64,000 nt of DNA from Coriobacteriia bacterium (GCA_034370385.1 JAXMKZ010000029.1:1-64000); one strand, 5' to 3'; shown: positions 1 through 64,000, numbered from the stretch's first letter. Notes: generated by a model not told the origin, from the letters alone. Translations and numbers: made by a program.

Positions 1-32
1 GCCGACATCAGCACAGCGGTATCATCTTGCAT
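1..32 (-). CDS. Possible 5' end of an unidentified gene leaving the window
   Basis: A reverse-strand ATG at 32 opens a frame that reads MQDDTAVLMSA before the window edge. An AAAGGAAA purine run lies about 7 bases upstream, which is a plausible ribosome binding site. Only ten codons are visible, so no function can be proposed and the call rests on the start signal alone. Confidence 0.3.
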   Translation of the reverse strand, partial: MQDDTAVLMS

Positions 33-33
33 G

Positions 34-87
34 CGGGTTTCCTTTCTTCTCTGGGTCTTAGACACACCAAGAGTAGAAGGAAACCCG
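34..87. repeat. 10-bp inverted repeat upstream of the left-edge gene
   Basis: CGGGTTTCCT at 34-43 is perfectly complementary to AGGAAACCCG at 78-87, with a 34-base spacer. The left arm contains the complement of the putative ribosome binding site of the gene starting at 32. In a leftward transcript the two arms could pair and hide that site; it could equally be a protein operator. The rest of 88-240 shows no gene. Confidence 0.35.
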
Positions 88-240
88 TTCTATTCCTCAA
101 GACGGTCCGGGGCTCCCGCCCCCCGAAACCTTACGCGCTCATTGACGAGGGCGTTCGGGCGTTCGGCCGCTCGGCCCCGACGGTCACAGCGGCCCTAGGC
201 TCAAGGAACATGCCCGCGGCACGAGTGTGACACAGAACAG

Positions 241-277
241 AGCGACGCCCGCACCGATGTCTCGGGCGGGCGTCGCT
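241..277 (-). terminator. Hairpin terminator of the 304-888 gene
   Basis: A perfect 12-bp stem (AGCGACGCCCGC at 241-252 with its complement at 266-277) around a 13-base loop lies just downstream of the leftward gene ending at 304. In the leftward transcript it is followed by CUGUUCUGUG, a weak U tract, so termination efficiency is uncertain. Confidence 0.6.
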
Positions 278-303
278 TGAGAGGCGAGTCGTATCTATCG
301 GAG

Positions 304-888
304 TCAGTTGATGGAGCTGCGGGCCGCGAGCACGAAGGCGAGGTCGGGACGGGTCGAGGTGGCGCGCTCGAACGCTTCCTGGTCGCGACGTGCGAGCCAG
401 AACAGCGTCGCTGCGGTGATCATCGGTCCGAGGAGCGCGAAGGTCATGAGACCCCACACGCCGGGCTCGAACTGGTAGATGATGCCCCAGGCAACGACGG
501 CGAACGATGCGAGCGCGAGCAAGACGGCCGTCACGCGCTCGTAGTACCAGCCGATGATGAGTGTCGCTGCCACCAGGGTGAGCGGGATGAGAGCCGCGAA
601 GAGCGCGCTTGTCGCGCCGGACTCGCTGAACGAGTACGCGCCGGCGAAGGCTGCTATCGACCAGAACGCGCCTCCCGCGATGACGAACGCTCGTGCCACG
701 CCACGCTCGACGCCGATTCGCACGGCGGACTCATGCTCTGTGCGGACGGCGGTGGTCACCCGACGGCTGGCCCGGTGTGAGGAGAGGTCGTACGCCATCA
801 ATGCCAAGACAACGGGTACGCCGATCGCGACACCGATCGCGGCCACAAAGGTTCCGATGATGAGGACGGCTGCTAGGGCGAGAGACAT
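304..888 (-). CDS. Multi-spanning membrane protein of unknown function
   Basis: This 194-residue protein is not recognised. It has about five hydrophobic segments: one at the N-terminus after MSLALAAVLIIG, a charged cytoplasmic stretch around residues 35-65, then four closely spaced helices ending near residue 180. The start at 888 is chosen because GGAGG lies 9 bases upstream; a longer TTG-initiated reading lacks such a site. It lies downstream of the two-component genes on the same strand with a 93-base gap and could be co-transcribed with them. No catalytic or binding motif is evident. Confidence 0.7.
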   Translation of the reverse strand: MSLALAAVLIIGTFVAAIGVAIGVPVVLALMAYDLSSHRASRRVTTAVRTEHESAVRIGVERGVARAFVIAGGAFWSIAAFAGAYSFSESGATSALFAALIPLTLVAATLIIGWYYERVTAVLLALASFAVVAWGIIYQFEPGVWGLMTFALLGPMITAATLFWLARRDQEAFERATSTRPDLAFVLAARSSIN

Positions 889-981
889 GACGCTCAACCT
901 CCAAGTGCCAGGACCGATTCTCCGGTCCGCCAACTGCTGCTGGTATGAATATGCGCTTGCTGCAGCAGTTGTAGGTTCGCA

Positions 982-2766
982 TCACGTTTTCGTGTTGTTA
1001 GGGTTCTGTATGCGTGCGAGCGAGAAGGCGAACACGGTTCCGTCGCCTGGCGTGGAGCTCACCTCGATATGGGAGCCGTGCGCCTCGACGATCTCCTTCG
1101 CGATCGCGAGGCCGAGACCCGTCCCGCCTCCTCCGGAGCGCGATGTGTCGGCCCGGTAGAAACGCTCGAAGACACGTGCCGCCTCGTCGGGGGAGATTCC
1201 GGGGCCTTGGTCAGCCACCTCGAAACGGACGTTCTCCCCCAGCGCGCGTGCACTCAGCGTGACGCGGGTGCCGCGCGGTGAGTGCTTGAGGGCGTTGTCG
1301 GTGAAGCTCAGAAGGACCTGGACCACCCGGTCTCTGTCGGCGTCCACCGACAGATCCGCGGCCGTGTCGGTCACCAGGGCGACGCCGGCTTGCTCGGCGA
1401 GTGTGGTCATCACCCGGGCGACGTCTGACACGAGGTCCTCCGCCTGGAGCGAGACGGGTTCGAGCTGGAGGTTGCCCGCTTCGAGCTTGGCGAGCGTCAG
1501 AAGATCGGCGACGAGCCTGCTGAGCCTGTCGGCCTCGAGCTGCATGGTCTTGATGAAATCGTCTCTGACCTCGGGGACGTTCTTCGCTCCATCTTCGAGC
1601 AGTTCGAGCATTCCCTTGAGTGCGGCGACGGGCGTGCGCATCTCATGACTTGCGTCCGCGACGAAGCGCCGCTGTGCGTCCTCGATACGCCGCTGTTCGG
1701 TGATGTCTGCCAGCAGAAGGACGGCACCTTCACTTGTGCCCTCGGAGTCGAGCAGTGGGGTGCAGTGGAGGAGTACCACGCTGGAGCCCAGCTCGATCGA
1801 ACGGACGGACTGATGGCCGGCCAGGCCGTCGCGTAGTAGGTCGGCGATCTCCGGAGCATCGATCGCGGTGGCGATGGCCGCGCCCACGACCTCACGGTCG
1901 GTGAGCCCCAGAAGCCGCAACGCCTCCGGGTTTGCCACGCGCACGACGCCGCGACCGTCGAGAGCCAGTAGGCCCTCGGCCATCGATTCGACCACGGCCG
2001 AGATCTGTCGTTGGCTGTCTTGGAGAGCACCGAACGCATCACCGAGGGTGGTTGCCATGGAGTTGTAGGACAGCGCAAGATCCCGAATCTCGTCAGGCAC
2101 AAGCGTCGTGGGCAGCCGCTGCTCGAAGTCGCCGGCCGCGATAGCCGCTGCCGCGGCGGACATGGCGCGGATGCGGCCGCTGATGAGTTCGGAGAACGCG
2201 AAGCCGAGAAGACCCGCAACCGCGAGCGAGACCCAGAAACTGATCCACAGTCGGTCACGCACCGCCGCCAGAATGGCAACCGGGCGCTCGACGGCACTTG
2301 AAGTCACCACCACCCCGAGGACCTCGCCGTCTTTGCTCGTCAATGGTTTGGACGCGACGACCCAGCCGTCCCTTCGCAGGTCGCTTGCGGCATACGATGC
2401 GTTCTCCTGCGATCCGCTCAGCCGAGCGGCCTCCAGCACCGGCTCGATCGGTGCGGCATCGAAGGCGGATTCGACCAAGTCGCCCTCGCTGTCATAGACC
2501 CAGACGCCGCCCCCGTAGATGTTCCGGTACTCCCGAACCGTCGTCTTGACGTTGGCCATGCCCGACGTTCCTGGCTGGAAATCCGGAGCCAGACGCTGCG
2601 TCAGCGCCGCTGCGTTTCTGAGTTCGCCCGTTTCGACCTGCACGGTGAGCGTTCTCTTCAGGCCCGCGGAAAGCGAGCCTGACAGAATCAACATCGCGAC
2701 GACGACGACCGCTATGAACGACCCGGTCTGCCACAGACGGATAGAGCCCCTGCTGCGAGGTGCCAT
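982..2766 (-). CDS. Membrane sensor histidine kinase, PhoR/WalK type
   Basis: A 594-residue sensor kinase, expected to phosphorylate the response regulator encoded 4 bp upstream. Order of parts: membrane helix near residues 15-36, extracytoplasmic sensor region to about 170, second helix at about 173-195, HAMP linker to about 250, PAS region about 255-355, HisKA domain with phospho-acceptor His374 in DASHEMRTP, and a HATPase domain with N box NALKHSPRG, G1 box DQGPGI and G2 box GGGTGLGLAI. All kinase boxes look intact. The domain order matches phosphate-type or cell-envelope kinases, but the stimulus cannot be told from sequence. Its position next to the divergent cytochrome operon makes control of that operon plausible. 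Confidence 0.95.
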   Translation of the reverse strand: MAPRSRGSIRLWQTGSFIAVVVVAMLILSGSLSAGLKRTLTVQVETGELRNAAALTQRLAPDFQPGTSGMANVKTTVREYRNIYGGGVWVYDSEGDLVESAFDAAPIEPVLEAARLSGSQENASYAASDLRRDGWVVASKPLTSKDGEVLGVVVTSSAVERPVAILAAVRDRLWISFWVSLAVAGLLGFAFSELISGRIRAMSAAAAAIAAGDFEQRLPTTLVPDEIRDLALSYNSMATTLGDAFGALQDSQRQISAVVESMAEGLLALDGRGVVRVANPEALRLLGLTDREVVGAAIATAIDAPEIADLLRDGLAGHQSVRSIELGSSVVLLHCTPLLDSEGTSEGAVLLLADITEQRRIEDAQRRFVADASHEMRTPVAALKGMLELLEDGAKNVPEVRDDFIKTMQLEADRLSRLVADLLTLAKLEAGNLQLEPVSLQAEDLVSDVARVMTTLAEQAGVALVTDTAADLSVDADRDRVVQVLLSFTDNALKHSPRGTRVTLSARALGENVRFEVADQGPGISPDEAARVFERFYRADTSRSGGGGTGLGLAIAKEIVEAHGSHIEVSSTPGDGTVFAFSLARIQNPNNTKT

Positions 2767-2770
2767 CGGG

Positions 2771-3451
2771 TCAGGACTCCCTGAGGCGGTATCCGTAGCC
2801 GCGAACGGTGAGCAGGTAGGAGGGGCTCTTCGGGTCCGCCTCGATCTTCTCGCGGATGTTATGTATGTGGACGTCGATGGCGCGTTCGTCTCCCACGGGT
2901 GACTCGTCCCAGAGCGCCGCGAGAATGGCCTGACGCGAGTAGGCGGTCCCGGGGTGCTTGGCCAGGTGGAGAAGTATCCCGTACTCCGACGTCGTGAGGT
3001 GCAGCGGTTGGCCGGCGAACTTCACCTGGCGCGACAGCGTGTCGATGGTGAGCTCGCCGACCTCGATGCACGCCTTGCCAGAGGGCTCGGATTCTACGCG
3101 TCGCAAGATGGCCTTGACGCGGCTCACCAGTTCTCTGGGCGAAAAGGGTTTCGTCACGTAGTCGTCCGCCCCGAACTCGAGGCCAAGGATGCGGTCGACC
3201 TCGTCTCCGCGCGCGGACAGCATGATGATGGGCACGCCGGATACAGCGCGCATATCCTTTGCGATATCGAGCCCGGACTTGCCCGGGAGCATCACATCGA
3301 GAATGACAAGGCTTGGGCGGATCTCCTCGAAGAGGAGTTCGGCACCGGGCCCATCCATCGCCGTGTGAACCTCATAGCCGGCTTCGGTGAGGGCGTAGTC
3401 GACGATCTTGAGGATCGATTCCTCGTCGTCGACGACCAGGATCTTCTTCAC
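2771..3451 (-). CDS. OmpR/PhoB-family response regulator
   Basis: A 226-residue transcription factor with a receiver domain (acidic pocket VVDDEE, phospho-acceptor Asp52 in LVILDVMLPG, switch lysine in VTKPFSP) and a C-terminal winged-helix domain ending in the typical LLTVRGYGYRL. The start is GTG at 3451, preceded by GAGGGAG at good spacing. It is the first gene of a two-gene unit: its stop and the kinase ATG are 4 bp apart, so translation is probably coupled. The upstream region carries a possible binding site for this protein (see 3491-3534) shared with the divergent cytochrome operon. Confidence 0.96.
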   Translation of the reverse strand: MKKILVVDDEESILKIVDYALTEAGYEVHTAMDGPGAELLFEEIRPSLVILDVMLPGKSGLDIAKDMRAVSGVPIIMLSARGDEVDRILGLEFGADDYVTKPFSPRELVSRVKAILRRVESEPSGKACIEVGELTIDTLSRQVKFAGQPLHLTTSEYGILLHLAKHPGTAYSRQAILAALWDESPVGDERAIDVHIHNIREKIEADPKSPSYLLTVRGYGYRLRES

Positions 3452-3490
3452 GTGGACGCTCCCTCGCAGACGCGGTCTTCACGCGAACCA

Positions 3491-3534
3491 AGCATAGCCC
3501 ACACGAAGCGAATTTCCGCTAACCGAACCCTAAC
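3491..3534 (-). promoter_or_regulatory. Promoter and tandem OmpR-type box of the two-component genes
   Basis: Read leftward, GTTAG occurs twice with 11-base periodicity (3534-3530 and 3523-3519), the spacing used by OmpR-family dimers. It is followed by GCGGAA, a 17-base spacer and TATGCT (3496-3491), a plausible -35/-10 pair. The box sits just upstream of the -35 element, the geometry expected for autoactivation. It is also within 90 bp of the start of the divergent cytochrome operon. Confidence 0.4.
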
Positions 3535-3621
3535 ACTACGACAATCGGGTACGAACGGTGCAGGTCTTATTGGCTGATACTGTCAGTCCGATGGGTGAAG
3601 GCCCGCCGACCTGAAGGTGGT

Positions 3622-4338
3622 GTGAGCGCCATAGACACTGTGCGATCCGATACGAAGCCCCACCATCGGAGAGGCTGGTTACGCAGACGCCACGGCGCAG
3701 CGTTGGCCACGATGGCGATCACGGTGGGCCTGCTGGTGGCCTTCACGACGAGCGCGCATGCTGGCGCCGCGGCCACGGGCGAGCCGGCCTTCCAGCCCTG
3801 TAATCGGTGCCACCCGGTCACCCTTGGTGCGGACGGCACACCCTCGCCAGAGCTTCCTAACGGTTTCGAGAAGCACGAGATCGTCTTGGAGGAGCACGAC
3901 ATCCTCGGCGACGGTGAGGCCGCGTGTCTCGTCTGCCATGACGAGCCGACGAAAGACCCGGGCAAGTTGCTCACAGCTGACGGGACCCGGGTGGATGTGA
4001 CCGGCGATGTCTCGCGCGTGTGCCAGCGCTGTCACTTCCAGCAGTACCGAGAGTGGCAGGTGGGCGTTCACGGCAAGAACGCCGAGAAGTGCTCTGCGGC
4101 CGGGTGCCACGACCCACATACACCCTCCTGGATCTATGTAGCCGCTCTGCCGCCCTTCCAGGGTACCGGTATGGAAGTCAGGGCCGTCTCGGACCGCGAG
4201 CCCTTCAAGCCGATGGCCGGTCCGCCCGTTAAGCCGCCCGTGTACACCCCCCTGTGGCTCTCCATTGCGACGACCATCGGCGCGATCATCGTGATTTCGA
4301 TTATCGGATTCCTCGTGATGGGAAGGCCACAGAGATGA
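3622..4338 (+). CDS. Exported tetraheme c-type cytochrome with C-terminal anchor
   Basis: First gene of the cytochrome operon. An N-terminal signal or anchor helix (near GRLVAFTTSAHA-like residues ending AHAGAAA) is followed by heme sites CNRCH, CLVCH, CQRCH and the spaced CSAAGCH, giving four probable hemes, and then a C-terminal membrane helix before GRPQR. The GTG at 3622 is preferred because GAAGGTGG precedes it; an earlier GTG at 3595 lacks a site. It overlaps the next gene by 4 bp (ATGA). The small tetraheme subunit beside an FeS protein and an NrfD protein suggests an electron relay on the outside of the cytoplasmic membrane. Exact family not identified. Confidence 0.88.
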   Translation: MSAIDTVRSDTKPHHRRGWLRRRHGAALATMAITVGLLVAFTTSAHAGAAATGEPAFQPCNRCHPVTLGADGTPSPELPNGFEKHEIVLEEHDILGDGEAACLVCHDEPTKDPGKLLTADGTRVDVTGDVSRVCQRCHFQQYREWQVGVHGKNAEKCSAAGCHDPHTPSWIYVAALPPFQGTGMEVRAVSDREPFKPMAGPPVKPPVYTPLWLSIATTIGAIIVISIIGFLVMGRPQR

Positions 4339-5249
4339 GCCACGACAGCAATCCACGCCGACTCGCCGAGCAGCCACTCCCGGAGGGGTGCACCGTATCG
4401 AGACGCCGCTTCCTTGAGGGCATCGGGTCCGCAGCCGGCCTTCTCGCCGCAGGCACGGTCCCTGCGATCGCGACCGTGGCGGCGACCGCGGCAAACGCGA
4501 GCGAGTCCGTTTCCGGGGAGCCGGAGCCCGGGGGCGGCATCGGATACCTCGCCGAAGCGAATCAATCGGTCAACTACCCCGGCAAGCCCGTTCACTACGC
4601 GGAGCCGGCGGGTGATCAGAAGTGGGGCATGGTCATCGATGTGAAAGCCTGCATCGGTTGCCGGCGCTGCGTCTACGCGTGCGTGAAAGAGAACAACATC
4701 GGTCGCAACGCGGGTTTCACTTACATCCAGGTGCTCGAGATGGAGCTGGGCAAGGTGGACGTCGAGCACGGCGTGCTCGACTACGAAGAGGCCGGAAGGC
4801 CCGACAAGTGGTACATGCCGGTCCAGTGCATGCAGTGCGCGAAGCCGACCTGCGTCTACGGCTGCCCGGTCATCGCGACGTGGAAGGAGCCCGACGGCAT
4901 CGTGGTCATCGACTACGAGAAGTGCATCGCCTGTCGCAACTGCATGGTGACCTGTCCGTACGATGCGCGTCACTTCAACTGGGTCGAGCCCGAAGTGCCC
5001 AAGGCCGAAGTGAACCCGAAGGTCCCGCTCGAAGAGAAGGCGGGAGTGGTGGAGAAGTGCACGTTCTGCATACAGCGGACCCGCAACGGTCAGACCACGG
5101 TTTGCACGGAGGCCTGTCCCGTCGGTGCGCGCAAGTTCGGCGACCTGAACGACCCCGAAAGTGAGGTGTCGATCCTGCTCAAGACCCGCCGCGTGTGGCG
5201 GCTCAAGGAGGAGTTCGGCACCGAACCGATGATCTGGTACGTGGGGTGA
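4335..5249 (+). CDS. Tat-exported 4Fe-4S ferredoxin subunit (NrfC/HybA/DsrO-like)
   Basis: A 304-residue iron-sulfur protein. The N-terminus has a twin-arginine signal, SRRRFLEG, followed by a hydrophobic stretch and an AxA-like cleavage region. Four cysteine clusters follow: CIGCRRCVYAC, CMQCAKPTCVYGC, CIACRNCMVTC and the CTFC...CTEACP pair, the usual layout for four [4Fe-4S] centres in the electron-transfer subunit of complex iron-sulfur oxidoreductases. It starts within the stop of the cytochrome gene and is followed 6 bp later by the NrfD gene, so the two should form a unit that passes electrons between quinol and the cytochromes. No molybdopterin catalytic subunit is encoded nearby. Confidence 0.93.
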   Translation: MSHDSNPRRLAEQPLPEGCTVSRRRFLEGIGSAAGLLAAGTVPAIATVAATAANASESVSGEPEPGGGIGYLAEANQSVNYPGKPVHYAEPAGDQKWGMVIDVKACIGCRRCVYACVKENNIGRNAGFTYIQVLEMELGKVDVEHGVLDYEEAGRPDKWYMPVQCMQCAKPTCVYGCPVIATWKEPDGIVVIDYEKCIACRNCMVTCPYDARHFNWVEPEVPKAEVNPKVPLEEKAGVVEKCTFCIQRTRNGQTTVCTEACPVGARKFGDLNDPESEVSILLKTRRVWRLKEEFGTEPMIWYVG

Positions 5250-5255
5250 TGTGAC

Positions 5256-6509
5256 ATGGCCATCGTCTCAACAACCCGCCCGGGCGTGAAGCGCTTCATC
5301 GGAGTGGACTTCGATCTGGGCTCTCTGCGCGTGGCAGGCCCCCGCTACTGGGCCTTTGTGTCGCTGCTGTTCTCCCTGGTCGCCCTCGGTGTGATGGCGT
5401 GGGGGGCCGCGCTCACGGAGGGCGGTTCCGTCATGGCGATGCGGGACGACTACCCGTGGGGGCTGTGGTTCGCGAACTATATGTACTACGTCGGGCTGTC
5501 CGCCGGCGGGCTCGTCGTCTACGCGAGCGTCCACCTGTTCGGGGCCGAGCAGTTCAAGCCGCTCTCACGCGTGGCGGTGCTGCAGGCGGGGGTCCTCGTC
5601 ATGCTGGCGCTGCTTGGCATCATCACCGATATGGAGCGCCCCGCGCGGGCTGTCTGGATGCTGCTGACACCCAACCCCACGTCACCATTCGTCTACACCG
5701 GTAGTGCCGCCAACATCTACATGATCATTTGCTTCATCGACCTGTGGATCCTCATCACGGGGAAGGGTGGCGAGAAGCTGGCGTTCAGAATGACGCTCAT
5801 CGCCCTGCCATTCGCCATCTACCTGCACACCACGACAGCGTTCGTGCTGGCGCTCAACAAGTCCCGCGAACTGTGGAACTCCGCGGTCATGGTGCCGATC
5901 TTCCTCACGTCGGCGACCGCGTCGGGTATCGCGCTGTTGCTCATTGTCGCCTACATCATGCAGCACTACCGCGTGCTGGAGCTCACTTCGAGCATGTTCC
6001 GGAGCCTGGCGACTCTACTCGCCACGGTGATCATCATCGACCTCTTCTTGCTGGTCGTGGAGATGCTCACGATCTACTGGCCCACGGCGGCCAAACCCGG
6101 GCACACGATCCGCTTCTCGCACTTCCTCACGGGTGAGTACGCGAAGTTCTTCTTGCCGGTGCTCGTCATGGGCATCATCGCATTCGCCCTGTTGGCAAGT
6201 CGGAAGAACAGGCATATGCCGGCGATTCAGATCACGGCCGCGGCCCTGTACGTGGTCGCCATCTTCCTCAAGCGCTACTCCCTGATGTCCATGGGATTCG
6301 TCGTCAACCCGCTCGGGCAGTACGCGCCGCCCTACGTTCCCAGCCTCGTCGAGGTGCTCATCGCACTGGGACTGGCGGCGCTCGGCGTTCTCATGATGAC
6401 GGTGGCTGCCAAGGTCCTGCCTTTGCGCGTACCTGAAGAAGAGCATGAGGCCGAGCACCGTGCGGCCCACACCGATGCAGTGGCGGTCGGCTCGCTTGAG
6501 GCCGGGTGA
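5256..6509 (+). CDS. NrfD/PsrC-like polytopic membrane subunit
   Basis: A 417-residue integral membrane protein with about ten hydrophobic helices, typical in length and pattern of the NrfD/HybB/DsrP family that anchors an FeS subunit and exchanges electrons with the quinone pool. Recognisable features are the early PWGLWFANYMYYVGLSAGG segment and ITDMERPARAVWML, both characteristic of the family. The C-terminal tail is charged and cytoplasmic. It follows the FeS gene by 6 bp and is followed by the multiheme genes. In known complexes (Hmc, Tmc, Qrc, Nrf) this trio of FeS, NrfD and multiheme proteins moves electrons between menaquinol and periplasmic carriers; the direction here is unknown. 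Confidence 0.93.
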   Translation: MAIVSTTRPGVKRFIGVDFDLGSLRVAGPRYWAFVSLLFSLVALGVMAWGAALTEGGSVMAMRDDYPWGLWFANYMYYVGLSAGGLVVYASVHLFGAEQFKPLSRVAVLQAGVLVMLALLGIITDMERPARAVWMLLTPNPTSPFVYTGSAANIYMIICFIDLWILITGKGGEKLAFRMTLIALPFAIYLHTTTAFVLALNKSRELWNSAVMVPIFLTSATASGIALLLIVAYIMQHYRVLELTSSMFRSLATLLATVIIIDLFLLVVEMLTIYWPTAAKPGHTIRFSHFLTGEYAKFFLPVLVMGIIAFALLASRKNRHMPAIQITAAALYVVAIFLKRYSLMSMGFVVNPLGQYAPPYVPSLVEVLIALGLAALGVLMMTVAAKVLPLRVPEEEHEAEHRAAHTDAVAVGSLEAG

Positions 6510-6516
6510 GCGTCCG

Positions 6517-7533
6517 GTGAGCGAGAGCCCGACTCGTCAGCCAGGTGATGCAAGGAGCCGGCGCACGATCACCTTCGGCGTGATCGCCGTCGTGGCCATC
6601 ATGGTCGCTGCGGTGGCGATTCCGCTGCTGGTCACCTCGACGGCGCAGTTCTTCGAGCGCTACCACCTGCTCGAGCGCCGGTATGTGAACCTCGAGGACT
6701 CGGCGCATGAAGGCATCGGCTGTCGCGACTGTCACGAGACAGAACCCCTGGCCAACGGCGCGGCGCTCGTGGGCGACTTCTATCGAAGTCTGGTGACGAG
6801 CGAACCAGTACCCCGGTACTTCGCGTTCGGCCCGCCGAAGTCCGAAAGGTGCTTGTCGTGTCATGAAGACGAGTGGAGCACCGAGCTCAACCGGACGGAC
6901 AAGATTCCGCATCCCGCGCACCTTCGGGTGGCCGAGGAGAAGCGCGAGTGTGTGAGCTGCCACAAATGGACCGCGCACCTGGAGACCTACATCGATAAGC
7001 ACAAGGAGATGCCGTTCTCGGGGGTGTGTGTCGCCTACGGGTGTCACGTCGGCACCAAGACGACGGACCAGTGCTTCGACTGCCACCACGTTTTGCATGA
7101 ATCCGGCGATGAATGGCAGGAGGCCCACCCCGACGTCGTGAGGGCGAGCGGACAGAGCGCGTGCGTGGAGTCTTGTCACCAGGTGGATCAGTGCCAGCAG
7201 TGCCACACCACCGGCGAGCGGCCTGAGTTCACCGGTCAGCCTATCGAGATCGGCATGAAGGCGATCGAGGAGCTCCACGTCCGGGACGACTGGACACCGC
7301 GCTTCCACGGGCCACAGGCGCTTCTGGACGAAACGAAGTGCCTCAAGTGCCACCAGTCCAGCGGTGAGTGTGACGAATGCCACCGCGAGCGCCCCGCGTT
7401 TCACGGCACGACGGACACGTGGATCGGGCGGCACAGCAAGCGCACGAAGCTCGTCGACGACCCGGGCTGTCTGGCTTGTCACGAGGAGCCGTGGTGCAAG
7501 GACTGCCACGACCAGTTCAAGGAGATGGAGTAG
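6517..7533 (+). CDS. Membrane-anchored multiheme cytochrome, up to 11 hemes
   Basis: A 338-residue protein with one N-terminal helix (VIAVVAIMVAAVAIPLL) and then nine CXXCH sites: CRDCH, CLSCH, CVSCH, CFDCH, CQQCH, CLKCH, CDECH, CLACH, CKDCH. Two wider sites, CVAYGCH (CX4CH) and CVESCH (CX3CH), may raise the count to eleven. The start is the GTG at 6517, preceded by GGGTGAG; the NrfD stop lies 8 bp upstream. The pattern after the helix (FFERY, first heme site, then GDFYRSL) is shared with the next two genes, showing that three paralogs lie side by side. Confidence 0.9.
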   Translation: MSESPTRQPGDARSRRTITFGVIAVVAIMVAAVAIPLLVTSTAQFFERYHLLERRYVNLEDSAHEGIGCRDCHETEPLANGAALVGDFYRSLVTSEPVPRYFAFGPPKSERCLSCHEDEWSTELNRTDKIPHPAHLRVAEEKRECVSCHKWTAHLETYIDKHKEMPFSGVCVAYGCHVGTKTTDQCFDCHHVLHESGDEWQEAHPDVVRASGQSACVESCHQVDQCQQCHTTGERPEFTGQPIEIGMKAIEELHVRDDWTPRFHGPQALLDETKCLKCHQSSGECDECHRERPAFHGTTDTWIGRHSKRTKLVDDPGCLACHEEPWCKDCHDQFKEME

Positions 7534-8328
7534 GTGGGCGAGCCCCGCTCCGGGCGCATGTTCCGCCGTCCGATCGCATGGGTGCTCGGGGCGGTCGCGC
7601 TGCTCATGATCGTGGCTTTGGTGGTGCCGATCGTCTCGGTGCTGCAGCCGCGCTACTACGAGCGCTATCCGGAGCTGGGCGCACGCATGCGTCACTGGGA
7701 GACGTCGACGCACTCGCGCATCTCGTGCATCGAGTGTCACGTCGAGCCGGGCGCGGGAGGTGCGCTGTCGTTCGCGCGAGACGCGGTGCCTGCCTTCTAT
7801 GCGCAGCTGCTCACAGGACCGAGCGATACGAACCTGCTCAGCGCCCCGAGCCGTGCGGCCTGCCAGAAGTGCCACACGACCTATCGCAAGGTCGGCCCCG
7901 GCGGTGATCTGCTGATTCCGCATCGGGCGCACGTCGAGGTGCTGGGAATCGAGTGCACTGACTGCCATGAGAACCTCGTGCACTCGTTCAATCGTCGTGG
8001 GTTCAACCGACCCGAGATGGAAGGGTGCCTCGAGCGCTGCCATGACGGGGACGCCGCGGGCGACGAGTGCGTCGACTGCCATACCCGCAAGGGCACGCCT
8101 GCATCTCACAGACAGGCGGATTGGCTCCGCCAACACGGCGCGGCCGCCGAGTCGCAGGAGTGCGGCGAGTGCCACGATTGGACCCCGAACTACTGTGCCG
8201 ACTGCCATGCACAGCGGCCTGCGTCGCACGCGGGCAACTGGAAGAAGGGGCACGCGCCGCACGCGAAGATCCGTGGCGACGGCTGCTTGGTCTGCCACGG
8301 CAAGCCGTTTTGCGAGGAGTGTCACTGA
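7534..8328 (+). CDS. Membrane-anchored multiheme cytochrome, 8-9 hemes
   Basis: A 264-residue cytochrome starting at GTG 7534, directly after the previous stop, with AAGGAG about 10 bases upstream. One N-terminal helix precedes CIECH, CQKCH, CTDCH, CVDCH, CGECH, CADCH, CLVCH and CEECH. A ninth site, CLERCH, has three residues between the cysteines; it aligns with an ordinary CMRCH in the next gene, so it probably still carries heme. The last residue is the heme-ligand histidine of CEECH. The 1-bp TGATG overlap with the next gene implies coupled translation. Confidence 0.9.
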   Translation: MGEPRSGRMFRRPIAWVLGAVALLMIVALVVPIVSVLQPRYYERYPELGARMRHWETSTHSRISCIECHVEPGAGGALSFARDAVPAFYAQLLTGPSDTNLLSAPSRAACQKCHTTYRKVGPGGDLLIPHRAHVEVLGIECTDCHENLVHSFNRRGFNRPEMEGCLERCHDGDAAGDECVDCHTRKGTPASHRQADWLRQHGAAAESQECGECHDWTPNYCADCHAQRPASHAGNWKKGHAPHAKIRGDGCLVCHGKPFCEECH

Positions 8329-9161
8329 TGGGCGAGCGGAAGCGGACCTTCATCTGGCTCGCCGTGGTGGCGGTTGTGGTGGTGATCCTCTTCGGGGTGC
8401 CGGCCTATCTGACGGCGCAGCCTGAGTTCTTCAAGCGCTACCCGGTCATGGCAGAGAAGTACGGTCCGTGGGCGGTCTCCACCCACCTTGAGGCGGGGTG
8501 CGATGGGTGCCACGTGCCGCCGCGTGCTCTTCCCCGGGCGGTCTACCGCGCGCGCCTGATCGGCGAGTTCTACCTCTCGCTGGCCTTCAGCGACCGCGAG
8601 CCGGATCTGTTCGAAACACCGGGCAACGAGGCGTGCTTGGTTTGTCACAACGACCTGCGGTCGGTCTCTCCCGAGGGCGACCTGCAGATTCCGCACCGAG
8701 CGCACGTCACTATTCTCAAGATGGAGTGCGTGGAGTGCCACGACTACCTCGTGCATGAGAAGAACGCCGCCGGTGTACACACCCCGTCCATGGACGGGTG
8801 CATGCGATGCCACGATGGCGACACGGCGAAGGATGCATGCACCGCGTGCCACACGGAGAAGGCGGCGCCCAAGAGTCACCAGGGCGCCGACTGGCTGGTG
8901 GTGCATGCCGAGCGCGGCGATGATCCTGACTGCGAGGGTTGCCACAGCTATACCGAGGACTGGTGCGGCGACTGTCACCGTTCTCGCCCGCGCTCTCACG
9001 GGACCGACTGGCGCGCCGTTCATCGCGACGCGGTTGCCAAGCAACGTAGCTGCGAGGCGTGTCATGACGGGAAGTTCTGCGTGCGGTGCCACGGAGAAGT
9101 GCCCACACTGAACCTCGAAGCACGTGTTGAGTCGACCGGGCAGGTGAGCCCCGATGAGTGA
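8328..9161 (+). CDS. Membrane-anchored nonaheme cytochrome, paralog of the previous gene
   Basis: A 277-residue protein with an N-terminal helix and nine canonical sites: CDGCH, CLVCH, CVECH, CMRCH, CTACH, CEGCH, CGDCH, CEACH and CVRCH. It shares blocks with the preceding protein, such as GDLQIPHRAHV versus GDLLIPHRAHV and HDGDTAKDACTACH versus HDGDAAGDECVDCH, so the two arose by tandem duplication. A hydrophilic tail of about 20 residues follows the last heme. It overlaps the next gene by 8 bp. Confidence 0.91.
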   Translation: MGERKRTFIWLAVVAVVVVILFGVPAYLTAQPEFFKRYPVMAEKYGPWAVSTHLEAGCDGCHVPPRALPRAVYRARLIGEFYLSLAFSDREPDLFETPGNEACLVCHNDLRSVSPEGDLQIPHRAHVTILKMECVECHDYLVHEKNAAGVHTPSMDGCMRCHDGDTAKDACTACHTEKAAPKSHQGADWLVVHAERGDDPDCEGCHSYTEDWCGDCHRSRPRSHGTDWRAVHRDAVAKQRSCEACHDGKFCVRCHGEVPTLNLEARVESTGQVSPDE

Positions 9162-10200
9162 CGAGCTGGACCCGGGCGACGCTTCCGCACCGATTCCGGA
9201 TACCGGGCGCTCGCGCTTTCGTCAGATAGCTGCGAATCGGCGAGTACGCATGGTGGTCGCTGTCGCGTTCGGCGTGTTCGTGTTGGTGGGGCTGCTCGAC
9301 CTCGGGACCGGGTCGTCGCAACTGTGTGGGTCCTGTCACGAGATGGGGGCCCGTGTTGACTCGTGGGCGCGATCCGCGCACAACACCGTACGGTGCGTGG
9401 AGTGCCACCAGCCGGTTCGAGAGTGGTATGCCTCGCCGCTGCGGGTCCTCGACCGGGGGCAGTTACTGGCACGAGATATCTCGGCACACCTGAAAGGTGG
9501 CTACCAGGACCCGGTGGACAGCAGCCGCTTCTCAACGACCCCGGTGCCTGACGAGATTTGTCTGCAGTGTCACGATCCTAAGCGCAAGGCCACCTCGGGG
9601 TATCGCATACTCATCGACCACGTCGAACACGCCGAGCGCAACGGGTCGTGTATCTCGTGTCATGTACGCACCGCCCACCCCATCGAAGAGCGCAGTACGG
9701 CGCTCTCCCTGATGTCCCAGTGCTACACGTGTCATGGGCAGCCGTCACAGCCTGAGGCATCCGGCGAGTGCGGCGTCTGTCATCCCTCGGGCTTTGAGTT
9801 GACTCCACAGTCCCACGAGCCCGCCGCGTGGAAACGCGGACACGGTGAGGTCGCGCTGACCGACCCCCGCCAGTGCGAGATGTGCCATGAGAAATCGTTC
9901 TGCACCGATTGCCATGGCATGGAGATGCCGCACCCCGAGGGCTGGGCGCAGGGTCCCGGCGGCCATGCACAGGCCGCTGATCTCAGCCGCGACACGTGTG
10001 GACAGTGCCACGGAAACCGACCGGACATGTGCACGATGTGCCACCACGAGGGCTACCAGCCTACCCGGGGCAGTTGGGCCAAGCAGCACTACGTCGAGGT
10101 CCGGGATCGCGGCGCGCTGTACTGCGTGGACTGTCACTCGCCCACGTACTGTGTTCGCTGCCACGTCCGAGCGGCAACCGAACTCGGCACGGAACCGTAG
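9154..10200 (+). CDS. NapC/NrfH-like dodecaheme cytochrome
   Basis: Last gene of the operon, 348 residues with twelve CXXCH sites. After an N-terminal helix (VVAVAFGVFVLVGLLDLG) comes CGSCHEM followed by CVECH, an arrangement resembling the NapC/NrfH quinol-dehydrogenase family. Ten further sites follow: CLQCH, CISCH, CYTCH, CGVCH, CEMCH, CTDCH, CGQCH, CTMCH, CVDCH and CVRCH. NapC/NrfH proteins have four or five hemes, so this looks like such a head extended by a longer heme wire. It may offer a second quinol entry point or a module that passes electrons outward. It ends 14 bp from the convergent RidA gene. Confidence 0.9.
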   Translation: MSDELDPGDASAPIPDTGRSRFRQIAANRRVRMVVAVAFGVFVLVGLLDLGTGSSQLCGSCHEMGARVDSWARSAHNTVRCVECHQPVREWYASPLRVLDRGQLLARDISAHLKGGYQDPVDSSRFSTTPVPDEICLQCHDPKRKATSGYRILIDHVEHAERNGSCISCHVRTAHPIEERSTALSLMSQCYTCHGQPSQPEASGECGVCHPSGFELTPQSHEPAAWKRGHGEVALTDPRQCEMCHEKSFCTDCHGMEMPHPEGWAQGPGGHAQAADLSRDTCGQCHGNRPDMCTMCHHEGYQPTRGSWAKQHYVEVRDRGALYCVDCHSPTYCVRCHVRAATELGTEP

Positions 10201-10214
10201 CGTATCCCTCGCGG

Positions 10215-10598
10215 TCAGGCCCTCTTCGCCACGAGCTCGATCTCGACGCGCGCTCCCAGCGGCAGACCGGCCACGGCGACCGTCGAGCGCGCCGGGTACG
10301 GCGCGGTGAAGCGCTCGGCGTACACGGCATTCATCTCGGCGAAGTCCGCCATGTCGGTGAGGAAGACATTCACCTTGATGACATCATCCATCGTCAGGCC
10401 CGCATCGGTCACCACGGCCTTGAGGTTGGCGAAGACCTGCGCGGTCTGCTCGGTGACGCCGCCGGGAGCGAGCTGGCTTGTCGCCGGATCGATGGGCGTC
10501 TGACCGGACAGGTACAGCAGGTCGCCGGCCCACGCGCCGTGCGAGTAGGGTCCGAGGGCGGCGGGTCCGTTGGGGCTGACGTGCGTGTTTCGGGGCAT
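10215..10598 (-). CDS. ridA: RidA/YjgF-family enamine deaminase
   Basis: A 127-residue RidA protein of normal length. The conserved C-terminal block PARSTVAVAGLPLGARVEIE contains the arginine that binds the substrate carboxylate, and the QTPIDPAT and VIKVNVFL blocks are typical. RidA hydrolyses 2-aminoacrylate and related imines released by PLP enzymes. It lies 27 bp downstream of tryptophanase on the same strand, and tryptophanase proceeds through a 2-aminoacrylate intermediate, so the pairing makes biochemical sense. ATG 10598 is preceded by AAAGGA. Confidence 0.93.
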   Translation of the reverse strand: MPRNTHVSPNGPAALGPYSHGAWAGDLLYLSGQTPIDPATSQLAPGGVTEQTAQVFANLKAVVTDAGLTMDDVIKVNVFLTDMADFAEMNAVYAERFTAPYPARSTVAVAGLPLGARVEIELVAKRA

Positions 10599-10625
10599 GC
10601 GAGGGTCCTTTCGATCCGTGCGCGG

Positions 10626-12008
10626 TCAGGTCACCGGCTCGAGTTTGGCAGAGAAATGCCGCAAGAACGGCGGCTGTTCGACGATGCGGTAGGAGGGTAG
10701 CGATGCGCGCCCCTCAAACGCCTTGACGACCACTTCGATCACGTAGTCCATGTGGCTTTGTGTGTAGACACGCCGCGGAATCGCCAGACGAACCAGCTCG
10801 CGCGGACCGGCCAGCTCCTCGCCGGTGGTCTCATCGCGCCGACCGAACATGAGGGTGCCGATCTCGCAGGCGCGCACGCCTCCCAATCGGTAGAGCTCCA
10901 CGGCCACCGCGACACCGGGAAGCTGCGTCGGCTCGAGGTGCGGAGCGAAGCGCTTCGCATCCAGGTAGATGGCGTGGCCGCCCGGCGGCCACAGCAGCGG
11001 CACGCCTGCGTCGCGCAGGTGCTGGCCTACGTAGCGGGTCGAGGTCAGGCGGTAGTGCAGGTAGTCCTCGTCGACGCCCTCCTGCATGCCGATCGCAAGC
11101 GCCTCAAGATCGCGCCCGGACAAGCCACCGTAGGTGGGGAAGCCCTCCGTCAGGATGAGCAGCGATTGAGCGTGGCGCCGGACCTCGGAGTCGCGCGTGG
11201 CGAGGAACCCGCCCATGTTGACGATGGCGTCCTTCTTCGCGCTCATCGTGCAACCCTCGGCGAGCGCGCACATCTCCAGCACAATCTCTCGCACAGACTT
11301 GTCCGCATATCCCGGCTCGCGCATCTGGATGAACTTCGCGTTCTCTGCGATCCGGCAGGCGTCCAGGTAGAGAGGCTTCGCGAACTCGCGACAGACTGCA
11401 GCGACCTCGCGCAGGTTCGAAAGCGACACCGGCTGGCCGCCACCCGAGTTGTTGGTGACGGTCATCATCACAAGAGGGATGCGGTCGACGCCGTACTGGG
11501 CGAACGCCGCACGTAGCCGCGCGACATCCATGTTGCCCTTGAACGGCTCATCGGAGCCCATGTCCGCCAGCTCGCCGCAGGGCAGGTCGAGTGCGAGCGC
11601 GCCACGGAACTCGACATTAGCGCGCGTCGTATCGAAGTGGCTGTTATTAGGGACGACATCGCCCTCTTCGCACAGCACGGAGAACAGGATGCGCTCGGCG
11701 GCGCGCCCCTGGTGGGTAGGGATGACGAACTCAAAGCCGGTCACTTCATGGATGGAGTCGTAGAAGTGGAAGTAGCTGGGGCTGCCGGCATAGGACTCGT
11801 CGCCGCGCATGACGCCGCCCCACTGGTTGGCGCTCATCGCGCCGGTGCCGGAGTCGGTGAGCAGGTCGATGATCACATCTTCCGAGCGCAGCGCGAAGAT
11901 GTTGTAGCCCGCGGCCCGGATCATCTCCTCTCGCTGCTCGGGTGTGGTCATCTTGATCTGCTCGACCACTTTGATGCGAAACGGTTCGATGATCGTCTTG
12001 AAGGTCAT
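10626..12008 (-). CDS. tnaA: Tryptophanase (tryptophan indole-lyase)
   Basis: A 460-residue PLP-dependent beta-lyase that splits tryptophan into indole, pyruvate and ammonia. The PLP lysine lies in MSAKKDAIVNMGG, and IDLLTDSGTGAMS, PTHQGR and NNSGGGQPVS are family signatures. Tyrosine phenol-lyase is the close alternative: its specificity arginine (in the motif RSMERG) is replaced here by isoleucine in RACEIGT, and its C-terminal phenylalanine is replaced by histidine in LRHFSAKL. Both changes match tryptophanase, though substrate choice is still inferred. The ATG at 12008 is chosen over an upstream start because GGGAGG sits just before it and the alignment with known TnaA begins there. Confidence 0.93.
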   Translation of the reverse strand: MTFKTIIEPFRIKVVEQIKMTTPEQREEMIRAAGYNIFALRSEDVIIDLLTDSGTGAMSANQWGGVMRGDESYAGSPSYFHFYDSIHEVTGFEFVIPTHQGRAAERILFSVLCEEGDVVPNNSHFDTTRANVEFRGALALDLPCGELADMGSDEPFKGNMDVARLRAAFAQYGVDRIPLVMMTVTNNSGGGQPVSLSNLREVAAVCREFAKPLYLDACRIAENAKFIQMREPGYADKSVREIVLEMCALAEGCTMSAKKDAIVNMGGFLATRDSEVRRHAQSLLILTEGFPTYGGLSGRDLEALAIGMQEGVDEDYLHYRLTSTRYVGQHLRDAGVPLLWPPGGHAIYLDAKRFAPHLEPTQLPGVAVAVELYRLGGVRACEIGTLMFGRRDETTGEELAGPRELVRLAIPRRVYTQSHMDYVIEVVVKAFEGRASLPSYRIVEQPPFLRHFSAKLEPVT

Positions 12009-12124
12009 GGCGCCTCCCGGTGCCACCAGTGCGCGGCTCGATCTTGGTAGCCGACGCGTGCCGTCAGGCAGGATAGCGGAAACCGAGGGCTGCGCGCTGG
12101 ATTCGAGGTAAGGAAAAGTTGCAC
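12005..12124 (-). CDS. Possible TnaC-like leader peptide ahead of tryptophanase
   Basis: A 39-codon GTG-initiated frame ends HWWHREAP followed by TGA; the TGA overlaps the tnaA ATG (ATGA). The tandem tryptophans and the terminal Pro-UGA recall TnaC, the Trp-sensing leader of enterobacterial tna operons, although the Trp-to-Pro distance differs. The tnaA ribosome binding site lies inside its final codons. No clear ribosome binding site precedes the GTG at 12124, so it could be a chance frame. Confidence 0.3.
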   Translation of the reverse strand: MQLFLTSNPARSPRFPLSCLTARVGYQDRAAHWWHREAP

Positions 12125-12152
12125 TAAAGTTTCATGAGTAGCCTTACGATAA
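12125..12152 (+). promoter_or_regulatory. Sigma-28 (FliA/SigD)-like promoter
   Basis: TAAAGTTT at 12125-12132, a 12-base gap and TACGATAA at 12145-12152 closely match the flagellar sigma factor consensus (TAAAGTTT, 11, GCCGATAA in enterics; TAAA, 14-16, GCCGATAT in Bacillus). It faces the small gene at 12189 and the Cache-HAMP gene at 12413. Transcription would start a few bases after 12152, which excludes an ATG at 12153 as the start and supports GTG 12189. Confidence 0.5.
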
Positions 12153-12188
12153 ATGAAGTTGGGCGATGGGAGCTACGGGGGGAATCCA

Positions 12189-12395
12189 GTGGGACAGCTG
12201 CACGATGCGGTACAGGTCGTCGAGGGTCTGATGGGCGAATCCGGAGGCGACGTCGATAGGATGCGCGGCCTGATCGGCATGAAGGCCGGCTTCTTCCTCA
12301 TCATCATCAAGCCGGACACTCCCGATGATCCAGCGAAGCTCGCGTCCCTGCGCGCCGCGGCCGAGGATGTCCTCGGCCGAAAGATGCCGTTCTAG
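12189..12395 (+). CDS. Small protein of unknown function
   Basis: A 68-residue protein not assigned to a family. It begins at GTG 12189 behind a GGGGGGAA ribosome binding site and reads VGQLHDAVQVVEGL, then a glycine-rich turn, a hydrophobic strand AGFFLIIIKPD and a C-terminal helix rich in Ala and Leu. It lies 17 bp before the Cache-HAMP sensor gene and downstream of the sigma-28-like promoter, so both probably share one transcript. The size and proximity suggest an accessory factor for the sensor, which is inference only. Confidence 0.55.
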   Translation: MGQLHDAVQVVEGLMGESGGDVDRMRGLIGMKAGFFLIIIKPDTPDDPAKLASLRAAAEDVLGRKMPF

Positions 12396-12412
12396 AGGAA
12401 GAAGAGGCCCTG

Positions 12413-13576
12413 ATGTCAATCAAGCTCAAAGTCGCCGCGATCGTGATCGGCTTGTTTGTCCTGGCCGGGGCGGCGGTGCTCTGGACGACGCAAAGCCTCT
12501 ATCTGACGGCGATCGACCGCGCTTCAGCCACGTCGGTCGCTACGGCCCAAAGTGCTTTCGCAGCGCTTGAGCAACAGGACGCCGAGAAGCTCGCTGCCGC
12601 AAACGATGTTCTGCGCTCTCGCACTGACCTGCGCGACGCGTTCGTCGCGGGTGATCGCGAGAAGCTATTCACTCTCGCTGAGCCGATCTTCAACCAGCTT
12701 CGCGAGAACTACGCGATGACCCATCTGTACTTCGAGTTGCCGGCCCCTGAGTCGAAGATCTTCCTGCGGGTCCACGCGCCCGATAAGTTCGACGACGTCA
12801 ACGCCCGTGACACGTACAAGTCGTCCGTCGAGTCCGGGACCTACGGCATCGGCAAGGACCTGGGGAAGACCGCCTTCGCTCTGAGGGCCGTGCACCCCTG
12901 GGCCGACGAGTCCGGCAAGGTAGTCGGCTACGTTGAGACCGGGCAGGAGATAGAGGAGTTCCTCGACATCATGTCCGAGCAGTCCGGCGATCAGTACACG
13001 CTCCTGCTTTCGAAGGACAGGCTGGATGCCGCCGAGTGGGCGACGATGCGGGAGAACCGAGGGGATGCGAACGACTGGGATCGGTACGAGGCGCTGGTTG
13101 CCGCGCACTCAACGGGCGACGCGCCACGCGAGGCTGTCGTCGACACTCTGGACATCGGCGGGCTGAGCGATGTCGGCGACGTGGTGACCGGTATCGAGGG
13201 TGGAGCCGACATCGTCACGGGTGCTTTCCCCGTGAAGAACACCATGGGCGAGCGGGTCGGCGCCGTTGTCGTCGCGCATGACATCAGCGCCCTGCAGAGC
13301 CAGCTGGCAGCCGCGCGTACCCAGACCATGCTCATCCTGTCGGCCGTCGGCGTCATCCTCGTCCTGGTCATCGTCCTGATGCTCAACGGACTGGTCTTCA
13401 ATCGCCTGGACGGGATGATCGAGCACATGCGGGACGCCTCAGTGCGCCTTGCCGGTGGGGACTTCGACATCTCGATGCCGGCTTCAGAGAGCAACGACGA
13501 GATCGGTCGGTTCGAGCGGTTCTTCGCGACGTTCATCGAGGCGGTTTCGGCCACCCTGAAGCAGCTGTCGAAGTAG
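12413..13576 (+). CDS. Double-Cache and HAMP membrane sensor lacking an output domain
   Basis: A 387-residue protein: N-terminal helix (residues 5-27), a periplasmic region of about 275 residues resembling dCache_3 (THLYFELPAPESKIFLRVH and HAPDKFDD are characteristic), a second helix near residues 305-328 and a HAMP domain with the DEIGRFERFF segment. It then stops after SATLKQLSK, where a chemoreceptor, kinase or cyclase domain would be expected. A strong terminator follows at 13604, so this is not an assembly edge. The sigma-28-like promoter suggests a link to motility or chemotaxis. It might act through a partner protein. Confidence 0.85.
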   Translation: MSIKLKVAAIVIGLFVLAGAAVLWTTQSLYLTAIDRASATSVATAQSAFAALEQQDAEKLAAANDVLRSRTDLRDAFVAGDREKLFTLAEPIFNQLRENYAMTHLYFELPAPESKIFLRVHAPDKFDDVNARDTYKSSVESGTYGIGKDLGKTAFALRAVHPWADESGKVVGYVETGQEIEEFLDIMSEQSGDQYTLLLSKDRLDAAEWATMRENRGDANDWDRYEALVAAHSTGDAPREAVVDTLDIGGLSDVGDVVTGIEGGADIVTGAFPVKNTMGERVGAVVVAHDISALQSQLAAARTQTMLILSAVGVILVLVIVLMLNGLVFNRLDGMIEHMRDASVRLAGGDFDISMPASESNDEIGRFERFFATFIEAVSATLKQLSK

Positions 13577-13603
13577 CCTTGCACGAGCCGCGCTTCTCCA
13601 CGC

Positions 13604-13636
13604 AAAGGCCCCCGGTTTCTCCCCGGGGGCCTTTCT
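13604..13636 (+). terminator. Rho-independent terminator after the Cache-HAMP gene
   Basis: A 12-bp perfect stem, AAAGGCCCCCGG at 13604-13615 with CCGGGGGCCTTT at 13623-13634, encloses a 7-base loop and ends in a short T run. Because the stem begins with A residues it may also serve the convergent gene ending at 13682. Confidence 0.9.
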
Positions 13637-13681
13637 GTCGTGCGGGACACTGATCGACGCGCCACGCGGGCGCGGGCGCAG

Positions 13682-14299
13682 TTAGCGCACGCGACGTCCG
13701 CGCGCCGCTCCACCGGTCGTGCCGGAGAGCTGGGCGTTGAAGGCGCGCAGATGGTTCACTGACCCGGCGCGCAGGTTCTTGTAGACGGCGAGTACGTCGG
13801 CTTGCGTCGTGCGAGCGATACGCTCGTCGAGGTCGGCGATGTCGACTTCCTCGATGAGCTTGCCGACCTTGAGCGCCTCGGTGAGCGAGACCGACCCGCG
13901 CGCGACGAGGTCATCGTGCAGCTTCTGGAGCTCGGGGTCGCTGAACTCGCCTATCCCCTTGCCTTCACTGGGGTCGTCGACGCCGTAGCGCTCAAGCAGA
14001 AGAGCGATCGTGTCGGTATGACGCTGTTCGCTCGCCGCGATGTTCGTGAACACGCGAGCACCCCACTTCTCGTACAGCGCAGTGTAGACATCGTGGGCGA
14101 GCTTCTCCTCCTCGCGCATGAACGAGAGGTCAGCAGCCAGTTGGGCGTCGGCGACTACGGGCGTCGTGGCCGGCACCGTCGCGAGGGCGGCGCGGGGCGC
14201 CGTGTCGTAGCGGGCGAGTGCGACCGATGGCAGCGCCAAGGCGCCTGCGAGCGACATGACGGCGAGTGCGCTGATGACCTTCTTCGAGCGGAGCTTCAT
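13682..14299 (-). CDS. Exported DUF2202 ferritin-like protein
   Basis: A 205-residue secreted protein with a signal peptide (KKVISALAVMSLAGALALPSVALA) and a DUF2202 domain, a four-helix ferritin-like fold. Potential metal ligands are visible in FMREEEKLAHDVY and ASEQRHTD. Iron binding is inferred from the fold; the biological role of the family is not settled. ATG 14299 is preceded by a strong AGGAGGT. Confidence 0.88.
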   Translation of the reverse strand: MKLRSKKVISALAVMSLAGALALPSVALARYDTAPRAALATVPATTPVVADAQLAADLSFMREEEKLAHDVYTALYEKWGARVFTNIAASEQRHTDTIALLLERYGVDDPSEGKGIGEFSDPELQKLHDDLVARGSVSLTEALKVGKLIEEVDIADLDERIARTTQADVLAVYKNLRAGSVNHLRAFNAQLSGTTGGAARGRRVR

Positions 14300-14453
14300 C
14301 GAAAGGCACCTCCTGAATGTTCGCGAGGGCTGATCCCTCGATGGGATGACTATGGCCCCGCGCAATGAACGTCTCGCGAAGCCGGAGAGAAGGTGCTCCG
14401 CGCATCGTGTGAACGTGGCGAGAACGGGGATCGGACGACCATGCCTTCGATCT

Positions 14454-14507
14454 CGCAGACGCGGTGGTACATCTGCGGTCCCTTGTGGGAATGAAGGCCC
14501 ACAGGGG
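14454..14507 (+). promoter_or_regulatory. Two tandem hairpins in the leader of the 14540 gene
   Basis: CGCAGA at 14454-14459 pairs with TCTGCG at 14472-14477. Two bases later a 10-bp stem (14480-14489 with 14498-14507, one G-U pair) closes an 8-base loop. Both lie between 30 and 90 bases before the ribosome binding site of a secreted protein gene. There is no U run, so they look like leader RNA structure more than a terminator. I do not recognise a known riboswitch. Nothing else is visible in 14300-14539. Confidence 0.35.
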
Positions 14508-14539
14508 AGTCAAGCTGTCCTTGGGAGGAGGAGGCGGCC

Positions 14540-15322
14540 ATGATCCACATCGCGGTATATGCGCGGCAACGTCGGCACCTTGGGAGAATCCTGCTCACAT
14601 TCGCGGTCTGTCTGGCGCTCAGCCTCGGGGCGCCCGTGTCGGCCGTCGCCGACGACAACACGGTCCCTGCCGATCCGCCTCTTGCGGTGAGCCCGCAGTC
14701 AGGCGTCGGCAACCAGTGGTCAAGGCCCTACCAGTGGTTCCGAATCCCGCTCAACAAGGGCGACAGCGTGAGTGCGACGCTCACCGTCACGTCGGCTGGC
14801 GACAGCATCTACCTGCGGTTGTATCCGCCGGGTACCACCGACGGACGTCAATCGCACGTCGCGGAAGAGGCAAACGACCGCAAGGGGTTCGACTACACGG
14901 CTACCCGGTCCGGTGACTACCTGTTCAGGGTCTTCACGTTCAGCTACGGCGATTCCGCGTATACGTTCACGTTCGAGGTCGACCCGGCACCGGTCAAGAC
15001 GGCACTGGGACTGTTGTCCACTCCGGTTGCGCCGAGCAGGATGTCGCGCAGTTTGACCTACAACGTCACGGGGCACTTGAAGCCCCGACACACCGCGGGC
15101 AGCTACCCCGTGCGCATCTACCGCTGGAGGAAGATTTCGGCGACCGCGTGGAAGCCGTACGGTTACATCAACGCACGCGCCTATGACTACTCTTCGTACA
15201 CGAAGTACGTGGCGAGGATCCGCCTCTCGACGAAGGGCACGTGGAAGCTGCGCGCGTATGCGCCTGAGGACACCGATCACCTTGCGAAGTGGTCGGGCAC
15301 CAGGTACGTGACCGTGAGGTGA
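14540..15322 (+). CDS. Secreted protein with pre-peptidase-like beta domain
   Basis: A 260-residue exported protein. A basic start and hydrophobic helix (LLTFAVCLALSLGAPVSAVA) form a signal peptide. Residues 45-145 (YQWFRIPLNKGDSVSATLTV ... GDYLFRVF) resemble PPC-type beta-sandwich domains found at the ends of secreted enzymes. The remainder, with SYPVRIYRWRK and GTWKLRAYAPED, resembles an immunoglobulin-like repeat seen in actinobacterial surface proteins. No enzyme domain is present. A strong GGAGGAGGAGG precedes the ATG. Confidence 0.75.
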   Translation: MIHIAVYARQRRHLGRILLTFAVCLALSLGAPVSAVADDNTVPADPPLAVSPQSGVGNQWSRPYQWFRIPLNKGDSVSATLTVTSAGDSIYLRLYPPGTTDGRQSHVAEEANDRKGFDYTATRSGDYLFRVFTFSYGDSAYTFTFEVDPAPVKTALGLLSTPVAPSRMSRSLTYNVTGHLKPRHTAGSYPVRIYRWRKISATAWKPYGYINARAYDYSSYTKYVARIRLSTKGTWKLRAYAPEDTDHLAKWSGTRYVTVR

Positions 15323-15383
15323 CGCGATAGCCGCCGATCTCGCAGTCGTCGCTGCCCAGGCACTCGCCATCGCGCTCGTCTAC

Positions 15384-16121
15384 ATGAGCGGCTGGTGGGT
15401 GGCTTCTGTCGCGTTCACGCGTACCGACGTTGCGGACGTCGCGTGGGGCCTCGGGTTCGTCGTGCTCGCCTGGTGGGGTGCGCTTCTGGTGCCTGCCGTG
15501 CCGAGCGCCCGGGGCATACTTGCCGCGGTGCTCGTGTCCGTGTGGGGCGTCCGGCTCGCGGTGCACATCGCCCGCAGGGGATTTCGCGCAGGGGGGCGCG
15601 AGGATGCGCGCTACGCCGCGATGCGCGAGGGCGCCTCTGGGTCGTGGGCGCTGCGCAGTCTGCCGGTCGTGTTCTGGCTGCAGGGTGCGCTGATGGGGCT
15701 CGTCGCTGCGCCCCTCACGGTTATGGCGGCCGCACCTTCAGTACCGTTGGACGTTGCCGATCTGGTCGCGGTGGCCGTCTTCGTTGGGGGATTCTTGCTC
15801 GAGGCCACGGCCGACGTGCAGCTCGGGCGCTGGCTCGCCGATCCGTCGCATAAGGGACGGCCGCTCGTTACCGGGGTGTGGGCCTGGTCGCGCCACCCGA
15901 ACCACGCGGGCGATGCGATCGCCTGGTGGGGCCTCGGCCTTCTGGCCCTCCCGGTCGCCGGAGGCGCGCTCGCGCTGCTTGGGCCGCTCGCCATGACGCT
16001 CCTCCTGCGCTACGTCTCCGGCGTGCCGCTTCTGGAGAAGCGCCATATCGGCGAGGAGGAGTGGGACGCGTACCGAGCCAGGACGAGCATCTTCTGGCCA
16101 GCGCCGCCGAGGGCTCGCTGA
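15384..16121 (+). CDS. DUF1295 family membrane protein
   Basis: A steroid-reductase-like integral membrane protein (DUF1295). Family marks are DVADVAWGLGFVVLAWW, RHPNHAGDAIAWWG and the C-terminal LEKRHIGEEEWDAYRARTS. The first standard start is ATG 15384, giving 245 residues, but this leaves the first helix incomplete and lacks a clear ribosome binding site. The frame stays open upstream to an AUA codon at 15327 preceded by GAGGTGA; starting there restores a helix of normal family length (see findings). Substrate is unknown. Confidence 0.85.
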   Translation: MSGWWVASVAFTRTDVADVAWGLGFVVLAWWGALLVPAVPSARGILAAVLVSVWGVRLAVHIARRGFRAGGREDARYAAMREGASGSWALRSLPVVFWLQGALMGLVAAPLTVMAAAPSVPLDVADLVAVAVFVGGFLLEATADVQLGRWLADPSHKGRPLVTGVWAWSRHPNHAGDAIAWWGLGLLALPVAGGALALLGPLAMTLLLRYVSGVPLLEKRHIGEEEWDAYRARTSIFWPAPPRAR

Positions 16122-16130
16122 GCGCTCGCC

Positions 16131-17054
16131 CTACCGTCCGACGATGCGGTAGCTGACCTTGTGCACCCCGTTGAAGCCGAGGATACGGATGACACCCGGC
16201 CCGAGGTCCCAGTCACGCCCGGGGGTGAAGGGGCCGCGATCCTCAACGCTGGCGACCGCGGTCCGGCCTTTGTACCGGAACTCCACGAGCGTTCCGAACG
16301 GCAGGGTCTTGTGCGCAACCATCATGGAGTCAGGACCGATGCGCTTGCCGCTTGCTCCGCGGCCGGTGAAGTTGCGCCCATAGTGCGATGCGACGCCGGT
16401 ACCCCACGCGCCGTTCCCGGCCACCTGCGGGACCGAGGGCGAGGGACGTCGCACGTCTCGGTTGCCGCTCGACGCAGGTCGGGGGGTCGCACGACGCTGG
16501 TACTCCTGGTACGCAGCCTGGTCACTGGCGAGTTCCGCTTTGGCCTGGCGAGCCTGCCGCTCAATCCCCCTGAGTTCGCGTGAGTGTGCCTGCTGCAGGG
16601 CGAGGAGTTGCTTCGCCGTGGCGCGAGCCTTTGCCCGGGCTGCTTTGAACCGGCGCACCGAGCGGGCCTCGTCCTCGTTGATGCGGGTGAGCAGAGCCCA
16701 GCGCGACGAGAAGTCAGCGAAGTCGACCGATCCGAAGAGCATTGCCAGGATGGAGATCTGACCCGAGCGGTAGGCGGCGTTCGCATGCGAACGTAGCCGC
16801 TTCTGGGCGGCCTGCTGCGAGGCCATGGCTTCGTCGAGGCGGCCGGTTGCCGCGGCCACCGATTTGGAGAGTCGCGCTGCACGCGCTTCGGCGGCACTAC
16901 GCTCGGCAAGCGCCCTATCGAGGGCTTGGCGGCTGGTGGCCACCTCGGCTGCCGAGGGGGCCCCGAACGCCGCGGTTGCACACGCAGCGCTCAGGAGCGT
17001 CGCGAGGAGGAGGGTCAGCGAGAGTCGCCGAGCGAGTGTGGTTGTGTGGTTCAT
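16131..17054 (-). CDS. Secreted coiled-coil protein with RlpA-like double-psi barrel
   Basis: A 307-residue exported protein. A signal peptide ends near AAFGAPSA; residues 33-190 are long Ala/Arg/Glu-rich helices predicted to form a coiled coil; the C-terminal 95 residues are an RlpA-like double-psi beta-barrel (ASHYG, GKRIGPDSMMVAHKTLPFG, VEDRGPF, DLG). RlpA-type domains can act as lytic transglycosylases on denuded peptidoglycan; the catalytic Asp is probably that of EDRGPF. The coiled-coil half resembles cell-division hydrolase regulators. The upstream ribosome binding site is weak. It shares the strand with a D,D-carboxypeptidase 65 bp upstream. Confidence 0.88.
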   Translation of the reverse strand: MNHTTTLARRLSLTLLLATLLSAACATAAFGAPSAAEVATSRQALDRALAERSAAEARAARLSKSVAAATGRLDEAMASQQAAQKRLRSHANAAYRSGQISILAMLFGSVDFADFSSRWALLTRINEDEARSVRRFKAARAKARATAKQLLALQQAHSRELRGIERQARQAKAELASDQAAYQEYQRRATPRPASSGNRDVRRPSPSVPQVAGNGAWGTGVASHYGRNFTGRGASGKRIGPDSMMVAHKTLPFGTLVEFRYKGRTAVASVEDRGPFTPGRDWDLGPGVIRILGFNGVHKVSYRIVGR

Positions 17055-17119
17055 GGCAGAGCACAGGATACCTTGCCCGAGCTATCCGCGTCGCGCGCAG
17101 GCCTCCTTGCGGAGAGCGG

Positions 17120-18253
17120 CTACTGTCTGGTGCCTCCCGCGACGGTTGGCGTCTCGGTAGGATTGTTCGACGGGTCAGACGCTGCGATGAGCGGGACGGA
17201 CGCGAGGACGACGCTGCCAACCTTCAGGTCAAGCATGCCCACGCGCTTGCCCACCGCAACCGGGGGCGTCACGCCTGCCGCCGGTCGGATGACGCGCTTC
17301 GGAAGTGGGTTGCCATCCAGCAAGGCACGCCGCACGGTCCAGGCCGGTCGCGCGACGATCGTGGAGTCGAAAGCCTCGGCCGACCACGACACCGCCATGG
17401 TGGTATCGCTCGTGACGAGGGTGCGGACCCGCGTGTGCGCAAACCCCCAGTCGAGAAGGCGGCGCATCTCGCGGAAGCGTCCGTCGAGCGTCGGGGCGTC
17501 CAGCACGACGCCGACAAGCTCCACACCACCGCGCTTGGCGGAGGCGACGAGGCAGTAGCCGGCCGGCCGCGTGTAGCCGGTCTTCACGCCGCTGATTCCT
17601 CCGTAGGAGCCGAGGAGGTGGTTTGTCGAGGGAACCCAGAGCGGCTTCTTGCCCGGACGCGGCAGCGCCACCTTCTTCTTCGCGACGATGCGGCGCAGTG
17701 TCGAGTCGGCCATGGTCCGCCGACCGAGCACGGTGAGATCGCGCGGGGTGGAGCGCTCTTTCTTGCCGAGCCCGTGCGGGTCCACGGCCACCGTTCCCGT
17801 GAGGCCGATCTGCTTGGCCTTCGCGTTCATTCGCTCCACGTGACGCCGCTCGCTGCCGGAGACGTGGATGGCGAGGGCGGAGGCGGCGTCATTGGCCGAT
17901 GCGATGAGCATCATGTCCAGCAGCTGCCCCACGGTGAGCTTCTGGCCGGCCACGATGCCGATCCCACCCTCGCTCACGGCTGCGGCGCGGGCAGCGACGG
18001 TAACGGTCTCATCGAGCGAGGCGCGCTCGCGGACGACGAGCGCGTTGAGCAGCTTGATGGTGCTCGCAACCGGTCGGGCGCCTGCTGAGTCGCGTGACCA
18101 CAGCGGCGCGCCATCGACGGTGACGAGCTGGGCCGCAGGAACCTTCACCGCAGGGGGCTTCGGCGCGGCGACAGCACTGCCGGTCGGAATGCTGAGGGCA
18201 AGAAGGCCCAGCGCGAACGCGACCAGCCAGACGCGTCTCGGGGCCGACAGCAT
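17120..18253 (-). CDS. dacA: D-alanyl-D-alanine carboxypeptidase, peptidase S11
   Basis: A 377-residue secreted penicillin-binding protein that trims D-Ala from peptidoglycan stem peptides. All three serine-enzyme motifs are present: SxxK as STIK, SxN as SAN (in ASAND), and KTG in SGVKTGYT. A signal peptide covers about the first 30 residues, and a C-terminal domain after residue 270 matches the PBP5 extension, but no final amphipathic anchor is obvious. ATG 18253 is chosen because AGAGGA lies 8 bases upstream; a TTG nine codons earlier is less likely. Confidence 0.93.
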   Translation of the reverse strand: MLSAPRRVWLVAFALGLLALSIPTGSAVAAPKPPAVKVPAAQLVTVDGAPLWSRDSAGARPVASTIKLLNALVVRERASLDETVTVAARAAAVSEGGIGIVAGQKLTVGQLLDMMLIASANDAASALAIHVSGSERRHVERMNAKAKQIGLTGTVAVDPHGLGKKERSTPRDLTVLGRRTMADSTLRRIVAKKKVALPRPGKKPLWVPSTNHLLGSYGGISGVKTGYTRPAGYCLVASAKRGGVELVGVVLDAPTLDGRFREMRRLLDWGFAHTRVRTLVTSDTTMAVSWSAEAFDSTIVARPAWTVRRALLDGNPLPKRVIRPAAGVTPPVAVGKRVGMLDLKVGSVVLASVPLIAASDPSNNPTETPTVAGGTRQ

Positions 18254-18468
18254 ACGGCGGATCCTCTCACTCGCTTCCAACTGCCCTCAGTCTGCGGACA
18301 TCGGCCGTGGTCCGCAAGGGGTGCGCCCGCTGGCACCTTCGTTCGTGCGATACGCGCCTCAGGCATACCCGCCCTGAGAATCGGGGAATGCCCTATGCCC
18401 ATCGTGCTGCGGGAGTGCGATAACTGGTGCACAGGACGGATACGACGAGGATGGACGGGAGGCGCATG

Positions 18469-18876
18469 ATGACGGGGCCGTTGCGGTGGGAAGCAAGATT
18501 CGAATCAGGCGACCGCGCCATCGACTTCGATCATCAGGTCCTTTTCGCGATCGTCAACGAGGTCTACTCAACGACACTCGCGGGCGGTACGCCGCTCACC
18601 CCCCTCGAGATGCTCGCTGGTTTCGCGCGCTACGCGAAGCGGCACTTCGCCACCGAAGGGGCCTTCATGCGTGCGACTGGGGAGAGCGACGCGGAGAATC
18701 ACCGCCGAGCCCATGAGGGTCTGTGCGCCGACATCGCCGTACTCGCCAAGCGCGCCGGCGATCTGGAGTATCTGGACGTATGCGCGTTCGCGTACGACTG
18801 GCTCGTGCACCATATCGTTGAAATGGACCTGCCCATGGTCGAGCGCGCGCGAAGTGGTGCGACCATCTCCGTGTGA
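18469..18876 (+). CDS. Bacteriohemerythrin
   Basis: A 135-residue single-domain hemerythrin, an oxygen-binding di-iron protein. All seven ligands can be assigned: His in FDHQVLF, the HFATE His/Glu pair, His-x3-His in NHRRAH, and His-x4-Asp in HHIVEMD. The usual second glutamate of HFxxEE is Gly here, which is not a metal ligand. ATG 18469 has GGGAGG at ideal spacing; another ATG lies one codon earlier. In an anaerobe it may sense or scavenge oxygen. Confidence 0.93.
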   Translation: MTGPLRWEARFESGDRAIDFDHQVLFAIVNEVYSTTLAGGTPLTPLEMLAGFARYAKRHFATEGAFMRATGESDAENHRRAHEGLCADIAVLAKRAGDLEYLDVCAFAYDWLVHHIVEMDLPMVERARSGATISV

Positions 18877-19015
18877 CTTCTTGAGATTATTCTCAGATCC
18901 CCTTCTTCGGCGAGCGGCCTCGGACGATTCTCTGTCCGGGGCCGCGAACCGCTATGCAAGGGAATACACAGGGTGTTCTCGGTAGTCCACGGGCAGGCCA
19001 ATCAGGGGAGCGCCA

Positions 19016-20518
19016 GTGATTCTGGTCAGCGCAGCGAGCGGCTACATCGGATCGCACGTCCTTGCGCAGCTCGTCGCGCAGGGTAGGCCCGTTCGAGGGT
19101 CTGCTCGTCGCCCTGAGCGGGTCCGCATCACAGGCGCTCAGATCGTCAAGGCCGATGCTCTCGACGCCGACGCCGTGCGTGCGTCTCTCGAGGGCGTCGA
19201 AACCGCGTACTACCTGGTGCACACGCTGGACACGGGAGCCGGCTATGCCGAGCGCGACCGGGCGGCGGCCCGGATCTTTGCCGAGGCCGCTTGCGCGGCA
19301 GGGGTGCGACGCATCATCTACCTTGGCGGACTCGGCGATGCGCAGGAGGTGCTGTCCGAGCACCTGGCGAGCCGACAGGAGGTCGGCCGTCTTCTCGCCG
19401 AGAGCGGCATACCCGTGCTCGAGTTTCGCGCGTCGATCGTCGTGGGGTCGGGCTCTACGTCGTTTGAGATGATCCGCAACCTCACGGAGAAGATCCCGCT
19501 GATGACCACGCCGCGCTGGGTTCGAATGGCGGCGCAGCCCATCGCCATCTCGGACGTGGTTGCCTATCTCGTCGCCGCGATCGACTCTCCCGAACCCGAC
19601 GAGCCGCTGACGGTCTACGAGATCGGCGGGTCGGAGATCGTGAGCTACGGCGATCTTCTCCGGATGTATGCGCGGCACCGCGGACTCAAGAGACTCGTGA
19701 TTCCCGTCCCCGTGCTGTCGCCCGGGCTGTCGGGCTGGTGGCTCTATCTCTTCACGCCGAAGCAGGCCACCGTGGGGCGGCAGCTCGCAGAGTCTCTGCG
19801 CTACCCGACGGTCGTGACCGATGACCGCGCCGCGCGCGACTTCCCTCAGATTACGCCGATGGGCGCAGAAGAGGCGCTGCGGCTTGCGTTCGCCTCCGAG
19901 AACACGGTATTTGAGCAGACATGCTGGGCTGAGGAGTTTCGGGGCCGAACCGAACCCGTCTCTCTGGTGCGCGAAGGGCGCTACATCGACTCGCGGACGA
20001 TTCGCGCACACTGTCCGCCCGAGGCGGCGTTCGATCCCATCGCCTGCATCGGAGGAGAGCGCGGGTGGTATGCGTTCGACACGCTGTGGGACATTCGCGG
20101 GTTCGTCGACCTGCTGCTGGGCGGCCCCGGTCACCGGCGCGGACGTCGAGACCAGTACGCGCTGATCGAGGGCGACTACCTCGAGTGGTGGCTGGTGGAG
20201 CGCGTCGAGGCTCCGCGTCTGCTGCGGCTCCGCGCCGAGATGAGGATGCCCGGCGAGGGATGGCTGCAGTACGAGCTGGAGCCCGATGATGAGGGCACGC
20301 TGGTGCGTCAGACGGCCATCTTCGATGCGAAGGGACTGCTCGGCCGCGCGTACTGGTACTTCGTCTTGCCGTTTCATCACTTCGTCTTCGAGGGGACGCT
20401 CAAAGGGATCGACAGGGAGTGTCGCGAGCTCGTGGACGGGCCCAACACCTGCCCGCTACCCGGCGCCTACGAGCGAGCGGTGAGCGAAGGGGCAGGCCGC
20501 GGCGGCTCAGAGACCTGA
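19016..20518 (+). CDS. NAD(P)-binding epimerase-like protein fused to DUF2867
   Basis: A 500-residue two-domain protein. The first 300 residues form an atypical short-chain dehydrogenase Rossmann fold with a SAASGYIGSHV nucleotide loop, YYLVHTL and a VVGSGSTSFEMIRNL segment. Residues from about 325 to the end (AFDTLWDIRGFVDLLLGG, LEWWLVERVEAPRLLRLRAEM) match DUF2867, a START-like lipid-binding fold. This fusion is widespread but its substrate is unknown; quinone or lipid modification has been suggested for relatives. GTG 19016 has GGGGAG upstream. Its last 12 bp overlap the convergent aminotransferase gene. Confidence 0.88.
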   Translation: MILVSAASGYIGSHVLAQLVAQGRPVRGSARRPERVRITGAQIVKADALDADAVRASLEGVETAYYLVHTLDTGAGYAERDRAAARIFAEAACAAGVRRIIYLGGLGDAQEVLSEHLASRQEVGRLLAESGIPVLEFRASIVVGSGSTSFEMIRNLTEKIPLMTTPRWVRMAAQPIAISDVVAYLVAAIDSPEPDEPLTVYEIGGSEIVSYGDLLRMYARHRGLKRLVIPVPVLSPGLSGWWLYLFTPKQATVGRQLAESLRYPTVVTDDRAARDFPQITPMGAEEALRLAFASENTVFEQTCWAEEFRGRTEPVSLVREGRYIDSRTIRAHCPPEAAFDPIACIGGERGWYAFDTLWDIRGFVDLLLGGPGHRRGRRDQYALIEGDYLEWWLVERVEAPRLLRLRAEMRMPGEGWLQYELEPDDEGTLVRQTAIFDAKGLLGRAYWYFVLPFHHFVFEGTLKGIDRECRELVDGPNTCPLPGAYERAVSEGAGRGGSET

Positions 20519-21343
20519 CACGGCCGTTTCGGCGTACAACTGCATCAGGTCGCGGGTGACGGGACCCGGGGAGCCTTCACCGATCGTGATGTCATCGAGC
20601 TTCACGATCGGCACCACGCCGCGCGTCGTCGACGTAAGGAACACCTCGTCGGCGTCGAGCGCCGCAGTGACGCTGATCTCATCGTGGACGATCGCGTGTC
20701 GCCCCTCGGCCAGGCCGAGCACCAGCTCGCCGATCGTGCCGCGGAGCACTCCCTGTGCGGGCGCGTGGATGCAGCCGTCCTTGACGAAGTACACGCTGGC
20801 GCTCGCCGCCTCGCTGACGACGCCCCCGGCGTGGTACAGCAGGTCGAGGGCTCCCGAGGCGTTCACGGCGTCGCGGTGGGCGAGCATCGTCAGGTAGTTG
20901 GTGGTCTTGGCCTGAGGGAACTCGCGGGTGTGCTCATGGAGCACGAGCCGGGCACCGCGCTCGTAGATTTCGGCAGGGGGCTCATGGAGGTCGTGTGTGA
21001 GGATCATGAACGTCGGGCGTTCGCGGTCGTACTTCATGCCGTCCGGCGACACGCCGCCCGTGAGCACGAGTCGCACCGTGGCCTCGTCGTGATCGTTGAG
21101 CTCGAGCAGTGAAACGATGACCTGCTCGATGTCAGCATCGGTGGCGGGGACGGTGAGACCGAGTCGGGCGGCCGACGCGCGTAGTCGTTCGAGGTGCTCG
21201 GCCAGCAGGAACGGCCGTCCTCCTACCGTGCGCAGCAGGTCGAAGACGGCGAAGCCGCGCAGCAGCCCGATGTCGAGCGGGGAGATGGCCGCCTGCTCGA
21301 GCGGGACGATCTGTCCGTTGAGGTAGATGTGGGCTTCTGACAT
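20507..21343 (-). CDS. Class IV aminotransferase (branched-chain or D-amino acid type)
   Basis: A 278-residue fold-type IV PLP aminotransferase. The PLP lysine is in QAKTTNYLTMLAHRDA; other marks are SPLDIGLLRGFAVFDLLRT at the N-terminus, GVVSEAASASVYFVKDG and the C-terminal DEVFLTSTTRGVVPI phosphate-binding loop. Length fits D-amino-acid aminotransferase or IlvE-like enzymes; the sequence does not decide between them. ATG 21343 lacks a strong ribosome binding site but begins at the expected place. Confidence 0.9.
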   Translation of the reverse strand: MSEAHIYLNGQIVPLEQAAISPLDIGLLRGFAVFDLLRTVGGRPFLLAEHLERLRASAARLGLTVPATDADIEQVIVSLLELNDHDEATVRLVLTGGVSPDGMKYDRERPTFMILTHDLHEPPAEIYERGARLVLHEHTREFPQAKTTNYLTMLAHRDAVNASGALDLLYHAGGVVSEAASASVYFVKDGCIHAPAQGVLRGTIGELVLGLAEGRHAIVHDEISVTAALDADEVFLTSTTRGVVPIVKLDDITIGEGSPGPVTRDLMQLYAETAVSGL

Positions 21344-21371
21344 GAAGCCAGTTCTACCACATCGGAAGATA

Positions 21372-21407
21372 AGGCGGCACCGTCGCCATCCGGCGTCGGT
21401 GCCGCCT
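21372..21407 (-). terminator. Terminator of the 21436 gene
   Basis: An 11-bp perfect stem (AGGCGGCACCG at 21372-21382 with 21397-21407) lies downstream of the leftward gene ending at 21436. In the leftward transcript it is followed by UUAUCUUCC, a moderate U tract. Confidence 0.8.
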
Positions 21408-21435
21408 GGGTGCGCCCGAGAGGCACGTGCGGGAG

Positions 21436-21996
21436 CTAACGGATCAGATACTCCACGGTGCAGGCTCCTTGATTGGCCGCAACGTGGGTCTTGGTGGCCC
21501 GATGCCGCGAAACGGTGACGGTCAGCTCGCCGCTTGCGGGAATGTGGCTGAGCGGTACGCTCATCCACCCCTGAGCTTGGTATCCCCAACCGCCGGTGTC
21601 CCGCGGATCCTTCATCTCGGGATGCAGATTGCGCATGGTCACGAGACGGCGGTAGGTGGCGCCGCTGCGTCCCTTGTAGGTCACGAGCACGTTGGCGTCG
21701 TAGCCGCTGCCCCCGCCCGCCTTGTTGGTGACGAGTGGGTCGAAGCGAAGAATCACGCGCGAGTTCTTCGCTGAGGCCGCCGTAGTCGGCAGTGCCGAGA
21801 AGTGCCACGTTGCCGTGTTCTTCAGTTGCGTGTCGCGCAGCCAGAACCACCCGACGATGCTATCCCCGTTGGACGAGAACCTGTCGGCTGAAACGACCCG
21901 CACGGGTCCGTAGCTCGTCAGTGCAGCGAACGCAACTCCGACGCTCGCCAAGAGAACCGCGCACACGACAATACCGATCAGTACCTTTCTATTCAC
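21436..21996 (-). CDS. Secreted protein of unknown function
   Basis: A 186-residue exported protein, not recognised. A signal peptide or anchor (VLIGIVVCAVLLASVGVAFA) precedes a region predicted to be beta-rich with an unusual aromatic cluster, IVGWFWLRDTQ, and a single C-terminal cysteine in QGACTVEYLIR. The GTG at 21996 is preferred because AAGGGGG lies 8 bases upstream; a GTG three codons earlier abuts that site. It has its own terminator, and an RNA-like inverted repeat lies in its 5' region. Confidence 0.7.
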   Translation of the reverse strand: MNRKVLIGIVVCAVLLASVGVAFAALTSYGPVRVVSADRFSSNGDSIVGWFWLRDTQLKNTATWHFSALPTTAASAKNSRVILRFDPLVTNKAGGGSGYDANVLVTYKGRSGATYRRLVTMRNLHPEMKDPRDTGGWGYQAQGWMSVPLSHIPASGELTVTVSRHRATKTHVAANQGACTVEYLIR

Positions 21997-22033
21997 CTGA
22001 CTCACCCCCTTGAGGGAAGCACAAATAGGCTTC

Positions 22034-22075
22034 CCGCCCCGTTTTGCCCCCCAGTCTTATACCCAGATTGGGCGG
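22034..22075. other. Nested inverted repeats between two secreted-protein genes
   Basis: CCGCCC at 22034-22039 can pair with GGGCGG at 22070-22075, enclosing an inner stem of CCCAGTC with GATTGGG (one wobble). On the + strand it is followed by TTTTC, like a terminator, yet no + gene precedes it. On the - strand it lies between the metalloprotease stop at 22163 and the gene at 21996, so it may be a leader or read-through control structure. No known riboswitch consensus was recognised. Confidence 0.3.
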
Positions 22076-22162
22076 TTTTCTTGTGCTCATGCGCGCTCAG
22101 TCCGAACTTTCAGAGGATGCCGCACCCTACTGCGTGCGCGTCCGTCCGGCGGGATGGCCTAG

Positions 22163-24454
22163 CTAGCGAACCCGTATGCGTAGTGAGCGGGAGGTGGCTG
22201 AGTCGTGGCCGAGCGTCGTGCTCGATGTCACGCGCCAGCGCCAGTAGGTCGTCCCCGCGCTGCGGAAGGTCAGCCTCCTGGCGAACGAGCCGGTTGTCGA
22301 GGATCCCACACGCGTCACGTAGCTCCAGCGGCTTCCGTTGACGCTCTTCTCGAGGATGACGCTTGCGCGCGCGATCCGGCTGCCGTCGGGGCGCCGGGCC
22401 ACGCCGGAGAGCGTCACCTGCGCGACGCCCCGCCTGCGAGTGACACTCACCGGAGCGGCAGGAGCGATGGACAGTCGTGCGGGCGTCATCACCGTGAACC
22501 CAACCGAGCCTTCGAGCACGTTGCCTGCCGCATCGATAGCCTGGTACGACACGGACCGTCGACCGGGCTGCGTGGTGAGGATTCCCGCGGTCGCCGTCGC
22601 GGCGTGCTGCCAGTCCTGCTGGTCGATTCTCCACATGATGCGTTCGACGCCTGACAGCTCGTCCGACGCGGTCAGAGTCACCAGCGCCGAGCCCTTGTAG
22701 ATCGGCGCCGCCGTGCTCGGCACGCTCGGCTTGGTTCGGTCGATACGCACGAACACGACAGTGGCGGACTCTACGTTACCCGCCAGGTCCACCGACCAGA
22801 AGCGTATCGGCGTCTCGCCCTCGGTGTCGATGACCACGGGACCCGTGTATCGTGTGCTCGCCGCCGAACCGATGCCGATGTAGGTCGCGGCGAGGTCGTC
22901 GTCAGAGGCGCTGAGCGAAAGCGTGACGGTGCCGGAGGTCCAACCGGACGGGATACCGCTTGCAAACGTCACCGGCGCTGCGCTGTCACGCGCGTCGATC
23001 CGGAAGCGCGACACACCGGTCGAGGTGTTGCCAGCGATGTCTTCCGCCGTGAAATCGATACGGTGGTCGCCGATGGCGGTCAGAGAGATGGTGGCAGTCG
23101 TTCGGGGCACTTCGATGAGCGGTCCCCCGTCCACCCGGTAGGTGATGCGGCTGACTCCGGACAGGGGGTCGGTCGCAAGCAGCCGCACGTTCGCTTCGCC
23201 GATGTAGCGATCAAGGGCGTCGGAGGTGATGGTGGGGGCGGTCCGATCTATCCGCACGTCGGCGGCCTGAGGAGCCTCTGCGTTTCCGGAGGCATCAGTC
23301 GACCAGTAGGAGATCACGGTCACGCCTTCGCTGGACACGGAAAGCGGCGAGGAGTAGAGCGCTGCTGGTGCCGAAGCCAACCGATAGAAGGTGTCGGCGA
23401 CGCCTGATCGGTCATCGGTGGCCGAGAGCGTCACGCTGACAGGGCCTTGACTCCAGTCTGCGGGTGCGAGAGAGGCCGAGGTGCGGGGGGCCGTGGTATC
23501 AGGCGGGGTCGCGGGAGGATACGGGGTCGCGGGAGGATAGATGGCGCGCGCTCCAGCAAGATCGCCGGCGCCCAAGACGCGCTGCAACTCACCAGAGCTG
23601 ATGTATCCGTTCATCACTTCCTGCGAGGAGGTGGGCGTCGCGTTGTGGAGATCACTCAGGTGCAGCGCGTGCCCGAGTTCATGGAGGGCCACGCTCTGGA
23701 TGTCGAAACCGCCTCCGACCGAACCGTTCACCCAGGTGTAGGAGCGGTTGAAGTCGATGTCGAACTCGGTGATGCGGTTGTAGCCGAGCGTGGCCTGCGT
23801 GTTGTAGAACCAGATGACGCACGTCGCCAGGTTCCCGCCGCTGACGTTCTGTCGCCAGCCGATGGAGTTGACGCCGTCGCCGTTGCCCGGCACAGAGCTC
23901 GTGGTGCCGCCGTAGGTGAAGTCGATGTCTGAGCCGGGGTCGGCCTCCCACGTGTTCGCCGCAGCTTGGATGGGGGTCTGCGCTCCCGACGGGGCATTGG
24001 TCGGGTTGAACCTCCAGGTCAGCGGCATATCCGACGTGTTCCATCTGTGGCCGGTGTAGATGTAGTCGGTGACTGCAGAAGCGCTGACGCCGCCCGTGCC
24101 CGAGACCACCATCGGTGCATCGGTGAGCTCAAGCACCGGTGCGTCCGGATCCTCAGTCGTCACGACGACGCGATCCGCGACGTCAAGTTCGGTGAACTCC
24201 TCCGTCAGCATTCCGCGTGCGCCCAGCGTGCCTCCCCGCATGGTGAACGTGCGCGTGCCGTCGCTCGTCGCAAGCGTGACGTCGGTCAGGATGGCGCCGC
24301 TCGAAGGCAGCGCGTAGGCTCGAATCGAGATCACAGTACCCACGATCGGCTGCTCGACCGCGTGTGCTGCGGTTGCCGAGACGAGGGCTGCGGAGAGCAG
24401 AGCACCCGTAAACAGCGCTGTCAGGCGCGTCAAGGCTCGAGACGGGGGACTCAT
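22163..24454 (-). CDS. Secreted matrixin-like metalloprotease with Ig-like repeats
   Basis: A 763-residue exported protein. After a signal peptide (ending near ATAAHA) and a short beta region, residues about 125-315 form a zinc protease domain with HELGHALHLSD. This fits the metzincin HExxHxxGxxH/D pattern with Asp as third ligand and His in place of the usual Gly. From residue 330 there are about four repeats beginning like DTTAPRTSASL or DSAAPVTFAS with SATDDRSGV-type strands, similar to surface Ig-like/OmpL47 repeats, and a C-terminal beta domain. It probably degrades or binds extracellular polymer. ATG 24454 has AAAGGAAG upstream. Confidence 0.85.
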   Translation of the reverse strand: MSPPSRALTRLTALFTGALLSAALVSATAAHAVEQPIVGTVISIRAYALPSSGAILTDVTLATSDGTRTFTMRGGTLGARGMLTEEFTELDVADRVVVTTEDPDAPVLELTDAPMVVSGTGGVSASAVTDYIYTGHRWNTSDMPLTWRFNPTNAPSGAQTPIQAAANTWEADPGSDIDFTYGGTTSSVPGNGDGVNSIGWRQNVSGGNLATCVIWFYNTQATLGYNRITEFDIDFNRSYTWVNGSVGGGFDIQSVALHELGHALHLSDLHNATPTSSQEVMNGYISSGELQRVLGAGDLAGARAIYPPATPYPPATPPDTTAPRTSASLAPADWSQGPVSVTLSATDDRSGVADTFYRLASAPAALYSSPLSVSSEGVTVISYWSTDASGNAEAPQAADVRIDRTAPTITSDALDRYIGEANVRLLATDPLSGVSRITYRVDGGPLIEVPRTTATISLTAIGDHRIDFTAEDIAGNTSTGVSRFRIDARDSAAPVTFASGIPSGWTSGTVTLSLSASDDDLAATYIGIGSAASTRYTGPVVIDTEGETPIRFWSVDLAGNVESATVVFVRIDRTKPSVPSTAAPIYKGSALVTLTASDELSGVERIMWRIDQQDWQHAATATAGILTTQPGRRSVSYQAIDAAGNVLEGSVGFTVMTPARLSIAPAAPVSVTRRRGVAQVTLSGVARRPDGSRIARASVILEKSVNGSRWSYVTRVGSSTTGSFARRLTFRSAGTTYWRWRVTSSTTLGHDSATSRSLRIRVR

Positions 24455-24594
24455 GTCGGGGGCTTCCTTTGACGGCAGCGGGAATTTCGTTGGTACTCCG
24501 CATATCGGCAGACGCGCGTATCTCCGCAAGAGCGATGCCGTTATATTCGTGACGGCGCGCACAAGAGATAGAATCGCTTCTGGAGGGAGTAGAC

Positions 24595-25284
24595 GTGATC
24601 ATCGCGAGTTATCTCACAGAGGGCGGAGTCACCGGACACATCGAGTGGCGTGAGGGCCTGCTCTTCGCGAGCGGCACCGAGGTGCCAGCGGAGCACGTGC
24701 TCGCCTGGGATGCGCAGCAGCTGCTGGCGTGGGTGAATCCCGAGACGCGCGCTTGGGCGTACTCGCTCGTCCGCGCCGCACCGGTCGCTGCCGTGGTGGC
24801 GCCCGAGCCGCAGCCCGTGGTCGCCGCTCCGGCGCAGGGTGGCCAGCCAGGAACCCGGCTGGAGTTGCTCGCAGACATCCTCGCCACGATGGAGGGCTAC
24901 CCGGCCTACACCGCGCGCTACGGTACCGACACGGACATCGCTCTCGATAACGAAGTGGCCCGCGCCGCCTGGGGGACGGGCAAGAAGTCGATCGAGTACT
25001 CCGCGCACATGAAGGCGGTCGAACCTGAGCGTGTGCTGTACTTCTTCGAGATCCTCAAGGAGAAGGGTTCGGGATTGAGCTTCGGCGGAGTCGAGACCGA
25101 GACCTACTCCACGTTCGGAGCGATGCGGTCGGGTACGACCAAGCAGGTCGTTGTCGGCCCCAACGGCGTTGCGATGGACGCGTCGTGGGACTACGGACAG
25201 ACGCGGCGAATAGTCGAAGCGGTGTGTGCTCGTCACGGTTGGGTGCTCAAGGTCGTTTTGCGTCCCGGCAGCGCGAAGTACTGA
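24595..25284 (+). CDS. Uncharacterised protein
   Basis: A 229-residue soluble protein not recognised. Residues 1-60 form a compact domain (MIIASYLTEGGVTGHIEW), residues 62-85 are an Ala/Pro/Val-rich linker (APVAAVVAPEPQPVVAAPAQ), and residues 88-229 form a second domain with EGYPAYTARYGTDTDIAL and FGGVETETYSTFGAM. GTG 24595 is preceded by GGAGGGAG. The next gene, 45 bp downstream, is an anchored protein and may be co-transcribed. Confidence 0.7.
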   Translation: MIIASYLTEGGVTGHIEWREGLLFASGTEVPAEHVLAWDAQQLLAWVNPETRAWAYSLVRAAPVAAVVAPEPQPVVAAPAQGGQPGTRLELLADILATMEGYPAYTARYGTDTDIALDNEVARAAWGTGKKSIEYSAHMKAVEPERVLYFFEILKEKGSGLSFGGVETETYSTFGAMRSGTTKQVVVGPNGVAMDASWDYGQTRRIVEAVCARHGWVLKVVLRPGSAKY

Positions 25285-25329
25285 GTCGGAGCCAGGCGTA
25301 TTGCCGTCCGGCAGTGAATGGAGGCAGGG

Positions 25330-26358
25330 ATGACTGACCAAGGACCGTACCGGCCGCCCCCAGGCTACGTCGAGCCCACGGAGCCCGGCGCTCCGGCACC
25401 GCCGCCGCCGAACCCCGCGGCACCACAGGGCTACACGCAGTCCCCCCAGCCGGGCTATGCGCCCACGCCGCCTCCGGCCAAGAAGCGCAACACCGGCGTC
25501 ATCATCGCCGTCGTGCTGGCCGTCATCGCGTGCATGGTCGTGGCGTGCATCGGCACGGTTGTCATCAGTGTGTTCGGTGACCAGGCGAACACCCGCAAGG
25601 CCGTCGAGAGCGCCGAGGCGCATCTCGATGAAGCCACCGCAGAGCTTGAGGCATCGACCGCAGATCTCAGCGCCTTTCTTGAGGACGGCAACTCCGACTC
25701 GGAGGCGAAGGTGAGTCAGCAGATGCGGGCAACGCGAGACGATCTCGCAGCTGCGCGTGCCGTAATCGAGCCGCTTGAGGAGTCCGAGGGCAGGACCGCG
25801 TATCTCGGTTCGCTCGACGCTGCAACCGAGGCGGTCGACGGCGTGGAGACCATCCTGGGCACCGTCAGCGTCATCATGCGGCTCTCCGGTGAGGTGGAGC
25901 GTGGGGGCAAGAGTATCGGGGTGGGCAACGAGGCTCTCGACTCTGCCATCACCGCGGCTAACCGCAAGGACTTCACCACGATGAAGGCGAAGGCACGCGC
26001 TGCCGCCCGAGCGTATGCGGCCGGCATCACCATCTTCACCGCTGCGGACAAACTCGAGCCGGAGGCTGGGCTTCTCGAGGTGGTTGCCTACGCGAAGCTG
26101 AGAAAGCAGCAGGCCGAGATTATCGTGAAGATGGCCGACGAGGGTAGGGCCGGACGCCTTTCCAGCTACAACAAGCTCGTTGAGCAGCAGGCGGCTCTCG
26201 ATAGCAAGGCCGAGAAGACCGGTACACCCGCCATCGTCAGCGATCCCACGTGGGCCGAAGGCCGGGTGGCAGAGCAGCAAAAGGCCATCGAGGAGGCGGC
26301 CAACAGGGCGGACGAGCTTCGGAAGCAGGCGCTCAAAGCGTTCGGTTTCGCCGAGTGA
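25330..26358 (+). CDS. Single-pass membrane protein with proline-rich head and coiled-coil
   Basis: A 342-residue protein. Residues 1-55 are Pro/Tyr/Gly-rich (YRPPPGYVEP, PPPPNPAAPQGY), a low-complexity cytoplasmic head typical of actinobacterial membrane proteins. One helix (VIIAVVLAVIACMVVACIGTVVISVF) follows. The remaining 260 residues are charged helices predicted to form a coiled coil. ATG 25330 has GGAGGCAGGG upstream. Function unknown. Confidence 0.75.
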   Translation: MTDQGPYRPPPGYVEPTEPGAPAPPPPNPAAPQGYTQSPQPGYAPTPPPAKKRNTGVIIAVVLAVIACMVVACIGTVVISVFGDQANTRKAVESAEAHLDEATAELEASTADLSAFLEDGNSDSEAKVSQQMRATRDDLAAARAVIEPLEESEGRTAYLGSLDAATEAVDGVETILGTVSVIMRLSGEVERGGKSIGVGNEALDSAITAANRKDFTTMKAKARAAARAYAAGITIFTAADKLEPEAGLLEVVAYAKLRKQQAEIIVKMADEGRAGRLSSYNKLVEQQAALDSKAEKTGTPAIVSDPTWAEGRVAEQQKAIEEAANRADELRKQALKAFGFAE

Positions 26359-26381
26359 TGTGAGCTGCTGCGCCCATCCGG

Positions 26382-26876
26382 TCAGATATCGATGGCGTCG
26401 GGCAGATCCCGCGGGTCGGAGAACCACTCCTGATCGAAGTCGCCCTGCGCGATCTTCGTGATGTCCTGACGGAGGTAGCGGCCCGTCGCTGACACGGCGA
26501 CCGTGCCGTCGGCCAGGACGATCTCGCCTTCGCCTTCGAAGATGCGGCCGCGGTCGGCGGTGATGCGGGCGACGGCACGCACCGGAGAGTCGAGCGGCAC
26601 CGGCCTGCGGAACCGAACGGCGAGGTCGACCGTCACCCCCCACGCGCTCGGGTCACTGATGCTGATGGCGCGACCCATGGTCTCGTCGAGGATCGTCGTG
26701 GCGACCCCGCCGTGCAGCCTGCCGGGATAGCCCTGATGGTGCTCGCAGGGCGAGAACTCGCCGATCAGGGAGCCGTCGTCGGTTTCGAAGAACCGCGCTG
26801 ACAGCCCGCCGGGGTTCTCCAGCCCGCAGACGAAGCACATCCGGCTCACGTTCTGAGCGGCGGCGACCTTGCGCAT
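26382..26876 (-). CDS. PaaI-type hotdog thioesterase
   Basis: A 164-residue hotdog-fold acyl-CoA thioesterase. Signatures are MCFVCGLENPGGL at the N-terminus and GRLHGGVATTILDETMG, which carries the catalytic His-Gly-Gly and Asp/Glu positions. ATG 26876 has AGGTG upstream; two upstream ATG codons lack a site. The substrate acyl-CoA is unknown. Confidence 0.87.
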   Translation of the reverse strand: MRKVAAAQNVSRMCFVCGLENPGGLSARFFETDDGSLIGEFSPCEHHQGYPGRLHGGVATTILDETMGRAISISDPSAWGVTVDLAVRFRRPVPLDSPVRAVARITADRGRIFEGEGEIVLADGTVAVSATGRYLRQDITKIAQGDFDQEWFSDPRDLPDAIDI

Positions 26877-27038
26877 CCAACACCTACTCGACATCATAGG
26901 ACGGGATGGGACAGCTCATGATAGCGTCAACCGCGAAGCTACCGGGCCCTACTGACGGGGGAGGTAGCGAGTGGATGATTTTTAGCGAGCGGAAGGGCGC
27001 GTATGAACCCCGAGCAGCAGGTTCGAAGGTAGATGGCG

Positions 27039-28121
27039 ATGCGTGGGCGCGAAGCGTTGGTCATGGTCGGAGCTGCCGCGGGGTTGTTCGTCTGCGCGGC
27101 GATGCTGGCTCAGCCGGGCGTTGCGCCGGCGGCGCCGGTTGCCGCAGCGGCCACGGTCTCGCGGCCACCGACCATCACCATAACCGCGGTCGGCGACCTC
27201 CTCTTCGACAGTGCGCCGAAACGGCTCATTCAGTCCTCGGGTGGCAAGGCGCCCTTCGCCGCTGTCGCGTCGCGCCTGAACAAGGCCGATGTCACCGTCG
27301 GCAACCTTGAGTGCGCCCTCTCGAACCGAGGCACTCCGGTGCCGGGAAAGGCCTTCACGTTCCGGGGTGACCCCCGCGCGGTCGACGGCCTGCGTTGGGC
27401 CGGATTCGATCTGCTCGCCCTCGGCAATAACCACGCGCGCGACTATGGCGATCTTGCGCTTCGCGACACGTTCGCCAACCTGGGCAGGGCCCGCATAGCC
27501 TACGCGGGAGCCGGAGTGAATCGCGCGGCCGCCTGGCGACCCGCGACCATCACGCGCAAGGGCGCCAAGATCGCGTTCCTGTCGTTCTCGCAGATTGGCC
27601 CGAGCACCTTTGCGGCGACGCCGAGCCGTTCAGGGACGCTCTATACCATGGACACCGCGGCGGTCAAAAGGGCCATCCGATCGGCTTCGACCCGCTCAGA
27701 CTACGTGATCGTCTCGTTCCACTGGGGCGTCGAGAAGGAGTACTACCCGACCTCCCGTCAGGTGCGCGACGGTCGTGCCGCAATTGATGCGGGTGCTGAC
27801 GTTGTGCTGTCCCATCACCCCCATCGCATCCAGGGTGTCGAGTACTACAAGGGGCGCCTGATCGCCTACTCGCTCGCCAACTTCGTGTTCTCGCCGGGAA
27901 GTGAGGGTGGGCGTGACACGATGATTCTGCACGCGACGCTCACTCCTAAGGGCGTGGTGCGCGCCACGGCCGAGCCCATCTACATCGGCGCTTACGGCAA
28001 GCCCGTTCCCGCGAAGGGCGCTACGGCGGATCGCATCATCGGCATCATCAAGCGGACCTCAGCCGCGCGTGGCACGCGCGTCGCGGTTTCGGGCACCACG
28101 GTTCGTCTGGCGCCACGCTAG
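27039..28121 (+). CDS. CapA-family poly-gamma-glutamate/metallophosphatase-like protein
   Basis: A 360-residue secreted CapA-like protein. An N-terminal helix precedes a calcineurin-like fold with VGDLLF, TVGNLECALS, LGNNHARDYG, SFHWGVE and SHHPHRIQGVEYYKGRLIAYSLANF. These are the metal-binding motifs of the CapA/PgsA family. No capB or capC lies nearby, so a polyglutamate role is doubtful and an envelope phosphoesterase is as likely. ATG 27039 fits GAAGGTAG better than the ATG two codons earlier. Confidence 0.88.
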   Translation: MRGREALVMVGAAAGLFVCAAMLAQPGVAPAAPVAAAATVSRPPTITITAVGDLLFDSAPKRLIQSSGGKAPFAAVASRLNKADVTVGNLECALSNRGTPVPGKAFTFRGDPRAVDGLRWAGFDLLALGNNHARDYGDLALRDTFANLGRARIAYAGAGVNRAAAWRPATITRKGAKIAFLSFSQIGPSTFAATPSRSGTLYTMDTAAVKRAIRSASTRSDYVIVSFHWGVEKEYYPTSRQVRDGRAAIDAGADVVLSHHPHRIQGVEYYKGRLIAYSLANFVFSPGSEGGRDTMILHATLTPKGVVRATAEPIYIGAYGKPVPAKGATADRIIGIIKRTSAARGTRVAVSGTTVRLAPR

Positions 28122-28209
28122 CCGCCTGAAGCACGAACGGCGCGGTAGTTGCTCCCCGAAGACCACGCCGCGACTGGCGGCTGCCCCTACCGGCATAGGA
28201 GCACAGGCG

Positions 28210-28791
28210 ATGAGCGTATGCCCCAAGGGCGCTTCGTGCGCCTTCTTCACCACAATCGAACCGAGCCTCGTCAAGCGGGTCAAGTACGCATCGGCGTACC
28301 CGTACTGCAAGGGTGGTCGTCACGCGGAGTGCTCGCTGTGGGCGCTCATGGCTGAGGGCCGCTCTGTGCCGATGGACCTGCTGCCTGACGGCTCTATCTC
28401 CGACTACCGCGCTTCCGGCCTACATGGTGCTCAGCCCCGCGGCGATGTGGGGGAGCGCTTCCTCGTCGTCGACGACTCCCCGGTGTTCGCTACGTTGGCC
28501 GCCAACTCCCTCAGGCAGTCGTATCCGGGGGCATCGGTCGTCGAGTGTCACTCGTTCATCGAAGCGGAGCCGTTGCTGAAGCAGGGGGGCCTCAGGCTGG
28601 TCGTCAGCGGCAATGGTCTGGGTGACGGCTATTCGGCGCTCGACGTTCGGCGCAACACCTCCGCGCCGATCGTGCTGTTCACGAGCGACGTTCCGTCTGA
28701 AGCGGACACGCCCGCTAACTCGCAGGTCGTCCTGAGGGCGGCCGGGCCTGCGATGCTACGGCAGGCAACGGACGCGCTCCTCGGGCTCTAG
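28210..28791 (+). CDS. Cysteine-motif protein with degenerate receiver domain
   Basis: A 193-residue protein. The N-terminus has a four-cysteine pattern, CPKGASC (CX5C) and CKGGRHAEC (CX7C), fitting a small zinc or iron-sulfur knuckle. Residues 78-193 look like a response-regulator receiver: VVDDS keeps the acidic pair, but the phospho-acceptor aspartate is replaced (LVVSGNGLGDG, Gly at that place) and the switch lysine is Arg. It is therefore a pseudo-receiver, likely insensitive to phosphorylation. ATG 28210 has AGGAG at 8 bases. Function unknown. Confidence 0.75.
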   Translation: MSVCPKGASCAFFTTIEPSLVKRVKYASAYPYCKGGRHAECSLWALMAEGRSVPMDLLPDGSISDYRASGLHGAQPRGDVGERFLVVDDSPVFATLAANSLRQSYPGASVVECHSFIEAEPLLKQGGLRLVVSGNGLGDGYSALDVRRNTSAPIVLFTSDVPSEADTPANSQVVLRAAGPAMLRQATDALLGL

Positions 28792-28821
28792 ACGCACGGG
28801 GCTCGCGCCATCGCGAGGATT

Positions 28822-29433
28822 CTAGGAAGTGACGGCCAGCAGCCAGCCGCCCAGTCCCACCAGCAAGGCAGCCAGGAGCGCCGCGTATACCCACGCCTCC
28901 AGGTACCCTTTGCGCAACCTTTCGTACAGGCGGGCATTCTCCACGGCGACGGCGATGTGATTGCCCAGGGCTACCCCCAGCTCGAGATCGGCGGCCGTGA
29001 AGTGGCCGCCCCGCTTGTTGATGATCTCGAGCACACCGACCGGTTCGCCGTGACACGAAAGGGGGATGGCTAGCATGGTGCGCGTGACGTAGCCCGTGTC
29101 GGTGTCAGCAAGGCCAAGGTGGCGGGCGTCGGCCTGAACGTCGGCGATGATCTCGGGTGTGCAGGTGGCAAGGACGCTGCCTGCTATGCCCTCGCCGGGG
29201 ACCATGCGCACGCGCTTCAGGGTGTCGGTTTCGTCGCCCAACGCGACCTCGAAGTACAGCTGCTTGCGGCGAGACTCCAGCAGCAGCAGGCTTGCGCGCT
29301 CGGCACCCACCAGCCGCGTCGATGCTTCGACCGCGCTGCGACGGATCTCGCGCGGGTCCAGCGTGGAGTTCACCAGTGCGGCAAGCTCGACGAGTTCGCG
29401 CAGCTGCGTGTCGAGCCGTTCCTCGGGCGTCAC
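28822..29433 (-). CDS. GAF-domain protein with C-terminal membrane helix
   Basis: A 203-residue protein. A short helix (residues 5-30) leads into a GAF domain (RLVGAERASLLLLES, MVPGEGIAGSVLAT, MLAIPLSCHGEPVGVLEIINK), then a linker helix and a C-terminal membrane segment (VYAALLAALLVGLGGWLLAV). It has no output domain, so it may tether a small-molecule sensor to the membrane. The start GTG 29433 overlaps the upstream stop as GTGA, with GAGGGG 9 bases before, showing translational coupling with the 29430-29816 gene. Confidence 0.82.
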   Translation of the reverse strand: MTPEERLDTQLRELVELAALVNSTLDPREIRRSAVEASTRLVGAERASLLLLESRRKQLYFEVALGDETDTLKRVRMVPGEGIAGSVLATCTPEIIADVQADARHLGLADTDTGYVTRTMLAIPLSCHGEPVGVLEIINKRGGHFTAADLELGVALGNHIAVAVENARLYERLRKGYLEAWVYAALLAALLVGLGGWLLAVTS

Positions 29434-29816
29434 TGGTCCCACCCCCTCGGCCGCATGCGGGTGAACGGTCGCGTGAGGCGGCCCAGGGTCGCCAGCAGGC
29501 GGGTGAGCACGGAGAGCCCGAAGAGCAGCATGCCCAGCCCGAGGTAGTTCGTTCCGCCCCGCGCGCCGGCCAGCTCTGACAGGTCGACGAGGATCTCGTC
29601 GCCGGCCGCAAGCGTGATGGTGGCTCCGGTCGAGCCGATGGCAACCTTCTTGACCTGGCCCGTCATCGACGGGACGCCTTTGTCGAGCGTCCGTTCCAGC
29701 ACGGGCGCGAGGGGTGACCCGGAGGGCGCCTCCTCAGCCAGGGCCACTGACGGCGCCACCAGCACGAGGGCCAGGGCCAGTGTGATCGTGGCGAATCTGC
29801 GGCGAGGAGAGCTCAT
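29430..29816 (-). CDS. Small envelope protein of unknown function
   Basis: A 128-residue protein with a signal peptide (FATITLALALVLVAPSVALA), a short extracytoplasmic part with a beta-like stretch (VKKVAIGSTGATITLAAGDE) and a second membrane helix (YLGLGMLLFGLSVLTRLLATL), then a basic tail. It overlaps the GAF gene by 4 bp and both probably act together at the membrane. Not recognised as a known family. Confidence 0.65.
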   Translation of the reverse strand: MSSPRRRFATITLALALVLVAPSVALAEEAPSGSPLAPVLERTLDKGVPSMTGQVKKVAIGSTGATITLAAGDEILVDLSELAGARGGTNYLGLGMLLFGLSVLTRLLATLGRLTRPFTRMRPRGWDQ

Positions 29817-29887
29817 CGGGACCGTGCTCGCTTTCGGTGGCGCGATAGGGCGTGTCCTCAGCTCTATCGGCACTCAGGGACTCACCA

Positions 29888-29916
29888 TTGACTCGCCGGT
29901 GATATTCGTCACATAT
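29888..29916 (+). promoter_or_regulatory. Candidate promoter of purF
   Basis: TTGACT at 29888-29893, a 17-base spacer and ACATAT at 29911-29916 resemble a housekeeping promoter facing purF, about 95 bp before its start. The -10 element is imperfect. Confidence 0.4.
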
Positions 29917-30010
29917 CGTCTGCTGGGGACGCCGGACCCTATTCAGACACGCATCCATGCTATCCTTCACGCGTCCACACCCCTTCCCAGCCGCTGCGAG
30001 GACCCGCTTC

Positions 30011-31471
30011 ATGTGTCCCGATCCGTCCGACGAACGACTGCTCGCAGACCCGCCGGAGCATCCCGAAGAAGCCTGCGGCGTATTCGGCGTGTTCGCTCCC
30101 GACGAGGATGTCGCGCGCCTGACCTACTTCGGTCTGCACGCCCTGCAGCACCGCGGTCAGGAGAGCGCCGGAATCGCCGTGGGCGACCATGAGACCGTCA
30201 CCGTCACCAAGAACCACGGGCTTGTCTCCCGGGTCTTCAAGGAGAGCGATCTCGACTCCCTGACCGGCGACGTCGCCATCGGGCACACGCGCTACTCGAC
30301 GACCGGCTCCTCGTTGAGCTGGGAGAACGCTCAGCCGCATCTGTCGACCATCGGGCGGCAGGTCATCGCGCTGGCCCACAACGGCAACCTCGTGAACACC
30401 CGCGTACTGCGAGACGAGTTGCACGGGCGCGGGATCCGCTTCCGCTCGACCACCGACTCCGAAGTCATCGCGACGCTCATCGGGACGTTCACTCAGCAGT
30501 ACCACCACATCCGAGACGGTATCCGCGAGACGATGAAGCTGATCAGCGGAGCCTATGCGGTCGTTCTGGTCACCGAGGAAGCGCTCTACGCGTTTCGGGA
30601 CCCGCATGGCGTGCGGCCGCTTGTGCTCGGTGCGCTGCCGGATGACGCCGGCTGGGTCGTGGCGAGCGAGACGTGCGCGCTCGACATCGTCGGCGCGCGG
30701 TTCGTCCGTGACGTCGCACCCGGGGAGTCGATCAAGATCTCGGCGAACGGGGTGGAGGCGCAGCAGGCCGTGGTGCCGGAGCAGCCGTCGCTGTGCATCT
30801 TCGAGTTCGTCTACTTCGCCAGGCCCGACTCAGAGATGTATGACTGCTCGCTCTACGAAGCACGCCACCGCATGGGTGAGGCGCTTTCTCAGGAGGCCGC
30901 CGTCGAAGCCGATCTGGTCATCGGCGTGCCCGACTCGGGTGTACCTGCCGCGGTGGGATACGCCCAGGGTAGCGGCATTCCCTTCGGCGAGGGGCTCGCC
31001 AAGAACCGCTACGTCGGGCGCACCTTCATCTCGCCGTCTCAGATGCTTCGGCAGCAGGGGATACGCCTGAAGCTCAATCCGCTCAAGCACGCGATCAAGG
31101 GCAAGCGTCTCATCGTGGTCGATGACTCCATCGTGCGCGGCAACACGACCCAGAAGCTCGTCGCACTGCTGCGCGAGGCCGGCGCCACCGAGGTTCACAT
31201 GCGGATCACCTCGCCGCCGGTGGTGTGGCCGTGCTTCTACGGCATCGATACCGACACGCAGGAGCAGCTCATCGGTTGCTCGCACACGGTGGAGCAGATT
31301 CGCGAGCACATCGGTGCGGACTCGCTCGCATACCTGTCGCTTGATGGTCTCGTCTCGGCTACCGGGCAACCCAAGGACCGCTTCTGCCTCGCGTGCTTCG
31401 ACGGCAAGTACCCGATTGAGATTCCGGTCAGCGTGCGCGATGGCAAACTCGCGCTAGAGAGCTGCGGGTAG
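30011..31471 (+). CDS. purF: Amidophosphoribosyltransferase
   Basis: A 486-residue enzyme for the first committed step of purine synthesis (PRPP plus glutamine to phosphoribosylamine). The glutaminase nucleophile is Cys22 in EEACGVFGVF, behind a 21-residue propeptide that must be removed, as in Bacillus-type enzymes. The phosphoribosyltransferase loop is RLIVVDDSIVRGNT. ATG 30011 has GAGGA 9 bases upstream. Its TAG overlaps the next gene's GTG by 1 bp. Confidence 0.97.
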   Translation: MCPDPSDERLLADPPEHPEEACGVFGVFAPDEDVARLTYFGLHALQHRGQESAGIAVGDHETVTVTKNHGLVSRVFKESDLDSLTGDVAIGHTRYSTTGSSLSWENAQPHLSTIGRQVIALAHNGNLVNTRVLRDELHGRGIRFRSTTDSEVIATLIGTFTQQYHHIRDGIRETMKLISGAYAVVLVTEEALYAFRDPHGVRPLVLGALPDDAGWVVASETCALDIVGARFVRDVAPGESIKISANGVEAQQAVVPEQPSLCIFEFVYFARPDSEMYDCSLYEARHRMGEALSQEAAVEADLVIGVPDSGVPAAVGYAQGSGIPFGEGLAKNRYVGRTFISPSQMLRQQGIRLKLNPLKHAIKGKRLIVVDDSIVRGNTTQKLVALLREAGATEVHMRITSPPVVWPCFYGIDTDTQEQLIGCSHTVEQIREHIGADSLAYLSLDGLVSATGQPKDRFCLACFDGKYPIEIPVSVRDGKLALESCG

Positions 31472-33363
31472 TGCGCAAGGCGCCCTACGTTTGGTTCTCG
31501 CTCGCGGTGCTTGCGCTGATGATAGGCAAGGTGCTGCTGGCTCGGTGGATGACGCTCGGGCACGTTGGGGGCACCGGAGTCGCAGGCGACCTGCTTCTGC
31601 TGCTCGCCGCGGTGGCACTCGCATCTGCGCTGCCGCCGCGGGCGTCGCGCTGGACGCTCCTGCTCATCGACGCGGTGGTCTCGTTCCTTCTGTTCGCGAC
31701 GGTCATCTACACCCGGTACTTCGACCAGGTTCCCAGTCTGCTGATATTCACCGTTGTGGGTCAGCTCGGCGATGCGGCCGACAGCACGGGTGAGATGCTG
31801 CGTCTGAGTGACCTCTTGTTCGTCATCGACCTCCCGGTCATCGCCGCCTTCGCTGCGCGCAGGTCCCTGCCGGATGTCTCGGCGAGAGTACGACGCGCAG
31901 CCGCCATCCTCGGAGTCGTGGCGTTGGCCGGCACGATCGCCGTCGCCACGCTGGCATCGCGACTGCCGCAGCCCGTTGATGGCCGGGCCGTGGCGTATCG
32001 GTGGGGCGTGCTGATGTACGAGGTCTCGACCCTGATACCTCAGCCCGCGGCCTCGGCGCAGTACGCTGCCGTCGGCGGCAGCAGTGACCTCCAGCGCAGG
32101 ATCGATGAGCTGTCTCGTCGCCAGTGGCTGGGGCGCGTTCCCGGGGCGCCTGAGCGGGGCTCGTTTGCCGGGGTCAACGTCATCGTCGTGCAGGTGGAAG
32201 CGCTGCAGACGGGCCTGCTCGGCGCGCGCGTGAACGGTCAGCCGGTCATGCCGAATCTGGAGCGCTTCGCGGCTCGCAGCTGGTACTTCCCCAACACCAT
32301 CGCCCAGATCGGCAAGGCCAACACGGCTGATGCCGAGTTCGTTGCCAACACCTCGCTCTACCCGGCCATCGAGTCGCCGACGCCGGTCGCATACGGCGAG
32401 AAGGAGATACCGTCGCTGCCGCGCCTGCTCGCGGCCCGCGGTTATGACACGTTCACGATGCACACGAACGATGTCCGATTCTGGAATCGCATCCAGCTGT
32501 ACCCGGCACTCGGGTTCGACCGCTACTACGACGATGACTTCTTCGGTCGCGCGGACGTGACCGGCTACGGCGCGAGCGACCGCGTGCTGTTTGACAAGGC
32601 GCTCCCTGAACTTGAGCGGGCGGCTGCGGCGGGTCCGTTCTACGCGCAGCTGGTGACCCTTTCGGGCCACCATCCCTTCGAAGGGGTCGCCGAGCGCAGT
32701 ACGTTGCGGTTGCCGGCTGATGTGGCCGAGACCGAGACGGGTCGCTACCTGAAGGCTCAGTCGTACGTGGACGATGAGATAGGTCGCTTCTTCGTGGGGC
32801 TCGAGCGCGCCGGCCTGCTCGAGAACTCGATCGTTGTGGTGTACGGGGACCACTGGGGCATGAAGCTGCCCGCTGCCTCTGAAGTGGAGCGACACCTGCG
32901 CGAATCGCTCTACGGCCGCCCGTACAACCGCGCGGACTTCTACAGCGTGCCACTGCTGGTGCACGTTCCCGGACAGACGCGCGGTCGAGTGGAGAACACC
33001 GCGCTGGGCTTCGTCGACATCATGCCGACGGTCGCCGATCTGGTCGACCTCGACCTTGGTTCGGTCATCCATTTCGGGCGCAGCGCCTTTGAGCGCACGC
33101 CCACGCTGCTCACGAAGGGCGGGGCGATCGACCTGTACGCCGACGACGACATCATCTATATGGCCGGGCTGACCGACAGCGAGAACCTCGCGTTCTCGAC
33201 GCGCACGAAGGAGCCCACGACACCCGTCGAGCCGGACGACATGGCGAACGTGGCGAAGCTGTTCGTGCTGTCCGCACTGTACGTTGACTCGCTCCCTGCG
33301 CGTGCCGGAGCTACCGAGAGCGGTGGGTTCGTGCCCACACGGCCCACGGTCCCGTCGCCGTAG
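31471..33363 (+). CDS. LTA-synthase-like sulfatase-fold phosphotransferase
   Basis: A 630-residue membrane enzyme. Four or five N-terminal helices (to about residue 165) precede an extracytoplasmic sulfatase fold. NVIVVQVEALQT supplies metal ligands; GKANTADAEF aligns with the nucleophilic threonine region of lipoteichoic acid synthase; LVTLSGHHPF and VVYGDHWGM complete the site. It likely moves glycerol-phosphate or a related head group onto a cell-surface polymer. It lies between purF and purM with a 1-bp overlap, an unusual location. Confidence 0.87.
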   Translation: MRKAPYVWFSLAVLALMIGKVLLARWMTLGHVGGTGVAGDLLLLLAAVALASALPPRASRWTLLLIDAVVSFLLFATVIYTRYFDQVPSLLIFTVVGQLGDAADSTGEMLRLSDLLFVIDLPVIAAFAARRSLPDVSARVRRAAAILGVVALAGTIAVATLASRLPQPVDGRAVAYRWGVLMYEVSTLIPQPAASAQYAAVGGSSDLQRRIDELSRRQWLGRVPGAPERGSFAGVNVIVVQVEALQTGLLGARVNGQPVMPNLERFAARSWYFPNTIAQIGKANTADAEFVANTSLYPAIESPTPVAYGEKEIPSLPRLLAARGYDTFTMHTNDVRFWNRIQLYPALGFDRYYDDDFFGRADVTGYGASDRVLFDKALPELERAAAAGPFYAQLVTLSGHHPFEGVAERSTLRLPADVAETETGRYLKAQSYVDDEIGRFFVGLERAGLLENSIVVVYGDHWGMKLPAASEVERHLRESLYGRPYNRADFYSVPLLVHVPGQTRGRVENTALGFVDIMPTVADLVDLDLGSVIHFGRSAFERTPTLLTKGGAIDLYADDDIIYMAGLTDSENLAFSTRTKEPTTPVEPDDMANVAKLFVLSALYVDSLPARAGATESGGFVPTRPTVPSP

Positions 33364-33450
33364 CCGCCGGACCGCATACGCCGTCCGACTGATAGAATCG
33401 CCTCGCGACGCGACCGACGGGTGTCGCGCAACCTCGACCGGGAGCCCTTC

Positions 33451-34506
33451 ATGAGCGACGAGCCTCGCCAGCCCATCACGTACCGGGAAGCAGGCGTCGA
33501 TACCGCCGAGGGCGCACGCGCCGTCGATCGGATACGTGAGAGCGTCCGGAGCACCTATCGCCCCGAGGTCATCGGGGACATCGGTGGCTTCGGCGGCATG
33601 TTCTCGGCCGCGGCTCTCAAGGGGATGGACGACCCGGTGCTCGTCTCGGGTACCGATGGTGTGGGCACGAAGCTGGTGCTGGCACAGCTGCTGGGGAAGC
33701 ACGAAACCGTCGGCATCGACCTGGTGGCGATGTGCGTGAACGACATCCTCGTGATGGGTGCCGAGCCGCTCTTCTTCTTGGATTACATCGCTATCGGCCG
33801 GCTGGACTCGCAGCTTGTGGAGTCCGTCGTGGCGGGCATCGCCGAGGGTTGCCGACAGGCTGGCTGTGCGCTGGTCGGTGGCGAGATGGCCGAGCATCCC
33901 GACGTTATGGAGCCCGGCGACTACGACCTATCGGGCTTCTGCGTGGGCGTGGTCGACCGACCGAAGGCCATCGACGGCACGACGGTCGCGCCGGGAGACG
34001 TGATACTCGGGCTCGCGTCAAGCGGCCTGCACAGCAACGGCTTCTCGCTCGTGCGGCGTGCGCTTGTCACCGGACGGGAGGCGGAGCTCTTGGTCACGCG
34101 CGTGGACCTGGGCGGCAGGACTCTCGGCGAGGCGTTGCTCGACCCGACCCGCATCTACGTGCGGTCGGTGCTCGATCTGCTCGCCTCCGGTACGCGGGTC
34201 AAGGCGATGGCTCACATCACCGGCGGCGGCATCACCGAGAATCTGGACCGCTGTCTGCCACAGGGCGTCGATGCACTCGTGCACCGCGGGTCGTGGCGCG
34301 TGCCCCGCGTTATCGAGACGGTCGTCGAGGCCGCGGGACTGCCCGAGGATGAGGCGTACCGGACCTTCAACATGGGCATCGGTTTTGCGCTCGTTGTGGA
34401 TTCCAAGGATGCTGCTGACATCGCGGTGGCGCTGCGCGCAGCCGGCGAGACGGTCTACGAGATCGGCGAGATCGTCGCGGGCGAGGGGCGCGTGAGGTAC
34501 CGGTGA
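33451..34506 (+). CDS. purM: Phosphoribosylformylglycinamidine cyclo-ligase
   Basis: A 351-residue AIR synthetase closing the imidazole ring in purine synthesis. Typical blocks are TYREAGVDTAEG, GGFGGMF, LVSGTDGVGTKL, MCVNDILVMGAEPLFFLDY and MAHITGGGITENL. Length is normal. ATG 33451 is chosen over earlier codons because GGGAG lies 7 bases upstream. It overlaps purN by 4 bp (GTGA). Confidence 0.97.
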   Translation: MSDEPRQPITYREAGVDTAEGARAVDRIRESVRSTYRPEVIGDIGGFGGMFSAAALKGMDDPVLVSGTDGVGTKLVLAQLLGKHETVGIDLVAMCVNDILVMGAEPLFFLDYIAIGRLDSQLVESVVAGIAEGCRQAGCALVGGEMAEHPDVMEPGDYDLSGFCVGVVDRPKAIDGTTVAPGDVILGLASSGLHSNGFSLVRRALVTGREAELLVTRVDLGGRTLGEALLDPTRIYVRSVLDLLASGTRVKAMAHITGGGITENLDRCLPQGVDALVHRGSWRVPRVIETVVEAAGLPEDEAYRTFNMGIGFALVVDSKDAADIAVALRAAGETVYEIGEIVAGEGRVRYR

Positions 34507-35129
34507 GCCAACTGCGACTCGGCGTCCTGATTTCGGGTTCCGGCTCCAACCTCCAGGCGATCATCGATGCAAGCGAGGCCGGCGAGCTGAATGCGGCTGT
34601 CGCGGTAGTGATCTCCAGCAGGGAGGACGCGTACGGTCTGGAGCGCGCGCGCCGGCACGGCATCGAGGTGGTTTGGGTGGACCGCAGCGCGTGTCCCGAC
34701 GCATCCGGCTTCAACGCAGCCATCCGAGACGAACTCAAGGCCCGCGGTGTGGACCTGGTCGTGATGGCGGGTTACATGCGGCTGCTGGGGGTCGAGGTGC
34801 TCGATGCCTATCCTCTGCGGGTGGTGAATCTACACCCCGCACTCCTCCCGAGCTTCCCGGGCGCCCACGGCATCAGCGACGCGTTTGAGCACGGCGTCAA
34901 AGTCACCGGTGTCACGGTGCACTTCGCCGATGAGGTCTTCGATCGAGGGCCGATCATCGCCCAGGAGGCCGTAGCCATCGCTGAAGACGATACGGTCGAG
35001 TCACTCGAGGCCAAGATCCACGAGGTCGAGCACCGCTTGTATCCGGCAGCCCTGCAACTCATCGCGCAGGGTCGCGTGCGGGTTGAAGGACGCAAGGTCC
35101 ACATCGATCCACCGATGCCGGAGGCGTGA
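34503..35129 (+). CDS. purN: Phosphoribosylglycinamide formyltransferase
   Basis: A 208-residue GAR transformylase using 10-formyltetrahydrofolate. The phosphate loop ISGSGSNLQAI, the catalytic HPALLPSFPGAHG and the aspartate in HFADEVFDRGPII are present. The GTG start overlaps the purM stop, so the two are coupled. Confidence 0.96.
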   Translation: MSQLRLGVLISGSGSNLQAIIDASEAGELNAAVAVVISSREDAYGLERARRHGIEVVWVDRSACPDASGFNAAIRDELKARGVDLVVMAGYMRLLGVEVLDAYPLRVVNLHPALLPSFPGAHGISDAFEHGVKVTGVTVHFADEVFDRGPIIAQEAVAIAEDDTVESLEAKIHEVEHRLYPAALQLIAQGRVRVEGRKVHIDPPMPEA

Positions 35130-35130
35130 G

Positions 35131-35691
35131 GTGGACATCCTCACCGCGATAGGACTGGCCCTGCCCGCCGGGCTGAACGCCTACATCCCGCTCCTGGGTC
35201 TGGCTCTGGCACAGCGCTTCGGGGTCCTCTCGCTTGCGCAGCCGTGGGACACCCTCGGCCAGTGGTGGGTGATCGCACTCGTCTCGGTGCTGCTCCTGGT
35301 CGAGGTGTTCGCCGACAAGATTCCGGCCGTCGATCATGTGAACGATGCGATCCAGACGGTCGTTCGGCCTGCGGCCGGCGCGGTGGTCGCGGTTGCGGCG
35401 AGCGGGCAGGCTGGCGAGAACTACCCCATCGTCATGGTGGCGCTCGGGGTCATCCTTGCTGGCGGAGTACATGTGGCCAAGGCCAGTGCCCGCCCGATCA
35501 TCAACGCCACGACGGGAGGGACCGGGGCGCCGGCGGCAAGCACCGTCGAAGATGTCGTCTCGGTCGTCTCGACAGCGCTCGCCATCTTCATCCCGATCCT
35601 GGTGCTGGGCGTCATGGGCTTCTTCGCCTGGCTTGCGTGGCGATTCACCCGTGGCCGTACGCGCGGGCGTACGCGGCTTCCCGACGCATAG
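35131..35691 (+). CDS. DUF4126 membrane protein
   Basis: A 186-residue protein with about five hydrophobic helices, starting VDILTAIGLALPAGLNAYIP, which marks DUF4126. GTG 35131 directly follows the purN stop, with GGAGG upstream, so it belongs to the purine transcript. Role unknown. Confidence 0.85.
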   Translation: MDILTAIGLALPAGLNAYIPLLGLALAQRFGVLSLAQPWDTLGQWWVIALVSVLLLVEVFADKIPAVDHVNDAIQTVVRPAAGAVVAVAASGQAGENYPIVMVALGVILAGGVHVAKASARPIINATTGGTGAPAASTVEDVVSVVSTALAIFIPILVLGVMGFFAWLAWRFTRGRTRGRTRLPDA

Positions 35692-35764
35692 ACACCCTGA
35701 TATATTCACAACCTGCGCCGCAATCATGCGGGGTAGTCTCATCCAACAAGGGGAAGGAGCTCGC

Positions 35765-36934
35765 ATGTCGATTTCGACTCGCACAGCTCTCGCACTGGCG
35801 CTTGCCGCCGTGCTCGCATTCGGGGTTATCGGCTGTGCTGCGCCGCAGGAGCCCGCAACGGGCGAGGATCCGGCTGCCGAGGCCACGACCGTCAAGATCG
35901 GTTTCGCTGCTCCGTTGACCGGCGACAACGCGGTCTACGGACAGGGCATGCAGCGCGCTGTGCAGCTGGCCATCGATGAGGCCAATGCGTCCGAAGAAGC
36001 CAAGGCCAAGGGCATGACGTTTGAGATTCGCGCGGGGGACGACGCGGGCGATCCGAAGCAGGCGGTCAACGTGGCCAACGCACTCGCCGGCGACGATAGC
36101 GTCATCGGCGTGGTCGGACACTTCAACTCCGGCTGCTCGATTCCGGCAGCGCCGGTCTACGAGGCTGTGAAGCTTGCCATGGTCACGGTGTCCTCGAACC
36201 CGCAGCTGACCGCCACCGGGCTCACCAACGTGAACCGCATCGTGGCCAAGGACGACGCCCAGGGTGGGTTCGCCGCCACGCTCGCGAATGAGCTCGGCTT
36301 CAAGACGGTCGCCGTCATCGACGACGCGACCCCGTACGGCCAGGGTCTGGCGGGCGAGTTCGAGAAGGCCTTCAGGGGGGCTGGCGGTGAGGTCGTGGCG
36401 ACCGAGCGCATCCAGCCCAAGGAGGTCGACTTCTCGGCCCTGGTGACCAAGATCAAGGGCCTTGCCCCTGACGCCGTCTACTACGCCGGTGCGCACACCG
36501 AAGGCGCTCTCATCACCAAGCAGATGAAGGAGGCCGGGCTTAACGTACCGGTCATGGGCGGCGACATGCTCTTCACGCCCGAGTACATCAAGATCGCCGG
36601 CGCGAAGAACGCTGAGGGCGACATCGCCACCGCGCTTGGACTGCCGCTGGAGCAGCAGCCGAAGGGCGCCGAGTTCCTGGCCAAGTACGAGGAGAAGTTC
36701 GGCGCGGCACCGGAGGCCTACGACTCCTACGCCTACGACGCTGCGCGCATCATCATCAACGCCGCATTGGCCACTGATGCGAACCGGTTCAACACGCTTG
36801 ATGCGATTCGCACGGGAACCCTCGCGGATGGCGTCACCGGTGTGGTTGAGTTCGATTCCAACGGCGACAACAAGCAGCAGATCATCTCGGCGTACCGCGT
36901 CGAGGGCGGGGAGTGGAAGCAGATTCTGAAGTAG
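35765..36934 (+). CDS. Branched-chain amino acid type ABC substrate-binding lipoprotein
   Basis: A 389-residue LivJ/LivK-like periplasmic-binding protein. The signal peptide ends in a lipobox-like VIGCAA, so the protein is probably lipid-anchored by that cysteine. Family blocks include IGFAAPLTGDNAVYGQGMQRA, GVVGHFNSG and VTVSSNPQLTATG. The start at ATG 35765 follows GGGGAAGGAG. Permease and ATPase genes are absent here, and a terminator follows, so its transporter must be encoded elsewhere. Confidence 0.93.
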   Translation: MSISTRTALALALAAVLAFGVIGCAAPQEPATGEDPAAEATTVKIGFAAPLTGDNAVYGQGMQRAVQLAIDEANASEEAKAKGMTFEIRAGDDAGDPKQAVNVANALAGDDSVIGVVGHFNSGCSIPAAPVYEAVKLAMVTVSSNPQLTATGLTNVNRIVAKDDAQGGFAATLANELGFKTVAVIDDATPYGQGLAGEFEKAFRGAGGEVVATERIQPKEVDFSALVTKIKGLAPDAVYYAGAHTEGALITKQMKEAGLNVPVMGGDMLFTPEYIKIAGAKNAEGDIATALGLPLEQQPKGAEFLAKYEEKFGAAPEAYDSYAYDAARIIINAALATDANRFNTLDAIRTGTLADGVTGVVEFDSNGDNKQQIISAYRVEGGEWKQILK

Positions 36935-36962
36935 CACCACCACGCGCACCAGGTTCATGAGC

Positions 36963-36998
36963 CCGGCCCCGTTCGCCCAGCGCGAGCGGGGCCGGTTT
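36963..36998 (+). terminator. Terminator after the substrate-binding protein gene
   Basis: A 14-bp stem with one G-U pair (36963-36976 with 36982-36995), a 5-base loop CCAGC and then TTTGT. It separates the binding-protein gene from purH. Confidence 0.92.
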
Positions 36999-37103
36999 GT
37001 GCCACAGCTCGAGTATGCGAGTAACAGTCGGCGCGCGCTGCGGACGTCACGCTACAATGTCGGCACTTCTCGCCCGTGTCGTCGCTTCCAGGGGGTCGTC
37101 TTC

Positions 37104-38666
37104 ATGTCTGAATCCGTCATCCGCCGCGCACTCGTCTCGGTGACCGACAAGTCCGGCGTCGTCGAGTTCTGTCGAACGCTGTCCACCGAGTTCGGCGTCG
37201 AGATCGTCTCGACCGGCGGCACCGCCAAGGCCCTCGCGGAAGCCGGCGTGCCCGTTCGCCCCATCGATGACCTCACCGGCTTTCCGGAGATGATGGACGG
37301 CCGCGTCAAGACGTTGCACCCGCGGGTGCACGGTGGCCTGCTCGCCCGGCGCGACGTGCCGGCCCACATGGCCGCCGCCGACGAGCACGGCATCGGCATG
37401 ATCGACCTCGTGTGCGTGAATCTGTACGCCTTCGAGGCCACCATCGCCAAGCCCGGAGTCACCGAGGAAGACGCCATCGAGAACATCGACATCGGCGGCC
37501 CCTCGATGCTGCGCAGCGCGGCGAAGAACTTCGCGTCCGTCACGGTCGTGACCGACCCCGGATGCTATGAGAGCGTGCTGGCGGAGATGCGCGCCAACGG
37601 CGGTGCGACGACGCTTGAGACGCGGCGTGCGTTCGCCACCGAGGTGTTCCGCACCACGAGCGCCTACGACTCCGCTATCTGGATGTACCTATCGGACTAC
37701 CGCGCCACCGAGTTCCCGCACGAGGTGCGATTCCGCCTCGAGAAGGTCCAGGACCTTCGCTATGGCGAGAACCCGCACCAGGACGCGGCGTTCTACCGCT
37801 TCATGGACGCCAGACCGCATACGCTTGCGCACGCCGAGCAGCTACAGGGCAAGGAGCTCAGCTACAACAACATCCTCGATACCGACGCGTGCTGGACCGC
37901 TGTGCGCGAGTTCTCCCAGCAGCCCGCGGTGGTCATCGTCAAGCATACGAATCCGTGTGGTACCGCGATCGGCGAGGACATCGTAGCGGCGTATCAGCGC
38001 GCACACGACGCCGACCCGATCAGCGCGTTCGGCGGCGTGATGGCATTCAACCGCACCGTGCCCGCGGCCCTCATCGAGGCGATCTATGCGAACGGCCAGT
38101 TCGTGGAGGTCATGATCGCTCCCGACTTCGAGGACAGCGCGCTCGAGCTGCTCGCCCAGAAGCCGAACATCCGCGTGCTCAAGACGGGCGGAGTGCGCGC
38201 CGTCGGCGGTCACTACGAGAGCCGCGCTGTCGAGGGTGGCATGCTCGTGCAGGAGAGCGACACGGTCGTGGAGGATCCGGCGACGTTCACCGTCCCCACG
38301 AAGCGTCAGCCGACGCCCGAGGAGATGGAGCAGCTCCTGTTCGCGTGGCGCGTGTGCAAGAGCGTGAAGAGCAACGCGATCCTGCTGGCCAAGGACTTCG
38401 TGAGCGTCGGCGTGGGCGCGGGGCAGATGAACCGCGTGAACTCCGCGCGCATCGCGTGCGAGGCGGCCGGCGAGAAGGCCGTCGGGGCGGTAGCCGCGAG
38501 CGACGCGTTCATGCCGTTCCCGGACTCGCTCGAGGTCTGCGCGGCAGCCGGCGTGACCGCTGTCATCCAGCCAGGTGGCTCGGTACGGGACGCCGAGGTC
38601 GTCGCGAAGGCCGACGAGCTGGGCGTGGCGCTGGTCTTCACCGGGCACCGCCACTTCAGGCACTAG
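37104..38666 (+). CDS. purH: Bifunctional AICAR transformylase/IMP cyclohydrolase
   Basis: A 520-residue enzyme for the last two steps to IMP. The N-terminal cyclohydrolase domain has SVTDKSGVVEF and GRVKTLHPRVHGG; the C-terminal transformylase has VIVKHTNPCG and ISAFGGVMAFN. ATG 37104 begins at the expected family start. A TACAAT at 37051-37056 may be its -10 element. Two stretches of its 3' half are duplicated as a scar at 41.6-41.8 kb. Confidence 0.97.
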   Translation: MSESVIRRALVSVTDKSGVVEFCRTLSTEFGVEIVSTGGTAKALAEAGVPVRPIDDLTGFPEMMDGRVKTLHPRVHGGLLARRDVPAHMAAADEHGIGMIDLVCVNLYAFEATIAKPGVTEEDAIENIDIGGPSMLRSAAKNFASVTVVTDPGCYESVLAEMRANGGATTLETRRAFATEVFRTTSAYDSAIWMYLSDYRATEFPHEVRFRLEKVQDLRYGENPHQDAAFYRFMDARPHTLAHAEQLQGKELSYNNILDTDACWTAVREFSQQPAVVIVKHTNPCGTAIGEDIVAAYQRAHDADPISAFGGVMAFNRTVPAALIEAIYANGQFVEVMIAPDFEDSALELLAQKPNIRVLKTGGVRAVGGHYESRAVEGGMLVQESDTVVEDPATFTVPTKRQPTPEEMEQLLFAWRVCKSVKSNAILLAKDFVSVGVGAGQMNRVNSARIACEAAGEKAVGAVAASDAFMPFPDSLEVCAAAGVTAVIQPGGSVRDAEVVAKADELGVALVFTGHRHFRH

Positions 38667-38815
38667 CGGACTGCCCGGTGCTGTGACCGAGCCCCATCTC
38701 ACGCTGGCGCCCGCGTCTAAGCGCGGGTGGTTCGGGGACCACCGGCGGGGAACGCTCGGTTAATCCTGTATTATGTACGGGCAGGGAGAGCCCGGTGTGG
38801 GGTTCGGGGGGTGAC

Positions 38816-41575
38816 GTGAGTCTTCGTACGAGGACGATATTGGTGGTCGGCCTTACCATGGTCGTCGCCTTCGCCGTCCTGTTCGCGGGCGCGGTCGGGG
38901 TACTGACCTCTCGCTACGTTGAGCTCGAGGAGAGTAGTGCCAAGCGATGTGCTCAGCGTGCAGCAAGGGCGCTCGCGGACGAGCTCAAGCGTATCGAGAA
39001 CATGGCTGCGCTGCTGGCGGTGAACGACACGACTCACCGCTTCATGATCGAGCGCGATCCCGTTCTCCTCGCCGACGACTTCGGCGAATCCGCGCTCGTG
39101 CTCCACGGAGCGGACTTCGTCGTCCTCATCGACGAGGGCGGTCAGGCCGCGCATCACGACTCGTTCGATCTCGATGCGGGCGCGAGGGTCCCAGCCGCTG
39201 ATGGACTGGTCCGCGAGATCGAGTCGGCCCGCATGCTCCGCACGCCCGCGGGCTCCAGCGGGGCGGTCAAGGGCCTCATGCGGCTTCCCGGTGGCATCGC
39301 CTTAGTCTCCGCGAATTCGATCATCTCAAGTGAAGCTTCGGCGGTCCCATCAGGGACGCTCGTGCTGGGACGCTACCTGGATGAGCCGGAGGTCGAGCGG
39401 ATATCGGACGCGGCAGGGCACGACATGAATGTCGTCGATCCGCCGACGGAGGCGCCGCAGGCCAAGGGCGAGACCCCCGACCACATCAGGGCCGTATGGT
39501 GGGAGTACCCCGACACGAAGACGATGTGGTCGAACCTGCTCGTGGAGGATGTCTACGGAGAGCCGCTCGTCCAGCTTCAGCTGGTACTGCCAAGAAATGC
39601 CCGGGCGAGCATGCAGCCGGCGATCGCGATGTCGGGTGGTTCCCTTGCTCTGGCGTGTCTGCTGGCCACACTGGCGATGTTTCTGGTGATCGACCGGTCG
39701 GTGATCGATCCGCTGTCCCGCATCTCAAGACAGGTGCGCGCGATCGGGTCCCACGGTGACAGTTCACGACGGATCGATTACACGGTCGGCGGCGAGTTGG
39801 GCCAGTTGGCCGAAAGCGTGAACGGCATGCTCCTGTCGCTCGAGTCGGCCGAGGACGAGCTTCGCCGTTCCCGCGACGATCTTGAAGTCCGGGTCGAGCA
39901 ACGTACGCATGATCTGCACCTCTCCGATGCCCGCCATCGTGAACTCCTCGAGCGTCTGGCCGACGCGGTCTTCTCGGTGGACCTCGAGGGATGCATCACG
40001 CTTGTGAACGAGCGGGCCGTCGGACTGACCGGGCGCCCCCGAGCCGAGCTCGTGGGAACGCCGTTCGTCGACCTGATCACCGCTGGTTCGGCACGTGATG
40101 TCGAGAGGCACCTGGGCGGGGCACCTGAGCAGGGCAAGACATGGACGGTCGAGGCGCAGTTGATCGCGACCGGCAGGAATCCGGTGCCGGTGGAACTGCG
40201 CGCGGCACCGTTCGCGGATGTCGACGGCATCGTGGTGGGTACCCAGTGGATCGCCCGCGATGTGACGGAGCGGCAACGCTACGAGGTGCAACTCGTCCAC
40301 CTGGCCACCCACGACGCGCTCACGGGGCTCGCCAACCGCCGCTCGTTCGAGACGGCCCTCGAGCTTGAGCTGGCCGAGGCGATGCGAGGGGGTCAGCACG
40401 GTGCGGTGGTCTGGCTGGACCTCGATGACTTCAAGGACGTCAACGACACGCTGGGGCATGCCGCCGGTGACGAGGTGCTCCAAAGGCTTTCAGCCGTGTT
40501 GTCGCGCGCCACGCGCGATTCGAACGCGCTGGCACGGGTGGGCGGTGACGAGTTCGCCGTCCTGTTGCCCAGAGTGACTCGTGATGAGGCGGAGGCCGCA
40601 GCAGAGAGGATCCTGTCGTCGATTGTTGCTCACACCTTCGCGGTCGGCGATCACTCACTGAGATTGGGTGCGAGCGTCGGCGTCGTCTTCTTCCCCGAGA
40701 ACGGGTCGACGGTGCAGGAGGTCTTGTCGAACGCGGACGCTGCGATGTACCACGCGAAGGAGGGCGGCCGTTCGATGGTGTGGGTGAGCCGCGCCGACGG
40801 GCGCGACGAGCAGCTGCACGTGTCCCGGATGCAGTGGAACGAACGGATCACTTCCGCACTCGAGAATGACGCGTTCGTCGTCTACGCCCAGCCGATCCTC
40901 GACCTGCGAAGCGGAGAGGTCGCCCGCCACGAGCTGCTCGTTCGGATGCAGCGCGAGGATGAGGGTCTGTACCCGCCGTCGGACTTCCTGCCGGTCGCTG
41001 AGCGGCTGGGGCTCATCACCGAGATCGACCGCTGGATGCTGCGGCGTGCCATAACGATCCTCGAGAGGAACGACCCGGTCATGCACGCGCTGGAGGTCAA
41101 CTTCTCGGCGAAGGCCTTCGGGGACCGTGACCTCGTGGGACTCGTCGCACGGGAGCTTGACCGCTCGGGCATCGATCCAAGCAGGCTGGGTTTCGAGATC
41201 ACCGAGACCGCGGCGATATCCGACATCTCGCGGGCGCAGTGGTTCATCCGGAGCTTGAAGGAGCTGGGGTGCCGCTTCTCGCTCGACGACTTCGGGACGG
41301 GCTTCTCCTCGTTCTACTACTTGAAGCACCTGCCCATCGACTGCCTCAAGATCGACGGAAGCTATGTGCGGGGGCTCGCGCAAAGCGAGGAGGACCGTTG
41401 CCTCGTGAAGGGTATCCGCGAGATGTGCGTCGGCTTGGGCGTCGAGGTGCTTGCCGAATGCGTCGAGGACAAGGAGACCCTCGAGGTGGTCACTTCGCTT
41501 GGTCTGGACTACGCCCAGGGCTTCCACGTGGGCCGTCCCGCTCCGGCTGTGACGCAGGAGTCAGCCGAGGGATGA
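38816..41575 (+). CDS. CHASE4-HAMP-PAS-GGDEF-EAL cyclic-di-GMP protein
   Basis: A 919-residue membrane protein. N-terminal helix; extracytoplasmic CHASE4-like sensor (LADELKRIENMAALLAVND); second helix near residue 265-290; HAMP; PAS near 370-480; GGDEF domain with intact RVGGDEF; EAL domain with ELLVR, VNFSAK, EITET, DDFGTG, LKIDG, AECVED and YAQGF, so all metal and catalytic positions appear present. The inhibitory RxxD site upstream of GGDEF reads RDSN, so feedback control is probably reduced. GTG 38816 has GGGGGGTGA upstream. Either cyclase or phosphodiesterase activity could dominate. Confidence 0.93.
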   Translation: MSLRTRTILVVGLTMVVAFAVLFAGAVGVLTSRYVELEESSAKRCAQRAARALADELKRIENMAALLAVNDTTHRFMIERDPVLLADDFGESALVLHGADFVVLIDEGGQAAHHDSFDLDAGARVPAADGLVREIESARMLRTPAGSSGAVKGLMRLPGGIALVSANSIISSEASAVPSGTLVLGRYLDEPEVERISDAAGHDMNVVDPPTEAPQAKGETPDHIRAVWWEYPDTKTMWSNLLVEDVYGEPLVQLQLVLPRNARASMQPAIAMSGGSLALACLLATLAMFLVIDRSVIDPLSRISRQVRAIGSHGDSSRRIDYTVGGELGQLAESVNGMLLSLESAEDELRRSRDDLEVRVEQRTHDLHLSDARHRELLERLADAVFSVDLEGCITLVNERAVGLTGRPRAELVGTPFVDLITAGSARDVERHLGGAPEQGKTWTVEAQLIATGRNPVPVELRAAPFADVDGIVVGTQWIARDVTERQRYEVQLVHLATHDALTGLANRRSFETALELELAEAMRGGQHGAVVWLDLDDFKDVNDTLGHAAGDEVLQRLSAVLSRATRDSNALARVGGDEFAVLLPRVTRDEAEAAAERILSSIVAHTFAVGDHSLRLGASVGVVFFPENGSTVQEVLSNADAAMYHAKEGGRSMVWVSRADGRDEQLHVSRMQWNERITSALENDAFVVYAQPILDLRSGEVARHELLVRMQREDEGLYPPSDFLPVAERLGLITEIDRWMLRRAITILERNDPVMHALEVNFSAKAFGDRDLVGLVARELDRSGIDPSRLGFEITETAAISDISRAQWFIRSLKELGCRFSLDDFGTGFSSFYYLKHLPIDCLKIDGSYVRGLAQSEEDRCLVKGIREMCVGLGVEVLAECVEDKETLEVVTSLGLDYAQGFHVGRPAPAVTQESAEG

Positions 41576-41645
41576 GGGCGCCCCTCGCCAATAATCGACG
41601 CTCAACGGGACCCACAGCACATGCTGCTCGCTGTCGCTGGTGAAC

Positions 41646-41783
41646 GGCATGCAACCGCACCGTGCCCGCGGCCCTCATCGAGGCAATCTATGCGAACGGC
41701 CAGATCGTGGAGGTCATGCGGTGGCTGCAAGCGACGCGTTCAGGTCGTTCCCGGATTCGCTCGAGGTCTGCGCGGCAGCCGGC
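41646..41783 (+). pseudogene. Decayed purH fragment (two fused pieces)
   Basis: Bases 41646-41718 match purH 38042-38114 with three differences over 73 bp, encoding the same PAALIEAIYANGQ. Immediately afterwards about 64 bp match purH around 38489-38553 with about six differences. The intervening 375 bp of purH are missing. This is a deleted copy of the purH 3' half. Weak similarity seems to continue into the sequence after the purH stop. It lies between the c-di-GMP gene and pabBC. Confidence 0.85.
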
Positions 41784-41805
41784 GACCCCCGGAGAGGGGG
41801 TCTGG

Positions 41806-43680
41806 ATGACGCGAGGCACCGGAAGTAGCGGACCGCGGCTGTGGCTGGATCCCGCTTCCCCTCGTGGGTGGTTTGGCGGTCGCTCGATCATCGCCGAGGA
41901 GCCGATCGACGTGCGGGCAGGGGTCTCGCTGGCCGAGGCGGCTGCCGCGCTCGGCGCTGAGTTCGCCGGCAACGGCACCGGGCTCACCGCCGTGCTGGCC
42001 GGATATGCCGGCTCGTGCACGGTCGTGAAGTTCGCCCGCTGGGGTGAGCCGCAGCGGGGTGCGCGGGTGCCTGAGCCCGAGGCAGTCTGTGCGCTCGACG
42101 ACGCTGGCTGGGACACATCGCCCCGCGCGTTTCGGTCCGGGGTAAATGCTGTTCGCGATCGGATCGCCGCTGGTGACGTGTACGTCCTCAACCTGACCGC
42201 ACGACTGGAAGGCGTTCTTCGTGCGGACTGCCCCGACACGGCCTTCGTGACCCTGCAGTCTCGGTGCGCGGCGGACATGGGTGCGTTGGTGGTCGGACTG
42301 CCGGGTCAGACGCCGTGGATCGCGAGTGTCTCGCCCGAGCGTTTCGTGCGTGTGCGACGCGAGGGCCTCGATGCGTCGGCAGCGCTCAGCGTCGAGATCC
42401 AGCCGATCAAGGGCACGCGACCTCGGGGTGCTACTCCGCAGGCAGACGCGGACTTGGCGGCGGAGCTCGCGTCCGACCCCAAGGAGCGAGCAGAGCACGT
42501 CATGGTGGTCGACATGGAGCGCAACGACCTCGGCGTGTGCTGCATACCGGGTAGCGTTCACGTCGAGCCTCTGTACGAGGTGGTCACGACGCCCTACTGC
42601 CACCAACTCGTGTCCACCGTGCGCGGCACGCTACGGGCCGACGCGACGGTCGTCGACGTGCTCGAGGCGTGCTTCCCGTGTGGATCGGTCACCGGGGCGC
42701 CGAAGCGAGCGGCGATGCGGCTCATCGATGAGCTCGAGGCGGGTGCTCGCCGTGTCTATTGCGGTGCGCTGATCGTTGCGATGCCCGGCGAACTCGATTC
42801 GTCGGTGCTTATTCGCACGCTCGAGGGCCTGGGGGACTCCGGTCGCGCGTCGTGGGGGTCGGGCGCTGGAATCACCCATGACTCGGACCCCGCGGCGGAA
42901 TACCTGGAAGTGCTGCTCAAGGCCTCGCCGGTCACCGGAGACACGGCTCCGGAAACCGCGTTGCGCGAGACGATGCGGGTCGTAGGGGCGAGCGTGCCGC
43001 TGCTGGACCGGCACCTAGCGCGCCTCGCGCGCGGTGGCGCGGGGCCCAGCGTGCTCGCTGACGTGCGGGTGGCGGTGGCGGATCAGCTCGCAACGCCTGA
43101 CGCGCTCGTCGAGCCTGCGCGTCTCGGCGTGACGGTGACGCCGGACGGAGCGGTGAGTGCCGGGCTCACGCACGAGCCGTCCTCGCTCGCGGTTGAAGAG
43201 GGAGTGCGCTTCGCGGCCATCGAGGTCGAGGCGCCTCCCGAGCTGCCGAGGGGCGCAGCCAAGCCGGCAAGCCGTCGCTATTGGGACCGAGCGCACCGCA
43301 GCGCCCGGCTCGCGGGCGCCGATCAGGCGGTGCTGCACACGGGCGGCGGCGCGCTCATCGACGGCTCAACGGCATCGGTGTGGCTTGTGCGCGACGGCAG
43401 GCTTGCTACTCCGGTGGCGCCGCCGGCGGTGGGCGGGGTGTGTCGCGAGCTCGTCTTCGATGTGGCGGCAGCGCTCGGCGTGGTCGCGGAGGAACGCGAG
43501 CTGACGTTGACCGACCTCGATGCGGCGGACGAGGTCTGGTTCAGCAACGCGTACGGGGGGTTCGTGGCTGCGCGCGGTCGCGGTGGTGCCGTGGGGGAGC
43601 GCGTCGCGCACGAGGTCGAGGCGACGTTCGGCGGCCCGGAAGACGTGCGAGCAGCGTGCCCTACCGACGCTTCGCCGTAG
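41806..43680 (+). CDS. pabB: Fused aminodeoxychorismate synthase component I and lyase (PabB-PabC)
   Basis: A 624-residue fusion for p-aminobenzoate and hence folate synthesis. Residues 1-370 are a chorismate-binding PabB domain with IQPIKGTRPRG, ERAEHVMVVDMERNDLG, CGSVTGAPKRAAM and GSGAGITHDSDP. Residues 375-624 are a class IV PLP lyase (PabC) with PLP lysine probably in GAAKPASRRYWDRA and with GGALIDGSTASVWLV. ATG 41806 follows GGAGAGGGGG; the open frame extends upstream only through the purH scar. No glutaminase PabA is nearby. The last 20 bp overlap the convergent mscS gene. Confidence 0.92.
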   Translation: MTRGTGSSGPRLWLDPASPRGWFGGRSIIAEEPIDVRAGVSLAEAAAALGAEFAGNGTGLTAVLAGYAGSCTVVKFARWGEPQRGARVPEPEAVCALDDAGWDTSPRAFRSGVNAVRDRIAAGDVYVLNLTARLEGVLRADCPDTAFVTLQSRCAADMGALVVGLPGQTPWIASVSPERFVRVRREGLDASAALSVEIQPIKGTRPRGATPQADADLAAELASDPKERAEHVMVVDMERNDLGVCCIPGSVHVEPLYEVVTTPYCHQLVSTVRGTLRADATVVDVLEACFPCGSVTGAPKRAAMRLIDELEAGARRVYCGALIVAMPGELDSSVLIRTLEGLGDSGRASWGSGAGITHDSDPAAEYLEVLLKASPVTGDTAPETALRETMRVVGASVPLLDRHLARLARGGAGPSVLADVRVAVADQLATPDALVEPARLGVTVTPDGAVSAGLTHEPSSLAVEEGVRFAAIEVEAPPELPRGAAKPASRRYWDRAHRSARLAGADQAVLHTGGGALIDGSTASVWLVRDGRLATPVAPPAVGGVCRELVFDVAAALGVVAEERELTLTDLDAADEVWFSNAYGGFVAARGRGGAVGERVAHEVEATFGGPEDVRAACPTDASP

Positions 43681-44680
43681 AGAACGGCACCGGCGGCGCC
43701 TGGATGCCCTCCTCGGAGAAGCGGCGCGCGAGTCGTCTGATGAACTCGTGGCGCACGCCGATGCGCTCGGGGTAGGTCCGGCAGCGCAGCGACACGTTGA
43801 GCACGGCGGCCGGCGGTGTGAGATCGGCGAAGCGCGCCCCCGGCTCTGAGCACTTCACAGCACCCTCGCACTCGGCGATGACCTCGCGTGCCACTTCGAG
43901 CGCAATGCGCTCGACCGCGTCGGGGTCACCGGCTGAAGCGAACGCCACGGGCACGACCAGCACGAACTCGCCCACGGTGGAGTAGTTGACCACGGTGGCG
44001 CGCGCCAGCACCGAGTTCGGCACGATGGCGATGTCGTTGGTGGGTTGCTGCACGAGGGTGTTGCGCCACGTGACATCGAGCACGGTGCCCTCTTCACCCG
44101 TTTCAAGGCGGATGAAGTCGCCGGGCTTGATCTGGCGAGATGCGAGCAACTGGACGCCGCTGAAGACGTTCTCGAGGGTCGGCTGCAGCGCCAGGCCTAC
44201 CGCCAGACCGCCGACGCCCAGCGCGGTGACCAGCGGGGCGACCGACACGCCCAGCGTGCCGAGCAGCGAGATGATTCCGATGAGCCAGATGGCCGCACGC
44301 GTCAGGTTCACGAAGATCGAGCCGCTGGGCAGGGGCACATCCTCGCGTTCGGTGACTGCGCGCACGACGCGGCTGGCGATGCGGGCAGAGAACGCGGTGA
44401 CGACGACGATCGCCAGCGAGACGAAGGCGCGGTCGAACGTGCGCCGCATCGCGGGATCGAGCTGCAGCATGCGCTCGAGCGCCCACAGGCCAACGAGCGC
44501 ACCGATGGCGGTGGGGGCTCCGCGCAGGCCCGCCGCAAGCTGGGCAAGCGTCGAGGAGCCAGCCGCCTTGGCCCGCGCGGTGACGACACGCATAAGCAGG
44601 TAATCGGCGAGCAGCCCTGCGGCGACGCACGCGATGAACACGGCGATCGCCTCGGGCGCGGCCAAGATAGTCTCGAGCAC
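43661..44680 (-). CDS. mscS: MscS-family mechanosensitive channel
   Basis: A 339-residue channel. Four N-terminal helices lead to the pore-lining helix, TALGVGGLAVGLALQPTLENVFSG, then the beta domain (QIKPGDFIRLETGEEGTVLDVTWRNTLV, NDIAIVPNSVLA) and a C-terminal alpha/beta domain. It releases solutes under osmotic downshock. GTG 44680 has GGAGGG upstream. Confidence 0.94.
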   Translation of the reverse strand: MLETILAAPEAIAVFIACVAAGLLADYLLMRVVTARAKAAGSSTLAQLAAGLRGAPTAIGALVGLWALERMLQLDPAMRRTFDRAFVSLAIVVVTAFSARIASRVVRAVTEREDVPLPSGSIFVNLTRAAIWLIGIISLLGTLGVSVAPLVTALGVGGLAVGLALQPTLENVFSGVQLLASRQIKPGDFIRLETGEEGTVLDVTWRNTLVQQPTNDIAIVPNSVLARATVVNYSTVGEFVLVVPVAFASAGDPDAVERIALEVAREVIAECEGAVKCSEPGARFADLTPPAAVLNVSLRCRTYPERIGVRHEFIRRLARRFSEEGIQAPPVPFSTAKRR

Positions 44681-44727
44681 GGATCACCCTCCTTCCCGCG
44701 GCTATGCTATCACCGAATGTGCGTGCG

Positions 44728-44756
44728 TTGACCGACCCCGATGCGGCGGCTAGACT
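44728..44756 (+). promoter_or_regulatory. Promoter of the tRNA-Lys/tRNA-Glu unit
   Basis: TTGACC at 44728-44733, a 17-base spacer and TAGACT at 44751-44756 form a good housekeeping promoter about 50 bp before the first tRNA. No other promoter is needed for the second tRNA, 6 bp after the first. Confidence 0.75.
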
Positions 44757-44812
44757 ATCGTCTGCTCCGCGCCTGAACGCGAGAGCCGGGCCGATGCCCG
44801 TAGGTTCAGACC

Positions 44813-44888
44813 GGGCCGTTAGCTCAGTTGGTAGAGCAGGGGACTTTTAATCCCAAGGTCGTAGGTTCGAAACCTACACGGCCCACCA
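44813..44888 (+). tRNA. tRNA-Lys (anticodon TTT)
   Basis: A full cloverleaf of 76 bases with encoded CCA. The acceptor GGGCCGT pairs with ACGGCCC; the D arm GCTCAGTTGGTAGAGC, the anticodon loop CTTTTAA (TTT) and the T arm GTAGGTTCGAAACCTAC are all present. Confidence 0.98.
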
Positions 44889-44894
44889 CATATC

Positions 44895-44970
44895 GCCCCC
44901 ATCGTCTAGTGGCCAAGGACTCCGCCCTTTCAAGGCGGCAACAGGGATTCGAATTCCCTTGGGGGCACCA
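44895..44970 (+). tRNA. tRNA-Glu (anticodon TTC), integration target
   Basis: A 76-base cloverleaf with encoded CCA. The acceptor GCCCCCA pairs with TGGGGGC; the anticodon stem-loop CCGCC-CTTTCAA-GGCGG gives TTC. Its last 26 bases plus 4 downstream recur at 51232-51261 and partly at 46881-46901, marking it as the attachment site of the islets downstream. Confidence 0.98.
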
Positions 44971-44974
44971 CAAA
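44945..44974 (+). repeat. Attachment repeat 1 (tRNA-Glu 3' end)
   Basis: A 30-bp stretch covering the T arm and acceptor end of tRNA-Glu plus CAAA. An identical copy lies at 51232-51261 and a 21-bp partial copy at 46881-46901. Copies 1 and 2 are both followed by a shared CAGGTCAGAGG, so left ends of both islets are alike. Confidence 0.9.
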
Positions 44975-45119
44975 TCCTCAGGTCAGAGGGGGTACGGCCT
45001 CCGATTTGTTGCCCGATTTGGTGCCTGATCGCACACGATGCTCCCGTTGCTCTCAGCTTGCTTCTGAGACGCAAATTCTACTTGGTTGAGCAGCGCTACG
45101 CGCCCCTGCGTGATCCGAT

Positions 45120-45171
45120 ATGGGACAAATAAAATAGCAGTTGAGTCCAAGTGCTGTACTATATGTCCCAT
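45120..45171 (+). promoter_or_regulatory. Promoter/operator of the first abiE pair
   Basis: ATGGGACA at 45120-45127 is inverted as TGTCCCAT at 45164-45171, covering the start codon. TACTAT at 45157-45162 could be a -10 element, which would make the transcript nearly leaderless. AbiEi proteins are known to autorepress through inverted repeats at their promoters; binding here is inference. Confidence 0.5.
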
Positions 45172-45784
45172 GAGAGAGCCAAGTGACAACGCGCTTGCTG
45201 TAGCCGAGGCCATCTTCGCCGCGCATGAAGGAGTCATGCGCACGGGTGAAGCGCTCGAGGCCGGCATACACCGGCGAACCCTGTACTGGATGAGGGATCA
45301 CGGGAAGCTTGAGACCCTGAGCAGGGGCGTGTTCATTCTCGCCTCGGCGCCGCTTCCTGAGAGTCCGGATGTCGCTGCGGTCATGCGCCGCAGCCCCAAA
45401 GCAGTCCTGTGCCTCGTGAGCGCTCTGGAGTATCACGGCATCGGCACGCAGATACCAAGTGCCGTGCAGATCGCACTGCCACGCAACGTGACGCCTCCCA
45501 AGTTCAGCTACCCGCGGGTGCAGGTGTTCAGCATGAGCGACGCAGCGTTTCGGGCCGGCGTGGAGGAGCACTCGATGGCGGGGGCGCAGTTTCGCGTGTA
45601 TGGGGTCGCCAAGACCGTGGCCGACTGCTTCAAGTACCGCAACAGGATCGGCTTCGACATCGCGATGGAGGCACTTCAGGAAGTCGTGAGGAAGCGGGCC
45701 GCCACGCCTTCAGAGATCATGGAATTCGCGCGTATCGACAAGGTCGAGTCCGTCATCTCTCCCTACATGGCGGCACTCCTGTGA
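45170..45784 (+). CDS. abiEi: AbiEi-type antitoxin (type IV toxin-antitoxin)
   Basis: A 204-residue antitoxin and likely autorepressor. The N-terminal winged helix (HEGVMRTGEALEAGIHRRTLYWMRDHGKL, quoted only in part by its RRTLYWM core) and the following LSRGVFILA and CLVSALEYHGI blocks are typical of the AbiEi family, as is VYGVAKTVADCFKYRNRIG. The start is ATG 45170 inside the operator repeat. The stop overlaps the abiEii GTG by 4 bp. Confidence 0.9.
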   Translation: MREPSDNALAVAEAIFAAHEGVMRTGEALEAGIHRRTLYWMRDHGKLETLSRGVFILASAPLPESPDVAAVMRRSPKAVLCLVSALEYHGIGTQIPSAVQIALPRNVTPPKFSYPRVQVFSMSDAAFRAGVEEHSMAGAQFRVYGVAKTVADCFKYRNRIGFDIAMEALQEVVRKRAATPSEIMEFARIDKVESVISPYMAALL

Positions 45785-46698
45785 CCACCGATACCCCGAC
45801 GAACCTCCCCGCATCGGTCCGTGCCCGCCTGAGGAACAAGGCCGACGAGATTGGCCTCGACTTCAACCAGGTGCTCCAGTACTACGCGATGGAGCGCTTC
45901 TTGTACCGCCTCTCCAAGACCAAGTGGGCGGATTGCTTGATCGTCAAGGGCGCGGCGATGCTTCGCGTCTGGGACGGTGCGGTGGCTCGGCCGACCAGAG
46001 ACATCGACTTTCTCGGGCGCATCGAGAACTCGCCCGAGGCCGTTGCCGCGATGGTGCGGGAGTGCCTCGCCGTCGAGTCAGCCGACGGTGTCGAGTTCTC
46101 CGCCGATGTGGCCGTCGAACCCATCACCATCGAGGATCGGTATCCAGGAGTGCGTGCGCTCGTCGAAACCAGATTGGCGGGCGCACGGATGCGTCTCCAA
46201 CTCGACATCGGCGTCGGGGACATCGCCGTACCTGAGCCCGGATGGGTGGATTACCCGACGCTGCTGGACATGGACGCGCCACGCATCCTCGCGTACCAGC
46301 CCGCGACTGCGATAGCCGAGAAGTTCGAGACCATGATCAGCAAAGGGCTCCTGAACAGCCGCATGAAGGACTACTACGACATCTGGATGCTCTCGCACTC
46401 CGTCATCTTCGACGGCGGCGAGATGGTAGACAGCATTGCGGCGACCTTCGGGCGGCGCGGTACCGATGTGCCCACTGTTCGACCGGCCGTGCTTTCCGAC
46501 GACTATGCGAAGCGTCCGGAGAGGATGACGCAGTGGGCGGCCTTCGTATCACGACTCCGAGTGTCGGGAATCGAAGCGCCCGACAGTCTCGTCGAGGTCG
46601 TCGACGACATCAACGGATTCATCATGCTGCCTGCCGCCGCAGCGGCAGCCGGACAGCCGTTCAGTCAGAAATGGGTGCCGGGCAAGAGTTGGTCGTGA
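45781..46698 (+). CDS. abiEii: AbiEii-type nucleotidyltransferase toxin
   Basis: A 305-residue toxin of the nucleotidyltransferase superfamily. VKGAAMLRVW followed by RPTRDIDFLG holds the G-x-x-x-L and metal-binding DxD-like aspartates, and AEKFETMISKG...MKDYYDIWML is the conserved helical motif. Family members inhibit growth by modifying tRNA or other targets and confer phage resistance by abortive infection; this target is unknown. Coupled translation with the antitoxin (GTGA). Confidence 0.9.
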   Translation: MTTDTPTNLPASVRARLRNKADEIGLDFNQVLQYYAMERFLYRLSKTKWADCLIVKGAAMLRVWDGAVARPTRDIDFLGRIENSPEAVAAMVRECLAVESADGVEFSADVAVEPITIEDRYPGVRALVETRLAGARMRLQLDIGVGDIAVPEPGWVDYPTLLDMDAPRILAYQPATAIAEKFETMISKGLLNSRMKDYYDIWMLSHSVIFDGGEMVDSIAATFGRRGTDVPTVRPAVLSDDYAKRPERMTQWAAFVSRLRVSGIEAPDSLVEVVDDINGFIMLPAAAAAAGQPFSQKWVPGKSWS

Positions 46699-46845
46699 CG
46701 ATCATCGTCAACGGCAGATATCTCGGACTCTGACGACGGCTCGCAGACGCTGCGCTCGGCGGTCTGTACGCCAAGCATTCCAGCGCACTCGCGGGGTTCG
46801 GAATCGTACGGGCAGCACGCCCCGGATTTGTCGCCCAAATACATG

Positions 46846-46864
46846 GTGACTATTGAATAGTCAC
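46846..46864. repeat. Right-end palindrome of islet A
   Basis: GTGACTAT and ATAGTCAC flank TGA, an 8-bp perfect inverted repeat 17 bp before attachment repeat 2. Islet B has a different inverted repeat in the same place. The interval 46699-47047 holds no gene; it contains the right end of islet A, repeat 2, the left end of islet B and the second abiE promoter. Confidence 0.7.
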
Positions 46865-46880
46865 AAGCGCAATTAGGATA

Positions 46881-46901
46881 CGAATTCCCTTGGGGGCACC
46901 A
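46881..46901 (+). repeat. Attachment repeat 2 (internal junction)
   Basis: Twenty-one bases identical to the tRNA-Glu 3' end through CCA, followed by TAAAACCGCAGGTCAGAGG, which resembles the sequence after repeat 1. It is the junction between islets A and B. Confidence 0.85.
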
Positions 46902-47007
46902 TAAAACCGCAGGTCAGAGGTTTGCGAATCCCTGTCGCGTGCTTGAAATCCAGCACCAAATCGTGCCCTCTCGAGGTCTCAACTTCCTTCTGAAAATGCC
47001 AATATAC

Positions 47008-47036
47008 TTGCGTAAAGCAGCGTTGAGCGCTACCTT
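47008..47036 (+). promoter_or_regulatory. Promoter of the second abiE operon
   Basis: TTGCGT at 47008-47013, a 17-base spacer and TACCTT at 47031-47036. The expected transcription start is only a few bases before ATG 47048. The region upstream resembles that of the first pair, in line with shared ancestry of the islet left ends. Confidence 0.5.
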
Positions 47037-47047
47037 ATGAAAGTGAA

Positions 47048-47857
47048 ATGGCGATTCAAGAAGTGACAGCCCCTGAAGACGTCTCGGCGTTCGTCGGCCA
47101 GCTTCAGGCAACGGGGACCTACACGTTCTCTCACGCGGACGCGCGAGCCGCACTCCCGATGTCCGAGATAGCGGTCGACAACGCCCTGCGCCGGCTCAAG
47201 AAGCGCGGTCGCATAGTGGCTCCGCGCCGCGGGTTCTACGTGATCGTGCCTACCGAGTACATCACGGCTGGCTCGCCACCACCTTCGTGGTTCATCGACG
47301 GACTGATGAGCTTTCTCGGCCAGCCCTACTACGTGGGCTTGCTATCCGCAGCGGCCATCCACGGCGCTTCTCATCAGCAGCCGATGACGTTTCAGGTCGT
47401 CACCGACCGTCCCACCCGCGAGGGCGTGGCCGGACGCGCGCACATCACCTTCCACATGAGTCGTCAGGTCGTGGAGACGCCCGCCACCCAGGTTCAGACG
47501 GAGACGGGGACCATGCTCGTGTCCACGCCTGAATCGACGGCATTCGATCTCGTGCGCTTCTCGGCGGCCTGCGGTGGCTGGAGCAATGTCGCCACGGTGC
47601 TGCTCGAACTCGCTGAGCGCCTAGAGCCGGAGGCCCTGTGTTTCGTTGCGCAGCTGCGCAAGACTCCCGAGATCCAGCGCCTCGGCTACCTCTTGGACCG
47701 AACGGGCCAGCCACGGCTCGCCGACCCGTTGCTCCGAGTCCTTGGCTCCAAGCGGTATCGGCCCGTTGTGCTCGCTCCCAGTGCGTCTGGCGTTGAAGCC
47801 GATGTCGTTAGCCCTTGGCGTGTGATCCCGAATCTGGAAGTGGAGATCGACCTGTGA
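47048..47857 (+). CDS. abiEi: AbiEi-type antitoxin, second copy
   Basis: A 269-residue antitoxin, longer than and distinct from the first copy. A winged-helix N-terminus (YTFSHADARAALPMSEIAVD, NALRRLKKRGRIVAPRRGFY region) leads to YYVGLLSAAAIHGASHQQP, VSTPESTAFDLVRF and a C-terminal extension ending near VEIDL. These are marks of the AbiEi_4/DUF4095-like subgroup. It overlaps the toxin gene by 4 bp. Confidence 0.9.
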   Translation: MAIQEVTAPEDVSAFVGQLQATGTYTFSHADARAALPMSEIAVDNALRRLKKRGRIVAPRRGFYVIVPTEYITAGSPPPSWFIDGLMSFLGQPYYVGLLSAAAIHGASHQQPMTFQVVTDRPTREGVAGRAHITFHMSRQVVETPATQVQTETGTMLVSTPESTAFDLVRFSAACGGWSNVATVLLELAERLEPEALCFVAQLRKTPEIQRLGYLLDRTGQPRLADPLLRVLGSKRYRPVVLAPSASGVEADVVSPWRVIPNLEVEIDL

Positions 47858-48678
47858 TTCCGCGGGCCCAAATCACGGCGTGGAGAGCTTCTGCGCCATG
47901 GCCACAAGACGAGCAGGTCGAGCAGGACCTGGTTCTGTCGAGAGCTCTCACCGCGATCTTCGCGCGGCCATCCTTGCGCCGTGCGCTCGCCTTTCGAGGC
48001 GGGACCGCACTGCACAAGCTTCACTTCGAGCCTCCGGGCCGCTACTCCGAGGATCTTGATCTCGTACAGGTCGAGGCGGGTCCGATCGGCCCTGTGCTGG
48101 CGGAGCTTCGCGAGGCGCTCGATCCTTGGTTGGGGGAGCCCGCATGGAGGCAGGGCCCCGCCAGCGCCAAACTGCTCTACCGCTTCGAGACGACCACGCT
48201 GCCGGTGCAGTTGATGCGGGTCAAGGTCGAGATCAACACCCGGGAGCACTTCAGTGTCGACGGGCTTCAGCATGTGCCGTTCGCCGTAGCCAGCCCGTGG
48301 CACTCTGCCGATGAGCTGATCACCACATTCACGCTCGAAGAGCTGCTTGCCACCAAGATGCGGGCGCTTTTCCAGCGGCGGAAGGGCCGCGACCTCTACG
48401 ACCTATGGCTCGGGCTGACCACCCTCGACCCCGACGAGGCGCGCATCATCGACTGTCTCGGCGAGTACCTTGCGCGAACGGAGAGTTCGATCTCGCGCGC
48501 CGAGTTCGAGGCGAACATGGCGGGGAAGCTGGCGTCTCCCGATTTCCGCACTGACGTGATTCCGCTGCTTCGCGACCCCGAGGGATACGACGTCGAAGTT
48601 GCGGCGTCACTCGTGCACGGCCGTCTCATCGCCCGCCTTCCCGGCGAGCCGTGGAAAGCGCTTGGTCGCGAGAAATGA
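47854..48678 (+). CDS. abiEii: AbiEii-type nucleotidyltransferase toxin, second copy
   Basis: A 274-residue toxin. FRGGTALHKLHF followed by RYSEDLDLV gives the nucleotidyltransferase active-site motif, and LEELLATKMRALFQRRKGRD with LYDLW is the conserved helix. It differs strongly from the first toxin, so this is not a recent duplication. GTG start inside the antitoxin stop (GTGA). Confidence 0.9.
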   Translation: MIPRAQITAWRASAPWPQDEQVEQDLVLSRALTAIFARPSLRRALAFRGGTALHKLHFEPPGRYSEDLDLVQVEAGPIGPVLAELREALDPWLGEPAWRQGPASAKLLYRFETTTLPVQLMRVKVEINTREHFSVDGLQHVPFAVASPWHSADELITTFTLEELLATKMRALFQRRKGRDLYDLWLGLTTLDPDEARIIDCLGEYLARTESSISRAEFEANMAGKLASPDFRTDVIPLLRDPEGYDVEVAASLVHGRLIARLPGEPWKALGREK

Positions 48679-48703
48679 CGATCGCGGCGGCGGGACTGTA
48701 CCT

Positions 48704-51124
48704 GTGAACGATCGGCTTCAGCCGGACGAACTCGAGGCGCTCCGACGGCAGAACCTCCTGCTTGCCGAAGAGAACGCGCGGCTCAAGGAGATGCTGGGGC
48801 TCGAGGCACGGGATGCCGCGACTGCAATGCAGCCGGATATCGCTCGAATCTCCGGAATCACGGGTTCGTCGTCGGCCGCCAAGATCGAGCTGTTCCAGTC
48901 TCTCTTTCGCGGGCGCGCCGATGTGTTCGCCAGGCGCTGGGAGAGCCGCTCGGGCGGGAGTGGCTACGCGCCCGCCTGTGCCAATGAGTGGCGATCGGGA
49001 CTGTGCGACAAGCCGCGCGTGAAGTGTGCCGATTGTGCCGATCGAGAGTTGGAGGCGCTCAGCGCGTCGACCATCGAAGATCATCTCACCGGGCGCAGCA
49101 CGGTTGGCATCTATGCCATGCTCGAGGACGAGACCTGCCACTTCCTCGCGATCGATTTCGACGACGAGGGCTGGCGCGGCGATGTGACCGCGCTCCGTTC
49201 GGCCGCGTCCGCCTCCGGTGTCGAATGCCATGTCGAGGTGTCGCGGTCTGGGGGTGGTGCCCACGCGTGGTTCTTCTTCGCCGAGCCGGTGCCCGCGGCG
49301 CTGGCGCGTCGTCTGGGCACAGCGCTGCTGACGCAGGCTGCGCGCGGTAGACACGCTCTGTCGCTCCGTTCATATGATCGGCTCTTCCCCAGCCAGGACA
49401 CGATGCCGCGCGGAGGATTCGGCAACCTCATCGCTTTGCCACTCCAGCATGAACCCCGATCGGCCGGACGTTCGGTCTTCGTCGACGAGCAGCTGCGGCA
49501 GTACTCTGACCAGTGGGCCTATCTGAGCTCTGTGGTGCGACTTGAACGATCCGTCGTCGATGCCGCATTGTCGCGGCTTGTCGCGGATGGAAGCCCGCTC
49601 GGTGTCCGGAGCTACCCGGCTGGCGGTGGCGGCGACACACCGTGGGCGCTGCCGGTCCCTCCACCCCGCGTGCGTCCAGAGCTGATCGGGCATGTTCCGG
49701 CGGTCGTCCGAGCCGTGCGCGCGAACCTCATCTTCGTAGAGAAGGCTGGACTTCCCGACTCGCTTCTCGACCAGATTGCCCGGCTCGCCGCCTTCGAGAA
49801 CCCTGAGTTCCACCGCGCACAGGCCATGCGCCTGCCCACGTGGGACAAGCCGCGAATCATCTCGTGCGCCCAGGAGTTTGACGCGCATCTCGCGCTGCCG
49901 AGAGGATGCCTCGATGACCTGCGAGAGGTGATCGAGGGCTACGCCTCCGAACTCGAGGTCACAGACGAGCGCACCGAAGGTTTGCTGCTGCTCGCAAGGT
50001 TCTCGGGCACCCTCCGGCCAGAACAACGGAAAGCCGTCAAGGCTGTATTGGGGCACGACGACGGTGTCTTGAGCGCGGGGACGGCCTTCGGCAAGACCGT
50101 GGTGGCCGCCAACGTGATTGCCAAGCGCGGCGTGAGCACGCTCGTTCTCGTCCATCGTCGCGGGCTCATGGAGCAGTGGTGAGAGCGGCTCTCCACATTC
50201 CTCGATGTTCCGCTGGGATCGATCGGCGTCATCGGCGGTGGCAAGCGCAAGCCGACCGGGACCATCGACATCGCTGTGCTGCAGTCGCTGGTCCGAAAGG
50301 GCTCGGTCGACCCCATCGTCGCCGAGTACGGGCAGGTCATCATCGACGAGTGCCATCACGTTTCTGCGTTCAGCTTCGAGGCCGTGCTGCGCCAGGCGCG
50401 CGCACGCTTCGTGCTCGGACTCACGGCCACGCCGATTCGCAAGGACGGCCATCATCCGATAATCACGATGCAGTGCGGGCCTGTACGGTTCAAGACCGAT
50501 CTGAAACGCCAAGCCGCAGCCCGGCCGTTCGAGCACATAGTTCGGCCGCGCGAGACTGGATTCGGTGTCGCGGCTCTGGCCGCAGACGGAATCCAAGAGG
50601 TCTATCGCCTGCTTGCGGGCGATGAGACCCGCAACGCTCTGATCGTAGAGGATGTGGTAGCCGCAGCCTCGGAGGGCCGCTCGGCGCTCGTGCTGACCGA
50701 GCGCACGGCGCACCGCGACCTGCTCGCGAGCCTGCTCGCTGAGCAGACGCCCCACGTCTTCGCGCTTTCAAGCGGCATAGGGGTGAAGAAGCGGGCCGCT
50801 CTAGCAGAGAGCATGGCGGCCGTGCCCGAAGGCGAGCCGAGCGTGCTCGTTGCGACGGGACGCCTTGTGGGTGAGGGCTTCGACGACGCGCGTCTCGACA
50901 CGCTCTTCCTGGCGATGCCGATTTCGTGGCGCGGGACGCTGCAGCAGTATGCGGGCAGGCTCCATCGCCTGCACGACGAGAAGAGCGAGGTGGTCATCTA
51001 CGACTACGTCGACCCGCTCTTGCCGGTGCTTGCGCGCATGTGGGAGAAGAGGCTTCGAGGTTATCGGGCCATGGGCTATCGCGTGGAGGCGACCGTGCCG
51101 CCGAACTCAGGGCAAGTCGGCTAG
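48704..51124 (+). pseudogene. AEP primase-SF2 helicase, interrupted by one in-frame TGA
   Basis: An 806-codon frame with a single TGA at 50180-50182. Parts in order: N-terminal coiled coil (LRRQNLLLAEENARLKEML), an archaeo-eukaryotic primase-like domain with FLAIDFDD as catalytic acidic motif and a nearby cysteine cluster (C...C..C in SGLCDKPRVKCADC), then a superfamily 2 helicase with Walker A GTAFGKT, DECHH box, LGLTATPIRKDG and the C-terminal VLVATGRLVGEGFD and QQYAGRLHR. This layout is that of the primase-helicases called TOTE conflict-system proteins. The TGA falls after LMEQW, where relatives have Arg (CGA to TGA is one change). Start GTG 48704 has only a weak ribosome site. Confidence 0.85.
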
Positions 51125-51170
51125 CCGAGAGCTCCGATTTGGTGCCCAAATACATGGTACTTGTTGGCAC

Positions 51171-51216
51171 CTATTGGGACTCACCGCAGCTCCGCTATAC
51201 CAACGAGTCCCAATAG
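51171..51216. repeat. Right-end inverted repeat of islet B
   Basis: CTATTGGGACTC at 51171-51182 is perfectly inverted at 51205-51216. It lies 16 bp before attachment repeat 3 and 24 bp after the arm-like CGATTTGGTGCCC. Likely a recombinase or directionality-factor site, or a terminator for the helicase gene. Confidence 0.6.
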
Positions 51217-51231
51217 TCACCAACACAATCA

Positions 51232-51261
51232 GGATTCGAATTCCCTTGGGGGCACCACAAA
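51232..51261 (+). repeat. Attachment repeat 3 (right boundary)
   Basis: Thirty bases identical to 44945-44974, including the four bases after the tRNA CCA. What follows is therefore the original sequence downstream of tRNA-Glu. Confidence 0.88.
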
Positions 51262-51265
51262 CGAC

Positions 51266-51297
51266 GTAGGCCCCTCTGTTCGAAACGGGGGGCCTAC
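51266..51297 (+). terminator. Displaced hairpin of the tRNA unit
   Basis: GTAGGCCCC at 51266-51274 pairs with GGGGCCTAC at 51289-51297. Because it directly follows repeat 3, it was probably the native terminator of the tRNA-Glu transcript before the islets entered. It lacks a T run. A related sequence lies at 57107-57135. In the rest of 51298-51571 I see only a weak GCCC/GGGC hairpin followed by TCTTTTT near 51374-51392 and no gene. Confidence 0.5.
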
Positions 51298-51571
51298 CTG
51301 CGTAAACAACGAATCGTCGGTGCGCCCACTGCCCGCTCCCGACCGAGCAGAATAGCCATCCAGTAGCCACGTGGCCCGCACGGGCTCTTTTTGAGCAACA
51401 GAGGCACATAGAATTCCCCGGGGATCGAACTGACGCTGGCCCCTCGCGGCTGTCGGCGGACGCAGCAAGGTCGGGGCGGATCGTGGACGACTGCCGGGCA
51501 TTCCCCAAGCCGCCCGCGAGTGGTACTCAGTGAAGATGGCGCAATGCGAAGTACCTGCCTGCCGACGAAGA

Positions 51572-52375
51572 CTAGCCCCAGCCGTCGTCCCAGCGCTCAT
51601 CAAACATCCGGTCGAAGAGCTCGTCTTCAGCGTCAATCCAATCGAGGTCGCCGGAGGCCGTCATGAGCGCCAGCTCTCGAAGCTTGGTGAACTCGGAAGT
51701 CAGCGCACGTTCATCATCAGGCCCCCGGTCGTCCAGGCAGAAATCAAAGCCATGCCACTGGCCGGTTCTCTGTGATTCTGCTTCCTTGAGGAGATGCGCG
51801 ATCTGCAGGAGGCACTCAACACGATTCGCGATCAGGCGGCGGAAGAACTCAAGCTCTGTCTTTGTCTGGAAGTAGACGTCGTGAGGCTTCTCGCTTAGAG
51901 GAAGAAGTTGGAAGCCGAACAGCTGCCCGGAAAACGCATCGGGCTCGCGCCTACGCACTTTGTTCAAATTGACCGGGGAATCCGCGATGGCCTTCATGTC
52001 GAAGCCCGAAGCCGCGGTGCCCCGTATCTTCGCAAGCAGTTGCTCGAGCGCCTCTTGCTGACTGACGAGATCACGTTTCGTCAGCTTTGGAGCGGTCGCG
52101 CCGGAGATGCGTCCCTTGGTCTCAATCAGCAGGTCGTCGATCCACCCCAACAGGAACACACGCCAGTCGTTGTTTGGACACTCAACATCTGGGTCGTTCT
52201 CTCGCAGGAGCGAAAAGGCTCGCACAATGAGCGTGTCTGCAACGATCAAGAAGTCGGAAAGGAAGTCGGCTCCCTCTTCGTTCGCGAAATGCGCACCGTA
52301 CCAAAGCTGAGTAGCGGCAACGGTCTCGAAAGAACACGAGTAGAAGCCCGCGATGCCCACTCTCGACGCTAGCAT
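51572..52375 (-). CDS. Uncharacterised accessory protein
   Basis: A 267-residue soluble protein that I cannot assign. It is mostly helical by composition, with LWYGAHFANEEGADFLSDFL near the N-terminus, NNDWRVFLLGWIDDLLIETKG in the middle and a very acidic C-terminus (DWIDAEDELFDRMFDERWDD). Base composition is less GC-rich than neighbours. It sits between the last attachment repeat and an integrase remnant, so it is probably acquired DNA, perhaps a defence gene. ATG 52375 has a GGGGGA run upstream. The 220 bp after its start hold nothing recognisable. Confidence 0.65.
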   Translation of the reverse strand: MLASRVGIAGFYSCSFETVAATQLWYGAHFANEEGADFLSDFLIVADTLIVRAFSLLRENDPDVECPNNDWRVFLLGWIDDLLIETKGRISGATAPKLTKRDLVSQQEALEQLLAKIRGTAASGFDMKAIADSPVNLNKVRRREPDAFSGQLFGFQLLPLSEKPHDVYFQTKTELEFFRRLIANRVECLLQIAHLLKEAESQRTGQWHGFDFCLDDRGPDDERALTSEFTKLRELALMTASGDLDWIDAEDELFDRMFDERWDDGWG

Positions 52376-52599
52376 TGGTCCCCCGCTCGCCGCGACAACT
52401 TTCTGTGAGGGTACTACACCACCGCACGCGGCAGCTCTGCCTCTCGAGCCGCGCGAAGCGCCCTATCGTGCGGCTATTTGGTTCAACGCGAGTGACGGAG
52501 TGTTGGGCTCGGAATCGTGGTGGATGCGAAGTCGAAAGTCCGCGGCAGCCTGCAAAGCAGGAAAGGGCGAATGTGGATGACGGCGAGGAGTGAGCCGGT

Positions 52600-52893
52600 T
52601 CATCCCTCAGACGCCCGTCTGAGCGATTCCGCAAATGCATCCGCGGCTTCCCGTTCCTGGCCAGGTAGAACGCCCGCATAGATGCGCAGGGTGGTCGCAG
52701 GGTCTGAGTGCCCCAGACGGCGCGAGACGACGTGTGGGGCGAATCCCTGCCGCAGCAGCATCGTGGCGTGTCCGTGCCTGAGGTCATGGAAGCGAACTCC
52801 CGTGATGCCGATCCCCTCGGCTAGGGTTGCTGTAGGCGCATCAATCTCGTCGATGTCCAAAGGCCCATTCGGGCAGGCGGTGCCGGACCGACG
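52600..52893 (-). pseudogene. Tyrosine recombinase remnant (C-terminal catalytic end)
   Basis: About 95 codons matching the end of phage-type integrases: FHDLRHGHATMLLRQG carries the H-x-x-R box, RRLGHSDPATTLRIYAG the second His and the nucleophilic Tyr. Reading upstream, the frame continues through PNGPLDIDEID to a TAG near 52893, so the N-terminal 250 or more residues are gone. It may be the relic of the enzyme that inserted DNA at tRNA-Glu. Confidence 0.85.
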
Positions 52894-52931
52894 CTAACCC
52901 CTGCTGTGGCGTTCGGAGCACGGGCTGGAGG

Positions 52932-55900
52932 CTAATGACACTCGGTCGAGGCGGTACCGCAGCTCGCCTTGCTGTAGTTGCCGCTTGCGGGGTGCGCGTA
53001 GCTCGTGATGCCGTAGGTCGCGCTTGCTTGCGAATAGGGGGTCGCCTCCGTGGAGTAGACGACCATGTGGGCGCGGTTGAAGCCGTGCGGAATCTGGCTG
53101 TGACAGTAGACGCAAGGGGTGTAGCGGTGTCGCAGACCTCCCGCGCCCGTCGTCGAGAAGTGGAGATTCGGATCCGCTCCTCCCGGCTTGGCGAAACCGG
53201 TCGTGCTCAGGTCGTGGCACATCCCGCAGAGCGATGTCGTGTAGTTGTCCGGAGTGACCGTTGCGCTCCACGAGCCCTTCAGGATGAACGGGTATGCCGA
53301 GCCGTGCGGCCCCTTGGGGGCACCGCCGGTGAGGTTCGTGGTGTGACAGTCGGAGCACGTCATTCGCGACGTGGGGGTCCAGCCGTTGAGGTAGCCGCCG
53401 GCCGAGCTGGCCTTGCTCGTACCGACCACCGCGTGGTAGGAGGCGTTGTTGGGGTTGAACTCCCGTGCGGCATCCGTGGCGCCGTACCCACCGGACCCGC
53501 CCGTCGTAGGGAGCGTGGTGTAACCGCTGTGGCACTTGAAGCAGACATAGGCCTCGTAGTCGGTCGACTGGCCGTCGAACTTCTCAGCCACGTAGCCTGT
53601 GGGGGTCGTCCATGCGGCTGGCCACGACGAAGGTCGCACGCCGGTGCTGCCCCAGAAGACCGCCCCGGCGGTGCTCTCTCCGGGCACATGGTTGCCGCGC
53701 CGGGTCGTGTGCACCTCGTGGCAGTCGACGCACTCGACGTGCCGGTTGCCCACGCCGAAGGCGCCCGCGGTCTCCACGTCGGAGTGGCGGTTGCTGTACG
53801 TGCCTATGGGATGCACGCCGGTCTTGAGGTCGAACACACGGTTCTCGTGAACGTGCGTATGCCCGACCGATCCCCATGTGCCTGACCCAGATACGACATC
53901 GGTGTACCCATCCGCGTCGATATCGGCCGCGCGCACTCCGTATACCGTGCCACCCGGAGAAGAAATCGCATGGCCTGCCCACACCAAGCCGTCGCCGGAT
54001 GCGTTCTCGTTCCAGCTGACTTGCGACCCTGAGGCGTAGATGACATCCAGGTCGCCATCGTCGTCGATATCGGCGACAGCCGCCGAGTTGTTCTGGCCGG
54101 GGCCCCACCCCACCGTCTGCGTCGTCCAGGTGCTACCGTCACCGGCTGTGTTGTCGTACCAGTAGATCGGGTAGCCTTGGGGCGAGGTCCCCTTCCAACC
54201 CCCTCCGACCACGATATCGTTGTCGCCGCTACCGTTGATGTCCCCAATGGCCACGGACCACAGGCTGATCTGCGGATAGGCGACCGTCACGGTCGACCAG
54301 CCGCCTCCACCGATCGCGGGGTTGCTGTGCCAGCGCACCCGCTGATCGTCTCCTACCGACGCGATGTCTATGTCGATGTCCCCGTCGATCGCGCCCACCG
54401 CAAGACTTCGGATGGCGCCTCCGGCCGAGTGCACCAGGGTGTGGTTCCACGCTGCGCCGTTTCCGGCGTTGCTGTGCACGAGGATATTGCCGTCATTCCG
54501 TCCCGAGACGATGTCAAGGTCCCCGTCGCGATCGAAGTCGCTCACGGCGACGCTGTGGGCCGAAACGCCTGAGCCGGACGTTATGACAACATTCGACGAC
54601 CATGCGCTGCCGTCGCCAGCCGTGTTGTCCAACCACAGCACGCTGGCCCCAGAGCCGCTCACGCCGAGAACTATGTCCCGGTCGCCGTCGTTGTCGATGT
54701 CACCGATTGCGACCGAGGTGATCTGAAGGGTGCTTGTGAACGCGGTGACCGTGGTCCACACAGAGCCGCTTGCGGAGTTCTTATAGACGTAGACCTCGCC
54801 AGTCCTCGACCCGGACACGATGTCGAGATCCCCGTCGTTGTCGATATCCGAAACTGCGACCGAGTATGTGATGTCCGTGTCGCCGCCGACCCGGCGACTG
54901 TACCAGTCCGGCTGGGTGCCCGGCACCTGATTCGTGACGGTCTGGATGTCAGGCATGTATGCGTGGCATCCCGTGTCGCACGAGGTCCACGAGCTCCGGG
55001 AGCCGTGGCACCCGAAGCACAGACGCTCTTCGCGGCTGATCGCGCTGTTCTGGCGCGACACGGGCGGGAAGTGCCCACCTGAGAACGCCGTAAGCCGCGC
55101 GTTGTCAGAGCCGTGCGGATCGTGGCAGTTGTCGCAGCCGACACTCGTGTCGCCTGCACCCGAGACGGCGTAGTGGCCGCCGGTCGTCATCGGGGACTTG
55201 TCCCAGCCCGGGAAGAAGGTGGCGGTAACCGACGGGAAAATCACGGTGTACGGCACAACGGTCGTGGTGTTCAGTGTCTTGGACGGAGGACTGCCGTCGT
55301 GGCACCGCAAACAGAACTGCCCGACGCTAGCCGGCGTGTTAACGGTATTGTCCGGATCGCTCATGCGCCCAAGCGACCACTCGGCGGTGCCCGTCGTGAC
55401 GGTGTGTGAGTTGTGGCAGCTCGCACAGTACAGCGCGGCTCCTGTCGTGCCGGAGATGTCGTGCGAGCTCGCGCGGGCGAATTCGCGCTCGATGAAGCGC
55501 CCGTTCCACGTGTTCGCATCTCCAGACGAGCCGTGGCATCGGTAGCACAGTTCCGCGTCCTGGGCGCCGGCTCCGAGGGCGTAGGCATTCAGGTAGTCGG
55601 CCCCTTTCGCGCCGTGACGCTGGTGGCACACAAGGCATTGGATGCCGCTGCCACTGGACGGGGTGATCTGGCACGTGGCGTCGACCGTCGCCGATGGCGT
55701 CCACGCCAAGTCGGCATGGGGGCCGGTGTAGATGGTCTGGTGGTCGCCCCCGGACTTGGAGTAGTAGAGCGAATCGGAGATGTAGGCGTTGCGGAACGAT
55801 CCATGACACCCGAAACAGAAGGGATTCTTGGCTCCACCGGCCGCGGCGGTCGGATATGTCTTCGAGCCATCGGACTGCCAGTTGAAGAGGAGCTTGGGGT

Positions 55901-56957
55901 TCACGGACGGGTCGTTGTGGACCTCGTGACAGCTGCCGCAGTCGAGCGTCTCCTCGACGAAGGGGTGCCACGAGTCGTCGAACACGTCCGGCGCCTGGTC
56001 GTCGCAGGCGATGAACTCAGCTTGGACGTTCGAACCGTGGGCGCCGGCCGGAGGGCTCGATGCACTCGCGTTCCCGTGGCAATAGAAGCACTCATCGAAC
56101 CTCGCGCGTGCCAGCGCGGGACTCGCCATGGCATCGTGGGAGCTGTGGCACGCCTTGCATGAGCGAGAGCCCTCCGTGTACCGCCCGTGCGGCATCGAAG
56201 TGTAGCCTACGGCGTACGTTGAGAAGTGGTCGAGCTGGGCCATTGCAACGTCGCGCTCTGTGTCGAGGGTCACGTCGACGCCGAGGCGGTCCCATCTTGA
56301 GCCGGTTTCATTCCTCAGGTGGAGGCGCGCGGTTCGCGCAAGCCAGTTCTCTTCGAACAGCTCCCCGCCGTTGACGCGGTAGGCGATCTCCAGCTCGACG
56401 GGCTTCCGGAACACGGTTCCGTCAGGTCCGAAGTCGAGGGCGGGCGTCATGAAAGCCGTCGAGGAGCAGCCTGTCGACCCCGCTACACGCTCCTCGATCG
56501 TGAGGCGTGTGGCGCTCGCGAGTGCACGTGCAGGCACGCGCAGGAGCACCTCACCGTTCGCCGCGATGATCTCGGTGGGCGAGGACGCTGAGGCCAGCTT
56601 CGTGATCCAGATGTCGTCGTTTCTGACCACCGGGCCCCGGTCGCCGACCAATACGCCTGAAGCTGCGGCGACTCGGTAGCGGTAGACCCCAAGGGCCGTC
56701 TCTGGCACTGGGTCGACGTAGTGCGTCGAGGACGTCACGGCCGCCTTGCGAAACGCCTTCTCGCCCGGTCCGGCACGGTACACGACGTAGCGGGAAGCCC
56801 CTGAGACAGCGCACCACTCGAGACGATTCTCCAAGTGGCCGGCGGTCGCGGAAACCAAGTCAGGTGCGGGCGGACCTCCCAAGACCATCAGAACCACTGC
56901 GCACGAGGCGGAAGCGCACGCGAGCACCCAAGCCAGCGCGCGCTTCAACGATGACAC
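52932..56957 (-). CDS. Giant secreted multiheme cytochrome with FG-GAP propeller
   Basis: A 1341-residue exported protein. Signal or anchor helix at residues 5-28; a fibronectin-like and ZU5-like beta region to about 255; first cytochrome block (about 260-680) with CKACH, CFYCH, CGSCH, CFGCH, CLVCH, CYRCH, CASCH, CLRCH, CDNCH, CFGCH and the spaced CDTGCH; seven FG-GAP/VCBS repeats (such as DIDNDGDLDIVSG) at about 700-1030; second block with CVDCH, CFKCH, CSDCH, CGMCH and CVYCH; final residues TECH. That gives 15 canonical sites plus one or two spaced ones. The seven repeats fit a closed seven-blade calcium-binding propeller. GTG 56957 has GGGGGAG upstream. Likely an extracellular electron conduit or adhesin. 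Confidence 0.9.
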   Translation of the reverse strand: MSSLKRALAWVLACASASCAVVLMVLGGPPAPDLVSATAGHLENRLEWCAVSGASRYVVYRAGPGEKAFRKAAVTSSTHYVDPVPETALGVYRYRVAAASGVLVGDRGPVVRNDDIWITKLASASSPTEIIAANGEVLLRVPARALASATRLTIEERVAGSTGCSSTAFMTPALDFGPDGTVFRKPVELEIAYRVNGGELFEENWLARTARLHLRNETGSRWDRLGVDVTLDTERDVAMAQLDHFSTYAVGYTSMPHGRYTEGSRSCKACHSSHDAMASPALARARFDECFYCHGNASASSPPAGAHGSNVQAEFIACDDQAPDVFDDSWHPFVEETLDCGSCHEVHNDPSVNPKLLFNWQSDGSKTYPTAAAGGAKNPFCFGCHGSFRNAYISDSLYYSKSGGDHQTIYTGPHADLAWTPSATVDATCQITPSSGSGIQCLVCHQRHGAKGADYLNAYALGAGAQDAELCYRCHGSSGDANTWNGRFIEREFARASSHDISGTTGAALYCASCHNSHTVTTGTAEWSLGRMSDPDNTVNTPASVGQFCLRCHDGSPPSKTLNTTTVVPYTVIFPSVTATFFPGWDKSPMTTGGHYAVSGAGDTSVGCDNCHDPHGSDNARLTAFSGGHFPPVSRQNSAISREERLCFGCHGSRSSWTSCDTGCHAYMPDIQTVTNQVPGTQPDWYSRRVGGDTDITYSVAVSDIDNDGDLDIVSGSRTGEVYVYKNSASGSVWTTVTAFTSTLQITSVAIGDIDNDGDRDIVLGVSGSGASVLWLDNTAGDGSAWSSNVVITSGSGVSAHSVAVSDFDRDGDLDIVSGRNDGNILVHSNAGNGAAWNHTLVHSAGGAIRSLAVGAIDGDIDIDIASVGDDQRVRWHSNPAIGGGGWSTVTVAYPQISLWSVAIGDINGSGDNDIVVGGGWKGTSPQGYPIYWYDNTAGDGSTWTTQTVGWGPGQNNSAAVADIDDDGDLDVIYASGSQVSWNENASGDGLVWAGHAISSPGGTVYGVRAADIDADGYTDVVSGSGTWGSVGHTHVHENRVFDLKTGVHPIGTYSNRHSDVETAGAFGVGNRHVECVDCHEVHTTRRGNHVPGESTAGAVFWGSTGVRPSSWPAAWTTPTGYVAEKFDGQSTDYEAYVCFKCHSGYTTLPTTGGSGGYGATDAAREFNPNNASYHAVVGTSKASSAGGYLNGWTPTSRMTCSDCHTTNLTGGAPKGPHGSAYPFILKGSWSATVTPDNYTTSLCGMCHDLSTTGFAKPGGADPNLHFSTTGAGGLRHRYTPCVYCHSQIPHGFNRAHMVVYSTEATPYSQASATYGITSYAHPASGNYSKASCGTASTECH

Positions 56958-57070
56958 TCGGTGCTCCCCCTTGCTTGACAATGGCCCTCCCCGGCTCGCG
57001 GCGAATTATCCCATGGTTCCGCCGTTTACTGGTGCTCATGTGGGTTCAGGGACCTTAATGGGGCCACGTA

Positions 57071-57106
57071 CACCCTAGTTCCCGAGAATCCCGAACGGGA
57101 GTACGT
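57071..57106 (+). repeat. Direct repeat left of the phosphotransferase gene
   Basis: Thirty-six bases matching 58221-58256 with four differences. Read leftward it encodes FGILGN followed by TAG, a copy of the 3' end of the small membrane protein gene at 58225. Next to it (57107-57135) is a sequence related to the hairpin at 51271-51303. Confidence 0.8.
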
Positions 57107-57149
57107 CCCCTCTGTGCGAAACAGGGGTCTGCCTGCGGAGGACCGAGCC

Positions 57150-58217
57150 TCACTTCCCGACGTGCGCCGCGAGCCAGCGTGTGTCGTCGCCGACGTTCTC
57201 GATACGGTGCTCGTTGGCCAGCCGGTAGGCCGTGTACACCATCAGCGTTCGGCGCACCTCAGTCTCCGAGCCCGACACGCCTAGGCGTTCCGCCAGCCGC
57301 GCGAGATCTTCCTCTGTGCCGCGCAGAGCCTGTTCTGGCGTTTCGCCATCACGATGTCGCCGCGACTGAAAGCAGTAGTGGATCGCGTCGAAGGGCCACG
57401 GCGCGCTATCCATGGCGCGATTCCAGTCCCATAGCCACAGCTGATCGCCACGCAGCTGCATGTTCCATGGCACGAAGTCACCGTGCGCCCGGCACAGCGT
57501 CAGGCGAGCGTCCGGCGAGCCCTCCACCGCACGGGCTAGCAGGTCGCGCGCGCCATCCGTCCCCTCGCCGAAGCACGCATCGAGCGCCGCTATCGCCTCG
57601 GTGTAGCCGACCTCACGCTCGCTCAGGGCGCGAAGTTCGGCGAGGAAGGGGAGGAGTTCGTCGATCGAGTGCTCGCCGTTTCCGCCGACGCTCGCAACGT
57701 CGGTCAGTGCGAGCATCGTCCACCGGCCGACGGACTCGCCGATGGCGAAGGCCTCGGGCGCGACTATCCCTGCGGGGCGATGCCGGTGCAGGTCCTCGAG
57801 GAACCGTGCCTGGTCGGCGAGTGCCTGACGCCCATACGTTCGAGCCGTGACGAAGACGGTTTGCGACCGCTGCTGCACCGCCGTGATGGACCAGCTCACG
57901 TCTTCGTTGAGCGTGGACGCGTACGCGACGACGTCGTGGTCGAGGAACTCACCGAGGGCCTTGAGCAACTCCTGATAGCCTTCGCGGCACGCTTTGGGCA
58001 CGGGCCGAATGGCCGCAAGGACGCGTCCGCTAGGCGGGGCGGCCCGCAGCAGGGTGGACGCGAAACGAGCCGCTCGTCCCGGACTCGCGTGAAGTCGATC
58101 AAGGAGCTCACCCGAGCGTCGGTCGCCGGGGCAGAACGCGTTGATGCGGTAGTCGTGGAGCTTGAACAGTACGAATCCAGACGCGTCGGGGGAATCGTGG
58201 CCCACGTCTGCATCCAT
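57150..58217 (-). CDS. APH/choline-kinase-like phosphotransferase
   Basis: A 355-residue small-molecule kinase of the aminoglycoside phosphotransferase fold. The catalytic loop is AHGDFVPWNMQ (HGDxxxxN) and the metal aspartate follows in LWLWDWNRA. The N-terminal lobe is unusual and the natural substrate is unknown, so resistance should not be assumed. ATG 58217 lies 8 bp after the stop of the small membrane gene, with AGGGTG upstream. The gene is bracketed by a 36-bp direct repeat. Confidence 0.82.
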   Translation of the reverse strand: MDADVGHDSPDASGFVLFKLHDYRINAFCPGDRRSGELLDRLHASPGRAARFASTLLRAAPPSGRVLAAIRPVPKACREGYQELLKALGEFLDHDVVAYASTLNEDVSWSITAVQQRSQTVFVTARTYGRQALADQARFLEDLHRHRPAGIVAPEAFAIGESVGRWTMLALTDVASVGGNGEHSIDELLPFLAELRALSEREVGYTEAIAALDACFGEGTDGARDLLARAVEGSPDARLTLCRAHGDFVPWNMQLRGDQLWLWDWNRAMDSAPWPFDAIHYCFQSRRHRDGETPEQALRGTEEDLARLAERLGVSGSETEVRRTLMVYTAYRLANEHRIENVGDDTRWLAAHVGK

Positions 58218-58220
58218 GGG

Positions 58221-58256
58221 CACCCTAGTCGCCGAGAATCCCGAACAGGAGTGCGT
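58221..58256 (+). repeat. Direct repeat right of the phosphotransferase gene
   Basis: Partner of 57071-57106 (about 32 of 36 bases identical). It overlaps the 3' end of the small membrane gene at 58225, which remains complete. Confidence 0.8.
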
Positions 58257-58374
58257 GCAGAACCACCCAGACCACGTAGATGCCCAGCCCGATGGCCAGT
58301 CCGCGGAGGAGATCCGCACCCCACGCTGCCCAGCGGTTCTCCCGTTTTGGCTGGACCGGCATGAGCGGATCCAC
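58225..58374 (-). CDS. Small single-pass membrane protein
   Basis: A 49-residue protein: a charged start (PVQPKRENRWAAWG) and one helix (LLRGLAIGLGIYVVWVVLHALLFGILG). The GTG at 58374 is supported by GGGAGG at 7 bases. Function unknown. Its 3' end is duplicated at 57071. Confidence 0.65.
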   Translation of the reverse strand: MDPLMPVQPKRENRWAAWGADLLRGLAIGLGIYVVWVVLHALLFGILGD

Positions 58375-58493
58375 AGCGAACCTCCCTGTGTGCCTGACGA
58401 CTTCCCCTTGTGAGTATCGGTGGAGTTGTCGACGCACGCAACCGAGCGGACACACTGGTATGCTGATGCGCGACACGTGAGCAGGGAGGATCG

Positions 58494-58622
58494 ATGGAGC
58501 GGCGGTACGGCAGTCCCTATCGACACTGGGTGAGCGGCTTCATCTTTGAAGTCGCCATTTTCGCTGCGTACCTCATCTTCCTTGCTGGTATGTCGTTCGG
58601 CATCCTTCGGCTGGCGGGGTAG
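58494..58622 (+). CDS. Small membrane protein ahead of the Trk gene
   Basis: A 42-residue protein starting MERRYGSPYRHW and continuing as one hydrophobic helix (FEVAIFAAYLIFLAGMSFGI). GGGAGGA directly precedes the ATG at 58494. It lies 7 bp upstream of the potassium transporter and probably belongs to the same operon. Possibly an accessory subunit. Confidence 0.65.
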   Translation: MERRYGSPYRHWVSGFIFEVAIFAAYLIFLAGMSFGILRLAG

Positions 58623-58629
58623 CGGCGCC

Positions 58630-60144
58630 GTGTGGGTTCGCTTCACGCTCGCCGAGGTGCGAGGTATCGCCCACTACCTGGGGATGCTCGTCGTAGGCGT
58701 GGCGCTGACCATGTTGCTGCCTCTTGGGACGGCCCTCGTGCTGGGCGAGTGGGGACCTGCGCTCGACTACTTCATTGGAGCCGCCCTTGCGGGGACGATC
58801 GGCGTCGCTCTCATGCTGGCCGACGTGACCTCCCCGCAGATCTCGAACCGGCAATCACTTCTCATCTCCTCGCTTGCGTGGCTCTTCGCAGCGCTGGTCG
58901 GGGCTGTTCCCCTGGCGCTGTCCGGCAACTACGGCTCGTACTTGGACGCGCTCTTCGACGCGATGTCAGGGTTCACCACGTCGGGGCTCACCGTGGTGCA
59001 GGACCTCGACCACATGGCGCATGCGCACAACATGTGGCGACACCTGACCCACCTCATCGGGGGGCAGGGCATCATCGTGGCCGCGATCTCGCTCGCCCTC
59101 GCGATGAAAGGGGGCGCGATCTCGCTGTACATGGCCGAGGGGCGCGACGAGCGCATTCTGCCCAACGTGCTCCACACCGCGCGCTTCATCTGGTTCGTCA
59201 CCGCCGTCTGGGTGACGTTCGGTACGACGGTCCTCAGTGTGATCAACTGGTTCTCGGGCATGGGTGCCGTGCGGGGCTTCCTACACGGATTCTGGCTCAC
59301 GATGGCGGCCTTTGACACCGGCGGATTCGGACCCCAGTCGCAAAACGCGCTGTACTACCACAACCCCTACCTTGAGGCCGGCCTGCTCATGCTGATGCTT
59401 GCCGGGACCTTCAACTTCAGCCTTCATGCAGACCTGTGGCGCGGTGACCGCCTCGAGGTGTTCAAGAACATCGAGGCCAAGACGCTCGCGGCCAACATCG
59501 CCATATGCGTCGGCCTCGTGGCGATCTCGTTCGGTGCGAGCAGCCTCCTCAGCACGGATGCCGAGCTGTGGCGCAAGGGCGTGTTCCACATCATCTCCGC
59601 GAACTCGGGCACCGGGCTTATGACCGTGTACCCCGGCCAGTGGTCGCAGATGGGCGGTGCCGCGATCTTCGCCATCGTGCTTGCGATGGGTTTCGGTGGC
59701 ATGGTGTCCTCGACCGCCGGAGGCATCAAGTCGTTGCGCATCGGCCTGATGCTGTCTTCGGTGGTGCTGTCGGTGAAGCAGGCGCTGTCACCGCGGTCGG
59801 CCGTCGTTCGCGTGCGCTTCCACCACCTTGTCGAGCGCTTCGTGACACCCGAGATCACTGCGAGCGCCTTCACCTACTTCACGCTCTACGCGGTGAGCTA
59901 CATCTCGGGTGGTGTCATAGGTGCGGCCTACGGCTATGATCCCGCCGCCGCCATCTTCGAGTCGGTCTCCGCGGCGGCTAACGTGGGACTGTCCGTGGGG
60001 ATCACGGGACCGATGATGCCCACCGGCCTGAAGGTGCTCTACATAGTGCAGATGTGGTCGGGGCGCCTTGAGTTCTTGTCGCTCATAGCTCTGGTCGTCG
60101 CCGTTCTGCTCGCCGTCAAGCCACACCGCGGGGTGGCTTCGTGA
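58630..60144 (+). CDS. trkH: TrkH/KtrB-type potassium uptake protein
   Basis: A 504-residue transporter with four pore-loop repeats: FDAMSGFTTSGLTV, TMAAFDTGGFG, HIISANSGTGL and ESVSAAANVGLSVG, each providing selectivity-filter glycines. Length and two extra N-terminal helices favour TrkH over KtrB. The start is GTG 58630. No TrkA/KtrA regulatory subunit is in the window. It overlaps the next gene by 4 bp (GTGA). Confidence 0.93.
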   Translation: MWVRFTLAEVRGIAHYLGMLVVGVALTMLLPLGTALVLGEWGPALDYFIGAALAGTIGVALMLADVTSPQISNRQSLLISSLAWLFAALVGAVPLALSGNYGSYLDALFDAMSGFTTSGLTVVQDLDHMAHAHNMWRHLTHLIGGQGIIVAAISLALAMKGGAISLYMAEGRDERILPNVLHTARFIWFVTAVWVTFGTTVLSVINWFSGMGAVRGFLHGFWLTMAAFDTGGFGPQSQNALYYHNPYLEAGLLMLMLAGTFNFSLHADLWRGDRLEVFKNIEAKTLAANIAICVGLVAISFGASSLLSTDAELWRKGVFHIISANSGTGLMTVYPGQWSQMGGAAIFAIVLAMGFGGMVSSTAGGIKSLRIGLMLSSVVLSVKQALSPRSAVVRVRFHHLVERFVTPEITASAFTYFTLYAVSYISGGVIGAAYGYDPAAAIFESVSAAANVGLSVGITGPMMPTGLKVLYIVQMWSGRLEFLSLIALVVAVLLAVKPHRGVAS

Positions 60145-60668
60145 AGGCGGCCGTGACCGTCATGTTCGCGCTGGCCATCACCTGCATACCCGCGCAGGCG
60201 ATGGCCATCAAGGGGGTCGAGCCAGTAGCCATGACCCCCGGCGCGCTGACACCTGCTGAAGCGGTCGAACTCGGGCTTGCACAAGATGGGGTGCGCGTTG
60301 TCGTGCAGGGAGAGGCGATCGGAGAGGCCCTGTCGGCTCCACGTGGCAAGCGTTGGTTGAACCTGCTTGGTGGAGGGGTGGCGATCGGAGTGGTCGTCGA
60401 GGCCGAGGATGCTGCTGCCATCGAGCGGTTTGGCGAGTACCGACAACGGGGTGCCACGGTCCTCGTGGGCGGGACGCTGAATTCGGCGTGCGACGAGCAT
60501 GGCGGGGACCTGGACATACACGCGAGCAAGATCGAGATCCTCGATCAAGGCGAGAGCGTCCCGCACGCCCTCCATCCGCTCAAGGGCGCTCTGGCCGCCG
60601 CAGTCGGCATCGTGGCGCTCGTGCTCTTGGCCCAGTACCGTCGACTGAAGCGTCGCACCTACCTGTAG
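60141..60668 (+). CDS. Exported protein with C-terminal anchor, linked to the Trk gene
   Basis: A 175-residue protein with a signal peptide (VTVMFALAITCIPAQAMA), a beta-rich middle (VRVVVQGEAIGEAL, WLNLLGGGVAIGVVV, ATVLVGGTLNSACDEHGGDLDIHA) resembling an OB-fold, and a C-terminal helix followed by a basic tail. Translationally coupled to the transporter. Function unknown. Confidence 0.72.
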   Translation: MKAAVTVMFALAITCIPAQAMAIKGVEPVAMTPGALTPAEAVELGLAQDGVRVVVQGEAIGEALSAPRGKRWLNLLGGGVAIGVVVEAEDAAAIERFGEYRQRGATVLVGGTLNSACDEHGGDLDIHASKIEILDQGESVPHALHPLKGALAAAVGIVALVLLAQYRRLKRRTYL

Positions 60669-60715
60669 AGAAACCGCCGTTTCCCGCCGCGGGGTTGCCG
60701 CTCACCGTTTTGTGG

Positions 60716-60745
60716 TTCGACGGCTACGCGCTGCGGCCTGATAAT
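60716..60745 (+). promoter_or_regulatory. Candidate promoter of the MFS gene
   Basis: TTCGAC at 60716-60721, 18 bases, then GATAAT at 60740-60745. It faces the MFS gene, whose ribosome binding site GGAGGT is at 60811. Confidence 0.35.
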
Positions 60746-60822
60746 GCGATGCTGTACTACGTACGGGCCGTGACGAGACGGATCCGTGCGCAAGGGTGGG
60801 TTGCGAACACGGAGGTACGTCA

Positions 60823-62100
60823 ATGACGCGCACGTCTGCCGCACGCGGCTGGATTGTCACGGCCGCTGGCCTGGGCATCAACCTCGCGCTGGGAGTCCTC
60901 TACTCCTGGAGCGTCATCGCCAAGACGCTGTCGAAGCCGCTGGCTGAGGGCGGCTGGGGCTGGTCGTCGGGTCAGGCGAGCCTGCCGTACGCGCTTGGAG
61001 TCGGGGTCTTCGCCGTCGCAATGGTGTTTGCAGGCCGGGCGCAAGACAAGCTCGGGCCGCGTCTCGTCGCGTCGGTAGGTGGCGCGCTGTGCGGTCTCGG
61101 GCTCATCGTCGCGAGCTTCGGCACTGCGACCAACGCCGCACCGATCATTCTCGGCTTCGGTCTGCTCACGGGTCTGGGTATCGGGCTCGGATACGCAGCG
61201 GCCACCCCTGCGGCGGTCAAGTGGTTCCCCCCGCAGCGCAAGGGGCTCATCACCGGTATCGTCGTGGCCGGCTTCGGTCTGGCGAGCGTCTACATCGCGC
61301 CCATCACCACGTGGCTTCTGAACGAGCAGGGCGTGTCGGGCACGTTCCGTGTGCTGGGCGGGGTGTTCCTCGTGACGACCATCGGTCTGGCACAGCTGCT
61401 CAACAACCCTCCGGCCGGTTATCTTCCCGCAGCCGCTGGTGCGAAAGCTGACGCGAGAGCAGCTGCTGCCGCGCTCGACGACTACGAGTGGCGCGACATG
61501 ATCAAGACTCGGCAGTTCGCCCTCATGTGGCTCATGTACGCGTGCTCTTCGTTCGCGGGCCTGATGATCATCGGACACATGGCGAAGATCGCGGCCGCTC
61601 AGCTGACGTCGATCGATCTGGGCTTTGCACTGGTTGCGGTCTTGGCCGTCGGTAACGCCAGCGGACGGGTTGTGGCGGGCGTGGCGGCGGACCGCATCGG
61701 AGGCATCCGCACCATGTTCGCGGTCTTCGTCTTGCAGGCGCTCATGATGGGGGCGCTGGCGTTCTCGGCGACCCCGATGACCCTGATTCCAGTCGCGGCG
61801 CTCGTCGGCTTCAGCTACGGCGCGAACCTGTCGCTCTTCCCCTCGACCACAGCCGGCTTCTTCGGGACGAAGAACCTGGGCGTCAACTACGGACTCGTCT
61901 TCACGGCGTGGGGCGTCGGCGGTGTCTTCGGCTCGATGACCGCGGGCACGATAGTGGACTCGACGGGCACCTATGGCGTGTCGTACGCGATTGCGGCGGC
62001 GCTGTGCATCGTCGCTGCGGGGCTCACGATGGTCACCAAGCCGCCGAGCCCGCGGGCGATGCCGGTGACGATATCGGAAGGCGTACGGCGGGCGGCCTAA
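60823..62100 (+). CDS. OxlT-like major facilitator (oxalate/formate or monocarboxylate antiporter)
   Basis: A 425-residue carrier with about twelve helices. Family marks are GWIVTAAGLGINLALGVLYSWSV at the start, GLGIGLGYAAATPAAVKWFP, RKGLITGIVVAGFGLAS and YGANLSLFPSTTAGFFGTKN. The nearest described class exchanges oxalate and formate, but many relatives carry other monocarboxylates. ATG 60823 has GGAGGT 6 bases upstream. Confidence 0.9.
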   Translation: MTRTSAARGWIVTAAGLGINLALGVLYSWSVIAKTLSKPLAEGGWGWSSGQASLPYALGVGVFAVAMVFAGRAQDKLGPRLVASVGGALCGLGLIVASFGTATNAAPIILGFGLLTGLGIGLGYAAATPAAVKWFPPQRKGLITGIVVAGFGLASVYIAPITTWLLNEQGVSGTFRVLGGVFLVTTIGLAQLLNNPPAGYLPAAAGAKADARAAAAALDDYEWRDMIKTRQFALMWLMYACSSFAGLMIIGHMAKIAAAQLTSIDLGFALVAVLAVGNASGRVVAGVAADRIGGIRTMFAVFVLQALMMGALAFSATPMTLIPVAALVGFSYGANLSLFPSTTAGFFGTKNLGVNYGLVFTAWGVGGVFGSMTAGTIVDSTGTYGVSYAIAAALCIVAAGLTMVTKPPSPRAMPVTISEGVRRAA

Positions 62101-62150
62101 TCACTGCACGGCACGTGGATGACAGATGATGAGCAGCCGACGGTCGCGCA

Positions 62151-62549
62151 TCACGCCCCGCCGGACCCACGCATGATGCCCGCGATCATGCCGCCCAGGT
62201 AGGGGATGAGCCAGACCGCCCACACGGCGACGCTGTAGCGGTGAAAGCCGCGCCGCGCGGACTCGCTGCCGCGCCACCGAGTCCACGTGGCCCAGATCGC
62301 ATGCACAGCCATGAGGCCGAGCGCCGCCGCCCCCGTGAGGGTGTGGCTCCAGTCACTCACCCCGCCATTCGCCACCAGCATGCGAAACATCATCTCGGTG
62401 GCGACCGAGTCGCACACGATGCCGAGCCAGAACATCACGACGTGCCACGTCTTGAGGTCGCGCGCCGCACGCTCGGCCCAGACGCCCGTCGTGTAGAACA
62501 CGAAGGCGAGCGACATGATGATGGCAGGGACGATGAGTTCGCGTGGCAT
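62151..62549 (-). CDS. HsmA-like (TIGR03987) membrane protein
   Basis: A 132-residue protein with four hydrophobic helices and histidines in WHVVMFW, SHTLTG, VHAIWA and RGFHRY. The pattern fits the TIGR03987/HsmA group; the histidines could bind heme, which is inference. The ribosome site before ATG 62549 is weak. Confidence 0.75.
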   Translation of the reverse strand: MPRELIVPAIIMSLAFVFYTTGVWAERAARDLKTWHVVMFWLGIVCDSVATEMMFRMLVANGGVSDWSHTLTGAAALGLMAVHAIWATWTRWRGSESARRGFHRYSVAVWAVWLIPYLGGMIAGIMRGSGGA

Positions 62550-62583
62550 GGGACTGTAGGGTAGCGCGAACGGGGCCGGCGCG

Positions 62584-63171
62584 TCAGCGCGCCTTCAGCT
62601 CTTCGGGTGCGACGTTCTTCCACACGCTGAAGGCGTCGGCGACCTTCTCGCCCACCCGGCGGTACTCGCGTGCGCCCGCGATGTAGATGAGGGGGTCGAG
62701 GGCTGCGATGTCTACCTGGTCTCCGTCGGTCAGCACCGCTTCCTCGGCGTGCGCCTGCAGCACTTCGCCGAACACGACGACGTAGCTGCCGACCTCTACC
62801 TCGTGGGTGACGCGGCACTCGAGGTTGTACGGGCACTCGTCGATGATCGGTGCCTCCACCAGCTCGGATGGCGAGAGAGTCAGCCCTGTGACGGCGAACT
62901 TGTCGGCGGTGCGACCGGAGACCATGCCGAAGTAGTCGACCACGGGCGCCATCGCCGACGTCGGGATGTTGACGGTGAAGGAGCCCGATTCGCGGATGAG
63001 CTCCAGCGTGCGCCGTGACTCGCGCAAGCCCATCGCAATGGTGGGAGGCGTCGAGGCGACGATGTTGATCCACGCCACCGCTAGGGCATCAGCGTTTTCG
63101 AGGGTCCCACCCACGACGAGGGGGCACGGCATCGGGAACAGGCGGTCAACGGCACCGATGGTCTTCTTCAC
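62584..63171 (-). CDS. Flavin reductase-like/flavoredoxin protein
   Basis: A 195-residue FMN-binding split-barrel protein. Marks are PCPLVVGGTLENADALAVAW, STPPTIAMGLRESRRTLELI, FTVNIP and ECRVTHEVEVGSYVVVFGEV. Such proteins move electrons from NAD(P)H or ferredoxin to flavin. GTG 63171 has AGGAG 6 bases upstream. Confidence 0.9.
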   Translation of the reverse strand: MKKTIGAVDRLFPMPCPLVVGGTLENADALAVAWINIVASTPPTIAMGLRESRRTLELIRESGSFTVNIPTSAMAPVVDYFGMVSGRTADKFAVTGLTLSPSELVEAPIIDECPYNLECRVTHEVEVGSYVVVFGEVLQAHAEEAVLTDGDQVDIAALDPLIYIAGAREYRRVGEKVADAFSVWKNVAPEELKAR

Positions 63172-63289
63172 GGGGGCTCCTCTTGAGTCGGCCTTCGTCC
63201 TTTCGGAGCATAGCGCAGCGCCCGATGGTGCCGTACGGCCGTTGGCGGTCGGTTTCGCAACGCTCACCAAGAACGTGCGGTTCGGGCTC

Positions 63290-63318
63290 TTGCGCCCCCG
63301 CCCGCCGCTCCCTAGACT
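63290..63318 (+). promoter_or_regulatory. Promoter of the Met leader/metY transcript
   Basis: TTGCGC at 63290-63295, a 17-base spacer and TAGACT at 63313-63318, the same -10 sequence as the tRNA promoter. Transcription would begin about 65 bases before the leader peptide. No riboswitch was recognised between them. Confidence 0.6.
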
Positions 63319-63389
63319 CCGAGCACTACAGCAACGTCCCCGCGAGCTCGTGGGGCGCGATTCTGCGAACGGAGGTGTGGAGAGAAGCG

Positions 63390-63491
63390 ATGGTCTACCT
63401 CAGCGCATTCGCGATGATGATGGACATGATGATGACCCGGCCCGGGTCTGTCGGCGTGCGCGCCGGGCTCGGGCGGCCTTCGGCCGACTGA
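63390..63491 (+). CDS. Methionine-rich leader peptide upstream of metY
   Basis: A 33-codon frame starting MVYLSAFAMMMDMMMTRPG, with six methionine codons in a seven-codon stretch. GGAGAG lies 5-7 bases before the ATG. It ends 61 bases before the O-acetylhomoserine sulfhydrylase gene. Ribosome stalling at the Met run when charged Met-tRNA is scarce could alter folding of the following RNA, as in classical attenuation. The mechanism is inference; the codon run is seen directly. Confidence 0.65.
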   Translation: MVYLSAFAMMMDMMMTRPGSVGVRAGLGRPSAD

Positions 63492-63508
63492 ACTTGGTGG
63501 TCAGTCGG
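63484..63508 (+). promoter_or_regulatory. Hairpin across the leader stop codon
   Basis: CCGACTGA at 63484-63491, which contains the leader's TGA, pairs with TCAGTCGG at 63501-63508 around a 9-base loop. No U run follows, so it may act at translation. GC-rich pairs within the leader (GCCCGG near 63439 with CCGGGC near 63463) offer competing folds. Confidence 0.45.
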
Positions 63509-63552
63509 GAATCATCTCCCTCACAGCGAATGCCTGAAAGGCGGAACAGACC

Positions 63553-64000
63553 ATGAGCTCCTCCCACCGTTTCGACACCCTCGCCGTTCATGGCGGGGCA
63601 GCACCTGACCCCACCACCGGCTCGCGTGCCGTGCCCATCTACCAGACGGCCGCCTACAACTTCCGCGATACCGATCATGCCGCCGCGCTGTTCGGCCTGC
63701 GTGAGTTCGGCAACATCTACTCGCGCATCATGAATCCCACGAACGATGTGCTCGAGCAGCGCGTCGCCGCCCTTCACGGCGGAACGGCAGCGCTCGCGGT
63801 CTCATCGGGCCATGCCGCCGAGGTGCTCGCGCTGCTGAACGTGGCCGGCGCGGGCGACTCGATCGTCGCGTCGACGTCGCTCTACGGCGGCACGTGGAAC
63901 ATCTTCCTGCACACGTTCCGGCGTCTGGGCATCGAGGTGCGCTTCGTCGAGACGACCGACACTGACGGGTTCGCGGCTGTCACCGACGACACCACGCGTG
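63553..64000 (+). CDS. metY: O-acetylhomoserine sulfhydrylase, 5' part
   Basis: The first 149 residues of a Cys/Met-metabolism PLP enzyme, cut by the window end. [30 protein letters not shown] and the following [22 protein letters not shown] and [13 protein letters not shown] are the signatures of MetY, which makes homocysteine from O-acetylhomoserine and sulfide. The catalytic lysine lies beyond the window. ATG 63553 has GAAAGGCGG upstream. Confidence 0.95.

Follow-up and report, generated by a model that had tools for sequence, protein, structure and literature searches.

Within the window (the whole 64,000-nt stretch that was analyzed, from a 2.69-Mb genome in 65 contigs designated G000), a tRNA-Lys/tRNA-Glu pair at 44813-44970 is followed by two islets of 1.93 kb (islet 1) and 4.36 kb (islet 2). 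The tRNA-Glu gene (ttc; 44895-44970, called by ARAGORN and Rfam and, like all features given here unless stated, on the plus strand) is the integration target, attB. A 30-bp repeat of its 3' end, GGATTCGAATTCCCTTGGGGGCACCACAAA, forms the left outer attachment copy at 44945-44974 and the right outer copy at 51232-51261, 3' of which a presumed native terminator lies at about 51268-51300; the middle copy consists of a 21-bp core (46881-46901) with a mutated TACG, not TTCG, upstream. No Rfam RNAs besides the two tRNAs were found at the islet ends.

The left end of islet 1 (44979-45025) comprises CAGGTCAGAGGGGGTACGGCCTC and two direct arm motifs and is of the type seen on the integrase-bearing ICEs of G014, G018, G022, and G027 described below (ICE type). 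Its right end (46824-46878) has one arm motif, GCCCAAATACATGGT, and a collapsed repeat region that, on inspection against a 90-sequence consensus, is ∼60 bp shorter than in relatives. Islet 2 has a truncated left end of another type, S1 (46902-46966, with an inverted arm motif at 46952-46963), and a right end (51135-51231) with one arm motif, GCCCAAATACATGGT, and inverted 10-bp-phased repeats at 51162-51182 and 51205-51225, whose collapsed counterpart in islet 1 lies at ∼46847-46865. The two islets share CAGGTCAGAGG on the left (44979-44989 and 46910-46920) and GCCCAAATACATGGT on the right (46833-46847 and 51144-51158), the longer right-end form TTTGNNGCCCAAATACATGGT occurring exactly twice in the window and never in 100 shuffles. 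The arm motif is found at 45002, 45014, 46952 (on the reverse strand), and 51135, and a degenerate extra copy is at 46824. The 12-mer alone is weak in the window (10 matches at ≤2 mismatches compared to 5.65 expected), and its significance comes only from where it is fixed in relatives. The attachment copies, the shared end sequences, the arm-like motifs, and the inverted repeats before the right attachment copies had all been described in an initial annotation of this DNA, and all are present.

That annotation was also right in assigning a distinct abiEi/abiEii pair and no integrase to each islet; we found no recombinase gene in either, and the pairs were recognized by Pfam and PADLOC. In islet 1, an AbiEi_4 antitoxin gene (45170-45784; Pfam 3.6e-9, PADLOC 1.8e-67) precedes an abiEii nucleotidyltransferase toxin gene (45781-46698; Pfam 1.8e-38), and in islet 2 an AbiEi_1 antitoxin gene (47048-47857; Pfam 7.5e-36) precedes an abiEii toxin gene (47854-48678; Pfam 1.8e-36). 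Both pairs (45170-46698 and 47048-48678) thus have the layout of an AbiE type IV toxin-antitoxin system, abiEi then abiEii in overlapping genes, and by gene order and domains they are predicted antitoxin/toxin pairs. Islet 2 further carries a TOTE-type primase-helicase gene (48704-51124; AEP-TOTE PF22548, 3.3e-95), in which an archaeo-eukaryotic primase is fused to a ResIII/DEAD helicase as in the TOTE conflict system; a TGA at 50180-50182 breaks its reading frame, and a relative on contig JARGFT010000031.1 is intact (807 aa). This gene had been overlooked in the initial annotation, as had an integrase C-terminal fragment (52600-52860, minus strand) lying 1.3 kb beyond the array. The fragment is unrelated, and we rejected it as the cognate integrase since it shares only 39% identity over 56 aa with the ICE integrase described below.

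The JARGFT010000031.1 islet that holds the intact gene stands directly behind tRNA-Glu and is 93% identical to islet 2 over the full length, and compared to it islet 2 has lost ∼180 bp of the left end, one right arm, and some of the repeats. With the right end of islet 1 collapsed and its core mutated as well, the window islets look like old, decayed members of a family.

Distribution at tRNA-Glu

We examined 69 genomes of the order Anaerosomatales, a poorly known, deep-subsurface group, in which nearly all of the relatives compared are MAGs or anonymous genomes. The ∼130-bp right end was present in 31 of these genomes (of 69), a single genome having as many as 11 matches, and arrays held up to seven islets of 1.4 to 9.7 kb each. 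These data support the proposal of a family of small recombinase-less islets stacked at one tRNA gene. A search of genomes for the same ends with other cargo, which had been set as a test of that proposal, indeed recovered the same ends around different cargo in relatives. The tRNA-Glu 3' 23-mer is found in tandem in many genomes of the order; G019 (99% complete) has eight copies across 38 kb of a single contig, and G022 has seven in 28 kb, with the tRNA copy 47 kb further upstream. Array counts are lower bounds because contigs often break at repeats.

Among 108 right ends, all those with an intact boundary adjoin the tRNA-Glu core and none had another integration target, while 18 were truncated, diverged, IS-interrupted, or chance matches. 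The tRNA-Glu gene is empty in seven relatives (G008, G009, G013, G031, G050, G051, and G053), where it runs straight into other chromosomal DNA, mostly a terminator. No integrase (PF00589) was found within array islets bearing these ends, nor was any mobilization gene among the 25 commonest cargo families listed. A phage origin was rejected, as the sole match to a viral contig (L012) has neither the attachment core nor flanking repeats and is a chance match. In G044, tRNA-Glu is occupied by a different element with its own integrase and other ends, and one might suppose from this that the islets, too, are a chance collection of unrelated insertions made by different tRNA-Glu integrases. Near-identical ∼130-bp right ends and fixed arms around unrelated cargo refute this for the canonical islets, and we give it practically no credence.

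Anatomy of the ends

Most positions of the ∼130-bp right end are near-invariant in an alignment of 90 distinct sequences, which run in the order of two tandem copies of GATTTGnnGCCC (the arm motif), AAATACATGG, phased repeats, CACAAGCACAATCAGGA, and the core TTCGAATTCCCTTGGGGGCACCA. The core contains the palindromic T-loop GGGATTCGAATTCCC, and the tRNA T-loop is a common target of tyrosine integrases. The repeats are TTGGTACTC-type units, ∼10-bp-phased and in both orientations. An inverted repeat of this kind, long and imperfect, precedes every attachment copy; together with the arrangement of a cassette array behind one primary site, it recalls integrons, and the right end might be recombined as a folded single strand in the manner of attC. 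RNAalifold, applied to the 90 right ends, revealed no conserved hairpin and no compensatory change, and variants alter only one side of the repeats; protein bound along one face of the DNA is therefore more likely than a folded strand. As, in addition, these ends are linked to a phage-type integrase encoded by an ICE and have the T-loop of a tRNA for a core, we regard attC-like recombination as very improbable.

All left ends start near CGCAGGTCAGAGG and fall into ICE type (type I, 13), S1 (36), and S2 (37), so that S1 and S2 account for 73 of the 86 classed. The left arms (GATTTGnnGCCC) of type I are fixed at +57 and +69, those of the S types are found inverted at +72 and direct at about +205 to +225, and the right arms lie at -152 and -140 counted from the core end; between islet ends the motif is nearly absent. 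At such fixed distances from the core, the motif is placed as arm-type integrase sites would be, and we treat it as a putative site of this kind. In 72 of 76 right ends the nn dinucleotide is the same in both arms (29 expected; maximum 45 in 10,000 shuffles), perhaps as a result of slippage between the tandem 12-mers. Within an islet, the dinucleotides of left and right arms also match (19 of 32 compared to a shuffle mean of 12.8, P = 0.017; for inverted left arms against right arms, 11 of 20 compared to 5.9 expected), a correspondence so weak that we make no claim of it.

Identical kinds of cargo were found with different left-end types. Islets i29 (S1) and i56 (S2) match poorly up to the arm and are near-identical from GCCCAAATTGAG on, and the boundary between i21 and i39 likewise falls at the arm; both pairs require that one or more exchanges took place there. 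Rather than being remnants, S1 and S2 islets might form an independent cassette system, its standard pair of attP half-modules capturing cargo at GATTTGnnGCCC arm boundaries, as near-identical cargo joined precisely at the arm to different left modules and the matched nn in tandem arms would suggest, and its AbiE-type modules holding cassettes against excision. We consider this unlikely. If it were true, tRNA-Glu would be an integron-like adaptive platform across the whole order with no resident recombinase.

A candidate helper

In eight genomes (G014, G018, G021, G022, G025, G027, G066, and G068), the gene for a tyrosine integrase of 431 aa extends into the core next to tRNA-Glu; these integrases are at least 89% identical throughout, and in G068 the frame is broken by one TGA. 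Four of the elements were read over their full length, and in each the integrase opens an element of 45 to 53 kb that ends in the right end of the islet family. On the G022 element are genes for the integrase, an HTH_17 excisionase candidate, a MobL relaxase, ParA, TraG, TrbL, and NlpC/P60, and its backbone is recognizable in G014 and G027; because of this combination of integrase, relaxase, and TraG/TrbL backbone, we classify the element as an ICE. Islets stand behind it in G014, G018, G022, and G027. Having the same right end, the ICE is the likely helper of the islets, which share an end with it at the same site and so probably travel on its integrase.

A physical link to an integrase was seen for the ICE-type left end alone, and since the left-arm layout of S1 and S2 differs, a different integrase could serve them. 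Nine of the 13 type I left ends stand immediately behind the tRNA gene, as do 8 of the 73 S-type left ends, with a Fisher P value (2.5e-5) that is indicative only because the sequences are non-independent. The ICE integrase is absent (E≤1e-20) from G000 and from array genomes such as G003, G012, and G020, and in G016, G019, and G036 nothing closer than distant relatives of it was found; altogether, G000 and 22 other genomes with the right end are without it. At its N-terminus there was no Pfam match to an arm-binding domain, and its relatives on plasmids and phages all had <60% identity. The window islets look decayed and G000 has no copy of the candidate integrase, so they are probably immobile at present. 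The arrangement of genes, with a candidate helper ICE that shares the right end, agrees with the initial proposal that the islets are mobilized in trans, although the integrase might equally act in cis.

Probable movement between hosts

Hosts that are only distantly related share complete islets, which stand at differing array positions, and homologous islets are present in many genera. Such islets are 87.8-92.7% identical, while their chromosomal flanks are 72.6-77.7% identical or unalignable. A 2.5-kb nucleotidyltransferase islet, for example, is first in the array of G041 and third in that of G036, while G003, G026, and G052 have it at other positions.

Junctions have up to ∼350 bp in common, a length over which homologous recombination could rearrange the arrays, and it could be argued that this process alone operates today and that site-specific recombination is long dead. 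The absence of the integrase in many genomes would agree with this, as would the greater similarity of right ends within than between genomes (0.916 vs 0.889; 0.827 vs 0.784; label-shuffle P = 0.002). However, arm spacing and core are near-invariant despite unrelated cargo, ICEs with intact integrases are still at the tRNA-Glu site, and in G004 and G017 S-type islets are the sole or first islet directly behind tRNA-Glu. Homologous recombination as the only force is, in our judgment, decidedly unlikely.

Cargo

In 59 islets, for which the median length was 3.5 kb with 3.6 called genes, an AbiE/nucleotidyltransferase-type module was the commonest cargo (25 of 59), and 34 of 59 had either this or Fic. 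(Genes of relatives were called with a home-made codon model; cargo domains were scanned on representatives, and group scans cover the 25 commonest families listed.) Other cargo includes heavy-metal ATPases, ABC transporters, thiamine genes, aldehyde oxidoreductase, NgoMIV-type restriction with methylase, and SduA, and S elements of 29.6 to 46.5 kb contain metabolic gene clusters, among whose translations we recognized no conjugation proteins. With cargo so mixed, the term "defence islets" used in the initial annotation is too narrow for the class; defence is one theme among the cargo, not the rule. In 16 of 59 cases the islet is small and contains little beyond an AbiE-type or Fic-type module. 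AbiE stabilizes ICESsuHN105 in Streptococcus suis (PMC11062541), and HipAB stabilizes a composite island (PMC8978831); by analogy, stabilization may be the likeliest role of these 16 islets, and AbiE-type modules would presumably stabilize islets in general.

Discussion

The explanation that we consider probable is that the islets are non-autonomous, site-specific elements moved by a tRNA-Glu tyrosine integrase, that of the ICE being the best candidate. An intact member would consist of half an attachment region at each end and arbitrary cargo, with no recombinase. Upon formation of a circle, the ends would be joined into a complete attP of ∼360 bp, in the order of two direct arm motifs, 10-bp-phased repeats, the tRNA-Glu T-loop core, and left arms, and the integrase would insert the circle at tRNA-Glu or at any resident attachment copy; insertion at any copy would in turn lead to a tandem pile-up of elements. 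Movement could take place in cis, the ICE excising and conjugating together with the islets behind it, or in trans, the ICE integrase acting on islets separately. We infer both the formation of circles and the action of the ICE integrase on S-type ends.

CIMEs are decayed ICEs or IMEs that keep their attachment sites and for which accretion with an ICE is the sole means of movement (PMC5704250, PMC7563491). The islets resemble them in having no recombination or transfer genes, in their attachment-site flanks, in their tandem position with an ICE, and in their mixed adaptive cargo; attL and attR are retained, if in degenerate form in the window. They differ in that the left ends of most islets are foreign to the ICE, in being order-wide, up to seven in tandem, and often in ICE-free arrays, and in having AbiE-type modules as their most frequent cargo. 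Judged from sequence, the islets would be closest to CIMEs, as a variant of them. That they are instead classical CIMEs, each descended from an ICE in which deletions removed the integrase and the transfer genes and spared attL and attR, seems to us possible yet doubtful. Such a derivation would suit islet 1, whose left end is ICE-type, and a few others (7.1 kb in G012 and 6.8 kb in G019), and Streptococcus has tandem CIMEs at one gene, 1.2 to 13 kb long, with metal and metabolic cargo (PMC7563491, PMC5704250). It suits less well islet 2, whose left end is S1, and the S1/S2 ends generally, none of which was seen on an integrase-bearing element; because these left ends are their own, most islets are probably not simple ICE remnants. 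Nor would independent decay yield homologous islets in many genera, and S elements with metabolic clusters and no recognized conjugation genes also speak against this derivation.

To islets that would be moved by an integrase they do not encode, other systems offer partial parallels. In Dehalococcoides, tandem islands occur at ssrA, about half of them without an integration module (PMC3146451); shared features are the tandem order, direct repeats of an RNA-gene 3' end, and a conserved motif upstream of each. The Dehalococcoides islands use a serine recombinase, DsiB, in cis at ssrA, whereas here a tyrosine integrase on an ICE is implicated at tRNA-Glu, and no S islet has any integration gene. 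Like Salmonella genomic island 1 and IMEs (PMC2297512, PMC5704250), the islets are site-specific, can be tandem, and would need a conjugative helper, but IMEs and MGIs encode their own integrase. Unlike with phage satellites (PICI), the helper with the shared right end would be an ICE (relaxase, TraG, and TrbL). The AbiE of ICESsuHN105 lies on a complete streptococcal ICE (PMC11062541), and that of the present islets, predicted from the genes, on integrase-less elements.

An array of small cassettes is also what integrons have, and integron cassette arrays are rich in toxin-antitoxin genes. Unlike integrons, the islets have no attC-like fold, no IntI-linked platform was seen, and their ends are whole and attP-like.

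We found no earlier description of this islet family in the literature searched, and a paper on a cultivated lineage of Anaerosomatales mentions no integrases, genomic islands, or mobile elements (PMC9686372). A whole subsurface order appears to stack small sets of genes, interchangeable with one another, behind a single tRNA gene while not keeping the enzyme that would move them, and it may offer a natural system for the spread of integrase-less elements by conjugative helpers. It also bears on why toxin-antitoxin genes are common there and on how cargo enters between fixed ends. The right end together with the tRNA-Glu core provides a search pattern by which some of the accessory genes of Anaerosomatales can be delimited. 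When 84,980 species were scanned by pattern, 70 stretches matched, every one of them in assemblies of this kind; the matching contigs were named Coriobacteriia or Anaerosomatales, some bore generic actinobacterial names, and one was evidently a mislabelled record.

The variable dinucleotide of the putative integrase arm motif, GATTTGnnGCCC, agreed between the paired right arms, which lie in tandem, for 72 of the 76 right ends from islets in relatives, against 29 expected. In two pairs of loci (L030 and L124; L024 and L039) the same cargo is found with differing left-end modules, and in each pair the break falls exactly at the arm motif.

Much larger elements with S-type left ends lie between the same repeats in G012:C36 (39.7 kb), G027:C1 (29.6 kb), and G052:C38 (46.5 kb). 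Their cargo comprises gene clusters for metabolism, copper transport, and radical-SAM proteins; no conjugation genes were recognised from the translations of these three elements. In two arrays, L027 (G020) and L042 (G016), internal attachment copies are also trailed by terminator-like sequences of the kind normally found behind tRNA-Glu, which suggests that flanking chromosomal DNA was captured there as a cassette.

Within islet 2 of the window, the TOTE primase-helicase gene (48704-51124) is interrupted by an in-frame TGA at 50180-50182, and locus L106 carries an unbroken relative. A C-terminal tyrosine integrase fragment (52600-52860, minus strand; PF00589, 1.1e-10) lies 1.3 kb beyond the array and shares only 39% identity over 56 aa with the ICE integrase; it is a leftover of another element. 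In G051, which is of the same family and has an empty tRNA-Glu, the counterpart of window ∼55.7-59.8 kb begins ∼0.5 kb past the tRNA gene, so that window 51261-55700 lacks an evident equivalent in that genome; this stretch includes both the fragment of the integrase and the greater part of a CXXCH/FG-GAP cytochrome gene (52932-56981).

A second element type uses the tRNA-Glu target: the 5.3 kb element of L043 (G044:C88) encodes its own 435-aa integrase and has different ends. At L111, L119, and L170, apparently one and the same insertion sequence (GAATCGCCCCGGGTTT... end) splits the right ends.
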